A stretch of DNA of 53,741 nucleotides from Leptospiraceae bacterium (GTDB taxonomy: Bacteria; Spirochaetota; Leptospiria; Leptospirales; Leptospiraceae), in assembly GCA_947458405.1 (NCBI GenBank), contig CANGZW010000012.1, positions 1 through 53,741 of the forward strand, in the 5' to 3' direction. Below are positions 1 through 53,741 of this stretch, piece after piece (positions within the stretch are counted from its first letter, which is position 1; every line of letters starts with the position of its first letter). The position numbers and the translations under genes are program-made. The notes beneath the pieces are model-generated. The model saw only the letters and a list, made by a program, of their open reading frames with translations, had not been told where the DNA came from and did no database searches.

Positions 1-3000
1 GTAGCGGTCTGAATAGCTGTTGGAGTTCCTGTTATATTACAAGTTACAGGGTCTAAAATTAATCCTGTCGGGAGTGTCGGGACTGAAGTACAGGAAGTTG
101 GGGTCCCTCCAGTCAAAACTCCATTGCCTTCGGTTGTAAGGACTTGATCTTTAATTAATGGTAGTACATTTGGAGTAGTGAGTAATACATTATTATAGGT
201 TAATGTCAGGGGAGTCGTCACAATCGCCAGAGATATTGTATCCGTAACCGAACCGGCAACGTTTGCCGCCGTTATTAAATACAAGGCTGGGGCTACTATT
301 GCTCCTGCAGTGGGAGTTCCTTCTATCGCACAAGTGCTTTGGTTTAGATTCAAGCCTGTAGGCAGGTTGGGTGTGGATGTACAAGTGGCTAATGGATCAC
401 TATTACTCGCTCCCCCCAATACAAGTGTAGGAATTATGGGATTGGGTATTGTTGCGGCATTCACCCCTTCTGCTAAAACATAAGGAGAGAGGGGATAGGT
501 TATTTTTACTGGTTTTTGAACAGGCCAATCAATAGTTATATTAATAGTCGCTGTAACAGAACCCGCCACATTTTCAGCAGTTATAGTATAAGTAGTAGCT
601 GTTTGCTGAATAGCTGTGGGTGTTCCAGAAATTACACAGGTAACTGGATTAATATACATTCCCGTCGGTAGGGAAGGCATTGCAGTACAGTTTGCTGGAG
701 TTCCACCCTGTAAATTCGGGACTCCCTGAGTAGTCATTGCTACATCTTTGGTTAATTTTAGAGTATTGACTATAGTATTTACTGCATCATTGTATGACAA
801 TAGAGTTGGTGTTTTTACAATTGATAAAGAAATTGTATCTGTCACAGAGCCAGCTAGATTGGTCGCTTTAATTAGATATAAAGCAGGAGCGGAAACTACT
901 CCTGCAGTAGGAATTCCTTCGATTCTACAGGTGGCTTGATTGAGGGTTAATCCCGTTGGTAGTACGGGTGTAGATGTACAGGAGTCCAATGGATCATTGT
1001 TACTGAGTCCCCCCAATACTAATGTAGGAGTAATTGGATTTGCGATAGTTGTGACATCCACGCCATCTTTAATTATATAAGGAGAAGATGGATATACAAT
1101 AGAAACTGGGGCTTCTACTAAAAATTTTACTCGGATTGATATAGCTTTTGTTATAATTCCCGCGGCATTTTGGGCTGTTATTGTATAGGAAGTAGTATTC
1201 TGAATAGCGGTAGGCGTTCCACTTATAACGCAAGTTTGTGGATCAATTACTAATCCTGTAGGCAATGATGGATTGACAGTACAAGTTTTAGGCACACCAA
1301 CCAATCCAGTAGGATCTGGGGTTCCTTGAGATACAAGTAATACATCTTTGATTAAAATAAGCACATCGGGTGTAGTATTAGAAGCATTATTATAACTCAA
1401 AGAAACGGGTGGAATAACCACCTCAAGAGAAATAGTATCATTCACTGAGCCAGCCATGTTGGACGCTGTAATGGTGTAAAGAGTGGGAGCAACCACTCCC
1501 GAGGTAGGGATTCCCGTAATCGCACAGGTGCTTTGGTTTAAGGTCAGACCTGCTGGTAAATTCGGGTTGGAGACACAACTCGTAGGAGTTCCCCCTCCAG
1601 TAGCAAATGTAGGTGTGATACTTGCACTTATAATATTGGATATAGAATAAGGAGAAGACGGATAGGTTATTTCCGCAGGCTTTAAAACTGCCCAATCCAC
1701 CTTAATTGTAATTGATTTGGTCAAAGGGCTTCCCACATTTGCTGCATTTGTAGCAGTTACGGTATATGTCTGAACGGTCTGTACTGCGGTAGGAGTCCCC
1801 GTAATACTACAACTTATTGGATCAATTACCAATCCAGTCGGTAAGGAAGGAGTCACCGCGCAAGTTTCAGGAGCCCCACCTCCGGCACCTAGACTAGCAG
1901 TACCTTCATTGGTTAAAGCCTGGTCTTTAATCAGATTTAAAACATTCGCAGTTGCATTAGAATTGTAAGCAAGAGATACAGGTGCTGATACTATCTTTAA
2001 AGAAATGGTATCATTGACTGATCCGGCAACATTTAAGGCGGTAATTGTGTATAGTGCCGCTCCCACTACCGAGGTAGGTGTGCCTGTAATTGCACATGTC
2101 GATTGATTTAAGCTCAAACCAGCGGGCAATGGGGGATTTGAAGTACAGGAAGATGGAGTCCCTCCACCCCCAGCAAAAGTAGGCGTGATACTTGTATTGG
2201 TAACATTAGAGATGATGTAGGGTGAAGTAGGATAGGTAATCTCTGCAGGTTTAATAACAGGCCAATCTATTTGAATATCCACAGAGCCTGTCATAGTTCC
2301 CAGAGAATTTACCGCGGTAATTAAATAGGTTTTATTGGCTTGTACTGTATAAGGAGTACCGGTGATATTACAATTAGATTGATTTATACTGAGCCCCCCG
2401 GGTAGACTCGGGCTTGAAGTACAGGTAGTAGCTGGTCCTCCCGCTAAAGTTGCAGAAAGGGAAGTTCCAACACTAACATCTTTAGTGCCAACAAAAGGAG
2501 TGCTATATGTAACACTCGTAATAGGGGTGATATTTGTAACTTGTATCGTAATACTACTATTTGTTTTTCCAAAAAGATTACTTGCTGTTATGAGGTATCT
2601 CGTGACTGCTTGGGATATAGTTGGGGTACCTGTGATTTCACAGGTTATGGGATTAATACTTAATCCACTCGGTAAAGAAGGACTGGAAATACACCCCGTG
2701 GGTATTCCACCATCTAGGGTTCCAACACCCAGACCCGTATTTACAGGGAATCCAATAGCAAAAACAAAAGGAGAATTTGCGTAATACAAACTTGTCGGAG
2801 ATCCAGAATTTCCTCCTGGGACCAAAACGCTTATTTCTAACTTAGTACTTACAGTTCCTGAAGAATTGGTTCCTGTGATTGTGTAGGTGATATAGGAGCT
2901 TTCTTCTGTTGGAGTTCCGGAGATTACGCAAGTATTTTTATCAACTGATATACCTTTTGGTAAATCAGGGGATGAAGTACAGGTATTCATAAGAACCCCC

Positions 3001-3266
3001 CCTAATGATGGAGTCAGGGGATTCATAGGTTTATTTTTTTCGAGAGAGTATGGAGAGCCATTATAAACGATGGAACTAGGTGGCTTAGATAGGGATGTGA
3101 ATAATCCTGCTACTTGGGATTTTACCCAATATTCAGAGGAAGCTGGGTCTTCCTCATTTGTCGTTTTTGCACATCCAATTAACTGAAACCAGAATAAAAT
3201 AAGAAATAATGATAACTCCCCCGTTTTTTTAATACCCGATAATTTATGTAAAAACAGAAGGGTCAT
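1..3266 (-). CDS. Ig-repeat surface lipoprotein (partial, C-terminus outside window)
   Basis: An open frame of at least 1088 codons runs off the left edge without a stop; I checked the phase at seven points and it is continuous. The start is ATG at 3266, one base after the stop of the upstream gene. The N-terminus is hydrophobic and ends in a lipobox (LIGC), so it is probably an exported lipoprotein. The visible part holds eleven Ig-like domains of the putative-Ig (He_PIG) type, each with a CTSxPxLPxGL strand and a CxIxGTPT strand, giving two Cys per domain that could form a disulfide. From domain 4 on, two domain types alternate: one begins like ITYPSSPY, the other like LSYNN followed by a LIKD motif. 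This gives a 560-600-bp higher-order repeat. Likely role is adhesion or ligand binding at the surface; the ligand is unknown. Confidence 0.85.
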   Translation of the reverse strand, partial: MTLLFLHKLSGIKKTGELSLFLILFWFQLIGCAKTTNEEDPASSEYWVKSQVAGLFTSLSKPPSSIVYNGSPYSLEKNKPMNPLTPSLGGVLMNTCTSSPDLPKGISVDKNTCVISGTPTEESSYITYTITGTNSSGTVSTKLEISVLVPGGNSGSPTSLYYANSPFVFAIGFPVNTGLGVGTLDGGIPTGCISSPSLPSGLSINPITCEITGTPTISQAVTRYLITASNLFGKTNSSITIQVTNITPITSVTYSTPFVGTKDVSVGTSLSATLAGGPATTCTSSPSLPGGLSINQSNCNITGTPYTVQANKTYLITAVNSLGTMTGSVDIQIDWPVIKPAEITYPTSPYIISNVTNTSITPTFAGGGGTPSSCTSNPPLPAGLSLNQSTCAITGTPTSVVGAALYTITALNVAGSVNDTISLKIVSAPVSLAYNSNATANVLNLIKDQALTNEGTASLGAGGGAPETCAVTPSLPTGLVIDPISCSITGTPTAVQTVQTYTVTATNAANVGSPLTKSITIKVDWAVLKPAEITYPSSPYSISNIISASITPTFATGGGTPTSCVSNPNLPAGLTLNQSTCAITGIPTSGVVAPTLYTITASNMAGSVNDTISLEVVIPPVSLSYNNASNTTPDVLILIKDVLLVSQGTPDPTGLVGVPKTCTVNPSLPTGLVIDPQTCVISGTPTAIQNTTSYTITAQNAAGIITKAISIRVKFLVEAPVSIVYPSSPYIIKDGVDVTTIANPITPTLVLGGLSNNDPLDSCTSTPVLPTGLTLNQATCRIEGIPTAGVVSAPALYLIKATNLAGSVTDTISLSIVKTPTLLSYNDAVNTIVNTLKLTKDVAMTTQGVPNLQGGTPANCTAMPSLPTGMYINPVTCVISGTPTAIQQTATTYTITAENVAGSVTATINITIDWPVQKPVKITYPLSPYVLAEGVNAATIPNPIIPTLVLGGASNSDPLATCTSTPNLPTGLNLNQSTCAIEGTPTAGAIVAPALYLITAANVAGSVTDTISLAIVTTPLTLTYNNVLLTTPNVLPLIKDQVLTTEGNGVLTGGTPTSCTSVPTLPTGLILDPVTCNITGTPTAIQTA
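480..2280 (-). repeat. Tandem two-domain coding repeat, period about 560-600 bp
   Basis: Within the Ig lipoprotein, the type-A domain start (DW-x-V-x-KP followed by ITYP-x-SPY) recurs near 2260, 1700, 1130 and 530 on the minus strand. A type-B domain lies between each pair. The unit is therefore a dimer of Ig domains amplified at least four times. Such tracts can gain or lose units by recombination, so copy number may differ between strains. Confidence 0.75.
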
Positions 3267-3267
3267 C

Positions 3268-5232
3268 TTAAAATTTTTGAGAATATTGTAATCCATACCT
3301 GTACTCCCCCGAAGAAACCGTAGTGACATTTCTCCAATCTTGTGGTTGATAATTTACTTTTAAATCCAGAGCACCATACCCCATTGGAATAGATCCCGGA
3401 TTAGAATGTTTATTTAAACTTAATGTATTACCTTTATAATAGGTTATGATTGCATCACCTAGGCTCACAAAATATACCAACCCGAAAATTCCTAAGGATG
3501 TGTTTAAGTTTTGAGATGCAGAGTCTATGTCACTTTTTAATGATTGAAATTTTAAATTATCACTGTAATACACATAATTTTGGATACTCGAATCTAAGGA
3601 GTATAACACAAAGGGATTTACTCTATCTGCACTGTTATAATTTTTAACTGCAGTATTATAGACCTGAGCTCTAAATAGTACATGAACAAAGCTTAATATT
3701 CCTGTAAAAAATAGTTTCTGAGAAAAAGGTTCATCGGGAAGTGCCAACTCCTGTCCTAGTCCGGGAAAGTAGAGTGAATGCCACAGCAAAGAATAATCAA
3801 CAAAATAAGGTGAATTAACCCATGGTTGTTTTTTGGCAACTTCCGGTTTATTTTTGAACTTAAATAAATCCTGAATTTTTTTGTAGTACAATGTAGCGGA
3901 TGGATTTTCTTTTTTATTAACCAATAAGATTTTTTCGGCTTTTTCCAAACAGAATTTCATTTGACCCTCTGCGCCTATTGCTATACTGTTGTCGTTATTG
4001 AGCTGATCGATATTTTTATTGTAATACTCTTTTTCAGCGATAAAATAAAGTGTTTTAATTCTATTAGTGATTGAATTTACTGAATCTTTTTGATTCGTCT
4101 CTATTTTCTTATTTATTATTTTTAGATAAGGTGATACGTTTTTAATTTTAGAATTACCTTCTAGTATTTTTTTTATTTTTTCGTAAGATTTTTCTGCATC
4201 ATTGAATTTGCCATAATAATTATGTATGTCACCATCTTTTTCGAGGGTCTTTACAACTACAAATTCCAATTTTGAAATTCGAAGTAAGATCGAGTTCACT
4301 ACATCAGGGTCTGGTTTTTCAGAATTTTGTGATAGAGTTAAAAGTCGATTGTACTCTTTTTGGTATCCTAATAAATTATCTGTGTTTAACTTTTCAAATC
4401 TAACGAGCCTATCAAGATTATGTATCTCTTTTACTATGTAGTTTTCAAGGGCAGATATTTTTCTTTTTAATATACTACGAACGTATGACTCTATGGATTT
4501 TAATTCTGATGGTGTGAAAGTTGAATTTATTTTATCATATACAAAGGAATAAATATTTAACGCACTTTCAAAATCTTTTTCTCTGAAATTAACATCTGCC
4601 TGTAGTATTTTTTTTTCTAAATTTTTGAGAGTTGATAGAATTTTCTCATTGTCCGATGTGTAAGTAAATATTTGTAAATCAGGATTGTGATTATCAATCT
4701 CTATATCTGGAAAGTTGAATTGTAAATCACGTATCTTCTCAACATCTTCAGGGGAGTAACTTTTTATTAGTAATGACTTTGTGATCTGGAAAATATAAAA
4801 TTCTAAATCTTCTTCGGCAAATATCCCCTCTTTAGAGGAAATTGGTTTACCCGTAGAGGTGCTTATTAATCGAAGCACAACCCTCAGTTTATTTTGAGCT
4901 AAGTCAACATTTCCCGTTATTTTTAGGTCTAGATCTAGATTTTTTTCCATCCATTCCGAACAATCATTCTTTTTACAGGATGCTTTTTTTAGATTCTTTT
5001 GAATGTGTTCTATTTGAGATTTTTCGGAGTCTTCTTCGAGAATCAAAAAATAATCCGGGTTGGATTTTCTAACACTGTGCCTAATTAAGCTCTTAATGCT
5101 ATATATCAAATCCAGAGAAGCATCCTCTGAGGAAATTTCACTGATATATATCAAAGTAGGTGTATTTTGTGAGAATACCGGCAGTGAAATAATTAAATAA
5201 AATATAATTATTCTAAATTTAATTTTTAACAT
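3268..5232 (-). CDS. Secreted CX4C/TPR-like protein with C-terminal membrane segment (paralogue 1)
   Basis: 654 aa with a cleavable-looking signal peptide (hydrophobic stretch ending VFSQ). Residues ~25-170 form a TolB/CsgG-like alpha/beta module with C86-x4-C91 followed by an LDLKITGNVD strand. A TPR-like helix pair (ADVNFREKDFESALNIY) and a long coiled-coil region follow. Near residue 490 there is a YFPGLGQ motif and two hydrophobic segments, weakly like DUF5683. The same layout occurs in 16487-18457 and 18478-20517, and the N-terminal two thirds in 35386-37212. The stop is one base from the ATG of the Ig lipoprotein, so the two are probably co-translated. Function is unknown; envelope location is inferred. 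Confidence 0.75.
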   Translation of the reverse strand: MLKIKFRIIIFYLIISLPVFSQNTPTLIYISEISSEDASLDLIYSIKSLIRHSVRKSNPDYFLILEEDSEKSQIEHIQKNLKKASCKKNDCSEWMEKNLDLDLKITGNVDLAQNKLRVVLRLISTSTGKPISSKEGIFAEEDLEFYIFQITKSLLIKSYSPEDVEKIRDLQFNFPDIEIDNHNPDLQIFTYTSDNEKILSTLKNLEKKILQADVNFREKDFESALNIYSFVYDKINSTFTPSELKSIESYVRSILKRKISALENYIVKEIHNLDRLVRFEKLNTDNLLGYQKEYNRLLTLSQNSEKPDPDVVNSILLRISKLEFVVVKTLEKDGDIHNYYGKFNDAEKSYEKIKKILEGNSKIKNVSPYLKIINKKIETNQKDSVNSITNRIKTLYFIAEKEYYNKNIDQLNNDNSIAIGAEGQMKFCLEKAEKILLVNKKENPSATLYYKKIQDLFKFKNKPEVAKKQPWVNSPYFVDYSLLWHSLYFPGLGQELALPDEPFSQKLFFTGILSFVHVLFRAQVYNTAVKNYNSADRVNPFVLYSLDSSIQNYVYYSDNLKFQSLKSDIDSASQNLNTSLGIFGLVYFVSLGDAIITYYKGNTLSLNKHSNPGSIPMGYGALDLKVNYQPQDWRNVTTVSSGEYRYGLQYSQKF

Positions 5233-5669
5233 AGCGTTTCAGTAAAAGTAGTGAAAGTTACTACTAATTATATTTGATAGATTATATTTTTCCTTATTTA
5301 CTTATCGGAATATGTAAATCAAATATATTGAAAGGACTCTAATTTTTGATATTAAATGAGATACATCTAAACTAATTTCTATCAATTTTCAAATAAACTT
5401 TTTTAACTAAATATTTTCTAATAACTTTCTATATAGAATAATGTATAAAAATGAGATGGGAGGACAAGATATAATTAAAAATTATATAAAAAACTTTAGA
5501 AAAAAAATTTCATTTTAGAAAAAAAATGAAATAAAAATCGAATTTCTATCGTATACTTTCTTTTGTATAATACCTTTATTCCTTTGATAAAAATCATATA
5601 GTTTTAAATTATAAAAATAGATGTCTTATAAAAATAAATTTAGCGTAACAGTGGTTAAGGGAAGAAAAC
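5233..5669. promoter_or_regulatory. AT-rich divergent intergenic region with two inverted repeats
   Basis: This 437-bp gap separates divergent genes and should hold both promoters. I see AGTAGT/ACTACT arms at 5247-5265, just upstream of the minus-strand gene, and a perfect 9-bp palindrome (TTTCATTTT, 6-base loop, AAAATGAAA) at 5508-5531. Either could be an operator. No small ORF is convincing. The plus-strand gene has a good ribosome site (AAGGGA) about 8 bases before its ATG. Confidence 0.45.
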
Positions 5670-7391
5670 ATGGGTTCCAATCTAATTTTTCATATTTTTT
5701 CATTTTTAATAAGTATTTTTATACCTATTTCATTGATTTATTTTTGGGGGCTCACGGGCCTTGATTTTGACAATGGAATACAATGGACTGAAATACTTTT
5801 AACTGAAAACATTTGGATTGATTATCCCCACCATCCCTATATTTTATTCATTCTAAATATATTTCAAAATATTATATTGTTTCCTCAGGAGCAATTATAC
5901 AAAACAATTACGATTTATATAATATTTTATTCAGTAGGAATTATGGGTTTTTCCTTAATAGTATCACTATTTCCATTAAAAAATATAGAAAAAATATTAA
6001 TTATTATAATTACGTCAGTAAGTCCCTGCTTACTATATCAACTCAGAAGCCTTGAAGATAACCTAATTGGATTTCCTTTTTTAGTTTGGGCTTTATATTA
6101 TTTTATATCTTATATACATAACCCAAATATATCAAAAATTATAGCATCTTCTGTACTATCTTCTCTCTCCTTGGTAATTGGATTGACCTATATTGGTTGG
6201 ATAGGTGGCTTGGGTTTGGGGTTTTTGGTATTCCCATTTTTTGTCTCCAAGAACTGGAAAGATTCCTTAAAAAATGGCATTATATATGGCTTTTTGACTA
6301 TAATTTTGGTTTTAGTATTGAGTTTTTTGAAAGATTTTGCCAGTTCTCAGAATCTATTTTATACACTTAAACTATTTTCAAAAAGTCCATATGAGTTATA
6401 CTGCTCTTTTGTTTCGCAGTTTTCTGTTTCCCTCTTAGGAATTTCTTGGTCAATTCTTAGCACGATCTTAGCTATCTTTGGACTAGATACTTTTATGGCA
6501 ACTTCTCAACCTCTCAAAATATATATATTGTTTATTGCTATATTTATAACCTTTATATATATTACATATTCTAACTTCAATAAAAATACTCTCTATTTTC
6601 CTCTTTGTATGGGTATTTCTTTTGCGGGGATTTTTAATATGGCATACAATGCCACCAGTTTAGATAATACGTATTACGAAAGGGGAGATTGGGTAGTATT
6701 GGCAATACCACTATTCCTGATTTTACTTATGATCGAATTAAATTGGAAATGGAAAAATTTGATTTTAGTTTTTTTTATAGTAGCCCCTCTCAGTTCTTAT
6801 CTATATTTTCAAAGAAATGTTTCTGGAGAGTACAAAGAGATGACGTATGCCAAAAAGAATTTTTCAACCTATTTCTATGATTATTCCTATTTTTTAGAAT
6901 TTGGGAAAGAAGATAGCATGAGCGAGCATACCACAAAAACACTGGGAAATCTATGTGAAGAAAAGGAATTTAAGGAGAGCTATTCAGTTATTGGAATGTT
7001 AAATCTTACTTTTGATAGTAACTGCTATATATATAATTCCAAGAATTACCCAGAATTTCCTACAAAATGTAAATATATCAATCAAAAAGAGGAACTCTTA
7101 GGGGTAGTAAATAAATCTCCTAACCCGTACTCTCAAAACCTTATTAAGTATGAAATTGGAGAACTATCAGATAATCCTGATTGTAGTACTCTTTTGGAAC
7201 AGTTTAAAGATTGTTCTTCTCTTTTAACACAGGCAACACCTAAGGTTCAAAAAAAGCTACAGGAATCGATCTTAAAAGTATGTAATTCAAATCCTTCTGA
7301 ATCTTTACAATGTCTTACGAAATATAGAGATTCCTGTCGTCCTTTCAATGGATGTGTTATGAAGAATTATGTAAAAGGTCAGAATAACTGA
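5670..7391 (+). CDS. Polytopic membrane protein, glycosyltransferase-C-like, with Cys-rich tail
   Basis: 573 aa. Residues 1-390 carry about ten hydrophobic segments, with an early loop containing acidic and His residues (TGLDFDNG, then DYPHHPY). That arrangement recalls GT-C lipid-linked sugar transferases, but I cannot assign a family. Residues ~400-573 form a soluble tail with about a dozen Cys (for example DCSTLLEQFKDC), probably outside the membrane and disulfide-bonded. The start has a clear Shine-Dalgarno sequence. It is a single-gene unit between divergent and convergent neighbours. Role in glycan assembly is only inferred from topology. Confidence 0.6.
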   Translation: MGSNLIFHIFSFLISIFIPISLIYFWGLTGLDFDNGIQWTEILLTENIWIDYPHHPYILFILNIFQNIILFPQEQLYKTITIYIIFYSVGIMGFSLIVSLFPLKNIEKILIIIITSVSPCLLYQLRSLEDNLIGFPFLVWALYYFISYIHNPNISKIIASSVLSSLSLVIGLTYIGWIGGLGLGFLVFPFFVSKNWKDSLKNGIIYGFLTIILVLVLSFLKDFASSQNLFYTLKLFSKSPYELYCSFVSQFSVSLLGISWSILSTILAIFGLDTFMATSQPLKIYILFIAIFITFIYITYSNFNKNTLYFPLCMGISFAGIFNMAYNATSLDNTYYERGDWVVLAIPLFLILLMIELNWKWKNLILVFFIVAPLSSYLYFQRNVSGEYKEMTYAKKNFSTYFYDYSYFLEFGKEDSMSEHTTKTLGNLCEEKEFKESYSVIGMLNLTFDSNCYIYNSKNYPEFPTKCKYINQKEELLGVVNKSPNPYSQNLIKYEIGELSDNPDCSTLLEQFKDCSSLLTQATPKVQKKLQESILKVCNSNPSESLQCLTKYRDSCRPFNGCVMKNYVKGQNN

Positions 7392-7422
7392 TTTTAAATG
7401 AGAAATATCAATTTAAAGTGTT

Positions 7423-8118
7423 TTAAAATTCTTTAAAGTTATCGTAATACTCGTTAACTTTTTTTACATAATTTTGTGTTTCAGAATAAGGGGGGATTCC
7501 ACCATGTTTTTTAACAGCCCCCGGACCTGCATTATAAGCCGCAATTGCTAAGTCTTTGTCTTTAAATACACGGAGTAAGTCTTTGAGATAATCGGTTCCA
7601 CCCTTGATATTTTGTTTGGGATTAAAAGGATTCTCTACTCCTAAAAGATCGGCTGTTCCCGGCATGAGTTGCATTAGCCCCATAGCTCCTTTGGGAGATT
7701 CTGCATTGGGGTTAAAATTAGATTCTGCCTTGATGATTGCCTTCACTAGGTGGGGATCTAAGCCCTTTTTACTCGATTCATTGAAGATTAAACCTTCGAT
7801 TCCTGTTTTTCGGTCTGGGGTTTTTAAATGTGCATGCTCATTTTTATCAGAAGTAGATGGTTTAAGGGATAGATGATTATGTGTGTTTTCTTTGTTTTTT
7901 AGAGGATAATTATGGGATAAGTGGGGCAATTCTACAGATTTTTCGGGAGATTTTATATCTTGTAACTGTTTTTGTCTTTCTAGTTCAATCATAAATTCGG
8001 GTTTAGAGTTCACAGAAATCTTATTTTCAATTTCTGATTCAATATTTTTACCATAGGAAGAAATTTCTCTTATCCTTTGGAAGGCCTCTTGTACGGAATT
8101 TATGTCTTCTATTCTCAC
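7423..8118 (-). CDS. Lytic transglycosylase (SLT domain)
   Basis: 231 aa. The C-terminal ~120 residues are a Slt70-type lysozyme-like domain: the catalytic Glu lies in IIKAESNFNPNAES, followed by GAMGLMQLMPGTA and AIAAYNAGPGAV. It would cleave peptidoglycan to 1,6-anhydromuropeptides. The N-terminus (INSVQEAFQRIREI) is an amphipathic helix rather than a signal peptide, a layout seen in flagellum-associated transglycosylases; export by another route, or an unusual start, is possible. The start is GTG at 8118. It ends 31 bases from the convergent membrane-protein gene. Confidence 0.85.
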   Translation of the reverse strand: MRIEDINSVQEAFQRIREISSYGKNIESEIENKISVNSKPEFMIELERQKQLQDIKSPEKSVELPHLSHNYPLKNKENTHNHLSLKPSTSDKNEHAHLKTPDRKTGIEGLIFNESSKKGLDPHLVKAIIKAESNFNPNAESPKGAMGLMQLMPGTADLLGVENPFNPKQNIKGGTDYLKDLLRVFKDKDLAIAAYNAGPGAVKKHGGIPPYSETQNYVKKVNEYYDNFKEF

Positions 8119-8307
8119 TCTAATACTTTCGGAAAAATTTTAATAAAGTGAATAAAAATATTTGAAAGTTTAAAATTATACGATTGAGATTTAACAATCA
8201 ATAATAGATTTCATTCATCAAAACACCCAAGCTGAATTTTATAGAAAGTGAAATAATACAAGTTAGACCAATGTTAATAGTTCGGTCTTAAAAATTATAA
8301 TACAATC
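8119..8307. promoter_or_regulatory. Divergent promoter region with imperfect inverted repeat
   Basis: 189 bp between the transglycosylase (minus) and the histidine kinase (plus). An imperfect inverted repeat TTAGACC...GGTCTTA lies at about 8261-8290, immediately before the kinase start, and could be an operator. Evidence is sequence symmetry only. Confidence 0.3.
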
Positions 8308-9357
8308 ATGAATGAGAAATTACTAAACGAAATATTACGAGTATTATTTGTTGAGTCAGGGGATAGTATATTTATTTTCTCTGATGGAAATTGGAGTATT
8401 CGTGAATTTAATGAAAGTACTTCCGCCCTTTTACTCTATGATAGATACGAACAGAAAAAACCGGGACTCGGAGATATCATTAAAAATTTTAATGACTCTA
8501 GTTCAATCGTTCAATTCTCAAAGTCAAGTCATCAAAATATATATTTAGAAGATATAGTTTTTATCAATCGATATGAAACAGAAATATTGGCTGACTTACA
8601 AATATTTCGAATCAATACTCTTGATTTTAATTTATTTTTGGGTATTGTTATTGTAGATTCTTTTAAAAAAGATTCATTAAGATTGAGATACGAATATATT
8701 TCTAACATAAGCCATGAACTCCGATCACCACTAGCTGGAATAAATGGTATGGTGGAGCTTTTACAAAACAAAGAAGATTCAGGGTTTGATTTAGAAAGTA
8801 AATCTTTTCTTGACTTAATTAAGAAAAATTTAATCCGAATGAAAACAATCTTGGATAATTTACTTAGATTGGATTCTTCTGTTAGAATGCAATACATAGA
8901 ATTATTTTATCCATATGAATCAATAATTGAAACAATTAAATTATTAGATCACTCAGCCAAAGAAAAAGGTTTAATTGTGACAAGTGTGATCGACAAATCA
9001 ATAAAATTAAGGGGAGATAAATTTGAATTCTCTCAGATAATAACCAATCTTTTGTCTAATTCAATTAAATATACAAATACAGGAAAAATTGAAATTATTT
9101 TAAGTAAAACTTCAACTGATGTATGTTGTATAGATATAACAGATACTGGTATAGGTATAAAAAAAGAATATATCCCTTTAGTTTTCAATAGATTTTTTAG
9201 AGATCCATCTGTTATTTCAAAAGGAGTGAGTGGAGTGGGCTTGGGCTTATGGATAGTAAAAGAGATGACTACAAAAATGAAAGGGACAATTGAAATAGAG
9301 AGTGAGATTGGAGTGGGAACAAAATTTAAATTAAAATTTCCTGCACCCTATCTTTAA
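8308..9357 (+). CDS. Cytoplasmic sensor histidine kinase (orphan)
   Basis: 349 aa. Residues ~15-125 look like a PAS-type sensor without membrane segments. HisKA carries the phosphoacceptor His in ISHELRSPLAG (about residue 135). The HATPase domain has an N box (NLLSNSIKYT), a G1 box (DTGIGI) and a G2 box (GVGLGLWIVKEM). It should autophosphorylate and pass phosphate to a response regulator, but no receiver-domain gene lies nearby. It starts at ATG 8308 and is transcribed alone. Confidence 0.9.
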   Translation: MNEKLLNEILRVLFVESGDSIFIFSDGNWSIREFNESTSALLLYDRYEQKKPGLGDIIKNFNDSSSIVQFSKSSHQNIYLEDIVFINRYETEILADLQIFRINTLDFNLFLGIVIVDSFKKDSLRLRYEYISNISHELRSPLAGINGMVELLQNKEDSGFDLESKSFLDLIKKNLIRMKTILDNLLRLDSSVRMQYIELFYPYESIIETIKLLDHSAKEKGLIVTSVIDKSIKLRGDKFEFSQIITNLLSNSIKYTNTGKIEIILSKTSTDVCCIDITDTGIGIKKEYIPLVFNRFFRDPSVISKGVSGVGLGLWIVKEMTTKMKGTIEIESEIGVGTKFKLKFPAPYL

Positions 9358-9369
9358 AAATATGAATAA

Positions 9370-10623
9370 TTAATTTTCTCTTCTAGGAAGACTCAATGTC
9401 AAAAAGTACAACCCCAGCCCAATATAGAGTAACAAAGAAAACATCAAAGAAATAGAATCTACAACAGATCCTCCAACTGACTTCCCTGTGAGAATAATTA
9501 AAGCACATAAAATAAAATAAATTCTCTTTCTCCAAACTAGCTCGGGTGTTTGGGTTATTCTATGAAATATAAATCCTATCGGAAAAATAAAAAAGGCAAA
9601 AGTGTGAATCCAACTTATCCCACTAAGTATCACGGAAAGTATAAATAAAGCTGATAAACTTTGATTGGAATCAATCCCATTTCTGTATCGATAAAACAGG
9701 GGTACTAAAATCAAAAGTACAATAAAATTAAAAATCAACTTTACTGAACCAACGGAGAGTGAATAGAAGGGCATTCTAAATAAGAGTTGGTTGATAGGGT
9801 CGGCTCCTTCTAAGAAATATTTTGCCAGTGTGGCTATAAGGCTCTGGTTATTTTTCCATGCACGAAATACGGGATTTTTTAATGCACTCAAAAGAACCAT
9901 ATCCAACCAGTTAGCCCAATTCTTTAAACCAAAATCAATATCTCCAATCAATGGAAGGATTATCCAAAAAATTAATCCAACTCCAAAAAAGAATAATGCC
10001 TTAAATCTTCTCTTATGAATAAAATGTATTACGAAAATTAAAGGAGTTAGTTTAATTACTACAGCTAAAGATAATAAGAAGCCCGACAAAATATTATATC
10101 TGGTTTTAACAGCCATTAAAATTAGAAATAATAATATAAATGCTACCTGATTGTTATTGGCATGATTTTCTAGAAATCGAAAGCTAAATAATAGTGAAAA
10201 AAATAAAATATATGTAAAACGGGAGGGATAAAATAGACCTTTCATTAAATAAATTGAACCCAAAAGACATATATAGTTTATCAAAAAAAATAGCAATGAA
10301 GCATTTTCGTATGACAGATAGGAAATAGGAATCAATAAATAAGCAAACGTAGGAGGGTATATGTAGGATGCAACATTTCCCCGGAGGGATTCTAGTTTAG
10401 ATATTAGGTCAGAATTTTTAAAAAGGTCATCAAGAGTGTATTTTCCACTCAAATCTTTGATTTGTTCGTATTGATAAATATCCGAATTAGATGAATAAAG
10501 TTGGGAGGCTCTGTAGTAATCATTAAAATCAGAGATTGCCCGAGATTTATCGATCCCCGAAACTAGAATCCCCAGAAGAAAAATTATGTTTACTACCCTA
10601 AGTATTCTCTCCATCTTGCCCAT
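9370..10623 (-). CDS. GT87-family (DUF2029) membrane glycosyltransferase
   Basis: 417 aa with about ten transmembrane segments. The first periplasmic loop has the SDFNDYYRASQ motif typical of GT87/DUF2029 enzymes, which transfer mannose or arabinose from polyprenyl-phosphate donors. Later family features are YPPTFAYLLIP, NNNQVAFILL, AVVIKLTPLIF and a NQSLIA loop. Acceptor and sugar cannot be read from sequence. It is divergent from queA across 98 bp and convergent with the histidine kinase. Confidence 0.8.
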   Translation of the reverse strand: MGKMERILRVVNIIFLLGILVSGIDKSRAISDFNDYYRASQLYSSNSDIYQYEQIKDLSGKYTLDDLFKNSDLISKLESLRGNVASYIYPPTFAYLLIPISYLSYENASLLFFLINYICLLGSIYLMKGLFYPSRFTYILFFSLLFSFRFLENHANNNQVAFILLFLILMAVKTRYNILSGFLLSLAVVIKLTPLIFVIHFIHKRRFKALFFFGVGLIFWIILPLIGDIDFGLKNWANWLDMVLLSALKNPVFRAWKNNQSLIATLAKYFLEGADPINQLLFRMPFYSLSVGSVKLIFNFIVLLILVPLFYRYRNGIDSNQSLSALFILSVILSGISWIHTFAFFIFPIGFIFHRITQTPELVWRKRIYFILCALIILTGKSVGGSVVDSISLMFSLLLYIGLGLYFLTLSLPRREN

Positions 10624-10721
10624 AGAAATCCAGTATTATACAGAATCTATAAACAGGCGATTCAATTTTTTAGAGAGCTATTTGCTATTCTAAATCAAAT
10701 TTATTAGGAGAAAATACAAAT

Positions 10722-11750
10722 ATGGAATGGAAGCTCGAAGAATTTCAGTTTGAATTAGAGGAAGATCTCATTGCAAAGTACCCGGCCCGAAATCGAGAAG
10801 ATTCCCGTTTGCTTACATTGAATCGGGAAAAGGGGGAGATGAAAATAGAGGATAGATTTTCTAAGATTTTTGACTACCTAAGGGAAGGAGATATTCTGGT
10901 TTTCAATAATACAAAGGTAAGCAAAAGAAGAGTTTATCTATTAACAAAAAGTGGTAGGATTCATGAGAGTGTACTTTTGGAGGAAAGAGAAGGCAGTTGG
11001 TATACATTAATTCGTAACTCATCTAAATTAAGAAATGGGGATATTCTTTATGATACATCCGGAAAGATTGAATTTCATTTTTCAAGAAGAAGCGATGGTA
11101 GAATCTATTTAAAACCCTCCAAATCACTCACAGAAGAAATATTTGAGACTATTGGCTCTATACCCATTCCCCCCTATTTAAAAAGAAAAGCGGATCCTTC
11201 TGATGAAGTAAGATACCAAACAGTTTATGCAAAAGTTCCGGGCTCCGTAGCCGCTCCAACTGCCGGACTGCATTTTACGGACTCCCTCAAGAACTCTCTT
11301 TTAGAGAAAGGCATCAAAATTTTAGAAATAACATTGCGGGTGGGGTATGGTACATTTGCCCCCTTACAAGAATTTCAGATTCAAAACAAAAAACTCCACA
11401 AAGAGGATTATCACATTTCAGAAGAATGTGCAGAAATACTAAATGAATTTAAAGGTAAAAGTCGTATTATATCTGTAGGAAGTACTACACTTAGAGCATT
11501 GGAATCAGCTTTTGATAAAGAAAAAAAGAAATTTACTCCAGGCAATCACTCCACTGATATTTTTCTTTATCCGGGGGACAATATTGAATCTATAGATGGA
11601 TTAATTACAAATTTTCATTTACCGGGGAGTAGTATTTTACTTTTAGTGGCGGCATTTGCTTCAAAAGAACTGGTTATGAAAGCCTATAATTTGGCAATTC
11701 AGAATAAGATGAGATTTTATTCTTATGGTGATTCCATGCTTATTATTTAA
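10722..11750 (+). CDS. queA: S-adenosylmethionine:tRNA ribosyltransferase-isomerase
   Basis: 342 aa, the usual family length. QueA moves the ribosyl part of SAM to 7-aminomethyl-7-deazaguanine at tRNA position 34, forming epoxyqueuosine. Recognisable blocks are FNNTKVSKRR, PIPPYLKR, AAPTAGLHFT, LRVGYGTF, STTLRALES and TNFHLPGSSLLL-like near the end. It starts at ATG 10722 with AGGAG upstream. The last bases overlap the convergent propeller gene by 8 bp. Confidence 0.95.
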   Translation: MEWKLEEFQFELEEDLIAKYPARNREDSRLLTLNREKGEMKIEDRFSKIFDYLREGDILVFNNTKVSKRRVYLLTKSGRIHESVLLEEREGSWYTLIRNSSKLRNGDILYDTSGKIEFHFSRRSDGRIYLKPSKSLTEEIFETIGSIPIPPYLKRKADPSDEVRYQTVYAKVPGSVAAPTAGLHFTDSLKNSLLEKGIKILEITLRVGYGTFAPLQEFQIQNKKLHKEDYHISEECAEILNEFKGKSRIISVGSTTLRALESAFDKEKKKFTPGNHSTDIFLYPGDNIESIDGLITNFHLPGSSILLLVAAFASKELVMKAYNLAIQNKMRFYSYGDSMLII

Positions 11751-12732
11751 TTTTCCAAATATGAATCATTTCACTTTTCTCTTTGCAAAGAGAGGGTTGC
11801 TTTTTTTTAGATGTGTCTGACACTAAGACAAGAGTAGTTTCATTTATCCATGAAATACCCTCTAAGTTGCAATACAAATATTCTCCGTCTCTTTTGGGAA
11901 AATAGTAAGTAGTACTTGTATTTTTCCAGCTCATATCCTCATTTAATTCTCCCACCCATAGGGCAGAGGATTCTTGGGATAAAACTGCTATTTTACTTCC
12001 ATTCCAAGCAATATCCGAAAAATCATCAAAGTTAACATTCCCTGGAAGTGATAAATAGGCAAATTCTTCATAAAACCCATTTTTCTTTTTCAAAACTAAT
12101 ATGTTTCCCACTTCATTTGTATTTTGATTAAGGGTATTCGGTTTTTCAAGTAATAATAGAATATATGATTCATTTTTTATTTTAAAAAATGTGATACCTT
12201 CAGCTCCTTTATTTTCTTTTTTTAGGGAAAAATCGATATCGTAAGAATCAGCGGACTCAAAATCTAGACTAAATTCATGTATTACGGGAATAAATTTATT
12301 TTGGAATTTTTCGGATTCCTGAATAATTAAATATTTATTAGTTAATGGATTGTAGGTGATCCCTTCAAATCCTGAGCTTTTTTTTGACCTCTCTTTTCCT
12401 AACCATTGATTAGAGTTAATAATAGAAAAATCATTTTTTATAATTGCAATTTTATGTAGATTATCAAAGACAATAAAAAAATTACCATTATTGTAGTACA
12501 CACCGCTCGCTTCAATCTTTGCGGAGTTAATTGCGGGCATAAGAGATCTTATTTTTATCTCTCTTAAGGGTTCTACTAAATTAATTGATTCAGAATATAA
12601 TGTTAGTGAAAAGATGAAATAGAAAGTAAAATGGATTAAACTTAAATACTTTCTATTGATCGGGAAGCATTTTTTAATTTGGTTTCTATTTTTGATGTGT
12701 GATGCAGAATATGCAAGATATGTAAATAACAT
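11743..12732 (-). CDS. Secreted beta-propeller-like protein (SdiA-regulated/esterase-like)
   Basis: Up to 329 aa. The body has propeller-type strands: EASGVYYNNGNFFIVFD, GFEGITYNP, GAEGITFF and NLEGISW, recalling SdiA-regulated or phytase-like propellers. From ATG 12732 it overlaps the upstream DinB-like gene by 91 bp, and the hydrophobic signal-like segment (LIHFTFYFIFSLTLYSES) begins only near residue 31. The true start may therefore be a rare codon further in, but I see no ATG, GTG or TTG there. AGAGAAG sits directly before ATG 12732. Substrate unknown. Confidence 0.6.
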   Translation of the reverse strand: MLFTYLAYSASHIKNRNQIKKCFPINRKYLSLIHFTFYFIFSLTLYSESINLVEPLREIKIRSLMPAINSAKIEASGVYYNNGNFFIVFDNLHKIAIIKNDFSIINSNQWLGKERSKKSSGFEGITYNPLTNKYLIIQESEKFQNKFIPVIHEFSLDFESADSYDIDFSLKKENKGAEGITFFKIKNESYILLLLEKPNTLNQNTNEVGNILVLKKKNGFYEEFAYLSLPGNVNFDDFSDIAWNGSKIAVLSQESSALWVGELNEDMSWKNTSTTYYFPKRDGEYLYCNLEGISWINETTLVLVSDTSKKKQPSLCKEKSEMIHIWKIK

Positions 12733-13226
12733 ACTTCTCTAAATGATACCCGTCCCATAAGTGGATGCTGAATTCTGTACACTGAAAGTTCAGTTTCTGT
12801 AATCATTTCCAAAGAAGATACAAGATTGATGCAAGCATTATTCCATTCTCTAATAAGAATAATGAGCTTATGAGAAGGATCCCGTGGAGAATTTTCAATT
12901 GCAGGGGCAAAGATACCGGCATCCTGAGGAGTTTTTAATTTTTCAAAGAATGAACTTTTCAATTCTAAAAATGAATTCTCACTAACAGGCTTACCGTAGA
13001 GAAGTCTAAAAATTATTTTGGGGATTTTTAGACCCAAAGCTAACATATTCGTGGTAAATGTGAGATGGGAAAAATTTTCACCCACAGACCATCCTCCTAA
13101 AGAATGGGAAAAAAAGACATTGGGGGGCACTTTGTGAAAGAAATGTTCAACTTCCTTTTGAAGGATGGCCAAACAGGATAAAATCTCTTCTCGGGAGTAT
13201 GGGTTTTCTGGTTGAATTACTATCAT
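12642..13226 (-). CDS. DinB-like four-helix protein
   Basis: 194 aa. It fits the DinB/YfiT fold: GGWSVGENFSHLT in helix 1-2 and HILHILHHTSKIE near the C-terminus, where the spaced His residues usually form a metal site. Many members are thiol-dependent transferases of small molecules; the substrate here is unknown. It starts at ATG 13226, divergent from the DUF4956 gene by 65 bp, and overlaps the following gene. Confidence 0.7.
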   Translation of the reverse strand: MIVIQPENPYSREEILSCLAILQKEVEHFFHKVPPNVFFSHSLGGWSVGENFSHLTFTTNMLALGLKIPKIIFRLLYGKPVSENSFLELKSSFFEKLKTPQDAGIFAPAIENSPRDPSHKLIILIREWNNACINLVSSLEMITETELSVYRIQHPLMGRVSFREVCYLHILHILHHTSKIETKLKNASRSIESI

Positions 13227-13291
13227 GAAAGTTTCCGGTAGTATAAGAATCGGTAAAGATAATATTACTCTGTTCTAAAAAATAGTAAACT

Positions 13292-13957
13292 ATGGATTTA
13301 CAAGCATTTTTTCAATCTAATTTGGGCAATATTCCCGAAACTAAATTAGAATTTTATTCTATTTTTATTCGTCTTACGCTTTCCTGTACTTTTGGATTTT
13401 ATATCTCACAGGTTTCCCATCTCTCAATATTTTCTAAAAATAAAAATCCTGATATTATGCAGGCTCAATTTTTATTAACATTTGTTTCCACTGTAACAAT
13501 TCTTGTGATCGGTCAAAATATTGCCTGGGCAATTGGACTTTTTGGTGCCCTGAGTTTTATTCGATTTAGGACAATTTTACAGGAGCCTAGAGATACTGTT
13601 TTATTTTTTTTCTCGGCTACAATTGGTATAGCAATTGGGGTGGGTCAATTTTTGCTAGCACTTATATCCTGTATTTTCTTGACTATTTTATTATATGTAA
13701 TTAAAATAATAATATATAATAAAAATAATTATTATTTAAAAATTTCTACTTCCAATGAAAATTGTATTCCGGTTATTACTAATTTTTTTGATTCCAAAAA
13801 AATCAAAAGAGAGATGGTATTTTTCAATATGCAAAAAAATACTTTAACGATAAGACTTTTTATCGATTTTACAGCTATCATCTCCCTTATGGAACAATTA
13901 AAGATTGAATTTCCAGAATTTATTAAGGGATATACTATTAACGAGGACAAAGAATAA
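13292..13957 (+). CDS. DUF4956 membrane protein
   Basis: 221 aa with four transmembrane segments in the first 150 residues and a cytoplasmic tail. The diagnostic DUF4956 block is AIGLFGALSFIRFRT-x-LQEPRDT followed by a Gly-rich helix (GIAIGVGQ). Function is not established; homologues often sit near polyphosphate-polymerase-like VTC domains, which are absent here. It is followed one base later by the SDR gene, so they are probably co-transcribed. Confidence 0.75.
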   Translation: MDLQAFFQSNLGNIPETKLEFYSIFIRLTLSCTFGFYISQVSHLSIFSKNKNPDIMQAQFLLTFVSTVTILVIGQNIAWAIGLFGALSFIRFRTILQEPRDTVLFFFSATIGIAIGVGQFLLALISCIFLTILLYVIKIIIYNKNNYYLKISTSNENCIPVITNFFDSKKIKREMVFFNMQKNTLTIRLFIDFTAIISLMEQLKIEFPEFIKGYTINEDKE

Positions 13958-13958
13958 A

Positions 13959-14731
13959 ATGTTGGGTAAAACCGTGATAATTACTGGAGCAAGTTCCGGT
14001 ATTGGTAGGGATTTAGCTTTAGAGTTTGCAAGAAGGGGATATTCTTTGGGTTTAACCGCTAGAAGATATGAACTACTAAAAGAAATTCAAACGGAGATAA
14101 ATTCACTTTTTGGAAAACTAATAAAAGTTGAGCTGAGAGTGCTAGATGTAACAATTTACAGGGATATATTTCGTGTGATTAAAGAATTGGATTTTTCTCT
14201 TGGGGGAATGGATATTCTGGTCGTGAATGCAGGGGTTTCCAAATCCAAACCACTAGGGAGTGGTAATTTCCAAATGATAAAAATATAATAGAGACAAACT
14301 TAATTGGTGCTATGGCAACGGTGGATGCTGGAGTGGAAGTGCTTAAGACCCGAAAAAAAGTAGGACAAATCGTAGGGATTTCTTCTTTTGCAGGGGTTAG
14401 AGGTTTTCCTGGACTCTCTTCTTATTCGGCTTCTAAAGCTGGGTTCACTAATTTTTTAGAATCTGCTAGGATGGAATTACTTGATGAAGGTATTACAGTC
14501 ACAACAATCCTTCCGGGATTTATTGATACACCAATCAATCATCATTTACCCGAGAGACCATTCATAATTGATTCAAAAAAAGGAGCTCGAAAGATTTGCA
14601 ATATTATTGAAAAGAAAAAAAAGGTTGCCTTTGTTCCTTGGTTTCCGTGGAGTTTATTGCATTTATTTTTTAAATTTTTACCAGATTTTATGTACTACAA
14701 ACTTAAAGATAGATTAATGAAGGATAGGTAA
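13959..14731 (+). pseudogene. Short-chain dehydrogenase/reductase split by a frameshift
   Basis: A classical SDR read in two frames. The first frame (from ATG 13959) has the cofactor motif TGASSGIG and the NAG motif, then stops at 14288. The second frame carries the catalytic Ser (VGISSFAG) and YSASKAG, and ends at 14731. Restoring one A in the A-run at about 14272-14274 joins them into ~257 aa reading ...GNFQNDKNIIETNLIGA, the normal family length. Either a real inactivating deletion or a sequence/assembly error. The substrate is unknown. The stop overlaps the start of the phosphatase gene by one base. Confidence 0.85.
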
Positions 14732-15270
14732 TGCAAATAAAAAAAATAAGGGTTCTTTTTGTTTGTTTAGGGAATATTTGCAGGTCACCAGCGGCAGAAG
14801 GTGCATTTCAAAATCTAATTGAATTGAATGAATTAGAAGAGTTCTTTTATGTTGATTCTTGTGGTACAGGAAATTATCACATTGGAGAGCTTCCACATGA
14901 AACAACCCGAAAGGTAGCAGAGAGCAGGGGAATCACTTTAACCCACAAGTGTAGGCAATTTATATTAAAAGACTTTGAACGATTTGACTATATATTTGTC
15001 ATGGATCAGAATAATTATTCAAATGTAGTACGTCTTGCTGAAAATCAGGAGCAGATAGACAAAGTAATTAAATTTAGAAAATTCGATCCTCACTCCAAAG
15101 GCGAACCACCCGATGTTCCCGATCCTTATTCCGGGCCTATTTCAACCTTTGAATATGTACAGGATATAGTAGAGAGATGTTCGGCTTCAATGCTTAGGCA
15201 TTTTATTGAAAAATATAAACTTTATGTTCCCGGAGCAACAGAAGAAGAGAAAGAGAAACAAGAAGAGTAA
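14731..15270 (+). CDS. Low-molecular-weight protein tyrosine phosphatase
   Basis: 179 aa. The P-loop CLGNICRS (about residues 12-19) gives the nucleophilic Cys and Arg, and DVPDPYSG near residue 130 supplies the general acid Asp. These enzymes dephosphorylate phosphotyrosine in proteins, often regulators of polysaccharide export, or related phosphoesters. The charged tail (EEEKEKQEE) is an extension. It is translationally coupled to the SDR by a TAATG overlap and convergent with the Kelch gene. Confidence 0.9.
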   Translation: MQIKKIRVLFVCLGNICRSPAAEGAFQNLIELNELEEFFYVDSCGTGNYHIGELPHETTRKVAESRGITLTHKCRQFILKDFERFDYIFVMDQNNYSNVVRLAENQEQIDKVIKFRKFDPHSKGEPPDVPDPYSGPISTFEYVQDIVERCSASMLRHFIEKYKLYVPGATEEEKEKQEE

Positions 15271-15273
15271 ATA

Positions 15274-16503
15274 CTACTTTTCTTTTAAGTAATAATATAT
15301 TAAGTAGTCATTGGATATGACCGGTTCTGAAAAATAAATTTCAGAAGAAGATAGGATTACACTATTACTGCTTGTTCCTCCACTGATTAGTACATTTCCA
15401 TTGGGAAGAAGTGTTGTTGTATGACCATTTCTTGATATGAGTAAAGTATTCGGTGCAATCATAGATGAGATTCGATAATCATATATTTCAGCTGTGTTTA
15501 AAACTGTAAACTTTGTAGAGCTTGTAGAACGAATCCCACCAGTTAAAAGGACTTTTCCATTTGCCAGTAATACAGCTGAATGTTGATGTCTTGCTGTATT
15601 CATATTGGAAGTAGAATAAAATAAATTTGTTGAAAAATTAAATATTTCATCTGTTAACAGACTCACACCTGTGGAAGAATTTAACCCCCCACTGATTAGT
15701 ATATTTCCATCGGGTAAAAGAACTGCGGAGTGAGAATTCCGTGATGTGGTTAAATCTCCTAAAACAGAGAAAATGCCAGTATCGGGATCATAAATTTCCG
15801 AGGAGGAAAGGGAGCTCAGAGAAGTCTGATCATATCCTGCTACTACAACCACTTTTCCGTTGGAGAGCTTTGTCGCAGTATGAGAGCCCCTTTTTATCTG
15901 CATACTATTGATTGTGGAAAATGAATTGGTAGTAGGGTCATACAATTCAGCTGAGTTTAAAGATCCAGTCCCCGGAAAAAAACCTCCACAAATCAATACT
16001 TTTCCATTGGACAATAAAGTTGCTGTATGACCATATCTTGCAGAATTTAAGGTAGGACCTGAAGAGAAACTCAAAGTAGAGGGGGAAAAAATTTCAGTGG
16101 AACTTAATGTCCCCGAGGAGGAATTTCTTCCTCCTATTACCAACACATTCCCATTTGAAAGAAGTGTTGAAGTATGAGCATATCTAGTGACAATCATATT
16201 TCCAGTATTGCTATACAATCCGGTAGTATAATCATAAATTTCTGCGGGGTCAGTATCACTGACAGATGAGCCCCCAATTATTACAACTTTCCCATCGTTA
16301 AGAAGATTGGATGTATGAAAAGTCCTACTCAAACTCATCGAAGATGTAAGCTGAAAATAACCAAAATACAGAAAATAATAGAAAGTATTGTACTTATAAT
16401 TTACATTTGAGGAATGATTACCATTTGATTGCAAACAATTAGCTAATATAAAAATAGCAATCAAAAATATAGTTTTAATGAATTTTTTAAAAATAATAGT
16501 CAT
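15274..16503 (-). CDS. Kelch-repeat lipoprotein, seven-bladed propeller
   Basis: About 409 aa. The N-terminus is hydrophobic and ends in lipobox LANC. Seven Kelch-type repeats follow, each with R-x2-HT/S-x2-LL-x-NG-x-VL-x2-GG and then an E-I/L-YD strand; seven GG/AG sites match a seven-bladed propeller. I prefer ATG 16503 over the TTG two codons upstream. It overlaps the stop of the CX4C paralogue 16487-18457 by 17 bp, the same pairing of a CX4C protein with a beta-rich lipoprotein as at 1-5232. Likely a surface binding protein; ligand unknown. Confidence 0.8.
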   Translation of the reverse strand: MTIIFKKFIKTIFLIAIFILANCLQSNGNHSSNVNYKYNTFYYFLYFGYFQLTSSMSLSRTFHTSNLLNDGKVVIIGGSSVSDTDPAEIYDYTTGLYSNTGNMIVTRYAHTSTLLSNGNVLVIGGRNSSSGTLSSTEIFSPSTLSFSSGPTLNSARYGHTATLLSNGKVLICGGFFPGTGSLNSAELYDPTTNSFSTINSMQIKRGSHTATKLSNGKVVVVAGYDQTSLSSLSSSEIYDPDTGIFSVLGDLTTSRNSHSAVLLPDGNILISGGLNSSTGVSLLTDEIFNFSTNLFYSTSNMNTARHQHSAVLLANGKVLLTGGIRSTSSTKFTVLNTAEIYDYRISSMIAPNTLLISRNGHTTTLLPNGNVLISGGTSSNSVILSSSEIYFSEPVISNDYLIYYYLKEK

Positions 16504-18457
16504 ATCCAAGCTCTACTTTATTTTCAATATCCCGTTTCAATCCGGATTGTGTGGGTACAACTGCAGTTTTAAAATTAAATTGAAATGTACCTCCCGGTGT
16601 TTTTTCCACTGGGAATAAATTTTCAGAAATCTGAGTTTTACTTCTAGTTAAAATAGTTGAATCGAATATACTGTATATATAAATAGCTGAGTATATAGCC
16701 GCTGAAATAGATAAATTAGCTTTGGATTGATTATAGGCTGTCACTTTGGACTCTTCATTTTGTATATCAGTAAGAACAGAGTAATTAAAAAGATTATATC
16801 CTCCTAATAAAAGTAGGGGAGAAGTTTTTTCTAAATTATTATACTCTAAAGAATTATGAGCCGTAATACCTGCAAATGAAAGTGTTGTAATTAGACTGGC
16901 CACACCTCCATAAAAAATCAATTTAGATTTTAGTTTATCATTTTCTTCTTTAATATGCCAATAGCCCGGAAAAATAAATTTTCTGTAGTCAATCTTTACT
17001 ACTGTTGGAATAGTAGGCTCTTCTGATTTTACTACTCTTTCCTTCCCAACCATTAAGTCTGCAATTCTAATATCCACAATTTGGAATGTTTTTGTACATT
17101 TTTCTATGGCTTCTTCTAGAATATATTCTGAAGATTTGAATAAATCTTTAGCAAGATTTACTGATTCTTTAAAACGTATTTCTCGTTTATTGACTTCTTC
17201 CTGGCTTGATTTTTCTTTTAATTTTGAAAGTTCGGAGTAGTTTAATTCGGATAAACTGCAATATGTTCTCGCACCATTTAAAAAATAGTACTTTTTATAA
17301 TTTATGATTTTTTGAACTTTACTCTCTATCCTATTTTTAATATTTGTATAACGTGCTGATTTAGGCTTTTGAGATACTCTAGAGACTAAATTAACATATT
17401 CTCTTAAAGATTCATTCAATTTTAAATCAACATAATCTGAATCTGCTTTAATTTCCAAAATAGATAAATTTTTAATATCTAGTATTTCAATCCTTTCTAA
17501 TAATATATCTTTTAGTTCATTCACTGTTGATACTGAATTATCTAAGAGAGAATCATAGAGCTTTTGATATTTTGAACTCAAATCCTCAAGTGATTTAGAA
17601 GTATATTTTGATTGGTTATTTATATTCATATCTAATCTTTGTATTACAGTAGCCAATGAATTAAAATAAACTGTTGAAATACGGGCGGATAAAAAATTCT
17701 TTTCTAGCTCGAAATATTTTGGAAACTTTTTCTTTATATCTGCCTCTATTTTCATATCCAGCACACTTTTGTATTGAATATAAGAGTTCACATAATCTTT
17801 TTTGTCAGCGAGTAAATCCCCGTATAGAATCTTATCTTCTCTTTTTTTTAAAAAATTTCTTTCTTCATTTGTAGGTTCTGAGTCCGGGTTGGGAAAAATT
17901 TCCAAAGTAATGACTTCTTTTAAATTAATAGGTGAAAACTCTATATTTTTATCTGTTATGATCGAACTAGATTCCATAATTAATCGAGAACTGTCTAAGA
18001 AGGATGTTATAAATATTCCGACTTCAGTTTCGAAATTATTCATAGGAAGATAGATTTCCCTACTAGTTACAAGTGACATCTCCGGTATTTTTTCTAAGTT
18101 TATAATTAGCTTAATTTTATTTCCCGATATTTCGATTTCTCCCCCTAATTTATGGGTGGGCTGAAAACTTTCTTCTATCCATTTATCACAAGGATTCGTA
18201 TTACACCCGTCTCCTTTTTTATTGATACTTTTATTATATGCCTTTATGAAATTAGTATCTATAAATGTAATACTATTACTTAAATTGGAATGAATTTTCA
18301 TAGAAAGCAAATTTGTAATTTTTTCTGTAAGAAGAGGGCTAACACTTTTCTTTGCTGTTAACTCGGATAGATATAGTTTTTTGGATGGTTCTGAATATAG
18401 ATTTATAGCAAAAAATAGAATAATTGACGAAAATAGTAAAATTGATCTTATATTCAT
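16487..18457 (-). CDS. Secreted CX4C/TPR-like protein with C-terminal membrane segment (paralogue 2)
   Basis: 656 aa with a signal peptide (ending NLYSE). The N-terminal module has C85-x4-C90 followed by HKLGGEIEISGNKIKLIINL. A TPR-like unit (GDLLADKKDYVNSYIQY) and a long helical region follow. The C-terminal part has the IFPGYWHIKEENDKLKSK motif and hydrophobic segments. It is 20 bp downstream of paralogue 3 and overlaps the Kelch lipoprotein, so the three form an operon. Two tandem copies suggest a local duplication that has since diverged. No function known. Confidence 0.75.
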   Translation of the reverse strand: MNIRSILLFSSIILFFAINLYSEPSKKLYLSELTAKKSVSPLLTEKITNLLSMKIHSNLSNSITFIDTNFIKAYNKSINKKGDGCNTNPCDKWIEESFQPTHKLGGEIEISGNKIKLIINLEKIPEMSLVTSREIYLPMNNFETEVGIFITSFLDSSRLIMESSSIITDKNIEFSPINLKEVITLEIFPNPDSEPTNEERNFLKKREDKILYGDLLADKKDYVNSYIQYKSVLDMKIEADIKKKFPKYFELEKNFLSARISTVYFNSLATVIQRLDMNINNQSKYTSKSLEDLSSKYQKLYDSLLDNSVSTVNELKDILLERIEILDIKNLSILEIKADSDYVDLKLNESLREYVNLVSRVSQKPKSARYTNIKNRIESKVQKIINYKKYYFLNGARTYCSLSELNYSELSKLKEKSSQEEVNKREIRFKESVNLAKDLFKSSEYILEEAIEKCTKTFQIVDIRIADLMVGKERVVKSEEPTIPTVVKIDYRKFIFPGYWHIKEENDKLKSKLIFYGGVASLITTLSFAGITAHNSLEYNNLEKTSPLLLLGGYNLFNYSVLTDIQNEESKVTAYNQSKANLSISAAIYSAIYIYSIFDSTILTRSKTQISENLFPVEKTPGGTFQFNFKTAVVPTQSGLKRDIENKVELGYDYYF

Positions 18458-18477
18458 ATAATTAATATTTATTCATT

Positions 18478-20517
18478 TTAAAACCTATTTGTATACTCAA
18501 AAATATACTGTAACTCAGGCGTAGGACGTGCCAAAAAATTTCCAGGGTAAAGACTAGCATTAGCTTTTATCTGAATCCTCTCATTTTCTCCCAAATCCAA
18601 TAATTTGATGGAATTGGGATTATTTTTTCCTATTATATTTTTTTCATCGGAATAAGTAAACGCATCAAGAAGACTTACCATATAAAATAATGAAAAAATT
18701 CCAAGGGAGTTATTAAATTCACCCGCGGATCTCGTGTAGTCAGAGTACAATTGATTAATTTTTAATGTATCATTGAGTGCTATAAGATTTCCCCCTGTAG
18801 AATTTAGATACAAATAATAAGAGGTGGGTGTTCTTTCAAAAGAAGAATATTGATTATAAGAAATGTACGACTTATTTCCAGAGTACATGACATACCAAAA
18901 AGATGCCCATCCTCCGTAGTACAAAAATTTAGATTTTAGTTCTCCGGGTTCCACATAGATATGACCGTTTCCTGGAAAGTAAAGAGATTTATCCATTCTA
19001 ATCTGATTCATTGAGTCAGTGGAAAAAGCATCGTCTTTGTGAAAAAATCTTCCAATTCTACTTTCTCGATCTTTGTTTTCATTGAGAAGGCTAACCAAAC
19101 GATTATAGGAATCGATAACTTCTGGAGTAGCAAAATCGGACTTTTTTAAAATATTTTCAGCATTTTCTAGATATTCTTCAATTTTATTCTCTGCTTGGAA
19201 TCTAGCAAATAATGAAAACTCTTTTTTCTTAAGAGAATATTCTAAATATTCTCTTTCGGCTAGATCGCAATACGATTTCACCCTCCCTGCAACAAATGAT
19301 TTTCCCGTCGTTTCAGTGGCTTTGATTTTCTTTTCTATCTTTGTTCTATATAAATTATAGCCTTCCCCGTTTCTATTCTGCAGAGAAGAAAAAATATCCT
19401 TATATTCTCTATATGCCTCTGTGAAAAAAAAGTTATCATACTGTTTATCAGCTTTTTTTTCTTGTATTTCAAATATCTTTAATACTAAGGTTTCAATCCT
19501 TTTATTTAATGCTGAAGATATTTCTTTTTGTTTATCGGGGCTCAATCTATTCAAAGAATTTGCGATTTTTTCATATTTTTTAGTATATTCTTTTAGTAAT
19601 TCGGGTGTATCTTTAGATCGAGTTGAAAATTCAGAGTCAATCTTTGTGATTTCACTTTGAAATACATTGTAGAAAGATTGATTTCGTCTAGATAGTACTC
19701 CTTCTTCATATACTTTAATTAATCTTCTAGTTTCAAGTGTGAGAGATTCTTGAATTCCTTCAATAATAGATTGATATAGATCACTTGCCAATTGGTACTT
19801 CTTCTCTTTGAAAGCTCTGTCACCTTCTTCTAATTTTGATTTTAAGGAGGCGATGATTAAATCACCCCGTGTATCATTTGATCGAAATTCATAAATATTT
19901 ATATCAATTCCATCTATGGATTTAATACGGATACTTCCAAAATCTATTTTTTCTTCTTTAAATTCTGGAGGAGCATTGGCGGTATTTATTTTATAATTTG
20001 GTTCTAATAAGGATCTTGTGATTTCTTCCACAAAGTATTCCATTTGGTTTTGGGTGTAGGTCACTTCTTTAACATCAACCATACCTTTCCCAGAGGAGAG
20101 ATCAATTAATCGTAGAGTTAAAATATATTTTCCATTGGAAAACTGAAGGGAGCCGGATAGTTTTTGATCGGGACTTAAGCTATCTTCTATCATTTTATAA
20201 CATTTTTCAGTATCACATCCTATCTGTTGTTGTTTCTTTAATTGATTTAAATACCCGATAATGATTACATCATCTATAAAAGAATGTGTTTTTTTAAAAT
20301 GTTTGTAAAGGTTGAGAGAAATTTGATTTCTCACCCTATTTTTAATATCAGGTGTCACTCCATTTGACTCATAGAGTGCTTCTAAATATATCTTTTTTAA
20401 CCCTGAGCTTTGTCCTGTAATAGAAAATGTATAAAAAAACAAAATAAAACTAAATATAATTTTAAATATATTACAAGTATGAGTTATTTGCGTCTTATAT
20501 TTATGTGATTTTAGCAT
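18478..20517 (-). CDS. Secreted CX4C/TPR-like protein with C-terminal membrane segment (paralogue 3)
   Basis: 679 aa. A basic n-region precedes a hydrophobic signal segment ending SITGQ. C101-x4-C106 is followed by QKLSGSLQFSNGKYILTLRLID, the clearest TolB/CsgG-like strand pattern of the four paralogues. The TPR-like centre reads GDRAFKEKKYQLASDLY. The C-terminal half carries YFPGNGHIYVEPGELKSKFLYYGG and hydrophobic stretches. It is first in the operon with paralogue 2 and the Kelch lipoprotein. Possible envelope-assembly or sensing role; this is inference only. Confidence 0.75.
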   Translation of the reverse strand: MLKSHKYKTQITHTCNIFKIIFSFILFFYTFSITGQSSGLKKIYLEALYESNGVTPDIKNRVRNQISLNLYKHFKKTHSFIDDVIIIGYLNQLKKQQQIGCDTEKCYKMIEDSLSPDQKLSGSLQFSNGKYILTLRLIDLSSGKGMVDVKEVTYTQNQMEYFVEEITRSLLEPNYKINTANAPPEFKEEKIDFGSIRIKSIDGIDINIYEFRSNDTRGDLIIASLKSKLEEGDRAFKEKKYQLASDLYQSIIEGIQESLTLETRRLIKVYEEGVLSRRNQSFYNVFQSEITKIDSEFSTRSKDTPELLKEYTKKYEKIANSLNRLSPDKQKEISSALNKRIETLVLKIFEIQEKKADKQYDNFFFTEAYREYKDIFSSLQNRNGEGYNLYRTKIEKKIKATETTGKSFVAGRVKSYCDLAEREYLEYSLKKKEFSLFARFQAENKIEEYLENAENILKKSDFATPEVIDSYNRLVSLLNENKDRESRIGRFFHKDDAFSTDSMNQIRMDKSLYFPGNGHIYVEPGELKSKFLYYGGWASFWYVMYSGNKSYISYNQYSSFERTPTSYYLYLNSTGGNLIALNDTLKINQLYSDYTRSAGEFNNSLGIFSLFYMVSLLDAFTYSDEKNIIGKNNPNSIKLLDLGENERIQIKANASLYPGNFLARPTPELQYIFEYTNRF

Positions 20518-20937
20518 AAAAATTAACCTATAAATTGGTTACTTTTCCTTTTCTTATTAGACCGATTCTTATTTGCATAAATAAAAAATATGCCATAGAA
20601 ATTATTCAATCTTTTTCGATCCATAGGGTATGTTCGGTTTCTAAAAATTCTTTTTTGATTATAGATTGAAAATACAGTTCTATGATTTCACGATTGCTTT
20701 TATTCCCTTGCATAAATCCTTTTTTCCTATCTACTTAACAAGGTTTCCTATTTTCTTTGAAAAGTAAAAGATAAAATATTTATTTTTTTGAATGGAATTA
20801 AACTGATTTCGAATTTTTTTTGGATAATTTAGTGGTTTTCATTTATTTTCATTCGGGAAATTTGATTTACGGGAATACAAAAAGTATATTGGAATCGAGA
20901 TACTAAAAACTAACTAAAAAATAAGGAGTTATATCTG
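20518..20937. promoter_or_regulatory. Divergent AT-rich intergenic region
   Basis: 420 bp between the CX4C operon (minus) and a lipoprotein gene (plus). It must contain both promoters, but I see no strong inverted repeat, RNA gene or credible ORF. The plus-strand gene has AAGGAG eight bases before its ATG. Confidence 0.4.
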
Positions 20938-21456
20938 ATGGTTAAGAGAATCAAAGTGATAAACAAAAAAAATTATGGAATGGTAATTTATAATTTATTG
21001 ATAATTATAAGTTTATTGATAAATATAAATTGTAATAAAGATCCAATCCAAGCAGATTTATTGGACTATATCAATAAAGATCTGAAAGAACTAGCAGAAT
21101 TAGAATCAGCCGCTGTTGATGCCTATGGTGGTAGTACTGGTGATAATTATACAAGTGATGAAGAATTATACCAAACTCTAAACACAACAGTTATTCCAAA
21201 GTATAAAGAATTTAATTCTAGACTAGAAAAAGTAAGTATTGCTACCTCCGAGGTAAAAGACGTTCATGAAAAATATATTTCAGCCTCGAATAAACAATAC
21301 CAAGCATTTTTAAAATTGCAAATAGCTATAGAAAAACAGGATAAAAATCTAGTTCTTGAATCGAATGCTCTTCTTGATTCAGCAAGAAAAGATCTAAGAG
21401 ACTGGAAATTTGAGCTTAACGAACTTTGCAAAAGTCATGATGTTACTTTCAATTGA
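20938..21456 (+). CDS. Small helical lipoprotein, unknown function
   Basis: 172 aa. After a basic n-region and hydrophobic stretch there is a lipobox (ININC), then about 130 residues of predicted alpha-helix rich in Glu, Lys and Ser, consistent with a helical bundle. I do not recognise a family. The start is supported by a strong Shine-Dalgarno sequence. A hairpin 50 bases downstream probably ends the transcript. Confidence 0.65.
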   Translation: MVKRIKVINKKNYGMVIYNLLIIISLLININCNKDPIQADLLDYINKDLKELAELESAAVDAYGGSTGDNYTSDEELYQTLNTTVIPKYKEFNSRLEKVSIATSEVKDVHEKYISASNKQYQAFLKLQIAIEKQDKNLVLESNALLDSARKDLRDWKFELNELCKSHDVTFN

Positions 21457-21506
21457 GAACTAAGGATAAATTTAAAAATTTCGTTCAAAATGTATATTAA
21501 TAGAGA

Positions 21507-21549
21507 CTCTCTATCTCATATCTTCATAAAATGGGATGGAGAGAGGGGT
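21507..21549 (-). repeat. Third copy of the CTCTCTCC hairpin element (inverted orientation)
   Basis: Read on the minus strand it begins ACCCCTCTCTCCAT and continues close to the hairpin core at 39737-39783. It folds as a 6-bp plus 7-bp stem (CTCTCT and ATCTCAT against ATGGGAT and AGAGAG, one G-U pair, GG bulge). The flanking parts of the 156-bp element are not evident. It may also serve as terminator for the lipoprotein gene. Confidence 0.55.
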
Positions 21550-21557
21550 TTATATGA

Positions 21558-21725
21558 TTATATATCTTACTACAAGATTGTTGGGGTGAAGCACAAAAAT
21601 CTTCAAATAAAAAAATGCTTACTTTAGGAGCACAATTCGATGTATCCGTACTACAATTATTAATTTATTATCTCATGCTAGCCGTTTATATCTCTTTAGA
21701 ATTATACGTAGTACAAAATTATTAA
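21558..21725 (+). other. Possible small ORF or gene remnant
   Basis: After a TGA at 21555 one frame stays open for 55 codons to TAA at 21723; its only ATG is at 21615 (36 codons). The reading has varied, protein-like residues (CWGEAQKSS near its start). There is no good ribosome site and I recognise no family. It may be the tail of a decayed gene. The rest of the 398-bp gap 21457-21854 shows only the hairpin at 21507. Confidence 0.2.
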
Positions 21726-21854
21726 AAATTTAAATCCATCAAAGATTGAAAAATAATTTCAATCTTTACTTTATCGTACTATACTTTAAAGGATAAATAA
21801 ATTATCTTGTAAAAAAAACTTTGTTAGGTTGAGATTCTTTTTTGGGGGATTAGG

Positions 21855-22343
21855 ATGTTTCATAAAATATTTGTCATTTTCTTGCTATTTCTATTTTCAA
21901 TGGAGTCTTCTGCAGAATATTTTCAAAATGAAATTGCGGGGATAGCCATAAATTTACCTCCTTTCTGGAAAACCAAAGTGAGTAAAAACCTTATTGAATC
22001 ATCCTCTAAGGACAATCAAGTCATTTTACGTATGACATCCACAAATGCTAAAACACAAGAATTGCGTGTAAAAAACGCACTACAAAAAATTGATGACATT
22101 CTTAATGATGTGGAATATGCCACTCCTCCTAAGGGCAGTACCCGCTCTCTCAATGGATTGCAAGTTACCTATGTAGAAGGAAAAGGGATACACAAAAAGA
22201 CTAAGCAATCCTCCCAATGGTCGGTTGCCACTGCTACCAACAAAGAAACAGTTATTATTACAATTATCGCTACGGAAAAAGGAAATACAAAGCACGGGGA
22301 AATAATTTCTAGGATTGTACAGTCACTCACTAAGACAGAATAA
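21855..22343 (+). CDS. Secreted protein, PsbP/DUF1795-like
   Basis: 162 aa with a signal peptide (hydrophobic core ending SSAE). The mature part starts with a beta pattern GIAINLPPFWK and continues with alternating strands and one helix, similar to small PsbP/DUF1795-type periplasmic proteins. The later segment LNGLQVTYVEGKG followed by a VIITIIATE strand supports this fold. No catalytic residues are apparent. It ends 4 bp from a convergent gene. Confidence 0.6.
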   Translation: MFHKIFVIFLLFLFSMESSAEYFQNEIAGIAINLPPFWKTKVSKNLIESSSKDNQVILRMTSTNAKTQELRVKNALQKIDDILNDVEYATPPKGSTRSLNGLQVTYVEGKGIHKKTKQSSQWSVATATNKETVIITIIATEKGNTKHGEIISRIVQSLTKTE

Positions 22344-22347
22344 GATT

Positions 22348-22881
22348 TTAATCCAAGGATAGCATTTCATACTGTGTTTGCATATCTTCTCCCTCTGTCT
22401 TTAAATCGGGTTTAAAATAAAATTTGGTTGAGCAGGCTGGGCAGGCATGATTTCCAATCGAGCGAATTCTTAATTTTACCGAGCAGGCTGGACAATAGAC
22501 GTAAAAATTTTCTCCCTTGCGGAAATATTCAGAAACTCTCGGATAGGGACTTTCTTTTTTCGAGTCATTTGCCATCGATTTTTCATAAAAGTTACGGGCA
22601 CCTTCAAGATCAGAGAACCAGCGAACATTTAGGTTGCCAATCCAGGGTAAATTGCCTTTTATATCATCTATCATTCCAGAAAAGCCGATTTTTAGATAAG
22701 GAGAGGGATTATGGAATATTTCTTGGAATCTTTGGTGGCAATTTTCAGAAAAATGGGAAACTCCCTTAAAATTTATAATTATAGTGTGGGGAGATGCCTC
22801 CCGTTCTAATAAAACATGCTCTAGGGATTTCAAAAGAGAGGAGTCCATGTCTCCAGATAAGTGAATAAGCAGGTATTTCAT
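22348..22881 (-). CDS. STAS-like domain protein with C-terminal zinc ribbon
   Basis: 177 aa. Residues 1-105 alternate strands and helices like a STAS/anti-anti-sigma domain (LLIHLSGDMDSSLL, then HTIIINFKGVSHFSE). Residues ~125-160 hold two CPAC knuckles 20 residues apart, a rubredoxin-type zinc ribbon. This suggests a cytoplasmic regulatory or scaffold role. No kinase or sigma partner is adjacent. Confidence 0.65.
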   Translation of the reverse strand: MKYLLIHLSGDMDSSLLKSLEHVLLEREASPHTIIINFKGVSHFSENCHQRFQEIFHNPSPYLKIGFSGMIDDIKGNLPWIGNLNVRWFSDLEGARNFYEKSMANDSKKESPYPRVSEYFRKGENFYVYCPACSVKLRIRSIGNHACPACSTKFYFKPDLKTEGEDMQTQYEMLSLD

Positions 22882-23011
22882 AGAGATTTTATAATGAGAT
22901 TTGAACAGTCAAAGAAATATAGTTAATAAGTATTTACGAATACCAATACAAATAAATTATGTTCCTAAGAGTGCAAGAAGAAAATTTTAGTAAAAACAAT
23001 GACGATCTACA

Positions 23012-24904
23012 ATGAGAATGAATTTTTGGAATAAAAGATACCTAGTATTTCCTATAGACATCATTTTGATGATGACCTCCTATTTTCTAGCCCATTTGAT
23101 TCGCTACGAGGACATTCGGCTTTTTTATATCCCCGAGCAGTTTTTTGTTACTATGTCGATCGTAGTGATTTCCAGGTCTATTGTGTTTTTGTTCTCCGGT
23201 ATTTATAAGTCATTATGGGCGTATGCTTCCCTGCATGATTTGGTAGAGATTATTAAATTTACTCTAATTTCATCCCTAGTATCCACAGTTGCCGTTTTAT
23301 TTTATAATCGGTTTGAGTCCCAGTCCCGTATGGTTCCCGTTCTCGATGGCTTGATACTTTTGGGATTTTTGTGTATCAGAAGTCTTTCCTGGAGACTTTT
23401 GAGGGAAAATCTTAAAACGGGGAGCTTTCATGGAAAAAATACCCTTCTCATTGGAGCGGATAAACTTGCTGTTTCTCTTCTCACAGATTTACGTCAACAC
23501 AAAGAATTAGGTCTTCGCCCCATTGGAATTTTGGATGATGAAGTCGCCAAACATGGCGGAGAAATCCAAAGACTTCCTATTCTAGGAGGAATTGAATCCC
23601 TTCCGGATTGGATTATTCTGAAAAAAATTGAGTGTGTCATCATTGCCAAAGCAGGACTTTCCCCTAAAAATATAAGCAGTATCCGATCAATATGCAGTGA
23701 ATACAAAATTGACCTTAGAATTCTTCCCTCAGTTACTGATATTTTCACTGAGTCTTCGCCCGAGAAACATTCTCTATTGAGAGAAATTCGTGTGGAGGAT
23801 TTGTTGGGCAGAGATACTGTTACTCTCGATATAGATCCAATTAGAGAATATCTTGCGGGACATGTGATACTTGTATCCGGTGCGGGTGGTTCTATTGGGA
23901 GTGAAATATCCCGCCAAGTATCACAGTTTAAACCTTCCTTACTCGTTTTATTTGATACAGCAGAAACACCTCTCTATGAAATTGATTATGAACTTCGTAA
24001 AAAGTATCCAAATTTAAATTTACAATCAATAGTGGGAGATGTAAAAAATCTATCCCGATTGAGTTATATTTTTCAAACTTTTAAGCCTGGAGTTGTATTT
24101 CATTGTGCGGCATACAAGCATGTTCCTCTGATGGAATTAAATCCTTCAGAAGCAGTTCTCAATAATATACTAGGTACAAAAAATATTGCAGATATTTCCA
24201 AAATATCTGGAGTGGAAAAATTTGTACTTATTTCTACAGATAAAGCAGTTAACCCTGTCAATATTATGGGAGCCTCTAAGCGAATCGCTGAATTATATCT
24301 ACAATCGATATCTTTAAATTCCAAAACAAGATTTCTTATGGTTCGATTTGGAAATGTGTTGGGTTCCAATGGAAGTGTAATACCAAGATTTCAGAGCCAA
24401 ATACAAAAAGGGGGACCCATCACTGTCACACATCCAGATGTAGTACGTTATTTCATGACAATTCCTGAGGCGTCTCAATTAGTACTACAGGCGGGAAGTA
24501 TGGGTGAAGAAGGGGAAATTTTTATTTTAGATATGGGTGAGCCTATAAAAATATTAGAGTTGGCAGAGGAAATGATACGCCTTTCTGGACTCAAACCCTA
24601 TCAGGATATTGATATACAATTTACGGGCTTGCGTCCTGGAGAGAAATTATATGAAGAGCTCCTTTTGGATTTAGAGGGTTTAAAAGCCACACATCACCCG
24701 AAAATTCGAATCGCCGCAGTGACCGGTATCCAAAATCATTTAGTATTCTTAAATAAGCTCAATCAACTATTCAGTCTGGCAAATGCAAATAAAAACGAAG
24801 AAATCTATCAACTTTTCAAAGAAATTATTCCGGAATACATCGTGCATAAAGACTATATAGAAGACACAAAATCCTCACGAGTAGGTAATAAAGATGGAAG
24901 ATGA
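23012..24904 (+). CDS. Membrane-anchored nucleotide-sugar 4,6-dehydratase (WbpM/PglF type)
   Basis: 630 aa. Four N-terminal transmembrane helices are followed by a CoA-binding-like domain (GKNTLLIGADKLA) and an extended-SDR catalytic domain with the NAD motif GAGGSIGSEISRQ. The active-site stretch STDKAVNPVNIMGASKR has Met where most SDRs have Tyr, as in WbpM/FlaA1-type long dehydratases. It would convert UDP-GlcNAc to the 4-keto-6-deoxy sugar for surface glycans. First gene of a long plus-strand run; its end overlaps the next gene by 11 bp. Confidence 0.9.
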   Translation: MRMNFWNKRYLVFPIDIILMMTSYFLAHLIRYEDIRLFYIPEQFFVTMSIVVISRSIVFLFSGIYKSLWAYASLHDLVEIIKFTLISSLVSTVAVLFYNRFESQSRMVPVLDGLILLGFLCIRSLSWRLLRENLKTGSFHGKNTLLIGADKLAVSLLTDLRQHKELGLRPIGILDDEVAKHGGEIQRLPILGGIESLPDWIILKKIECVIIAKAGLSPKNISSIRSICSEYKIDLRILPSVTDIFTESSPEKHSLLREIRVEDLLGRDTVTLDIDPIREYLAGHVILVSGAGGSIGSEISRQVSQFKPSLLVLFDTAETPLYEIDYELRKKYPNLNLQSIVGDVKNLSRLSYIFQTFKPGVVFHCAAYKHVPLMELNPSEAVLNNILGTKNIADISKISGVEKFVLISTDKAVNPVNIMGASKRIAELYLQSISLNSKTRFLMVRFGNVLGSNGSVIPRFQSQIQKGGPITVTHPDVVRYFMTIPEASQLVLQAGSMGEEGEIFILDMGEPIKILELAEEMIRLSGLKPYQDIDIQFTGLRPGEKLYEELLLDLEGLKATHHPKIRIAAVTGIQNHLVFLNKLNQLFSLANANKNEEIYQLFKEIIPEYIVHKDYIEDTKSSRVGNKDGR

Positions 24905-25349
24905 TACACTTACACCGGAAGAGATTAAATCCTTACGAAAGTTTAAAGCAAGTCTTTTTGATCTTTATTGGGATAATTTCGGATTTTTTTATATACATGT
25001 AGTACCACATCCCGAATTACAAATGGGAAACAGGGGTCTTTTGGGAAAGGAAAAAGAAGCTGGTGTAGTACTTGCTATTGGACCAACTGCATGCAGGGAG
25101 ATTGCTTCAGAAGAAGATAGTTTATATGCTGAACTTCAGTTTGGCTTAAAGTGGGAAAAACTCTTAATTCCCTGGGATAGTATTTTTAGAATATTTGATA
25201 AGACTCAGAACTCACTCACTCAACTTCGGACAATCAAAGATCTTCCGGATATGTCCAATATAAAAATTGGAAATAAGCCTAAAAATAAATCTGCTAAAAA
25301 AGTATCTGACTCAAATGTTATAGAAATAGATTTTTCAAAAAAGAAATAG
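24894..25349 (+). CDS. SspB-like ClpXP adaptor candidate
   Basis: 151 aa, cytoplasmic. The core resembles SspB/PF04386: a strand HVVPHPELQM, then VVLAIGPTACR, then a region ending LLIPWDSIFRIFDKTQN, which parallels the SspB segment preceding its disordered tail. The last 40 residues are Lys-rich and end with a short hydrophobic/basic motif (VIEIDFSKKK), where SspB carries its ClpX-binding tail. SspB hands ssrA-tagged proteins to ClpXP. The fold assignment is by pattern only. Confidence 0.5.
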   Translation: MEDDTLTPEEIKSLRKFKASLFDLYWDNFGFFYIHVVPHPELQMGNRGLLGKEKEAGVVLAIGPTACREIASEEDSLYAELQFGLKWEKLLIPWDSIFRIFDKTQNSLTQLRTIKDLPDMSNIKIGNKPKNKSAKKVSDSNVIEIDFSKKK

Positions 25350-25357
25350 AGGAATGT

Positions 25358-26965
25358 ATGACAAAATCTAATTGGTTTGTTAGGGGTGATATAGACGGGT
25401 TCTTTGGGCTTTTATTGGACAATCTCATTCAGTTATTGGTTTTGATTGGACTGTGTATAGGAGTTTGCGGTTTTCCTCCTCTCTTTGTATTTGGAACTGT
25501 GCTGCCCGGAGCAACTATTTCTCTCTTATTTGGAAATCTTTTTTATGCATTTCAAGCAAGAAAACTTGCCTTAAAAGAAAACAGAGATGATGTTACCGCT
25601 CTTCCCTATGGAATCAATACTGTATCTCTTTTTGCTTTTATATTTTTCGTAATACTTCCTGTTTACATAAAAACGGGAGACTATAAATTTGCATGGAAAG
25701 TAGGGTTAGTTGCCTGTTTTCTTTCCGGATTGATTGAATTTTTTGGATCATTCGTAGCTGAGTGGGTTCGAAAAATAACCCCCCGGGCGGCTCTCTTATC
25801 TGCCCTTGCGGGAATTGCCATTACATTTATCTCCATGGATTTTATTATCCGAACTTATCACAATCCATTTGTTGCCTTTATTCCGCTTGGCATTATACTA
25901 TTGCAATACTTCGGAAAAGTACGGTATCCATTCAATATTCCAGCAGGATTGCTTTGTGTGATACTTGGCTCGGGTATTGCATGGATATCTGATATCTGGT
26001 CTCCCACACCTATGATGAGTGGCAAAGCAGTCACTGAATCCATTTCGGGTTTGGGGTTTTACCTTCCCTCACTCACTATCTCAGAAATTTTCTCTGTGCT
26101 CTCTGAAGAAAGTATCAAGGAATATGCCTCTATCATAATTCCCATGGGATTTATGAATGTTTTGGGTTCTTTACAGAATATAGAATCGGCAGAAGCGGCC
26201 GGTGACTCTTATAATACCAGAGATTCTCTTTTAGCGAATGGGGCAGGAACCATTCTGGGTTCTTTTTTAGGCTCTCCCTTTCCCACAACCATTTATATTG
26301 GTCATCCAGCTTGGAAGGCAATGGGAGCTAGAGCGGGATATTCTATCCTGAACGGGGCATTTATGACAGTCGTTGGTCTTTTGGGGCTCATGAGTCTCGT
26401 GAGTGCACTGGTTCCCATAGAAGCGGGTATGTCGATTCTCCTCTGGATAGGAATCATTATTGGGGCGCAGGCATTTGAAACCACTCCCATTAAGCATGCT
26501 CCTGCCATTATTTTTGGGTTGTTTCCCGCCCTAGCTGGTTGGGGGGCTCTTATGGTTCAGAGTGTATTTAACTTTGCCAATGGAAAATTAGCCGAAATAA
26601 TGCAAAAAGAAAATCTTACAGGATACTCTATATCTATGTCAGACATTCCACCTGATTTAGCTTTTTTACCATATACACTTTCAGGATTATTGGCTTTATC
26701 TCAGGGTTTTTTACTTACTTCTATGGTTTGGTCTGCCATCTGTGTATATATCCTAGAACAGGATTTTCGAAAAGCATCCTATTGGTGTATCTCAGCCAGT
26801 ATATTATCTGCTTTGGGCTTGATACATGGGTATTCTCTGTCAGGAAATATAATCTTGAATAACTATTCCTTTCCTTCAGCACCTAATTTTGTGTATAGTT
26901 ATTTAGCACTAGGTGGTTTATTTTTCCTTTCCTCTTACTTAAAAAAAGGGACAGTTTCCAATTAA
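25358..26965 (+). CDS. NCS2-like (xanthine/uracil) permease
   Basis: 535 aa with about 14 hydrophobic segments. Features shared with the nucleobase-cation symporter-2 superfamily are the early DNLIQLLVLIG and TALPYGINTVSLFAF segments, the LNVLG-like NIESAEAAGDSYN acidic region and the following GAGTILGSFLGSPFPTT. Purine, uracil or a related compound is the likely substrate, but the group is divergent from characterised carriers. AGAGGAA precedes ATG 25358. Confidence 0.7.
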   Translation: MTKSNWFVRGDIDGFFGLLLDNLIQLLVLIGLCIGVCGFPPLFVFGTVLPGATISLLFGNLFYAFQARKLALKENRDDVTALPYGINTVSLFAFIFFVILPVYIKTGDYKFAWKVGLVACFLSGLIEFFGSFVAEWVRKITPRAALLSALAGIAITFISMDFIIRTYHNPFVAFIPLGIILLQYFGKVRYPFNIPAGLLCVILGSGIAWISDIWSPTPMMSGKAVTESISGLGFYLPSLTISEIFSVLSEESIKEYASIIIPMGFMNVLGSLQNIESAEAAGDSYNTRDSLLANGAGTILGSFLGSPFPTTIYIGHPAWKAMGARAGYSILNGAFMTVVGLLGLMSLVSALVPIEAGMSILLWIGIIIGAQAFETTPIKHAPAIIFGLFPALAGWGALMVQSVFNFANGKLAEIMQKENLTGYSISMSDIPPDLAFLPYTLSGLLALSQGFLLTSMVWSAICVYILEQDFRKASYWCISASILSALGLIHGYSLSGNIILNNYSFPSAPNFVYSYLALGGLFFLSSYLKKGTVSN

Positions 26966-26977
26966 GAAAAGAACCTC

Positions 26978-27820
26978 TTGACTGAGCCCATTTACAAAAA
27001 AAATAAAGAATTTTTAGAGCTCCTTGCGGAGTTTAACAAGCCTATACCTAACTTTAAGCAAGTAGATCATATTCTTTCCCTTGTGCCTCCCATAATTTTA
27101 TCGGATGCTATTTTAGACGATATTCATTTTGCTTATACAATTGATTACTATCTAAGATACTCCTCAGAAACGACTGTAAAAAAAATACTCCAGAATGCCT
27201 TTTTTAGTCAGTCTGCTTTAATTGAGTTATTTAGTGTACAAATGAATACGTATCATAAGGCAATTTTGCAAGATAAAAAGCCCGTTGAATTACTTTCTTC
27301 CTATTGGAATTATCTTTCTAGGGCTGAGTATGCTGTTTTATTTAAGAGTGTAATCTCACAATCGAGTGACATTGAAACTATCAAAGATCTACTCCCTAAG
27401 GTTGACATTATACTTTTGCGGATTATGACATCTAGCGGAAGCATGCCGAATGAAAAAATGTTAAATTTCTTTAAAAAAATCGGTGCGGATATTCAAAAGT
27501 TAGCGGCTAAGGATATGAATTTGTATGACTATGCCTATGATTTAGCGAATGATCTCTCCGACACAGAGTTTTTGAAATATCTGGATAATTATACAAATGT
27601 TTTTGTGCAACTTAGGGTGGTCTCCGGTTTTGTAGAGAGTGTGGAAAATCTTGTCAAAGAGTCAGGGAATCCTCCTTCCTATGTAGAATTTATGGAGCTT
27701 TGCTCGACCATTCCTCATGATTCTCTCAGGGCGGCTCTGGAGATTTTTCAAGAAAAAAACTGGCTCAGTTCCAATGAAGCAATCTCAATTTCAACTGCTT
27801 ACTTAAAATCAAACCAATAA
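26978..27820 (+). CDS. Hypothetical cytoplasmic helical protein
   Basis: 280 aa read from TTG 26978; no ATG occurs early in the frame, so a TTG start is the best choice although the ribosome site is weak. The protein is almost entirely helical with no membrane segment or catalytic motif that I recognise. It lies 12 bp after the permease gene and is probably co-transcribed. Confidence 0.6.
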   Translation: MTEPIYKKNKEFLELLAEFNKPIPNFKQVDHILSLVPPIILSDAILDDIHFAYTIDYYLRYSSETTVKKILQNAFFSQSALIELFSVQMNTYHKAILQDKKPVELLSSYWNYLSRAEYAVLFKSVISQSSDIETIKDLLPKVDIILLRIMTSSGSMPNEKMLNFFKKIGADIQKLAAKDMNLYDYAYDLANDLSDTEFLKYLDNYTNVFVQLRVVSGFVESVENLVKESGNPPSYVEFMELCSTIPHDSLRAALEIFQEKNWLSSNEAISISTAYLKSNQ

Positions 27821-27883
27821 ATTATCCTCCATTTCTTTTTTTTAAGTTGTAAAATTAATTAGAACGATATAGTTTAGAAAGCA

Positions 27884-28930
27884 ATGAATATTGAATCAAT
27901 CAATCATGAATTACTCCTCTTTATATGCTTTAATTTAATGGTTATTCTAATGCTGGCTATTGACTTAGGACTTTTGTCTAGAGATAAAAATCATACAATG
28001 TCTATAAAAAGAGCAGGATATTGGACACTTATCTGGATTAGCACAGCTATGCTTTTTGCTTTCTTTATATATCTATACGATACAAATGCGGATGATCCAA
28101 GTGCTTCTAAGACTAAGTCATTAGAGTATATAGCCGCCTATCTGTTAGAAAAATCACTTTCTGTAGATAACTTATTTGTATTCATTATGATATTTCAGAA
28201 ATACAAGATTGGTCCTGATAAGCAACCTGATATTTTAAAATGGGGTATTCTGGGTGCTGTAATACTAAGAGCAATTATGATATTAATGGGTGCCGCACTT
28301 GTATCTCAATTTACATGGATACTATATGTATTTGGAGTATTTTTAATCTATACGGCTATTAAAATGTTCTTACATAAAGAAGAAGATACTGAAGAAGAGT
28401 TTAATCCTGAGACAAGTAGAACCTTTCGATTTCTCAAAAAATTTGTTCCTATGACCGATAAGATGGAAGGCACCAATTTTTTTATCCGAAAAGACAGAAA
28501 ACTATTAGCAACTCCTATGTTTGTAGTACTTATCTTAATTGAATTGAGCGATGTGATGTTTGCATTTGATTCTATTCCCGCTGTGTTTTCTGTGAGTCAA
28601 AGCCCTTTTATTGTTTATACATCAAATATTTTTGCGATTTTAGGACTTCGTAGTCTTTATTTTATGATAAGTGGCGTGATGGATTTATTTGAGTATCTCC
28701 AAACTGGAGTCAGTGTGATATTGGGATTTGTAGGAATAAAAATGCTTCTCCCCTTGGGTTCTGACTATCTTGTTGGAAACATTGTATCCGTTGATTCCAT
28801 TTGGGTATCGCATGAAAAATTTCATATACCGATTTCAGTCTCGCTTTCTGTAATCATAGGAATTCTTATTTTATCAATACTTGCATCATTACCAAAATAC
28901 TTACAAAAAAAGGAAGGTCCAATTTCATGA
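27884..28930 (+). CDS. TerC/Alx-family integral membrane protein
   Basis: 348 aa with about nine transmembrane helices. Family blocks are LLEKSLSVDNLFVF, LMGAALVSQFTWILYVFG and LIELSDVMFAFDSIPAVF, whose acidic residues are thought to bind metal. Relatives export manganese or load metals onto secreted enzymes. No yybP-ykoY-type leader is visible in the 63-bp gap upstream. It overlaps the next gene by 4 bp (ATGA). Confidence 0.92.
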   Translation: MNIESINHELLLFICFNLMVILMLAIDLGLLSRDKNHTMSIKRAGYWTLIWISTAMLFAFFIYLYDTNADDPSASKTKSLEYIAAYLLEKSLSVDNLFVFIMIFQKYKIGPDKQPDILKWGILGAVILRAIMILMGAALVSQFTWILYVFGVFLIYTAIKMFLHKEEDTEEEFNPETSRTFRFLKKFVPMTDKMEGTNFFIRKDRKLLATPMFVVLILIELSDVMFAFDSIPAVFSVSQSPFIVYTSNIFAILGLRSLYFMISGVMDLFEYLQTGVSVILGFVGIKMLLPLGSDYLVGNIVSVDSIWVSHEKFHIPISVSLSVIIGILILSILASLPKYLQKKEGPIS

Positions 28931-29238
28931 AAAAAAATATTATTATTCTAATTCTTTGTTCTTTCTTATCTCTAAGTCTCGTAGCTAAAGAAGTTCCGAG
29001 TTCTGGAGAGATGATGTTTGATGTAATGCCGATTCGTCCCCTCGGGATCGCCTCCTTTCTTATTGGTACAACAATATTTGTTGCGGCACTTCCCTTTAGT
29101 GTGCTAGCCGCTAACCCTGAGCAGGTAATACGCCAAAATGCTAAGAGGCTTGTTATTTATCCTTTTCGATTTACTTTTCAAAGACCCATAGGTGAATTTT
29201 ATGGTTATATGGAAGAGATTGAATTCGTATCGGAATAA
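28927..29238 (+). CDS. Small secreted/membrane protein, unknown function
   Basis: 103 aa. A signal peptide ends near LVAKE, then a single hydrophobic segment ([20 protein letters not shown]) follows a MPIRPLG motif, and the tail contains [17 protein letters not shown]. This motif order recurs in small conserved bacterial proteins without known function. It is translationally coupled to the TerC gene. Confidence 0.6.
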
Positions 29239-29249
29239 AGAGGAACAGA

Positions 29250-31388
29250 ATGGAAGAAGCTAATATAAATGAATGGGAAAAAATTGCAAAAGAATCAGAC
29301 CTAAAAGGGAAGGATATCAATTCACTCAATTGGACATCTCCCGAAGGGATTGTTTGGAAAACTCTCTATACTTATGAAGATTTAGAAAAATTAGAATATG
29401 TAAATACCATGCCAGGAATCTTTCCTTTTAAGAGGGGTCCGAGGGCTTCCATGTATGCCAATCAACCATGGACTATTCGACAATATGCTGGTTTCTCTAC
29501 TGCAGAAGAATCGAATGCCTTTTATAGAAAAAATTTAGCGGCAGGCCAAAAAGGCTTAAGTGTCGCCTTTGACCTGGCTACTCATAGAGGCTATGACTCG
29601 GATCATGAAAGGGTCACAGGGGATGTAGGTAAGGCAGGTGTTGCCATTGATTCTGTAGAAGATATGAAAATACTCTTTGATCAGATTCCCCTTAAGGATA
29701 TGTCAGTATCTATGACAATGAATGGAGCCGTGATACCAGTTCTTGCTATGTATATTGTTGCTGGAGAAGAGCAGGGAGCCAAAATTTCCGAACTTACAGG
29801 GACTATACAAAACGATATATTAAAAGAATTTATGGTTCGTAATACATATATCTATCCACCCCTCCCATCTATGAGAATTATAGGGGATATTATTGAATAT
29901 ACTTCTAAAAATATGCCCCGATTTAACTCTATCTCAATTTCTGGATACCACATTCAGGAAGCAGGAGGGAATGCAGTTCAGGAATTGGCTTACACTCTTG
30001 CGGATGGTCTGGAGTATGTTAAAACAGCACTGGATAGAGGACTCAATGTAGATAGTTTTGCACCAAGACTCTCTTTCTTTTTTGGGATAGGAATGAACTT
30101 TTTCATGGAAATAGCCAAATTGAGAGCGGCAAGGTTTCTCTGGGCTAAACTTATGAAAAAGTATGAGCCAAAAAATCCAATGAGTTTAGCTCTTCGTACT
30201 CATTGTCAGACATCTGGTGTTAGTCTCACAGAACAGGATCCTTACAACAATGTTGTTCGTACTACACTAGAAGCCTTAGCGGCAGTTCTCGGGGGAACCC
30301 AGTCTTTACATACAAACGCCCTTGATGAAGCGGTTGCACTCCCTACAGAGTTTTCAGCAAGAATTGCTCGTAATACTCAATTAATTATTCAAAATGAATC
30401 ACAGGTAACACGTGTTATAGACCCTCTAGGTGGATCCTATTTTATTGAGTCTCTGACAGAGTCTTTAGTAAAAGAAGCTGAAAAAATAATCCAAGAAGTC
30501 GAAAGTGTAGGCGGAATGGCAAAAGCGGTAGAGGCAGGAATTCCCAAACTAAAAATTGAAGAATCTGCTGCAAAACGACAGGCTTATATTGATCAGGGCA
30601 TTGAAGTGATAGTTGGAGTAAATAAATTTAAGCCTACCAAAGAAGATGAAATACAAATATTAGATATTGATAATACAGCAGTTCGTGAAAGTCAAATTAA
30701 AAGACTAAAAGAAATCAAAGCTAAACGTAATGAAGCTGAAGTACAGGCAATTCTTAATAAAATTACAGAAATTGCAAAAGATGGTAAAGGGAATTTATTG
30801 GAAGTTGCAGTAGAAGCGGCAAGAATGCGTGCTACACTCGGAGAAATTTCTTTTGCTATGGAAAAAGTATTCGGTCGTCACCAGGCGGAGATAAAAACTA
30901 TCAGTGGAGTGTATTCCAGCCTAAATCAGGATAATAAACTATTTCAAGATGTTAGAATTAGAGTAGAAGAGCTTTCTAAAAAAATGGGAAGAAGGCCTAG
31001 AATGCTCGTGGCAAAAATGGGTCAGGATGGTCATGATAGAGGGGCGAAGGTAATTTCTACATCCTTTGCAGATTTAGGTTTTGATATAGATGTTGCACCA
31101 CTTTTTCAAACTCCATCAGAAGTTGCCAAACAAGCCATTGAAAATGATGTTCACATCATAGGAGTCTCTTCGCAGGCAGCAGGTCATAAAACATTGATAC
31201 CAGAGCTTTATGAGATTTTAAAGAAAGAAAAGGCTGAGGAGATTATGCTAATTGCTGGAGGCGTAATACCTCATCAAGATTATGATTTTCTTTACAAACA
31301 TGGAGTATCAGCTATATTTGGACCGGGGACTGTCATACCAGTTGCCGCGGGAAAGATACTAGATATACTTGAAAAAAAGGTAAAATAA
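29250..31388 (+). CDS. Methylmalonyl-CoA mutase
   Basis: 712 aa, full length for the catalytic (large) chain. The TIM-barrel part has [30 protein letters not shown] and [10 protein letters not shown]; the C-terminal cobalamin domain has [10 protein letters not shown], whose His coordinates cobalt base-off. It interconverts (R)-methylmalonyl-CoA and succinyl-CoA using adenosylcobalamin. Neither a MeaB chaperone nor the small subunit is adjacent, so it may act as a homodimer or use genes elsewhere. AGAGGAAC precedes ATG 29250. Confidence 0.95.
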
Positions 31389-31413
31389 AAGATGAAAATC
31401 GGGAGAATAAAGA

Positions 31414-31896
31414 ATGACTCAAAAAACACCACTTTATCAAGTCTTTCTTGTTCTCTCCGGGATTAGTTTTTTAATCTTTATTTTCCTTTATTTACTGGTA
31501 AGCAAACGAAACTTAGAATTAATTGAAGCATATAATCAACTAGAAATTTCTGGCTCAAAATCTTTCGGAACTATTAAAGAGTTTAATTTAACCGAAAAGC
31601 AAAATTTAAAAAATCATATCTATACTTATTCAGTCCCTGATGAAACGGGAAGATTAACTGAAATAGTAGAGTATGTTGATCAAATTACTCATAAGAAGTT
31701 AAGAATTGGGGATACTGTAGTTGTAACAAGAAAAACTATTCAACTTCTAGGTAAGTCAACTTTAATATCCAGAATAAATGGTAATACAAACTCAATACCA
31801 CATAATATATTAATCGAAAAATTTTCACTTTATGGAGTAATTTTTTCATTTTTATTAAGTCTTGTTTCATTGTTTATGTACAAAAGAAGGATATAA
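31414..31896 (+). CDS. DUF3592-like membrane protein
   Basis: 160 aa with one transmembrane helix near each end and a beta-rich domain of ~85 residues between them (YTYSVPDETGR, then KLRIGDTVVVT). This is the DUF3592 layout. Function unknown. It sits 3 bp before the sensor-kinase gene, so it may supply input to that kinase. A GGGAGAA ribosome site precedes the ATG. Confidence 0.6.
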   Translation: MTQKTPLYQVFLVLSGISFLIFIFLYLLVSKRNLELIEAYNQLEISGSKSFGTIKEFNLTEKQNLKNHIYTYSVPDETGRLTEIVEYVDQITHKKLRIGDTVVVTRKTIQLLGKSTLISRINGNTNSIPHNILIEKFSLYGVIFSFLLSLVSLFMYKRRI

Positions 31897-31899
31897 AAA

Positions 31900-32829
31900 A
31901 TGCAGTCTATATCAATTCGAGTAATTATGGGAATCCTCTGGTTGGCACTTAGTGTATCACTAGGCACATGGTGGGCAATAATTGGAATGCGACAAACTGA
32001 AAACATAGCCCAATTAATGAAAACCACGGGAATCAATAGTGATTCTGAGGCTTTAGCATATATTGAAAAACAACATAGAATGATACGCTCTGAAGGTATT
32101 TTTTTTCTTTTGCTAATTACGGGAGGAGGGTTATCATTAATTTTTATGTCAGTGAGAGATGTTCGAAGAAATAGACTCATAAAAGATTTTTTCGCAACTG
32201 TAACACATGAAATGAAAACACCTTTAGCTTCTCTAAGATTACAAGCAGAGAGTTTAGAGGAATTATTAAGTTCAAATAGACATAAAACTTTGGTAAAAAG
32301 ATTAATCAATGATTCGGGGAGATTAGAACTTCAGATGGATAAGGCTCTCTATCTAGCCAGTATCTCACGATCTGAGAAATTATATGCTGAACACATACAA
32401 ATCAAAGAAATATATTCCCAGTTAGGAGCATATTTTGAAAATCTAGAATTTTTGGGTGAAACAAATTATTCAATCTCTGGAGATAGGCGAGCATTGGAAA
32501 GTATCTTCAGAAATTTAATCGAAAATGCTTTTAATCATGGTGAAGCGGAGAAAGTAGAGATTAATTCCATTCTAAAAGATGATTTTGTGCTCATAAAATT
32601 GCAGGATAATGGAAATGGTTTTCGTGGAGATGTGAATAAAATTGGAAAGCTATTCTTTAGACATAACTCAAGAAGTGGATCCGGAGTAGGCTTATTTCTT
32701 GTTAAAACTTTAGTTTCTAAAATGAAGGGCAGTGTAAGTTTTAGTAATACATCTACAGGCTTTAAAGTTGAAATTACTCTTCCATTGGCGTCTAATAAGG
32801 ATGAAGTTAAAAATAAAGTTTTAATTTAA
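31900..32829 (+). CDS. Membrane sensor histidine kinase
   Basis: 309 aa. Two transmembrane helices near residues 8-28 and 63-83 enclose a short periplasmic loop. HisKA has the phosphoacceptor His in VTHEMKTPLASLRLQ. The ATPase domain has NLIENAFNHG, DNGNGFRG and SGVGLFLVKTL. No response regulator is adjacent. Its position directly before the O-acetylation pair may be coincidental. Confidence 0.9.
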   Translation: MQSISIRVIMGILWLALSVSLGTWWAIIGMRQTENIAQLMKTTGINSDSEALAYIEKQHRMIRSEGIFFLLLITGGGLSLIFMSVRDVRRNRLIKDFFATVTHEMKTPLASLRLQAESLEELLSSNRHKTLVKRLINDSGRLELQMDKALYLASISRSEKLYAEHIQIKEIYSQLGAYFENLEFLGETNYSISGDRRALESIFRNLIENAFNHGEAEKVEINSILKDDFVLIKLQDNGNGFRGDVNKIGKLFFRHNSRSGSGVGLFLVKTLVSKMKGSVSFSNTSTGFKVEITLPLASNKDEVKNKVLI

Positions 32830-32845
32830 TTTTTATTTAGTTTAT

Positions 32846-34213
32846 ATGGTATTTAGCTCTGTCTCATTTTTGTTTTTATTTTTACCTATATTTTTTTTAT
32901 TCTATATTTTAGTTCCAAAGATAATTAGAAATATTTTCATTCTATTAAGTAGTTTATTATTTTATTATTGGGGAGAGGGGATATACTTAAGTATTTTATT
33001 GATATATATAATCTTTAATTATTCTCTTGGAATTTTAATTGAAAAAAATTTAAAAAATTTTAAGCTAAAAAATACTAAAATAATAGTAACTATTGGAATA
33101 TTACTAAATATAATAATTTTAATTTATTATAAGTATTTTATTTTTATAATAAATATATTTAATAATAATGAAATTACAGGAATCCATCTTCCAATAGGTA
33201 TTTCTTTTTATACATTCCAATCCATTTCCTATTTAATAGATGTATCTAGAGGGGATGTAAATGCTGAAAAAAACCCAATCAATTTTGGTATGTATATAGC
33301 TCTATTTCCCCAGTTAATTGCAGGGCCTATCGTGAGATACATTGATATTTCAAGAGAAATAGTCAAAAGAAATATTACAATAGAGTTATTTAAAGAGGGA
33401 GTAGAAAGATTTATTCTAGGACTTGCCAAAAAGGTTTTAATTGCAAATCCTTTGGGATTGTATGCTGATGAAGTTTTTAGTAGAGATCCGAGCTCACTGC
33501 AATCTCTTGGAGCCTGGATGGGGATTTTTGCCTATACCCTTCAGATCTATTATGATTTTTCTGGCTATTCTGATATGGCGATTGGATTGGGGAGAATGAT
33601 GGGTTTTCATTTTTTAGAAAATTTTAATTATCCATATGTATCACTTTCTATTAAAGAGTTTTGGAGGCGTTGGCATATTTCTCTCTCTAGTTGGTTTCGC
33701 GACTATTTGTATATTCCACTAGGGGGAAATAAAAAAGGGAATATAAGAACCTATCTAAATCTCTTAGTAGTATTTATTCTCTGTGGGTTTTGGCATGGGG
33801 CAAATTACACATTCCTATTTTGGGGAGCCTGGCATGGCTTATTTTTGGTTTTGGAGAGAAGTGGCTTAGATCAATTTTTAGAAAAAAGAGTATATGTAGT
33901 ACAGTGGTTATACACAATACTAATAGTATCAATAGGATGGGTATTTTTTAGGGCACTAAGTATAGAATATGGAATGAAGTACACTATTCAAATGTTTAGT
34001 TTTCAATTTGAAGGAGATTTTATTCCTATGGGAAAAAGAACTGTCCTTATTTTTATGATGGGAATCATATTTTCGTATGACTGGAGTAGTTATTTTAAAA
34101 CAATAAAAATGAGATTTACTTTAAAGTCTATTTTACTACTTATTCTCTTTATACTATCCATCTCTAATTTAGCAGTTAGTACATACAATCCTTTTATATA
34201 TTTTAGGTTTTAA
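32846..34213 (+). CDS. MBOAT-family O-acyltransferase (AlgI-like)
   Basis: 455 aa with about ten transmembrane helices. It has the AlgI-type blocks LPIGISFYTFQSISYLID, IAGPIVRY and FWRRWHISLSSWFRDYLYIPLGGN, and the catalytic His in GFWHGANYTFLFWGAWHG. AlgI relatives move acyl groups across the membrane for O-acetylation of exopolysaccharide or cell-wall glycan. It is paired with an AlgX/AlgJ-like gene 3 bp downstream, the standard partner. Confidence 0.92.
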   Translation: MVFSSVSFLFLFLPIFFLFYILVPKIIRNIFILLSSLLFYYWGEGIYLSILLIYIIFNYSLGILIEKNLKNFKLKNTKIIVTIGILLNIIILIYYKYFIFIINIFNNNEITGIHLPIGISFYTFQSISYLIDVSRGDVNAEKNPINFGMYIALFPQLIAGPIVRYIDISREIVKRNITIELFKEGVERFILGLAKKVLIANPLGLYADEVFSRDPSSLQSLGAWMGIFAYTLQIYYDFSGYSDMAIGLGRMMGFHFLENFNYPYVSLSIKEFWRRWHISLSSWFRDYLYIPLGGNKKGNIRTYLNLLVVFILCGFWHGANYTFLFWGAWHGLFLVLERSGLDQFLEKRVYVVQWLYTILIVSIGWVFFRALSIEYGMKYTIQMFSFQFEGDFIPMGKRTVLIFMMGIIFSYDWSSYFKTIKMRFTLKSILLLILFILSISNLAVSTYNPFIYFRF

Positions 34214-34216
34214 GTC

Positions 34217-35314
34217 TTGAAACATATATTTGTCAGTGTCTTTTGTTTACTTGTAAGTCTTCCTCTTTTTCAAATGTTAACTCATGTAATCTCTGAAGTT
34301 CCTTTTCATGAAAATAGAAAAATAGCTGAATTTCCGCCATATAGAAAAATAGAAGAATTTAACTTATTTTTGAAAGATTTTGATTTGTACTTCAAGGATA
34401 ACTTTGGAATGAGAAGCTATTTAGTAAAGTTAGAGTTATCCCTAAACTATTTTCTTTTTCAGGAAACACCTATGAAAGATGTCTTAATAGGAGAAGAGGG
34501 GTGGCTGTACTATGATCCCATAAAAAATGATGGTATTACAATGGAGGATTTTTATGGAAATGTAAACTATACTCCAGAAAAATTAAAACTCATTCAAACA
34601 AAACTTCATAATTTAAACGAATTTCTAAAATTAAAAAAAATAAGATTTATCTTTTTTATCACTCCCAATAAGAATTCAATTTATCCAGAATATTTACCTA
34701 CAAATATAAATAGTAAAAAAGCAAGTTATACAAGATACGATCAAATTATGGATATATTATTCAAAGAAGGGATAGAAACCATAAATTTAAAATCAATTTT
34801 TATAGAAAAAAAAGATCAAGAAAAAAATAATATGTATTACAAAACTGATTCTCATTGGAACCATCTGGGAGCTTACTTTGGTTACAAATCTCTTTTCGAT
34901 AAACTTAATATCCAATCTAAAGAGTATACTTTTCTAGAAACGTATCACCCCGGTGGAGATTTGGCAGGTATGCTCTCTATAGATTATCTGATGTATGAAA
35001 AAGATTATAAAAGTAGTACAGATATTCTCTCTCAAAGTGATTGCAATCCAATCTATTCTAAAGACTCATTTTATTGTGAAACTAATGAAAATTCAAAGAG
35101 GTTAGTGATGTATCGGGATTCTTTTTCTATATGGTTAGTTCCGTATGTAAAACAGCATTTCTCAAGAAGTGTATATCTTTGGGGGACTGCCAATTTAGAT
35201 TTGAATCTTATCGAAAAAGAAAAAGCAGATATTGTTATAATTCAAATGGTTGAGCGTCATTTGGATAATTTATTGATTCTTTATCAGGATGAGCTTTTGG
35301 AAAACTTGAAATAA
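34217..35314 (+). CDS. AlgX/AlgJ-like SGNH acetyltransferase
   Basis: 365 aa from TTG 34217, three bases after the AlgI-like stop. An N-terminal hydrophobic signal/anchor precedes the PF16822-type domain, with EEGWLYYDP, FFITPNKNSIYPEYLP, the catalytic-type TDSHWNHLGAYFGY (Asp-x-x-His) and YRDSFS (nucleophile Ser). It would finish periplasmic O-acetylation with the AlgI-like donor. No alginate or cellulose synthase is in view, so the acceptor glycan is unknown. Confidence 0.85.
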   Translation: MKHIFVSVFCLLVSLPLFQMLTHVISEVPFHENRKIAEFPPYRKIEEFNLFLKDFDLYFKDNFGMRSYLVKLELSLNYFLFQETPMKDVLIGEEGWLYYDPIKNDGITMEDFYGNVNYTPEKLKLIQTKLHNLNEFLKLKKIRFIFFITPNKNSIYPEYLPTNINSKKASYTRYDQIMDILFKEGIETINLKSIFIEKKDQEKNNMYYKTDSHWNHLGAYFGYKSLFDKLNIQSKEYTFLETYHPGGDLAGMLSIDYLMYEKDYKSSTDILSQSDCNPIYSKDSFYCETNENSKRLVMYRDSFSIWLVPYVKQHFSRSVYLWGTANLDLNLIEKEKADIVIIQMVERHLDNLLILYQDELLENLK

Positions 35315-35385
35315 ACAAAAGCAAAGGGGAGCGTGAACAAAATTTCCCACTTTACAAAAAATCTCCATAAATTACCATAAATGCC

Positions 35386-37212
35386 ATGAAGTACTTCCTA
35401 TTAGCTCTAGTTTTATTCAATTTCGCCCTCTATCCCATAGAGAAAAAGTCCATTTATGTGTATAAAATTCTGACCAAAAACACAAAAGACACCAATTTTG
35501 AATCCAAGTTTAGAACCAAGATGACGGGGATATTACTGAAGGACTTCTCCGAGTACAATCTCATGGATGACGACTCCATTGCAGGGCTCAAGGCAAAGCT
35601 CGAAAAATCCAAGATGTTTGGTTGCAACGAAGAAGCCTGTATGCGGGAGATTTCTAGATCTCTGAATGCGGATGAGGTGATCACGGGAACGATTGAAGAG
35701 AACAATGGCAGGTTCAAATACAGTTTTAAAAATTCCTCCCGCGTGAAAAAGGGAGAGGAGAATCTCTCGATCAAGAGTTTGGCAGATGGGGAGTTTTATT
35801 TGAACCAATGGGAGTATTTTACGGGTGAGATAGTAAGAAAACTCATGAATCCGTCTTACGCTATGAACTACAAGGATGCTCCCCTGTATGAAAATCTGGA
35901 TGATTTTAATTACACCACGGTCAAGGATCTCAAAGAGATCAAACTTCCCGAGATCAAGGGCAATACACTCGATATTGTAAAACGTCTCAAAGAAGTCACC
36001 ATTGCCGATGCAGATACCGCCTACCAGAAAAAGGACTATCTCCTGGCACTCAATGGATTTCGGGATGCGAGAGATGCATTGGCAAGTCTTTCTCCGGAAG
36101 ATAAGAATAAAGCGGGGAATATGGCGACCGACATACAGAATCGGATCTACATGGCGGGGGATGCGATGTTTGCGGAGAGGCTGGGTGAATTGGAAACGTA
36201 CTACAAAGAGAACTCTCCCATGAGTTTAAAGGCGGTGAAAAAGAGCAAGGGGTTAGATGGATGGTTGTATTTGTATACAGATTATCGTAAGACACTCGAG
36301 GAGGGAGAGAGAAATCCCGTGATGGAGAAGCGGATTGCGAAGCGGGTTGTGGAACTGGCTGGATGGAGATTCAATCCAGAAATGGAATCTGTTTTTCTAG
36401 AGGTAGAAAATAAATCAGAGGAATTCTGGAGAAAGGGGGAATATGCGGAGTATATTGATTATTTAAAAGAAAAACTCACACAACTCAAGGAGTTTCAGAG
36501 CAGGGGTGGGACTCGGGATGTGTATGTAACTTCCCTTACGTCTAAAATAAATCAATATGCAGAGAGATTGAAAGCAGAGGAGAAATCTATATCCAATAAG
36601 ATCTCTTTATACACAGATGCCTCTGTTGCAGATACGTCATACAATAAAAAAATTGAATTGGAAAAAATAAAAGAGGACTTAGCCCGGAAGGTGAATTTCG
36701 AACTACAGGTTAATTTACCCGAAACCTTTACCACAAAAACAGGGATCAAGTTTACAAAGATTCTCAAAAAAGACGGAAAGCCAGTCTATGTGTCAGACAG
36801 AATTCGACCAGATCAAGCCGACTCCTGGTATTTTGCGAGAGATTACGCGGTGAATCTAAATAAGGAAGACAATTGTCCTGATTGCTATCGACTGCCGTAT
36901 AGGGAGGAGATTGAGAATTTGAAGGCAGATAGAGACTATGAAGGGCTATGGTTGCAAAGTTGGAGTCCTGCATATTTTGGTATGACGGCGGGAAATCTTT
37001 TTTTGGGGTTTTATACATTTGATTATGTTCATGATGTTGTTTTTCATCCTTTAAGTTGGCAATCCTATCTATACCCGATTTCGCCTGATTCAGTGTATCC
37101 CTCCCGTGGGGGCTCCTGGGATATCGATGAACGCTCTTTCCGCTCTGCCAATCGCCGCGGCTACGGCTGGTACGACTTCTACGGTTTTCGTTTGGTCCGC
37201 CCCCTTCGTTAA
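35386..37212 (+). CDS. CX4C/TPR-like protein fused to FGE/C-type-lectin domain (paralogue 4, candidate variable protein)
   Basis: 608 aa with a signal peptide. The N-terminus matches the other three paralogues: C80-x4-C85, then ADEVITGTIEENNGRF, EYFTGEIVRKL and the TPR-like ADADTAYQKKDYLLAL. The C-terminal ~170 residues differ completely. They carry FGE-sulfatase/C-type-lectin features: CPDCYRLPYREEIE, then RGGSWDIDERSFRSANR and a terminal GFRLVRPLR. FGE catalytic residues are not evident, so binding is more likely than catalysis. The gene is visibly richer in G+C than its neighbours, and its last ~114 bp reach about 60%. It is the last gene of the plus-strand run, after a 71-bp gap. Confidence 0.8.
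   Translation: MKYFLLALVLFNFALYPIEKKSIYVYKILTKNTKDTNFESKFRTKMTGILLKDFSEYNLMDDDSIAGLKAKLEKSKMFGCNEEACMREISRSLNADEVITGTIEENNGRFKYSFKNSSRVKKGEENLSIKSLADGEFYLNQWEYFTGEIVRKLMNPSYAMNYKDAPLYENLDDFNYTTVKDLKEIKLPEIKGNTLDIVKRLKEVTIADADTAYQKKDYLLALNGFRDARDALASLSPEDKNKAGNMATDIQNRIYMAGDAMFAERLGELETYYKENSPMSLKAVKKSKGLDGWLYLYTDYRKTLEEGERNPVMEKRIAKRVVELAGWRFNPEMESVFLEVENKSEEFWRKGEYAEYIDYLKEKLTQLKEFQSRGGTRDVYVTSLTSKINQYAERLKAEEKSISNKISLYTDASVADTSYNKKIELEKIKEDLARKVNFELQVNLPETFTTKTGIKFTKILKKDGKPVYVSDRIRPDQADSWYFARDYAVNLNKEDNCPDCYRLPYREEIENLKADRDYEGLWLQSWSPAYFGMTAGNLFLGFYTFDYVHDVVFHPLSWQSYLYPISPDSVYPSRGGSWDIDERSFRSANRRGYGWYDFYGFRLVRPLR
37099..37212 (+). other. Candidate diversity-generating variable region (3' end of lectin-like gene)
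   Basis: I count 69 G/C in these 114 bases, against roughly one third in the window. It encodes RGGSW...RSANR, then nine residues before GFRLVRPLR. Eight of those nine use NNC codons (cgc ggc tac ggc, then tgg, tac gac ttc tac), as expected if AAC codons of a template had been mutated at adenines. The GC-rich tail would match an initiation-of-mutagenic-homology region. Neither template repeat nor reverse transcriptase is in the window, so this is a candidate only. Confidence 0.5.
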
Positions 37213-37344
37213 GGGATAGTTGGGCTTAAAGTATGGTGTCTGAATATCTGAAACTCTCTACGGGATGGGGGCAAAAGTCATGCTATTGAAAAGGATAGGA
37301 TTAGTAAAAATCTGGAGAATCGGGAAGGGGGTTTGGTTTGTGTA

Positions 37345-37500
37345 GTACCTCACCCCCGACTGGTTTTATTTGTCGTATATTTTCGGATTGACCCCTCTCT
37401 CCACTGCATTGGAAAGGATAAGCAGTAGAGAGGGGGTGATTTGGTTAGTAAATAAGTACTGGTAAATGTATAGTATGTTTTATTTTATGATAGATATACT
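37345..37500 (+). repeat. Intergenic hairpin element, copy A
   Basis: Starts with GTACCTCACCCCCGACT, has a hairpin at 37391-37437 (ACCCCTCTCTCCACTGC against GCAGTAGAGAGGGGGT) and ends with TAGTATGTTTT...GATATACT. Copy B (39691-39846) has the same 46-bp lead, the same 47-bp hairpin length and a matching tail. Inner stem bases differ between copies but still pair. TCACCCCC in the lead can also pair with GGGGGTGA at the hairpin's 3' side, giving two exclusive folds. Confidence 0.75.
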
Positions 37501-37564
37501 GTTTAGGACTTGGGTACTGGCTACCGTATAGTAACCCCTCTCTCCATTTTCGGCATCTCGATAC

Positions 37565-37584
37565 ATCCGCAAGAAGATGCGGAT
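37565..37584. repeat. Small palindrome with TCGA flanks
   Basis: Perfect 7-bp stem (ATCCGCA, loop AGAAGA, TGCGGAT) with a TCGA on each side that can extend it. Preceded at 37533 by another ACCCCTCTCTCCAT box. Resembles REP-type extragenic palindromes. Confidence 0.5.
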
Positions 37585-37680
37585 ACTCGATGACCGTACA
37601 TTTTTGTATTGAAGTGATTGGGAGAGATCCTGTTAATAAAGAGATTTATGTGTAATACGTCTAGCTACACAGAAAAGTTC

Positions 37681-37772
37681 GGTGGTCGAGTGCTGGCGTA
37701 ATACAAATAAGTTTATCTATTATAGGAGAAATTCCTAGTAAACAAAAAATCTGCCAGTGTATCGAGACCCCC
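37681..37772. repeat. TCGAG-type imperfect inverted ends
   Basis: GGTGGTCGAGTGCTGGC at 37681 and GCCAGTGTATCGAGACCCCC at 37753 are imperfect inverted copies about 55 bp apart. GGTGGTCGAG...ATCGAGACC ends recur in extragenic palindromes of many bacteria. The AT-rich interior has no ORF. A related GATGAGCCTGTCGAA motif lies at 39853. Confidence 0.45.
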
Positions 37773-37789
37773 GAGTCCACAGAAAAATC

Positions 37790-38647
37790 CTACAAAATCC
37801 CATTCTCTCTAAGCTGATCTTCCGAAAGACCTACCGCTTTTAAAATAACTTCTATAGAAAGTTCCATATCTTTCATTTTTCGAGCAGTTTCCAACTTGTT
37901 TTTAAATTCACCTTTTTCCACACCTTCTTCCAAAGCCCTTTCATACAAGGTTAAAGTTTTTTGTTTTCCCATAATCGTCTCCTCAATTAATTCTCTGCTT
38001 TCCAATCTGGATCTAAATATATAATCCAACATTTCTTCTTCTAAATCAATCCTTTTTGATTCTTCCATAGAATTTAAGATTTCCTTGATTTTACCCCAAC
38101 CCTCTATGAATTCTTCCCAAGGAAATCTAATGATTTTTAAGAGCAATAATCCTGCCTTTAATTCTAAATTCTCAAATTCCCTTACTGGATCAATCTTCTG
38201 TAAATCAAAGACCAAAAACTCTTCCCTATCTCCCGTAAGAATCGGATTTGTGAGATTTTTGATTTCATCTAGTTCACTTAAAGGATCCCAATTGTCGAGC
38301 CCTTGGTAAAACAAGACGGGAATAATAGATGACATCTTACCAAATTCTTTTTTCTGCCACTTGTGAATGGCGTGTTTGTACTTGATCATCTGTATCTGGA
38401 AATCACTAAATCTTCTTGACTTGTGTTCTAAGAGAAAATATAGTTTCTCATCAGAATTCTGAATGGGAATTTCATAGAGAATGTCATACAATAATTTCTT
38501 TTTTCGATAGTAGATATCCTGAATGATACCTATATCCTTTAACTCCAGCAATTCCGATTTCTCTTTCAGAAGGAATCGAAAAAATTCTATTGCACAGTCT
38601 ATTCTTAGAAAGAGGATTTTCCAGAATATATCATGGTAGTCGGGCAT
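37790..38647 (-). CDS. Rpn/YhgA-type PD-(D/E)XK nuclease
   Basis: 285 aa. The N-terminal half matches the Rpn (recombination-promoting nuclease, formerly transposase_31/DUF4351-linked) group: HDIFWKILF, then the nuclease core LLYDILYEIP with Asp and LYFLLEHKS with Glu-x-Lys. The C-terminal part is charged and helical. Rpn proteins nick DNA and are linked to defence and horizontal transfer. TAGGAGAT precedes ATG 38647. It lies alone between repeat elements. Confidence 0.8.
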   Translation of the reverse strand: MPDYHDIFWKILFLRIDCAIEFFRFLLKEKSELLELKDIGIIQDIYYRKKKLLYDILYEIPIQNSDEKLYFLLEHKSRRFSDFQIQMIKYKHAIHKWQKKEFGKMSSIIPVLFYQGLDNWDPLSELDEIKNLTNPILTGDREEFLVFDLQKIDPVREFENLELKAGLLLLKIIRFPWEEFIEGWGKIKEILNSMEESKRIDLEEEMLDYIFRSRLESRELIEETIMGKQKTLTLYERALEEGVEKGEFKNKLETARKMKDMELSIEVILKAVGLSEDQLRENGIL

Positions 38648-38955
38648 CGTTATCTCCTACCTATATATGTAAAAAAAAGTAGAGAATTGATCGAATTTTT
38701 TGGAAAAAAATTGGTTAGGGGTAAAAAAAGTTAGAAGTAGGGGTTTTATGAGACATAATAATTTTGGTTATATGGTGTGGATTTGAGTTTAGGAGGGATG
38801 GGATTGCTGTGTTTCTTTCAACAGATAGGGGCATCAGAAATAATGTAAAAGTTTTCACCTAAATTTTAAGTAAGTGAAAAAATTATAATTTCTTTCTTGT
38901 TATCTAGTAATTTAAATTCATAATTGAATTGGGATGAGCATAACAAACTTTCAAT
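38648..38955. promoter_or_regulatory. Divergent intergenic region with operator-like repeat before the TA pair
   Basis: 308 bp between the Rpn gene and the toxin-antitoxin pair. An inverted repeat TTTTCAC (38852-38858) and GTGAAAA (38874-38880), spacer 15, lies about 75 bp before the toxin start and is a plausible operator for autoregulation. Nothing else recognisable. Confidence 0.4.
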
Positions 38956-39276
38956 ATGTTGAAAATTGAAAACATTCTGAGAACGATTCAAGAAGATCAA
39001 TTTAGAATTAGCAATCATGCCCTAGAGGAAATGGAGAATGATGATTTAGATTTATACAATGTTCTTCATTCAGTAGAAAAAGGAGAAATCATTGAAGAAT
39101 ATCCGAAAAGTAGAATTACACCATCCTGCTTAATTTTAGGTATGGATACAAAATCTAATCCTTTACACAGTGTATGGGGATATTTTGAAGAAAGATTCTA
39201 TTCTGTTCTTATTACTGTTTATAAACCTAACAGAAGAGAATGGATGGAAGATTTCAAAACAAGGAGGTTCACATGA
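38956..39276 (+). CDS. DUF4258 protein, probable toxin of a type II TA pair
   Basis: 106 aa. The N-terminal ISNHALEEMENDDLDLYNVLHSV helix pattern and the following strands (ESPCLILG-like, then VWGYFEERFYSVLITVYKP) match DUF4258, small proteins related in fold to MqsR/RelE-type mRNA interferases. It overlaps the zinc-finger partner by 4 bp (ATGA), and toxin-first order is as in mqsRA. Toxicity is inferred from context. Confidence 0.7.
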   Translation: MLKIENILRTIQEDQFRISNHALEEMENDDLDLYNVLHSVEKGEIIEEYPKSRITPSCLILGMDTKSNPLHSVWGYFEERFYSVLITVYKPNRREWMEDFKTRRFT

Positions 39277-39524
39277 AAGAAAAAATCCATAAATGTTTGA
39301 ACTGCGGAATAGGTAATACAAAAATTAAAGATGTTCAGAAAATACTATCAATGAACAGTGATACAGTTCTCATAAATATAAAAGCTGAAGTTTGCGATCA
39401 TTGTGGAGAAAGATATTACGACCCAGAAACTGTTCGGTATTTTGAAAAGATTAAATTAGAATTAAAAAATGGGAATAGTAGTCAATTAATTCCAGTCGGT
39501 ACATCTTACAAAGTAGCTAGTTAA
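39273..39524 (+). CDS. YgiT/MqsA-type zinc-finger antitoxin
   Basis: 83 aa from ATG 39273, chosen over an in-frame upstream ATG at 39240 because AAGGAGG lies 5 bases before it and it gives a 4-bp coupled overlap. The zinc finger has CLNCG and, 33 residues later, CDHCGERYYDPE, as in MqsA. The C-terminal ~35 residues are too short for the helix-turn-helix of full MqsA, so DNA binding may rely on another region or partner. Confidence 0.75.
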   Translation: MKEKIHKCLNCGIGNTKIKDVQKILSMNSDTVLINIKAEVCDHCGERYYDPETVRYFEKIKLELKNGNSSQLIPVGTSYKVAS

Positions 39525-39907
39525 AGTAATACCGAAGAGAATTAGGATTTTATTTTTTATATTATTGAATGTAATCTACTATCGTTAGTCCCCCCCGAGT
39601 GTTTCCCATTGCACTTAACCTTCCCCCTTCTGTCCCATTTGTTTGGGAAGATGGGGGATAGCTAGAGACAGGATGGTTTTTGGAGGATTGGTACCTCACC
39701 CCCGACTTTACAGATTTATAGTTCTTAATTGTATTGACCCCTCTCTCCATGCCATTATGAAAGAGATGGCACAGAGAGGGGGTGATATGTTTGGTAAACT
39801 AATATTGGTAATCGAATAGTATGTTTTTTATTATGATAAGTATACTTATCGTGATGAGCCTGTCGAATTATACTCTCTACATAGCAATAATTACAAAATC
39901 TAAATAC
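39525..39907. other. 383-bp non-coding spacer
   Basis: Convergent spacer between the antitoxin and corA. It contains C-rich stretches near 39590-39650, repeat element B (39691-39846) and a GTGATGAGCCTGTCGAA motif (39851-39867). No gene-like ORF. Confidence 0.6.
39691..39846 (+). repeat. Intergenic hairpin element, copy B
   Basis: Same layout as copy A. The hairpin at 39737-39783 pairs ACCCCTCTCTCCATGCCAT with ATGGCACAGAGAGGGGGT. The inner stem is ATGCCAT/ATGGCA here but CACTGC/GCAGTAG in copy A, so pairing is kept despite changed bases. TCACCCCC and GGGGGTGA are also both present. It has the same orientation as copy A, 2346 bp away, with the Rpn gene and TA pair between them. Confidence 0.75.
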
Positions 39908-40840
39908 CTAAAACCATCTCTTTACACGAAAAAAAGTGTACATAAGTAATCCCACAAACGTCATAAAACCAAGAGAGATAAAAAAGCCATCTTGGTCCTC
40001 TAAAAGCGGAATATATTTAAAATTCATTCCATAAAGACCAGTAATTAGTGACATAGGAAGTAATACAGCAGTCATCATAGTAAGGATAGTAATAATTTCA
40101 TTTGATTTGCGGGAGGAAATTGTCAGGTGAACTTCAAGTGCAGAGGATATCATTTCTTTTACTGTTTCAGTGATGTCTAAAATTCTATAAGAATGGTCAC
40201 GCACATCTCTAAAAAAAGCATCGGATTCCACTGTAATAAAATCAGTTTTAGAGGTTTCTACTTCTTTTAATATTTCTATGTGTTGATTGATTACTTTTTT
40301 AATGAGTTGAAGATTACCCCTCATTAAAAAAATCATACTAATATCGAGACGTCTATCATTATTAAATACCTGTGATTCAAGCTCCTCAGCTTGATCTTCA
40401 ATACGAAATACGATAGGCAAAATATGATCTGTCTCCACGTCTATAATTCTATGAATTATAAACTCAAGTCCTTTCTCTATTAGCTCCTTATTTTTATTCC
40501 ATTCTTGGATAATATCATTTATTGTATTACGATGGTCTAATACCACAGTTATAACTGTAGTACGGGTGATTATAAAATTAAAGTTTTTAGCTACAATTTG
40601 ATTATTTTCAAAATGAAGTCCTCGAAAAATAATATAAGTATAATTTGGAAACTGTTCTTTTTTTATTCTACTTTGTGGATTCATAATATCCTCAATAGTT
40701 AGAGGATGAATTCCATAGTTACTTAAGATCTTACTCAATTCGGTTTCGTTTTTTGGAGTTATGTGAACCCAAGTTTTATGTTTGTAGATAGGTATGGGTA
40801 TCTTATCGGGCTCTATAGGAACTGCTTCCTTTAAAGACAT
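39908..40840 (-). CDS. corA: CorA-family Mg2+/Co2+ channel
   Basis: About 310 aa. A large cytoplasmic alpha/beta domain is followed by two C-terminal transmembrane helices, with the selectivity motif GMN in ITGLYGMNFKYIP. The protein ends in a basic KRWF tail, as in CorA. I chose ATG 40840, which leaves a 10-bp gap after the M61 gene; a TTG at 40864 would add eight residues and overlap that gene. It is the third gene of a minus-strand set. Confidence 0.93.
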   Translation of the reverse strand: MSLKEAVPIEPDKIPIPIYKHKTWVHITPKNETELSKILSNYGIHPLTIEDIMNPQSRIKKEQFPNYTYIIFRGLHFENNQIVAKNFNFIITRTTVITVVLDHRNTINDIIQEWNKNKELIEKGLEFIIHRIIDVETDHILPIVFRIEDQAEELESQVFNNDRRLDISMIFLMRGNLQLIKKVINQHIEILKEVETSKTDFITVESDAFFRDVRDHSYRILDITETVKEMISSALEVHLTISSRKSNEIITILTMMTAVLLPMSLITGLYGMNFKYIPLLEDQDGFFISLGFMTFVGLLMYTFFRVKRWF

Positions 40841-40850
40841 TATCCAAGAA

Positions 40851-42599
40851 TTAGTTGATATCAATTGAATTTATTCCTCCTTCAAAAAAATGTATACCTA
40901 CAGGGGTCTTATCATATTTTACCGATTCGACTTTGTAAGAATAAATAATTCTTGCATTGTATTTTCTTTCGATAATTTTATCCCTTCTTGAGAGAAGTAA
41001 ATTTATTTCTTCTCCCTCTTCGATAGAATTTTTCATTCTTTCTAGATTTTCTTTATTCATTCTCTTTTTGTTTATAGCAATAACTTCATCACCTGTGGAG
41101 ATGTCCAAATTTCCGAGGTGTTGCATATATACTTTAGATATATATTCTTTTCCAGAAGATGTTTTAGTTTCAAATGGAAATACCCCCTTAGCATGTGATT
41201 TTACAATATTCACCCCAATTTTTTCTAAATAAATTTTATAGGGTAATCTTTTTGGTGTCTCGAGATATTCTGCGAAAATTATATACACATCTACTCCAGT
41301 AACGTCTAAAATCGCTTGAAAGAACTCTTCTTTTGTAAATCCCCTCTTTTTTTTGTTCGCATAGACTTTATTTAGGAAGCGTAAAACATCAAAAAAAGTA
41401 AACTTATGTTTAGACATCTCTCTAATATATATATCTATACACAATATAAAAATAGAACCCTTAATATAATAAGAAATTCCTAGATTATTTGAATTTTGGT
41501 GTTGTTTGTAATATTTAGTCCAGGTCGTAAAGGATGACTCCTCTAAGCTCATCCATTCTTCACCCCAATTATCCTCTAGTCTATTTACATCTGAAACCAA
41601 TTCGTTAATATACTCACTTGTTGTAGTTATCCCACATAAGTATAATATGTAATTATCATAAAAACTCGTAATACCCTCTGCTATCCATAATTCTTTAGTG
41701 AGAGCAGGCTTTTGGTAATCAAATGGCCCGAGTGCGATTGGTCTGATTCTTTTTACATTCCATAAATGAAAATATTCATGGCATAATAATCCAAGAAGTT
41801 TTATATATTCATTGTGGTCGGTAATTTTTGAAGGATCAAACATATTTACACTACAGGCTTTGTGTTCAAGTCCACCATACCCATCATCAGTCATATTTAT
41901 TATAAATAAATAATAGTTATTCGGATTTCCTTGAAACATAGAAGATTGCTTTTCTGTGATACGCTTTAAGTCTTGAATTAGTTTTTCTCTCACAGAAATA
42001 GGTATCACTCCTTCAATTATAACATCATGTTTGCAGGAAAAAGAATCAAAAGAGAATGAATTTTTATTTGATAAATGAATCGGAGAATCGTATAACTCAT
42101 TAAAATCCTCTGCTACCAAAAGAGATTCCTGATTGAAGGGTAAGGGTGTGTAAATTTTTTTAAATGGAATCTTATCAAATTCAATCGTGATATTAGAATC
42201 TAGATATTTCTCTGGGTATAAAAAAAGAGCTGGTGAATTTATAAATCCATATTCAGTGTCTAAAAAATTAGTTCTTACTGAATGATCAAAAGAAAAAACA
42301 AAATAGCTTACAATAATCGGCTTATCATCATGAGAAATCACTTCCCAGGAGGACAATCCTTTCTGAACTATACTAATTTCTTTACCTTTTTTAGTGACTG
42401 CCTCCATATTAAAAATATGTCCGCTATAGTCTCTTATCATGTAAGACCCGGGAGTCCATGTGGGCAAATATAGTTTATATGATTCCTGTTTTAAATCTAA
42501 ATGCATCTCTACTTTATAACGATGAAGATGGGGCGAATGGATACTAATTTTAAAATGTATTCCCTGATTATTTTGCTTTCTTTTAATTTCTTTTTTCAT
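40851..42599 (-). CDS. M61-family metallopeptidase with PDZ domain
   Basis: 582 aa, cytoplasmic by sequence (no signal peptide). The N-terminal beta domain is typical of M61 glycyl-aminopeptidase-like proteins (PTWTPGSYMIRDYSGHI). The zinc site is HEYFHLWNVKRIRP with the distal Glu in WIAEGITSFYD. A PDZ-like domain occupies about residues 460-560. Prefers N-terminal Gly or Ala in known relatives. It begins 16 bp after the NAD-kinase-like gene. Confidence 0.9.
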   Translation of the reverse strand: MKKEIKRKQNNQGIHFKISIHSPHLHRYKVEMHLDLKQESYKLYLPTWTPGSYMIRDYSGHIFNMEAVTKKGKEISIVQKGLSSWEVISHDDKPIIVSYFVFSFDHSVRTNFLDTEYGFINSPALFLYPEKYLDSNITIEFDKIPFKKIYTPLPFNQESLLVAEDFNELYDSPIHLSNKNSFSFDSFSCKHDVIIEGVIPISVREKLIQDLKRITEKQSSMFQGNPNNYYLFIINMTDDGYGGLEHKACSVNMFDPSKITDHNEYIKLLGLLCHEYFHLWNVKRIRPIALGPFDYQKPALTKELWIAEGITSFYDNYILYLCGITTTSEYINELVSDVNRLEDNWGEEWMSLEESSFTTWTKYYKQHQNSNNLGISYYIKGSIFILCIDIYIREMSKHKFTFFDVLRFLNKVYANKKKRGFTKEEFFQAILDVTGVDVYIIFAEYLETPKRLPYKIYLEKIGVNIVKSHAKGVFPFETKTSSGKEYISKVYMQHLGNLDISTGDEVIAINKKRMNKENLERMKNSIEEGEEINLLLSRRDKIIERKYNARIIYSYKVESVKYDKTPVGIHFFEGGINSIDIN

Positions 42600-42615
42600 A
42601 TATCAGTTCTTATTT

Positions 42616-43530
42616 TTATCTCTTTAATTTTATAACTTGTAGCTTTATTGGAGAAAGCTGAATATCTGCGATTGTCCCCGGTGGAAATGGGTAGTATCTT
42701 TCTGTAAGAGAGTCAATAGAAATCCCACCATTCATTTCTGAAATAACTCTCAGACTTCCATATATTTTCATATCGGTAAATTTAAAATGTTCTCTTGCTT
42801 TTCGGGAGAGCTCTCTTGAAAATAATTTATAATAATCCGCACTTTTTAAAAAAGACTCAACTTCAAAGTCCCCCAATCCCATACACGAGGTGTACCATCC
42901 TGTACTACCTGCTCCAGTGTACAACAAAAGTCCTGAACTCTTCTGTTCTTCTGTAAAACCATCATATTGAATTACATATCTACTTGTTAAATCTGGAGAA
43001 GTATTACGTATTGATATTTCGTTGACACAACTTACTGTCTCCACTATGGAATTATCAGGATATACTAACTTCGCATATATCATACTCCATTCCTCAATTT
43101 CTATATTTTCCCAGTTGTTTTGAACAGTCGTTCGTAGAGTTTCGGGAGTAAATGAGAGTAGGGCTCCTCTAGATGTATATGAATCCGAATTACAGCCTAA
43201 AATTTTAGTCGCTCCTGCATGATGGGCAACATACGTAAAATGGTTATCCCCTCCGAGAGATACAATTAAATCAAAATTAGCAGGATTTATAATATCCAAC
43301 TCATCCCTAAATATAAACTTTCCCTCCGGAAATACATCGTTTTGAAGGATTTTTCTACTTTCTAACTGTCTCTCGTGAGACTTAAAAATTCTTTCATAGG
43401 AGTTATTTTGTATTGTAGTGATTTTGCGATAAAAATCCCTATCGGGATAAGTCATCTCATCTAGCTCAAATTTTGTCTTTTTGATTACAATAAGTGCTTG
43501 CTTCACAATGAAATATTGACTAAATATCAT
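42616..43530 (-). CDS. NAD kinase-like protein with GGDN motif
   Basis: 304 aa. The NAD(H) kinase fold is indicated by IVSLGGDNHFTYVAHHA, CVNEISIRN and TGAGSTGWYTS. Canonical enzymes have GGDG; here the last Gly is Asn, and the following residues differ from the usual TxL. Activity could be retained with altered donor use, or lost. It is divergent from the HATPase-fold gene by about 40 bp and leads the set with the M61 peptidase and corA. Confidence 0.75.
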   Translation of the reverse strand: MIFSQYFIVKQALIVIKKTKFELDEMTYPDRDFYRKITTIQNNSYERIFKSHERQLESRKILQNDVFPEGKFIFRDELDIINPANFDLIVSLGGDNHFTYVAHHAGATKILGCNSDSYTSRGALLSFTPETLRTTVQNNWENIEIEEWSMIYAKLVYPDNSIVETVSCVNEISIRNTSPDLTSRYVIQYDGFTEEQKSSGLLLYTGAGSTGWYTSCMGLGDFEVESFLKSADYYKLFSRELSRKAREHFKFTDMKIYGSLRVISEMNGGISIDSLTERYYPFPPGTIADIQLSPIKLQVIKLKR

Positions 43531-43571
43531 TTTATCGACAAGTATAATATTACTAACCTATGGGAGAAATG

Positions 43572-44534
43572 ATGTCAAAAAAACCGGATGAAATGAATTT
43601 AGATGAGCTCAAGGCTTATGTTAAAAAACTTGAGTTTGAAAACTCAACATTACGAGATGAGGTACAGGCAGTAGAGAAGTCTCCCTTTCTTCCCCAAACA
43701 GTGGCTAGGCTTTTATACAGGGTGGTCTTGAGAAGGGAAGATATTTTAAAAAATGAGTTACGATCGAATGTGAATGAAAAGCAGGGCTCCTTATTTGAAA
43801 TTAAAAACCAAATTCGAAAATATGCGCCTATTTTGGGATTAGATCCAGATTCTATTCGAATTATTGTCACCGAGGCTATCCAAAATATCATTGAACATGG
43901 TCATGGGAACTATGCTGAGATTGAATTAGAGATTAATAATTCTGGATTAAACCCCTATTTTAAAACTTCCTTTAAACATGAAATGCCGGAAGGAAAGAAA
44001 TACACCCTGACTCAGATTGAAGAAAATGCCAAAAAAGGGGATATAACCTCCGAAGCATTCGATTTTGAGAATCCGAGAGGACGGGGCGAGTTTTTAATGA
44101 AAGAACTTTCCGATGAAAGACAGATTATCAATGGTGTTGACATTGATGAACATGGAAAGAAAATTCACTATTTCAAACGAATTCTCATCAACTACAAAGA
44201 GCCCAACGGTCCTCGTGTGGAGACAAGTTTTGACGAAATCAGAGAAGAACTCGACCGACTCGACGGGGATGAAGTAGTTTGTTATTTCCATATCGATTCT
44301 AAAATGAGTAAGCTAAATTCCATAACTGTCGTAACAAACAAGGGAAAAGAGCTGGCTGTTAAAACAAAAATGGAAGAAGCGGGATTTGCCCTTTCCCACA
44401 AAGATACCTATTCCCGAACCATTTTTTCTTCCTTTGCTCCTGTAAAACCCATCTCAGATGAAGAAATTAAGAAATTATTTGTAGCCGTAAAAAAAGTAGT
44501 AAACTCAGAAGTATTACACAAATCCCAAGCCTAA
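43572..44534 (+). CDS. Histidine-kinase-like ATPase domain protein (RsbW-type)
   Basis: About 321 aa. An N-terminal coiled coil (LKAYVKKLEFENSTLRDEV) precedes a HATPase_c domain with the N box VTEAIQNIIEHGHG and a degenerate G region (NPRGRGEFLMKELSDE). There is no HisKA His, so it resembles anti-sigma or phosphatase-regulating ATPases. A C-terminal domain of ~120 residues is unassigned. ATG 43572 is favoured by GGGAGA five bases upstream; in-frame ATGs at 43560 and 43569 are alternatives. Confidence 0.7.
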   Translation: MSKKPDEMNLDELKAYVKKLEFENSTLRDEVQAVEKSPFLPQTVARLLYRVVLRREDILKNELRSNVNEKQGSLFEIKNQIRKYAPILGLDPDSIRIIVTEAIQNIIEHGHGNYAEIELEINNSGLNPYFKTSFKHEMPEGKKYTLTQIEENAKKGDITSEAFDFENPRGRGEFLMKELSDERQIINGVDIDEHGKKIHYFKRILINYKEPNGPRVETSFDEIREELDRLDGDEVVCYFHIDSKMSKLNSITVVTNKGKELAVKTKMEEAGFALSHKDTYSRTIFSSFAPVKPISDEEIKKLFVAVKKVVNSEVLHKSQA

Positions 44535-44548
44535 TTTACAACTTGAGT

Positions 44549-44569
44549 CCCTTTCTTATTGAGAGAGGG
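44549..44569. terminator. Bidirectional hairpin between convergent genes
   Basis: An 8-bp stem CCCTTTCT/AGAGAGGG (one G-U pair) with loop TATTG, 14 bp after the HATPase gene and before the end of the convergent Uma2 gene. The plus-strand side is followed by a short T-rich stretch. Confidence 0.5.
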
Positions 44570-44618
44570 GCTTATGTTTTCCCATACTGTAGTACATAGA
44601 CATCATTTGTATATAATC

Positions 44619-45155
44619 TTACAAAAAAAGATCCAAAGAAAAACTGAGATTTTTAATAGACTGCGAGGTAAAGACATCCTCTTTCGAGAGGATTCGTATT
44701 TCAGTATAGATTCCCTCTTTTGGATTTTTGTAGATTTCCATTTTCTCATCGATCAAATTCACAAGCACGTATTCGGGAATATTGCCTTTCGCATAGGTTT
44801 TTGCTTTTTTTCTATCCAGACTCAATGAAGAATTTGAGACTTCCAATACGAGTAGGGCAGACGTGGGATGTGATTTTGAGTAGTCCCCCGGAGGAAGAAT
44901 AGCAATGTCCGGCTCGGGTTCGGAATTGTTCAATGTGACGGGATCTTCTTTGAAAACAGGTAAGTCTACATGTTCTTTAATAAAACTATGGATCCTTCGT
45001 AAAATTTCAGAATATATGGGATTTTTTGGTATTTTTGAATAAATCACTCCCTCTATAAGCTCTGCCTTTTCTTCAACCAATCCATTTTCATAGAGGAGGT
45101 GATAGGCTTCCACCGTGATTGGAAAAATAAGTTCCTCAACGCTTGCAACTTTCAT
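44619..45155 (-). CDS. Uma2-family endonuclease
   Basis: 178 aa, normal for Uma2/DUF820. The PD-(D/E)XK core is EPEPDIAI followed by LVLEVSNSSLSLDRKKAKTYAKGNIPEYVLVN, giving catalytic Asp, Glu and Lys. Uma2 genes are expanded in several lineages and often mobile; function is uncertain. It stands alone, convergent with the HATPase gene. Confidence 0.88.
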   Translation of the reverse strand: MKVASVEELIFPITVEAYHLLYENGLVEEKAELIEGVIYSKIPKNPIYSEILRRIHSFIKEHVDLPVFKEDPVTLNNSEPEPDIAILPPGDYSKSHPTSALLVLEVSNSSLSLDRKKAKTYAKGNIPEYVLVNLIDEKMEIYKNPKEGIYTEIRILSKEDVFTSQSIKNLSFSLDLFL

Positions 45156-45318
45156 GAGTAAATTGTTCTATATTTATTCTATTCTGTCAAGTAGATAGAA
45201 TGAATAACTCTAAAATTAAAATTATCAGGTATTCCAATTTTCTATTCTTAAATCTGGAATCATTGAGAAATGTTTTACATTGTTTGTAATAAGAGAGGAG
45301 TTTTGAAATCCTAAAGGA

Positions 45319-45342
45319 AGAGGTCTTTTTGCAAAGACCTCT
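45319..45342 (-). terminator. Intrinsic terminator hairpin after the lipoprotein gene
   Basis: Perfect 10-bp inverted repeat AGAGGTCTTT/AAAGACCTCT with a 4-base loop, 8 bp beyond the stop of the minus-strand lipoprotein gene. The T-tract on the minus strand is weak (CTTCCTTT). Confidence 0.7.
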
Positions 45343-45350
45343 AAGTAGGA

Positions 45351-46601
45351 TTATTTAATATTAGGGCACTTGATTCCTTCACTAGATTTTATCCAAGAAG
45401 TGTATCTCGATTCAAACACTCTACCATCCCAGGGCTTGTAGTAAATACCTCTTTCCATCATACATTTACCATTTGCCAATTGAACTCCACCTGCATACGC
45501 ATATCCCTGTCCTGTAATATTTGTATATTTACCATTTTCTTTTGTTCCAAAGATTTCTTCTGCTTGATGTAATACTTTAACCAGTTTTACCTTACAATCT
45601 GGCTCTGCACATGAAGAGTAGTCTTTCAGAATAGCAGGAACAAGTTCTTTGTGGAAATTTTGGGTGGGGAACATTCTACCTTCAATCAATCCTTCTTCAA
45701 AATCATTTAAGGCTGTTACGTAAGGCGACTTGGAAAAATCATCACAATTGATGGTGATTTCTCCTCTTGCTACTGCACCTGAACTCATCTCAAAAGTAAA
45801 AGTTTTTTGGCCGGTGGGTGCACGCAATAAACGATGGTAGAAAGCTGTATAAGTTGGATCCCTATATTTATCTGTTTCTTTTTTTGCCATGGCTCCTGTG
45901 GGTGTTAGGAGATATTCATAGGATTCATTGAATTTTTTATTTTCCATGTACTTGGTTGGTAAAAAGATTAAAAATCCCTGAGGACCATTTAGCTCAACAC
46001 CATTGGATTTCATAACCACCCACAAACTACTGGAAGAACCAACATAATTTTTGAATACAATGTTTGTATAGACAGTATCTCCGCAGGCAAATTCACTTTT
46101 GGGTTTTCCTTTGGGTTTGTCAGAGAATTCAAATAAAACTTCCCCATATTCTGTAATACGATCATCCTGTCTGGCTTGGGACTGGCTTTTTAATTTTTGA
46201 TCAATTGCTATTTGAGTTACATTGATGCTCTCTAAGCATTTGGAATAGAGGATTCTAGCGGGAATTACTTTGGCTACTTCCGGATCAATATAATCCCATG
46301 CAGCTGCTGTTTTGATGTAGGAAAAATCCATAGTTGAGGAAAGATCCATTCCGCTTTCTTTGGCATTGTCGAGTCTTTCCTTGCATTCCTTAGCCTCAGT
46401 GTTGTAAAACTTATATTCAGAGATAGATTTAGAGGTCCCGGAATCCTTGCCCTTTAAAGAATTCAAATAATTTCTCAAAGCATATTCAAATCTATCTTTA
46501 TTTTCATACGAAAGTTCTGAAGTTGGTTTTGGTTCCGGGTTTGTTCCCGCACAGTTGAAAAGCAGTAGTGATAAAAAAATGGTTAAAATAGATTGGATCA
46601 T
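45351..46601 (-). CDS. Lipoprotein, unknown function
   Basis: 416 aa. The signal peptide ends in lipobox LFNC. The mature N-terminus is Pro/Glu-rich, then helical; the centre (CGDTVYTNIVFKNY, then FTFEMSSGAVARGEITINC) looks like a beta-sandwich. No family recognised. AGAGGAATT lies directly before ATG 46601, a strong ribosome site. It is divergent from the regulator-led operon across a long AT-rich region and is followed by a perfect terminator hairpin. Confidence 0.7.
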   Translation of the reverse strand: MIQSILTIFLSLLLFNCAGTNPEPKPTSELSYENKDRFEYALRNYLNSLKGKDSGTSKSISEYKFYNTEAKECKERLDNAKESGMDLSSTMDFSYIKTAAAWDYIDPEVAKVIPARILYSKCLESINVTQIAIDQKLKSQSQARQDDRITEYGEVLFEFSDKPKGKPKSEFACGDTVYTNIVFKNYVGSSSSLWVVMKSNGVELNGPQGFLIFLPTKYMENKKFNESYEYLLTPTGAMAKKETDKYRDPTYTAFYHRLLRAPTGQKTFTFEMSSGAVARGEITINCDDFSKSPYVTALNDFEEGLIEGRMFPTQNFHKELVPAILKDYSSCAEPDCKVKLVKVLHQAEEIFGTKENGKYTNITGQGYAYAGGVQLANGKCMMERGIYYKPWDGRVFESRYTSWIKSSEGIKCPNIK

Positions 46602-46955
46602 AATTCCTCTTTTAGAAACTGATTAATAAATTATTGAAATAAATATCAAGGAAAAAAAATCACAAACCTAAATTGTTAAAGGGTTAGCTTAGTTTAAATA
46701 ATTTCAATTTATTTCTTAATTAAATATTAATTTGGCATATTATATAAAAATAATTTATTTAGCAATAGGATGTTTAACCCTATATGCATCTATTTTGAGG
46801 GATTTCTTTTAACAATATAATATACTATCAAAACTGCTTACTCTTCATTTTCATATTAGCGAGTCTAATACTATAATTTAGACAAATACCAGATTTATTT
46901 AAATTGTAATTTCCTATAAAAGAAAAACCTCTTTGAATTTAAAATTAACTATAAT

Positions 46956-47011
46956 TTATTGCAAAATAATACTAAATATTATTGTATTACTGTAATACGA
47001 TTTTGCAATAA
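46956..47011. repeat. Perfect 12-bp inverted repeat enclosing a 15-bp palindrome
   Basis: Outer arms TTATTGCAAAAT (46956-46967) and ATTTTGCAATAA (47000-47011) match exactly. Inside, GTATTAC-T-GTAATAC (46984-46998) is a perfect palindrome. Position between divergent promoters suggests a regulator-binding site or cruciform; it is not followed by a T-tract. Confidence 0.65.
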
Positions 47012-47086
47012 AACCTTCATAAATTCTATTTTCAAATTATTTAAAAATACTAAACATTTGTTCCTATAAAATATCCTTTAAAAATT

Positions 47087-47115
47087 TGTCAAAGGATGAA
47101 AATTAAGATTTGACA
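47087..47115 (+). promoter_or_regulatory. Operator-like inverted repeat over a -35 element
   Basis: TGTCAAA (47087-47093) and TTTGACA (47109-47115) form an inverted repeat with a 15-base spacer. The right arm contains TTGACA, a consensus -35 hexamer. The best -10-like sequence (TATAAA, 47138) is about 22 bases further, longer than usual but in line with the stretched promoters of MerR-type regulators. Candidate autoregulatory site. Confidence 0.45.
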
Positions 47116-47168
47116 TTTTTTCAACAATTGGAATGGTTATAAATAGAGGTAATTTCATGGAGGGAGAG

Positions 47169-47972
47169 ATGAGATACTTAATTAAAGATTTAAGTAAAAT
47201 GACCGGTGTCAAGGGTTTTACAATAAGAAAGTGGCAGGAAAGATATAGCATATTTCAACCTCAAATGGCGAATAATGGGTATTGGTATTATTCGAATGAG
47301 GACTACACGGTGCTTTCCAAAATAGTAAAATTATTGGAATCGGGGGAAAGAATATCAAATATTGCGGCTATTGGAAGAGATAATCTCTTAAAATTAAAAA
47401 ACGAGGCGGGATATTCTGATTATGAAAGACAACTCCTGCATTGGGTCATGGAAGGAAATTTTTCTGCTATAGAGAAGGAGTTTGAGGCGAAAGTAAGTTC
47501 CATGAGTTTTAAAGATTTTATCCGTAATCATGCCGAGCATATGGTAATCTTGGTGGGAAGAGCCTGGCAGGATGGTTTAATTACGGTGGCGGAAGAAAAT
47601 TCTCTGACGAAATGGCTATTTGGTTATATTCGGAACAAGGCAAGTCAGTTTGAGACCGACAAGAGACCGATTTGGCTGGTAAGTGTATTCCCGGGGGATC
47701 CACATGAACTCGGTGCTCTCCTGCACTATGCAGTACTCAAAAGTAAAAAAATTCCTGCTAAGTTTGTAGGCTCTATTCCTATGGAGCATCTTGTGAAGGA
47801 ATTAATCAAAACAGACTATAAAATAGTGAGTCTTTCTATGGCATTGGCACAACCCCTTCCCAAAATAGAGAAAGTAAAGAATGCTTTGCTCAAAAAAAGC
47901 CAGGTGAAAAAAGTATATTTTGGTGGCAGGGGGTATAAGCTTGCCAAATATGGAATCTGTAGGGAGAGGTAA
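47169..47972 (+). CDS. MerR-family regulator with B12-binding domain (CarH/LitR-like)
   Basis: About 267 aa from ATG 47169, favoured by GGAGG five bases upstream; in-frame ATGs at 47133 and 47157 are alternatives. The N-terminal winged helix (LIKDLSKMTGVKGFTIRKWQERY) is MerR-type. The C-terminal half has a helical cap (GRAWQDGLITVAEEN) and a cobalamin domain with GDPHELGALLHY, whose His would ligate cobalt. In CarH, adenosylcobalamin holds a repressing tetramer until light breaks it. Here the residue after the cap Trp is Gln and the EH pair is EN. First gene of the lipid operon. Confidence 0.8.
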   Translation: MRYLIKDLSKMTGVKGFTIRKWQERYSIFQPQMANNGYWYYSNEDYTVLSKIVKLLESGERISNIAAIGRDNLLKLKNEAGYSDYERQLLHWVMEGNFSAIEKEFEAKVSSMSFKDFIRNHAEHMVILVGRAWQDGLITVAEENSLTKWLFGYIRNKASQFETDKRPIWLVSVFPGDPHELGALLHYAVLKSKKIPAKFVGSIPMEHLVKELIKTDYKIVSLSMALAQPLPKIEKVKNALLKKSQVKKVYFGGRGYKLAKYGICRER

Positions 47973-47973
47973 T

Positions 47974-49245
47974 TTGAAAGAAAAACTGGCGATTATTGGA
48001 ACTGGAGTTGCAGGAATGGGCACAGCTCATTTCCTGCAAAAGCAATATGACATTCATCTATTTGATAAGGCTGATTATGTCGGAGGACATACCAACACTG
48101 TCAATGTAATGGAAGCCAATAAGCACCTTCCAATAGACACTGGATTTATAGTATACAACGAAGTAAACTATCCCTACTTAACAAGACTTTTCAAAGAGCT
48201 ATCCGTCCCTGTTAAAAATTCAAATATGTCCTTTAGTGTGCAGTACAAACCAACTGGATTAGAATTTTGTGGCTCGGGGATTGGAGGCTTATTCTGTCAG
48301 AAAAAAAATATTTTTAGTCCCCGGCATTATCGTTTATTATACAATATCAATCGATTTAACCAAGAAGCTCCAAAAATACTGGATGATCCCAAATATGCGG
48401 ATTATACTTTAGGTGACTTCATAAAAGAATTTAAGTATCATGAAGACATGCTTGTTCAATACCTTATACCCATGAGTTCTGCTGTATGGTCAACTCCTAT
48501 CAATAAGATGCTAGATTTTTCTGCTGTCACCTTGATACGGTTTTTTCACAATCATGGTTTTATGGGACTGAGTACGCAACACCAATGGAAAACAGTCGTG
48601 AATGGATCACGAACCTATGCAGAAATAATAACTGCCCCCTATAAGGATAAAATCCGAATTAATTCTGGAATCGAAAGAATAATAAGAGAAAAAGGTGTCG
48701 TTAAATTGAAATACAAAGGGGGAATGGAAGAGGTCTTTGACAAGGTAGTTTTAGCCTGTCATGGTGATACAGCTCTCTCTTTGTTAGATTCTCCCACTAA
48801 TTTAGAATCGGAAACTTTAAAGCATTTTAAATATGAAAAAAATATTGCCACACTCCATACAGATGCCAGTGTTATGCCAGATACTAGAAGTGCCTGGTCA
48901 TCTTGGAATTATCGTGTAGAGAAAAATTCAAACGGTGGCTGGTCGGATTCCAATATAATTTATTGGATGAATATGCTACAGGGTGTTTCGGATACAGTGA
49001 ATTACTTTGTATCTATCAATGATCCCGGCTTGGTTCGGGAACAATTTGTCATTAAAAAGATTGATTATGAACATCCCCTTTTTACTCCCGATACAGCCAA
49101 GGCTCAAAAAGTATTACCCGAATTAAACAAACAGGGTGATATTTTTTATTGTGGGAGTTATTTTCGTTATGGGTTTCACGAAGATGCCTTTATGTCTGCA
49201 GTAGATGTATCGCGAGTTCTTAGCAAGGAACCTATATGGAATTAA
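47974..49245 (+). CDS. FAD-dependent oxidoreductase (COG2907-type)
   Basis: About 424 aa. Rossmann motif GTGVAGMGTAHFLQ and VGGHTNTV near the N-terminus mark the amine-oxidase/desaturase-like flavoprotein group; the C-terminal block YCGSYFRYGFHEDAFMSAVDVSR is typical. I chose TTG 47974, preceded by AGGGAGAG and one base after the upstream stop; ATG 47950 is possible. In other bacteria this family travels with DUF1365 and CFA synthase and is linked to fatty-acid modification. Substrate not proven. Confidence 0.82.
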   Translation: MKEKLAIIGTGVAGMGTAHFLQKQYDIHLFDKADYVGGHTNTVNVMEANKHLPIDTGFIVYNEVNYPYLTRLFKELSVPVKNSNMSFSVQYKPTGLEFCGSGIGGLFCQKKNIFSPRHYRLLYNINRFNQEAPKILDDPKYADYTLGDFIKEFKYHEDMLVQYLIPMSSAVWSTPINKMLDFSAVTLIRFFHNHGFMGLSTQHQWKTVVNGSRTYAEIITAPYKDKIRINSGIERIIREKGVVKLKYKGGMEEVFDKVVLACHGDTALSLLDSPTNLESETLKHFKYEKNIATLHTDASVMPDTRSAWSSWNYRVEKNSNGGWSDSNIIYWMNMLQGVSDTVNYFVSINDPGLVREQFVIKKIDYEHPLFTPDTAKAQKVLPELNKQGDIFYCGSYFRYGFHEDAFMSAVDVSRVLSKEPIWN

Positions 49246-50021
49246 ATTCTAAGATCTATGAATGCCGAGTTATGCATCATAGACTAGAACCAAAAAAAAA
49301 TACTTTCCATTATGGTATTTTTACATTTCTTTTAGATTTAGACGAGCTCGATAAAATGGATAAGGAGCTAAGGTTTTTTAGTCTTGAAAAGTGGAATCTA
49401 TTTAGTTTTTATAAAAAAGATCATCTTGACTATGGATTTCCAACTCACAAAGAAAACCTAATTTCATATGTAAGACAAATGGGATTTACGGAAGAAATTT
49501 CCAAGGTGTTTATAATTGCAAATCCCAGAGTTTTGGGCTATACCTTTAATCCAGTTTGCTTCTATTATTTCTACTCATCAAATGGAGATTGTGTGTGTGC
49601 AGTTTCAGAAGTTCATAATACTTTTGGAGAGATGAAGCCATTTTTCTTTACAAAAGAAGATATGGTAGAAGATAAGTATTTTAATAAAATTTACAATAAA
49701 TATTTTTATGTATCTCCTTTTCAGGATTTAGAAACATCGTTTGAGTTCAAATTGTACCCCCCTCGGGATAAAATGAAAATAGAGATTGATGATTGGCAAA
49801 CAGGAAAGAAAGTATTTCTCTCAAATTATACAGGTGATAAAAAAGAAATGAAGGATTCTAATCTTATTTATTACTTTTTTAAATATCCCTTAATCACACT
49901 TCGTGTGATAGTACTTATTCATTGGCAAGCTATGATATTATTATTAAAAAAAGTCCCATTTTATAGAAAAATGGAAAATCAAGAATTACAAAGAGGCGTT
50001 TATGTTGGAAAAAGTAATTGA
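49236..50021 (+). CDS. DUF1365 protein
   Basis: 261 aa. The family signature is YECRVMHHRLEPKKNTFHYGIFTFLLDLDEL at the start, then GYTFNPVCFYYFYS and EVHNTFGE. It is cytoplasmic or membrane-associated through a hydrophobic stretch near residue 220. DUF1365 genes almost always sit between the flavoprotein and CFA synthase, as here, with 10-bp and 20-bp overlaps on either side. Biochemical role is not established. Confidence 0.85.
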   Translation: MELNSKIYECRVMHHRLEPKKNTFHYGIFTFLLDLDELDKMDKELRFFSLEKWNLFSFYKKDHLDYGFPTHKENLISYVRQMGFTEEISKVFIIANPRVLGYTFNPVCFYYFYSSNGDCVCAVSEVHNTFGEMKPFFFTKEDMVEDKYFNKIYNKYFYVSPFQDLETSFEFKLYPPRDKMKIEIDDWQTGKKVFLSNYTGDKKEMKDSNLIYYFFKYPLITLRVIVLIHWQAMILLLKKVPFYRKMENQELQRGVYVGKSN

Positions 50022-51291
50022 GGCTGAACTCGAAAGAGGCAAATCAAAAGATACAATTACAGGTGTTGGAAATTTATTAAAGAAAGTTTTCATAAATCAT
50101 ACAAGTAGCATGAAAAAAGGCTCTATGAGGGTAGTGGAACCTAATGGGATTAGTTATGTTTTAGGGGATCCGAATTCTTCCTATCCCACGTACCACAATG
50201 CACTCATTCAAGTAAACAATCCCGATGATTTTTATAAAAAGACGGTTCTGTTTGGGGATGTAGGATTTTCAGAAGCCTATATGGATGGGGATTGGGATAC
50301 AGACAATATTTCTAATGTATTGGCTTGGTTTTTGTTAAACGTAGAATCGGGACCTTCTACTTCAGGTTCCAAGGAATTTAAACTACATATTAAACTCATG
50401 AATCTATTCAATAGATACTATCATTCTTCCCGGGCAAACACCGTAAAGGGAAGTAAGAGAAATATAGTGGAACACTATGATTTGGGTAATGAATTTTATA
50501 AATTATTTTTAGATAAATCCATGACATACTCATCCGCTTTTTTTCAAAAAGATGATATCAGTCTCGAAGAAGCTCAAGTTGCTAAGTATGAAGCCCTGTG
50601 CCAAAATTTACATTTAAAGCCCGAGCATCATATCCTTGAAATTGGAAGTGGTTGGGGTGGTTTTAGTTTGCATGTAGCTAAAAAGTATGGATGTCGTATT
50701 ACAACTATTACAATCTCCGATGAACAGTTAGCGTATGCAAAAGATCTATTCAAGAGGGAAGGTGTCGATCATTTGATCGAGATCAAGCACTTGGATTATA
50801 GAATGCTCGATGGTCAGTATGACAGAATAGTTTCGATTGAAATGCTCGAAGCAGTGGGAGATAAGTATCTCAATACCTATTTTGAAACATGTCAGAGAGT
50901 ATTAAAGCCCGATGGATTATTAGCCCTTCAGGTAATCACAAGTCCAGATTCTAGGTATGATGAATTTAAAAAGGGTATTGATTTTATTCAAAAATATATC
51001 TTTCCCGGTTCGCTATTGCCCTCTATTGGAAGAATCAACGAAGCAATCAATAAAACGGGTGAGATGCATTTGTATCACATGCATGATATGGGAAAAAGTT
51101 ACGCCAAAACATTGAACATGTGGCTCGAAATGTTTGATAAAAATATAACTCAGGTAAGAAGTATGGGATTTGGAGAAAAGTTTGTCAGAACATGGAGATA
51201 TTATCTCTCTTATTGTAATGCCGCTTTTCGAATGAAAAACATAAGTGTAGTACAATTGGTTTACACAAGACCAAACAATTTAAGTATTTAA
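50002..51291 (+). CDS. cfa: Cyclopropane-fatty-acyl-phospholipid synthase
   Basis: 429 aa. An N-terminal lipid-binding part is followed by a SAM methyltransferase domain (LEIGSGWGGFSLHVA). CFA blocks include HYDLGNEFYKLFLDKSMTYSSAFF, SIEMLEAVGDKYL and the near-C-terminal YCNAAFRMKN, equivalent to the conserved Cys region of E. coli Cfa. It would methylate double bonds of membrane lipids using SAM. Overlaps DUF1365 by 20 bp. Confidence 0.93.
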   Translation: MLEKVIEAELERGKSKDTITGVGNLLKKVFINHTSSMKKGSMRVVEPNGISYVLGDPNSSYPTYHNALIQVNNPDDFYKKTVLFGDVGFSEAYMDGDWDTDNISNVLAWFLLNVESGPSTSGSKEFKLHIKLMNLFNRYYHSSRANTVKGSKRNIVEHYDLGNEFYKLFLDKSMTYSSAFFQKDDISLEEAQVAKYEALCQNLHLKPEHHILEIGSGWGGFSLHVAKKYGCRITTITISDEQLAYAKDLFKREGVDHLIEIKHLDYRMLDGQYDRIVSIEMLEAVGDKYLNTYFETCQRVLKPDGLLALQVITSPDSRYDEFKKGIDFIQKYIFPGSLLPSIGRINEAINKTGEMHLYHMHDMGKSYAKTLNMWLEMFDKNITQVRSMGFGEKFVRTWRYYLSYCNAAFRMKNISVVQLVYTRPNNLSI

Positions 51292-51306
51292 TAAAAGAGA
51301 GGGAAT

Positions 51307-51642
51307 ATGCTAATACTAAAAGTAATATATTCAGCAATATTAATCTTTATGATTTATGCTACAACTATGGCTTCATTGCAATTGAATCTGTTAACCCATC
51401 TTCCCACATTGATTCAGGATCCATGGGCGGTGATGACTTTGTATGATGCCTATTTTGCATTTCTCTTTTTTTATTTATGGGTGCATTACAAAGAGGATTC
51501 TATTTTTTTCAGAATCTTTATGTTTATCATGATTGCCAGTTTAGGGACAATGGCTATGTCTATCTATATGCTCGTTCAAATTTTTAAGCTAAAAGAAAAT
51601 GAAGGAATTGAGACTCTCCTACTAAAAAAGGCTTCTAAGTAA
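51307..51642 (+). CDS. DUF1475-like small membrane protein
   Basis: 111 aa with three to four transmembrane helices. The TMASLQLNLL...PWAVMTLYDAYFAFLFFYLWVHYKE pattern matches DUF1475. Function unknown. GAGAGGG precedes the ATG, and its stop overlaps the next start by one base. Confidence 0.65.
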   Translation: MLILKVIYSAILIFMIYATTMASLQLNLLTHLPTLIQDPWAVMTLYDAYFAFLFFYLWVHYKEDSIFFRIFMFIMIASLGTMAMSIYMLVQIFKLKENEGIETLLLKKASK

Positions 51643-52124
51643 TGAAAGCTTTCTTTAAAAAGAAGTTAATTGACCCGATTATCAATTTACTTTTGCAGGG
51701 GGTCACTCCAGAAAAAATTTCTCAAAGCATAGCATTTGGAATGGTTTTAGGAGTTTTCCCCATCTTGGGTAGTACAGTTTTACTCTGCACAGGTGCTACT
51801 TTTTTGTTTAGATTAAATTTTGTTGCGATACAGATTGCAAATTATCTAATTTATCCCCTTCAATTGATTCTTTTTATCCCATTTATTCGCTTGGGTGAGA
51901 CAATTCTAAACACCGAGCCTTTTCCCTTGAGTATGGAAAAAATATTTACCATGCTCAAAGATGATATGATCGGAGCGATTCAAACATTATGGGTTGCTAA
52001 TTTACATGGTATTTTTGCCTGGTTTCTTACGGGTCCAATTGCTATCTATATACTATACATAGCCCTAAAACCCTTAATCAAAAAAATCCCATTAAAACAA
52101 TTTAAGGAGGCAAACAATGAATGA
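51642..52124 (+). CDS. DUF2062 membrane protein
   Basis: 160 aa. The DUF2062 pattern is visible: LLLQGVTPEKISQSIAFGMVLGVFPILGSTVLLC, then a Pro-rich YLIYPLQLILFIPFIRLGE segment. Three to four membrane helices. Members are often fused to or next to lipid-modifying enzymes. It overlaps the next gene by 8 bp. Confidence 0.8.
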   Translation: MKAFFKKKLIDPIINLLLQGVTPEKISQSIAFGMVLGVFPILGSTVLLCTGATFLFRLNFVAIQIANYLIYPLQLILFIPFIRLGETILNTEPFPLSMEKIFTMLKDDMIGAIQTLWVANLHGIFAWFLTGPIAIYILYIALKPLIKKIPLKQFKEANNE

Positions 52125-52908
52125 GTTTTTTCAACTATTAGGAATGGGCTGGATTTCCGTTTTTATTTTTATGAGTATTCTGTGGTACATCGGAAAAAGA
52201 ATTGGAAACTATGCTATTGTAGATGTGGGCTGGACAGTATCACTAGTTTTGATATGTTTGGTATTTTTTCTTTTTGGAAATGGTTTATTTGAAAGAAAAC
52301 TCATGATACTTCTCATGGTATCTTTTTGGGGAATTAGACTCGGTGGGTATTTGCTCTTCACAAGAATAATCGGTGGGCATGGAGAAGACGAGCGTTATGT
52401 AGCATTTCGTAAGGATTACGGAGATGCTGTTGACAGAAAATTTTTTATCAATATTTTCCAATTTCAGGGCTTATTGGATGTAGTTTTGGCAATTCCTTTT
52501 CTATTAATTTCTATTAATATTGAAGAGTCAATTCAAACCTTAGAATATGCAGGTCTTGCCCTTTTTGTAGTAGCAGTACTCGGCGAAGCATTAGCGGATA
52601 ATCAACTCCATACTTTCAAAAAAAATCCAGAAAATAAAGGGAAAAATTGTGAAGTGGGCCTTTGGTACTACAGCAGACACCCCAATTACTTTTTCGAATG
52701 GCTAATATGGGTATCCTATGGATTGGTCTCCCTTGCATCACCCTATGGATATATCGGACTTATTTCCCCCGTTTTAATGTATGTATTTCTGACAAAATTT
52801 ACGGGAGTGCCTATGTCAGAAGAATTAGCACTCAAAAAAAGAGGTGATGTATTTCGTGAGTACCAACGTACCACAAGTGCATTTTTCCCCTGGTTTAAAA
52901 AAGGATAA
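52117..52908 (+). CDS. DUF1295 (steroid 5-alpha-reductase-like) membrane protein
   Basis: 263 aa with six to seven transmembrane helices. The family's cofactor-binding end is present: [23 protein letters not shown], then [33 protein letters not shown]1295 proteins are NADPH-dependent reductases of lipid double bonds or relatives of methyltransferases. In this operon it could reduce an intermediate of fatty-acid modification. Confidence 0.85.
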
Positions 52909-52910
52909 AC

Positions 52911-53741
52911 ATGATATTTAATTTACTCGAAAAAAATTTAGTTCCTGATTTTTTAATTCGAATTGGTATTAGAAACTTACTTTCACAGAGACTAAGAGAC
53001 GAAGACAAAGGTAGTACAGAAAAAAACAGAATAGCCCATCAGGAATACATTGAATCACTCATAAAAAGTCCTGTTGCCGTAGAAACAAAAGCGGCAAATG
53101 AACAACACTATGAAGTCCCCACTGAATTTTATAAATTCTGTCTTGGAAAAAGATTGAAATACAGTGGAGGATATTGGCCCTCCGGTGTAAATACACTCGA
53201 TGCCTCCGAAGAAACAATGCTCGAATTGAGTTGTAAAAGGGCACAGCTTCAGGATGGTCATACAGTTTTAGACATAGGTTGTGGATGGGGTTCACTCACG
53301 CTCTACATAGCAGAAAAATTTCCAAATTGTAAAATAACCTCTGTTTCCAACTCCCGCACACAAAAAGAATTTATTGATTCAGTTTGTAAGGAGAAGGGCT
53401 TTAAAAACGTTACAGTTATTACCAAGGACATGAATGAGTTTACAATTGATACAAAATTTGATAGACTCATGAGTGTGGAAATGCTCGAGCACATGAAAAA
53501 CTATGAAGCCCTATTTGCAAGATTTGCTGGATTTATGAAGGCGGATGCTTTATTTTTTATTCACATATTCACCCATCATAAATTTGCTTACGCCTTCGAG
53601 GTAAAAGATGATACTGATTGGATGTCAAAATATTTCTTTACGGGTGGTCAGATGCCTTCGGATGATTTGTTTTTGTATTTCCAAAAAGATTTGGTCATAC
53701 AAAACCATTGGAGGGTAAACGGGGAGCATTACCAAAAAACA
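52911..53741 (+). CDS. Second CFA-type SAM methyltransferase (partial, cut by right edge)
   Basis: 277 codons are visible from ATG 52911 with no stop. The SAM site is [19 protein letters not shown] and the lipid/substrate entry is [38 protein letters not shown] parallels the Cfa motif SIEMLEAVGD. It is shorter at the N-terminus than the first cfa and closer to the small-molecule and unsaturated-fatty-acid methyltransferase branch. Two base pairs separate it from the DUF1295 gene, so it belongs to the same operon. Confidence 0.85.

Follow-up and report, generated by a model that had tools for sequence, protein, structure and literature searches.

In Treponema denticola, the TvpA family comprises scattered targets of diversity-generating retroelements (DGRs) with an FGE-sulfatase domain of the C-type-lectin fold, several per genome and with variable 3' ends (PMC4891356). 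Several isolates carry such targets without a reverse transcriptase (RT) and without a template, which was read as leftovers of a lost core (PMC4891356); the templates are known from other isolates, and adenine-specific change was therefore shown directly. Large DGR surveys start from the RT, and remote targets on fragmented assemblies go undetected (PMC8144416). We analyzed a stretch of 53,741 nucleotides from the draft genome of a Leptospiraceae bacterium (hereafter the window, on contig C12), where the initial annotation had proposed that the 3' end of one gene (37099-37212) is a DGR variable region acted on in trans. The frame, the G+C content and the codon ends of this segment match DGR-type tails elsewhere in the same genome, while neither the template nor the RT that the proposal calls for was found in the draft assembly. 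The genome fits the T. denticola kind, i.e., orphan targets of a kind already described, and we assign a probability of about 0.65 to the reading that the window segment is the variable region of such a target. Compared with T. denticola, the Leptospiraceae templates are predicted only, at least two tail types are present, and the domain of the window gene is too degenerate for Pfam.

The candidate variable-protein gene (35386..37212, forward strand, as are all of its parts) encodes 608 amino acids, with an N terminus that by eye resembles a signal peptide. Matches within the same genome delimit an N-terminal domain at 35386..35994 (residues ~1-200) that is common to a large paralogous family. 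When the whole protein was used as the query, 22 related stretches were found in the genome, most of them matching residues 1-250. Another member of the family lies in the window at 18478-20517, and the gene at 16487-18457 looks related by eye.

The C-terminal domain comprises the last 165 residues, and complete copies are present on C46, C127 and C44 in addition to the window gene on C12. Its copy on C115 is frameshifted and diverged; there, the paralogue of the window gene (L069 1993-4072) is split by the frameshift and ends in a tail reading RGGNW..GTKLRL in A+T-rich codons. Paralogue alignment and a profile match define a conserved scaffold at 36718..37092. The profile of the domain matched FGE domains of the same genome partially, around YRLP and across 41 columns (E 8.7e-5, probability 60%), and the domain ends like these FGE domains; from this likeness we read it as probably degenerate FGE-sulfatase or C-type-lectin-like. 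Pfam, PHROGs and NCBIfam gave no match naming the domain, a single-sequence structure prediction reached a pLDDT of 40, and relatives of the domain were found neither in IMG/VR nor in GTDB contigs nor in 80 near genomes. Two weak matches among 393 genomes of the phylum lay in ORFs resembling unrelated peptidases and were discarded. The candidate variable segment sits at the 3' end of the gene. Judged by composition and by replacement relative to C46, it includes a putative hypervariable stretch at 37093..37182, which is followed by a conserved 3' tail at 37183..37224 (GGTTTTCGTTTGGTCCGCC...), delimited by identity with C46 and C44 and a possible initiation site of mutagenic homing.

The jump in G+C content noted at 37099-37212 proved exact (69/114) and is the peak of the whole window at the 114-bp scale: a value of at least 69/114 is reached in just 14 of 53,628 positions of a 114-bp frame, and all frames with at least 58% G+C start at 37071-37106. 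The rest of the gene has 41% G+C and the whole window 34%. Likewise, third-position C makes up 55% in the 38 codons of the segment versus 18% in the remaining gene. The annotation had also counted NNC codons in eight of the nine positions before GGT-TTT-CGT (GFR), and the count is correct (CGC GGC TAC GGC TGG TAC GAC TTC TAC); given the NNC rate of the gene itself, the binomial probability is 1e-5, for a stretch that was chosen after inspection, as were the features behind some other numbers for this segment. Among 58,874 windows of 37 codons in open frames of at least 250 amino acids on the contigs of the assembly, 33 contain at least 54% NNC; the high scorers among real genes are the window segment and FGE tails, and fractions as high also occur in short reading frames that arise by chance on other strands. 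The annotation took these codons as what mutation of AAC codons would yield, but the non-variable codons mostly end in C too and the bias is segment-wide, so that NNC richness by itself is no proof of AAC-derived codons.

With a G+C content of 0.62, an NNC fraction of 0.57 and a GC3 of 0.68, the segment is comparable to eight G+C-rich FGE tails of the same genome, while four other FGE tails (C9, C169, C5 and C39) have NNC fractions of 0.05-0.22 and keep the local composition. This contrast bears on the view that the segment is an ordinary C terminus of the FGE or lectin fold, with an ancestral RGGSW..GFRLV frame and a G+C and codon bias stemming from its amino acids or from old horizontal transfer. 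Similar frames do occur in ordinary FGE tails (RGGSF..GFRL on both C169 and C5), and RGGNW is encoded by A+T-rich codons in the diverged C115 copy, yet it is precisely the ordinary FGE tails that retain the composition of their surroundings. Moreover, the window gene and its C46 paralogue share 91% DNA identity in the N-terminal and middle parts, 40% at 37093-37182 and 96% over the next 27 nt, and ordinary divergence does not give such a drop. We therefore regard an ordinary C terminus as improbable.

Further comparisons point in the same direction. Where the C12 and C46 proteins share a residue, the codons differ in 8 of 9 cases in the variable stretch versus 19 of 88 upstream (P 1e-4). On C46, the 3' tail is matched at 95% identity across 42 nt, and on C44 at 88% across 33 nt; no synonymous differences from C44 are seen in its 7 codons versus 39 of 75 upstream (P 0.013). 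Judging from these alignments, the window segment is replaced relative to C46, with the 3' tail kept. The counterpart stretch on C46 is not NNC-rich (0.16). Since the paralogues on C46, C127 and C44 differ from the window segment in length and at synonymous positions, they were not recently written from its template.

Plain cassette exchange, in which the 3' end came by recombination or gene conversion from a different lectin-like gene (one possibly written by a DGR) and an RT never wrote this gene, would also give a sharp swap that is flanked by the conserved scaffold and tail and accompanied by length changes. A YhgA-like (Rpn-type) neighbor might be involved; one such gene lies downstream of the window gene and another on the contig of the C115 copy. 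However, no donor was found in the draft assembly, and gene conversion alone leaves unexplained two groups of FGE tails, described below, which have uniform synonymous sites and hypervariable first and second positions and which the window segment resembles. We consider such an exchange possible but unlikely. It is very improbable that the window gene and its paralogues on C46, C127 and C44 all diversify their tails RT-free, by swapping whole C-terminal cassettes that vary in length and sit between a constant scaffold and a constant 3' tail, with the other tails being DGR-written.

The genome contains 17 FGE-sulfatase stretches, eight of which end in a G+C-rich and NNC-rich segment running from RGGSW to the stop (contigs C147, C141, C47, C144, C145, C30 and C116; L098-L103, L106). 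They fall into group A (C147 at 6389, C141 and C47), with the tail ..GFRLARTP, and group B (C144, C147 at 4631, C145, C30 and C116), mostly with the tail ..FRLVLLP or near it. Within group A, 0-2 third-position differences were counted in the 37 codons of the segment versus ~98/198 upstream; for C147 and C47, the values are 0/37 and 98/198, respectively (P 3e-10). Over the same segment, 17-19 differences fall on first or second positions. Adenine occurs in at least one copy in 20 of the 25 variable columns, where it is the commonest base, and in 8 of the 89 constant columns. This pattern argues for template copying combined with base-specific mutation: under gene conversion every codon position would have become uniform, and protein-level selection fails as an explanation because synonymous differences would stay. 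As any variable column can be explained by a mismatch derivable from A, that test is empty without a known template, and the contrasts in codon position and A content were used instead.

Group B shows a similar trend with a greater third-position change, and for this reason it would be either older or derived from more than one template. Fisher tests of its pairs gave P <0.05 (uncorrected) in 6 of 10 cases, and all 4 pairs above 0.05 involve C30. Group A copies are hypervariable at the inferred template-adenine positions and uniform otherwise, which is what a DGR test looks for, and the signature is seen in 7 of the 8 FGE tails. A DGR origin of group A, and of group B without C30, is thus very likely. 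The eight FGE tails are stronger evidence of a DGR than the window segment itself, for which no second copy written from its template was found in the assembly. The window segment as a target is supported by its composition, its frame, its conserved 3' tail and the fact that it was replaced in comparison with a paralogue of 91% identity, which make this reading probable, though unproven. Exact patterns of the 3' tails found nothing when viral and GTDB contigs were scanned. A group-B-like tail at the edge of C192 was considered as a truncated template; however, the same sequence is present in the flank downstream of C145, and the tail is an adjoining piece of the C145 gene.

Phage DGRs carry a hairpin with a 7-10 bp stem and a 4-nt loop 4-34 bp away (PMC3240598). 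No hairpin was found after the window gene. After C47 and C145 there are stems of 11 bp with 4-nt loops, and after C141 and C147 stems with longer loops; the loops are not GRNA, and these hairpins may be terminators. The 11-bp stem with its 4-nt loop (AAATTTCTGTC..GACAGAAATTT) is identical just after the variable regions of C145 (L100) and C47 (L103), i.e., of one group B and one group A gene, and may represent a homing hairpin, a repeat or a terminator.

The searches for a template and an RT that the initial annotation proposed came out negative in the draft assembly. A search of the assembly for a template with mismatches confined to adenines, also when run with an adenine-tolerant 60-nt pattern allowing 3 mismatches, returned just the window segment itself, and a short match on C132 was dismissed as chance. 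A template repeat for groups A and B was likewise not found among the contigs. No DGR-type RT was found in the 198 contigs with the RVT_1 profile or with two DGR RT protein queries; the best RVT_1 score (13.4 bits) falls within an ABC-ATPase-like ORF, while DGR-type RTs of relatives, which served as controls, score 38-80 bits. One Avd-like protein of a relative, joined to an RT query, found nothing either. As a complete DGR, with RT and template, the system fails in the draft assembly. Since this is a single draft genome in 198 contigs, 96.5% complete and with a smallest contig of 3,049 bases, the result is not decisive for a core of 2-3 kb. The core may have been lost, or it may be unassembled or outside the contigs, as would be the case if it lay on a plasmid or phage that was not binned or on a contig of small size.

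Two class-level relatives (G033 and G042), the positive controls of the RT search, have a DGR-like core that was not found in the genome of the window. It consists of an Avd-like ORF and an RT with the motifs IGNQTSQ and YMDD; in G033, a template-like stretch downstream reads RGGSFNNTATNLRGANR..NNN, and G042 shares it with 89% identity across 100 nt. The RT ORF of G033 (contig C14; L056 / L154) has 275 amino acids and is missing a stretch that its counterpart in G042 (332 amino acids) contains. Possibly, the G033 core is dead with an intact template.

A template for groups A and B was predicted by restoring A wherever a first or second codon position of their segments varies, and the result was then searched. 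It matched six cyanobacterial plasmid records with 73-79% identity, whereas the same search with the unrestored segments gave no match. All four plasmid matches that were opened (Acaryochloris pREC1, Anabaena pANA02, Microcystis p1FD4 and Fischerella plasmid3) lie near an RT gene: in three the match comes straight after the gene, and in the fourth it is ~2.2 kb away with a transposon between. Avd is annotated in two of the four and FGE-family genes in three. Translated, the matches run to ..GFR or similar. From their position and content we take them to be DGR templates, belonging to complete local cores such as were not found in the Leptospiraceae assembly. Since the restoration of asparagine codons naturally favors asparagine-rich templates, the matches support the DGR reading of groups A and B without proving it. 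The likeness concerns these groups and not the window segment, for which the guessed part of the query gave no plasmid match. A search among phages gave no match.

If the window segment was written as in known DGRs, a G+C-rich template repeat would have given an RNA copy whose reverse transcription was error-prone at adenines, chiefly those of AAC codons. The cDNA would then overwrite the target between the conserved 3' tail and the upstream homology, here the 3' end of the degenerate FGE-type lectin-like domain, and such mutagenic retrohoming would leave C-ending codons whose first two positions vary. The window segment would have been written from a template separate from those of groups A and B, by a core acting in trans.

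These results show that targets can be recognized without a core, from hypervariable first and second positions next to uniform third positions, and that searching with a template deduced from the targets finds template-like repeats beside RTs elsewhere. The genome joins T. denticola as a case of orphan targets, and nine of its genes can be named as places to look for variation.

The surroundings of the window gene show some further features. The downstream YhgA-like gene (PF04754, Rpn-type) is located at 37790-38647, and by eye similar ORFs flank other paralogues. An intergenic repeat of 156 nt is present at 37345-37500 and 39691-39846 with 73% identity, and a comparable stretch is also present after the C46 paralogue. 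At 38956-39524, a DUF4258 gene overlaps an MqsA-antitoxin-like gene, and the two look like a toxin-antitoxin pair.
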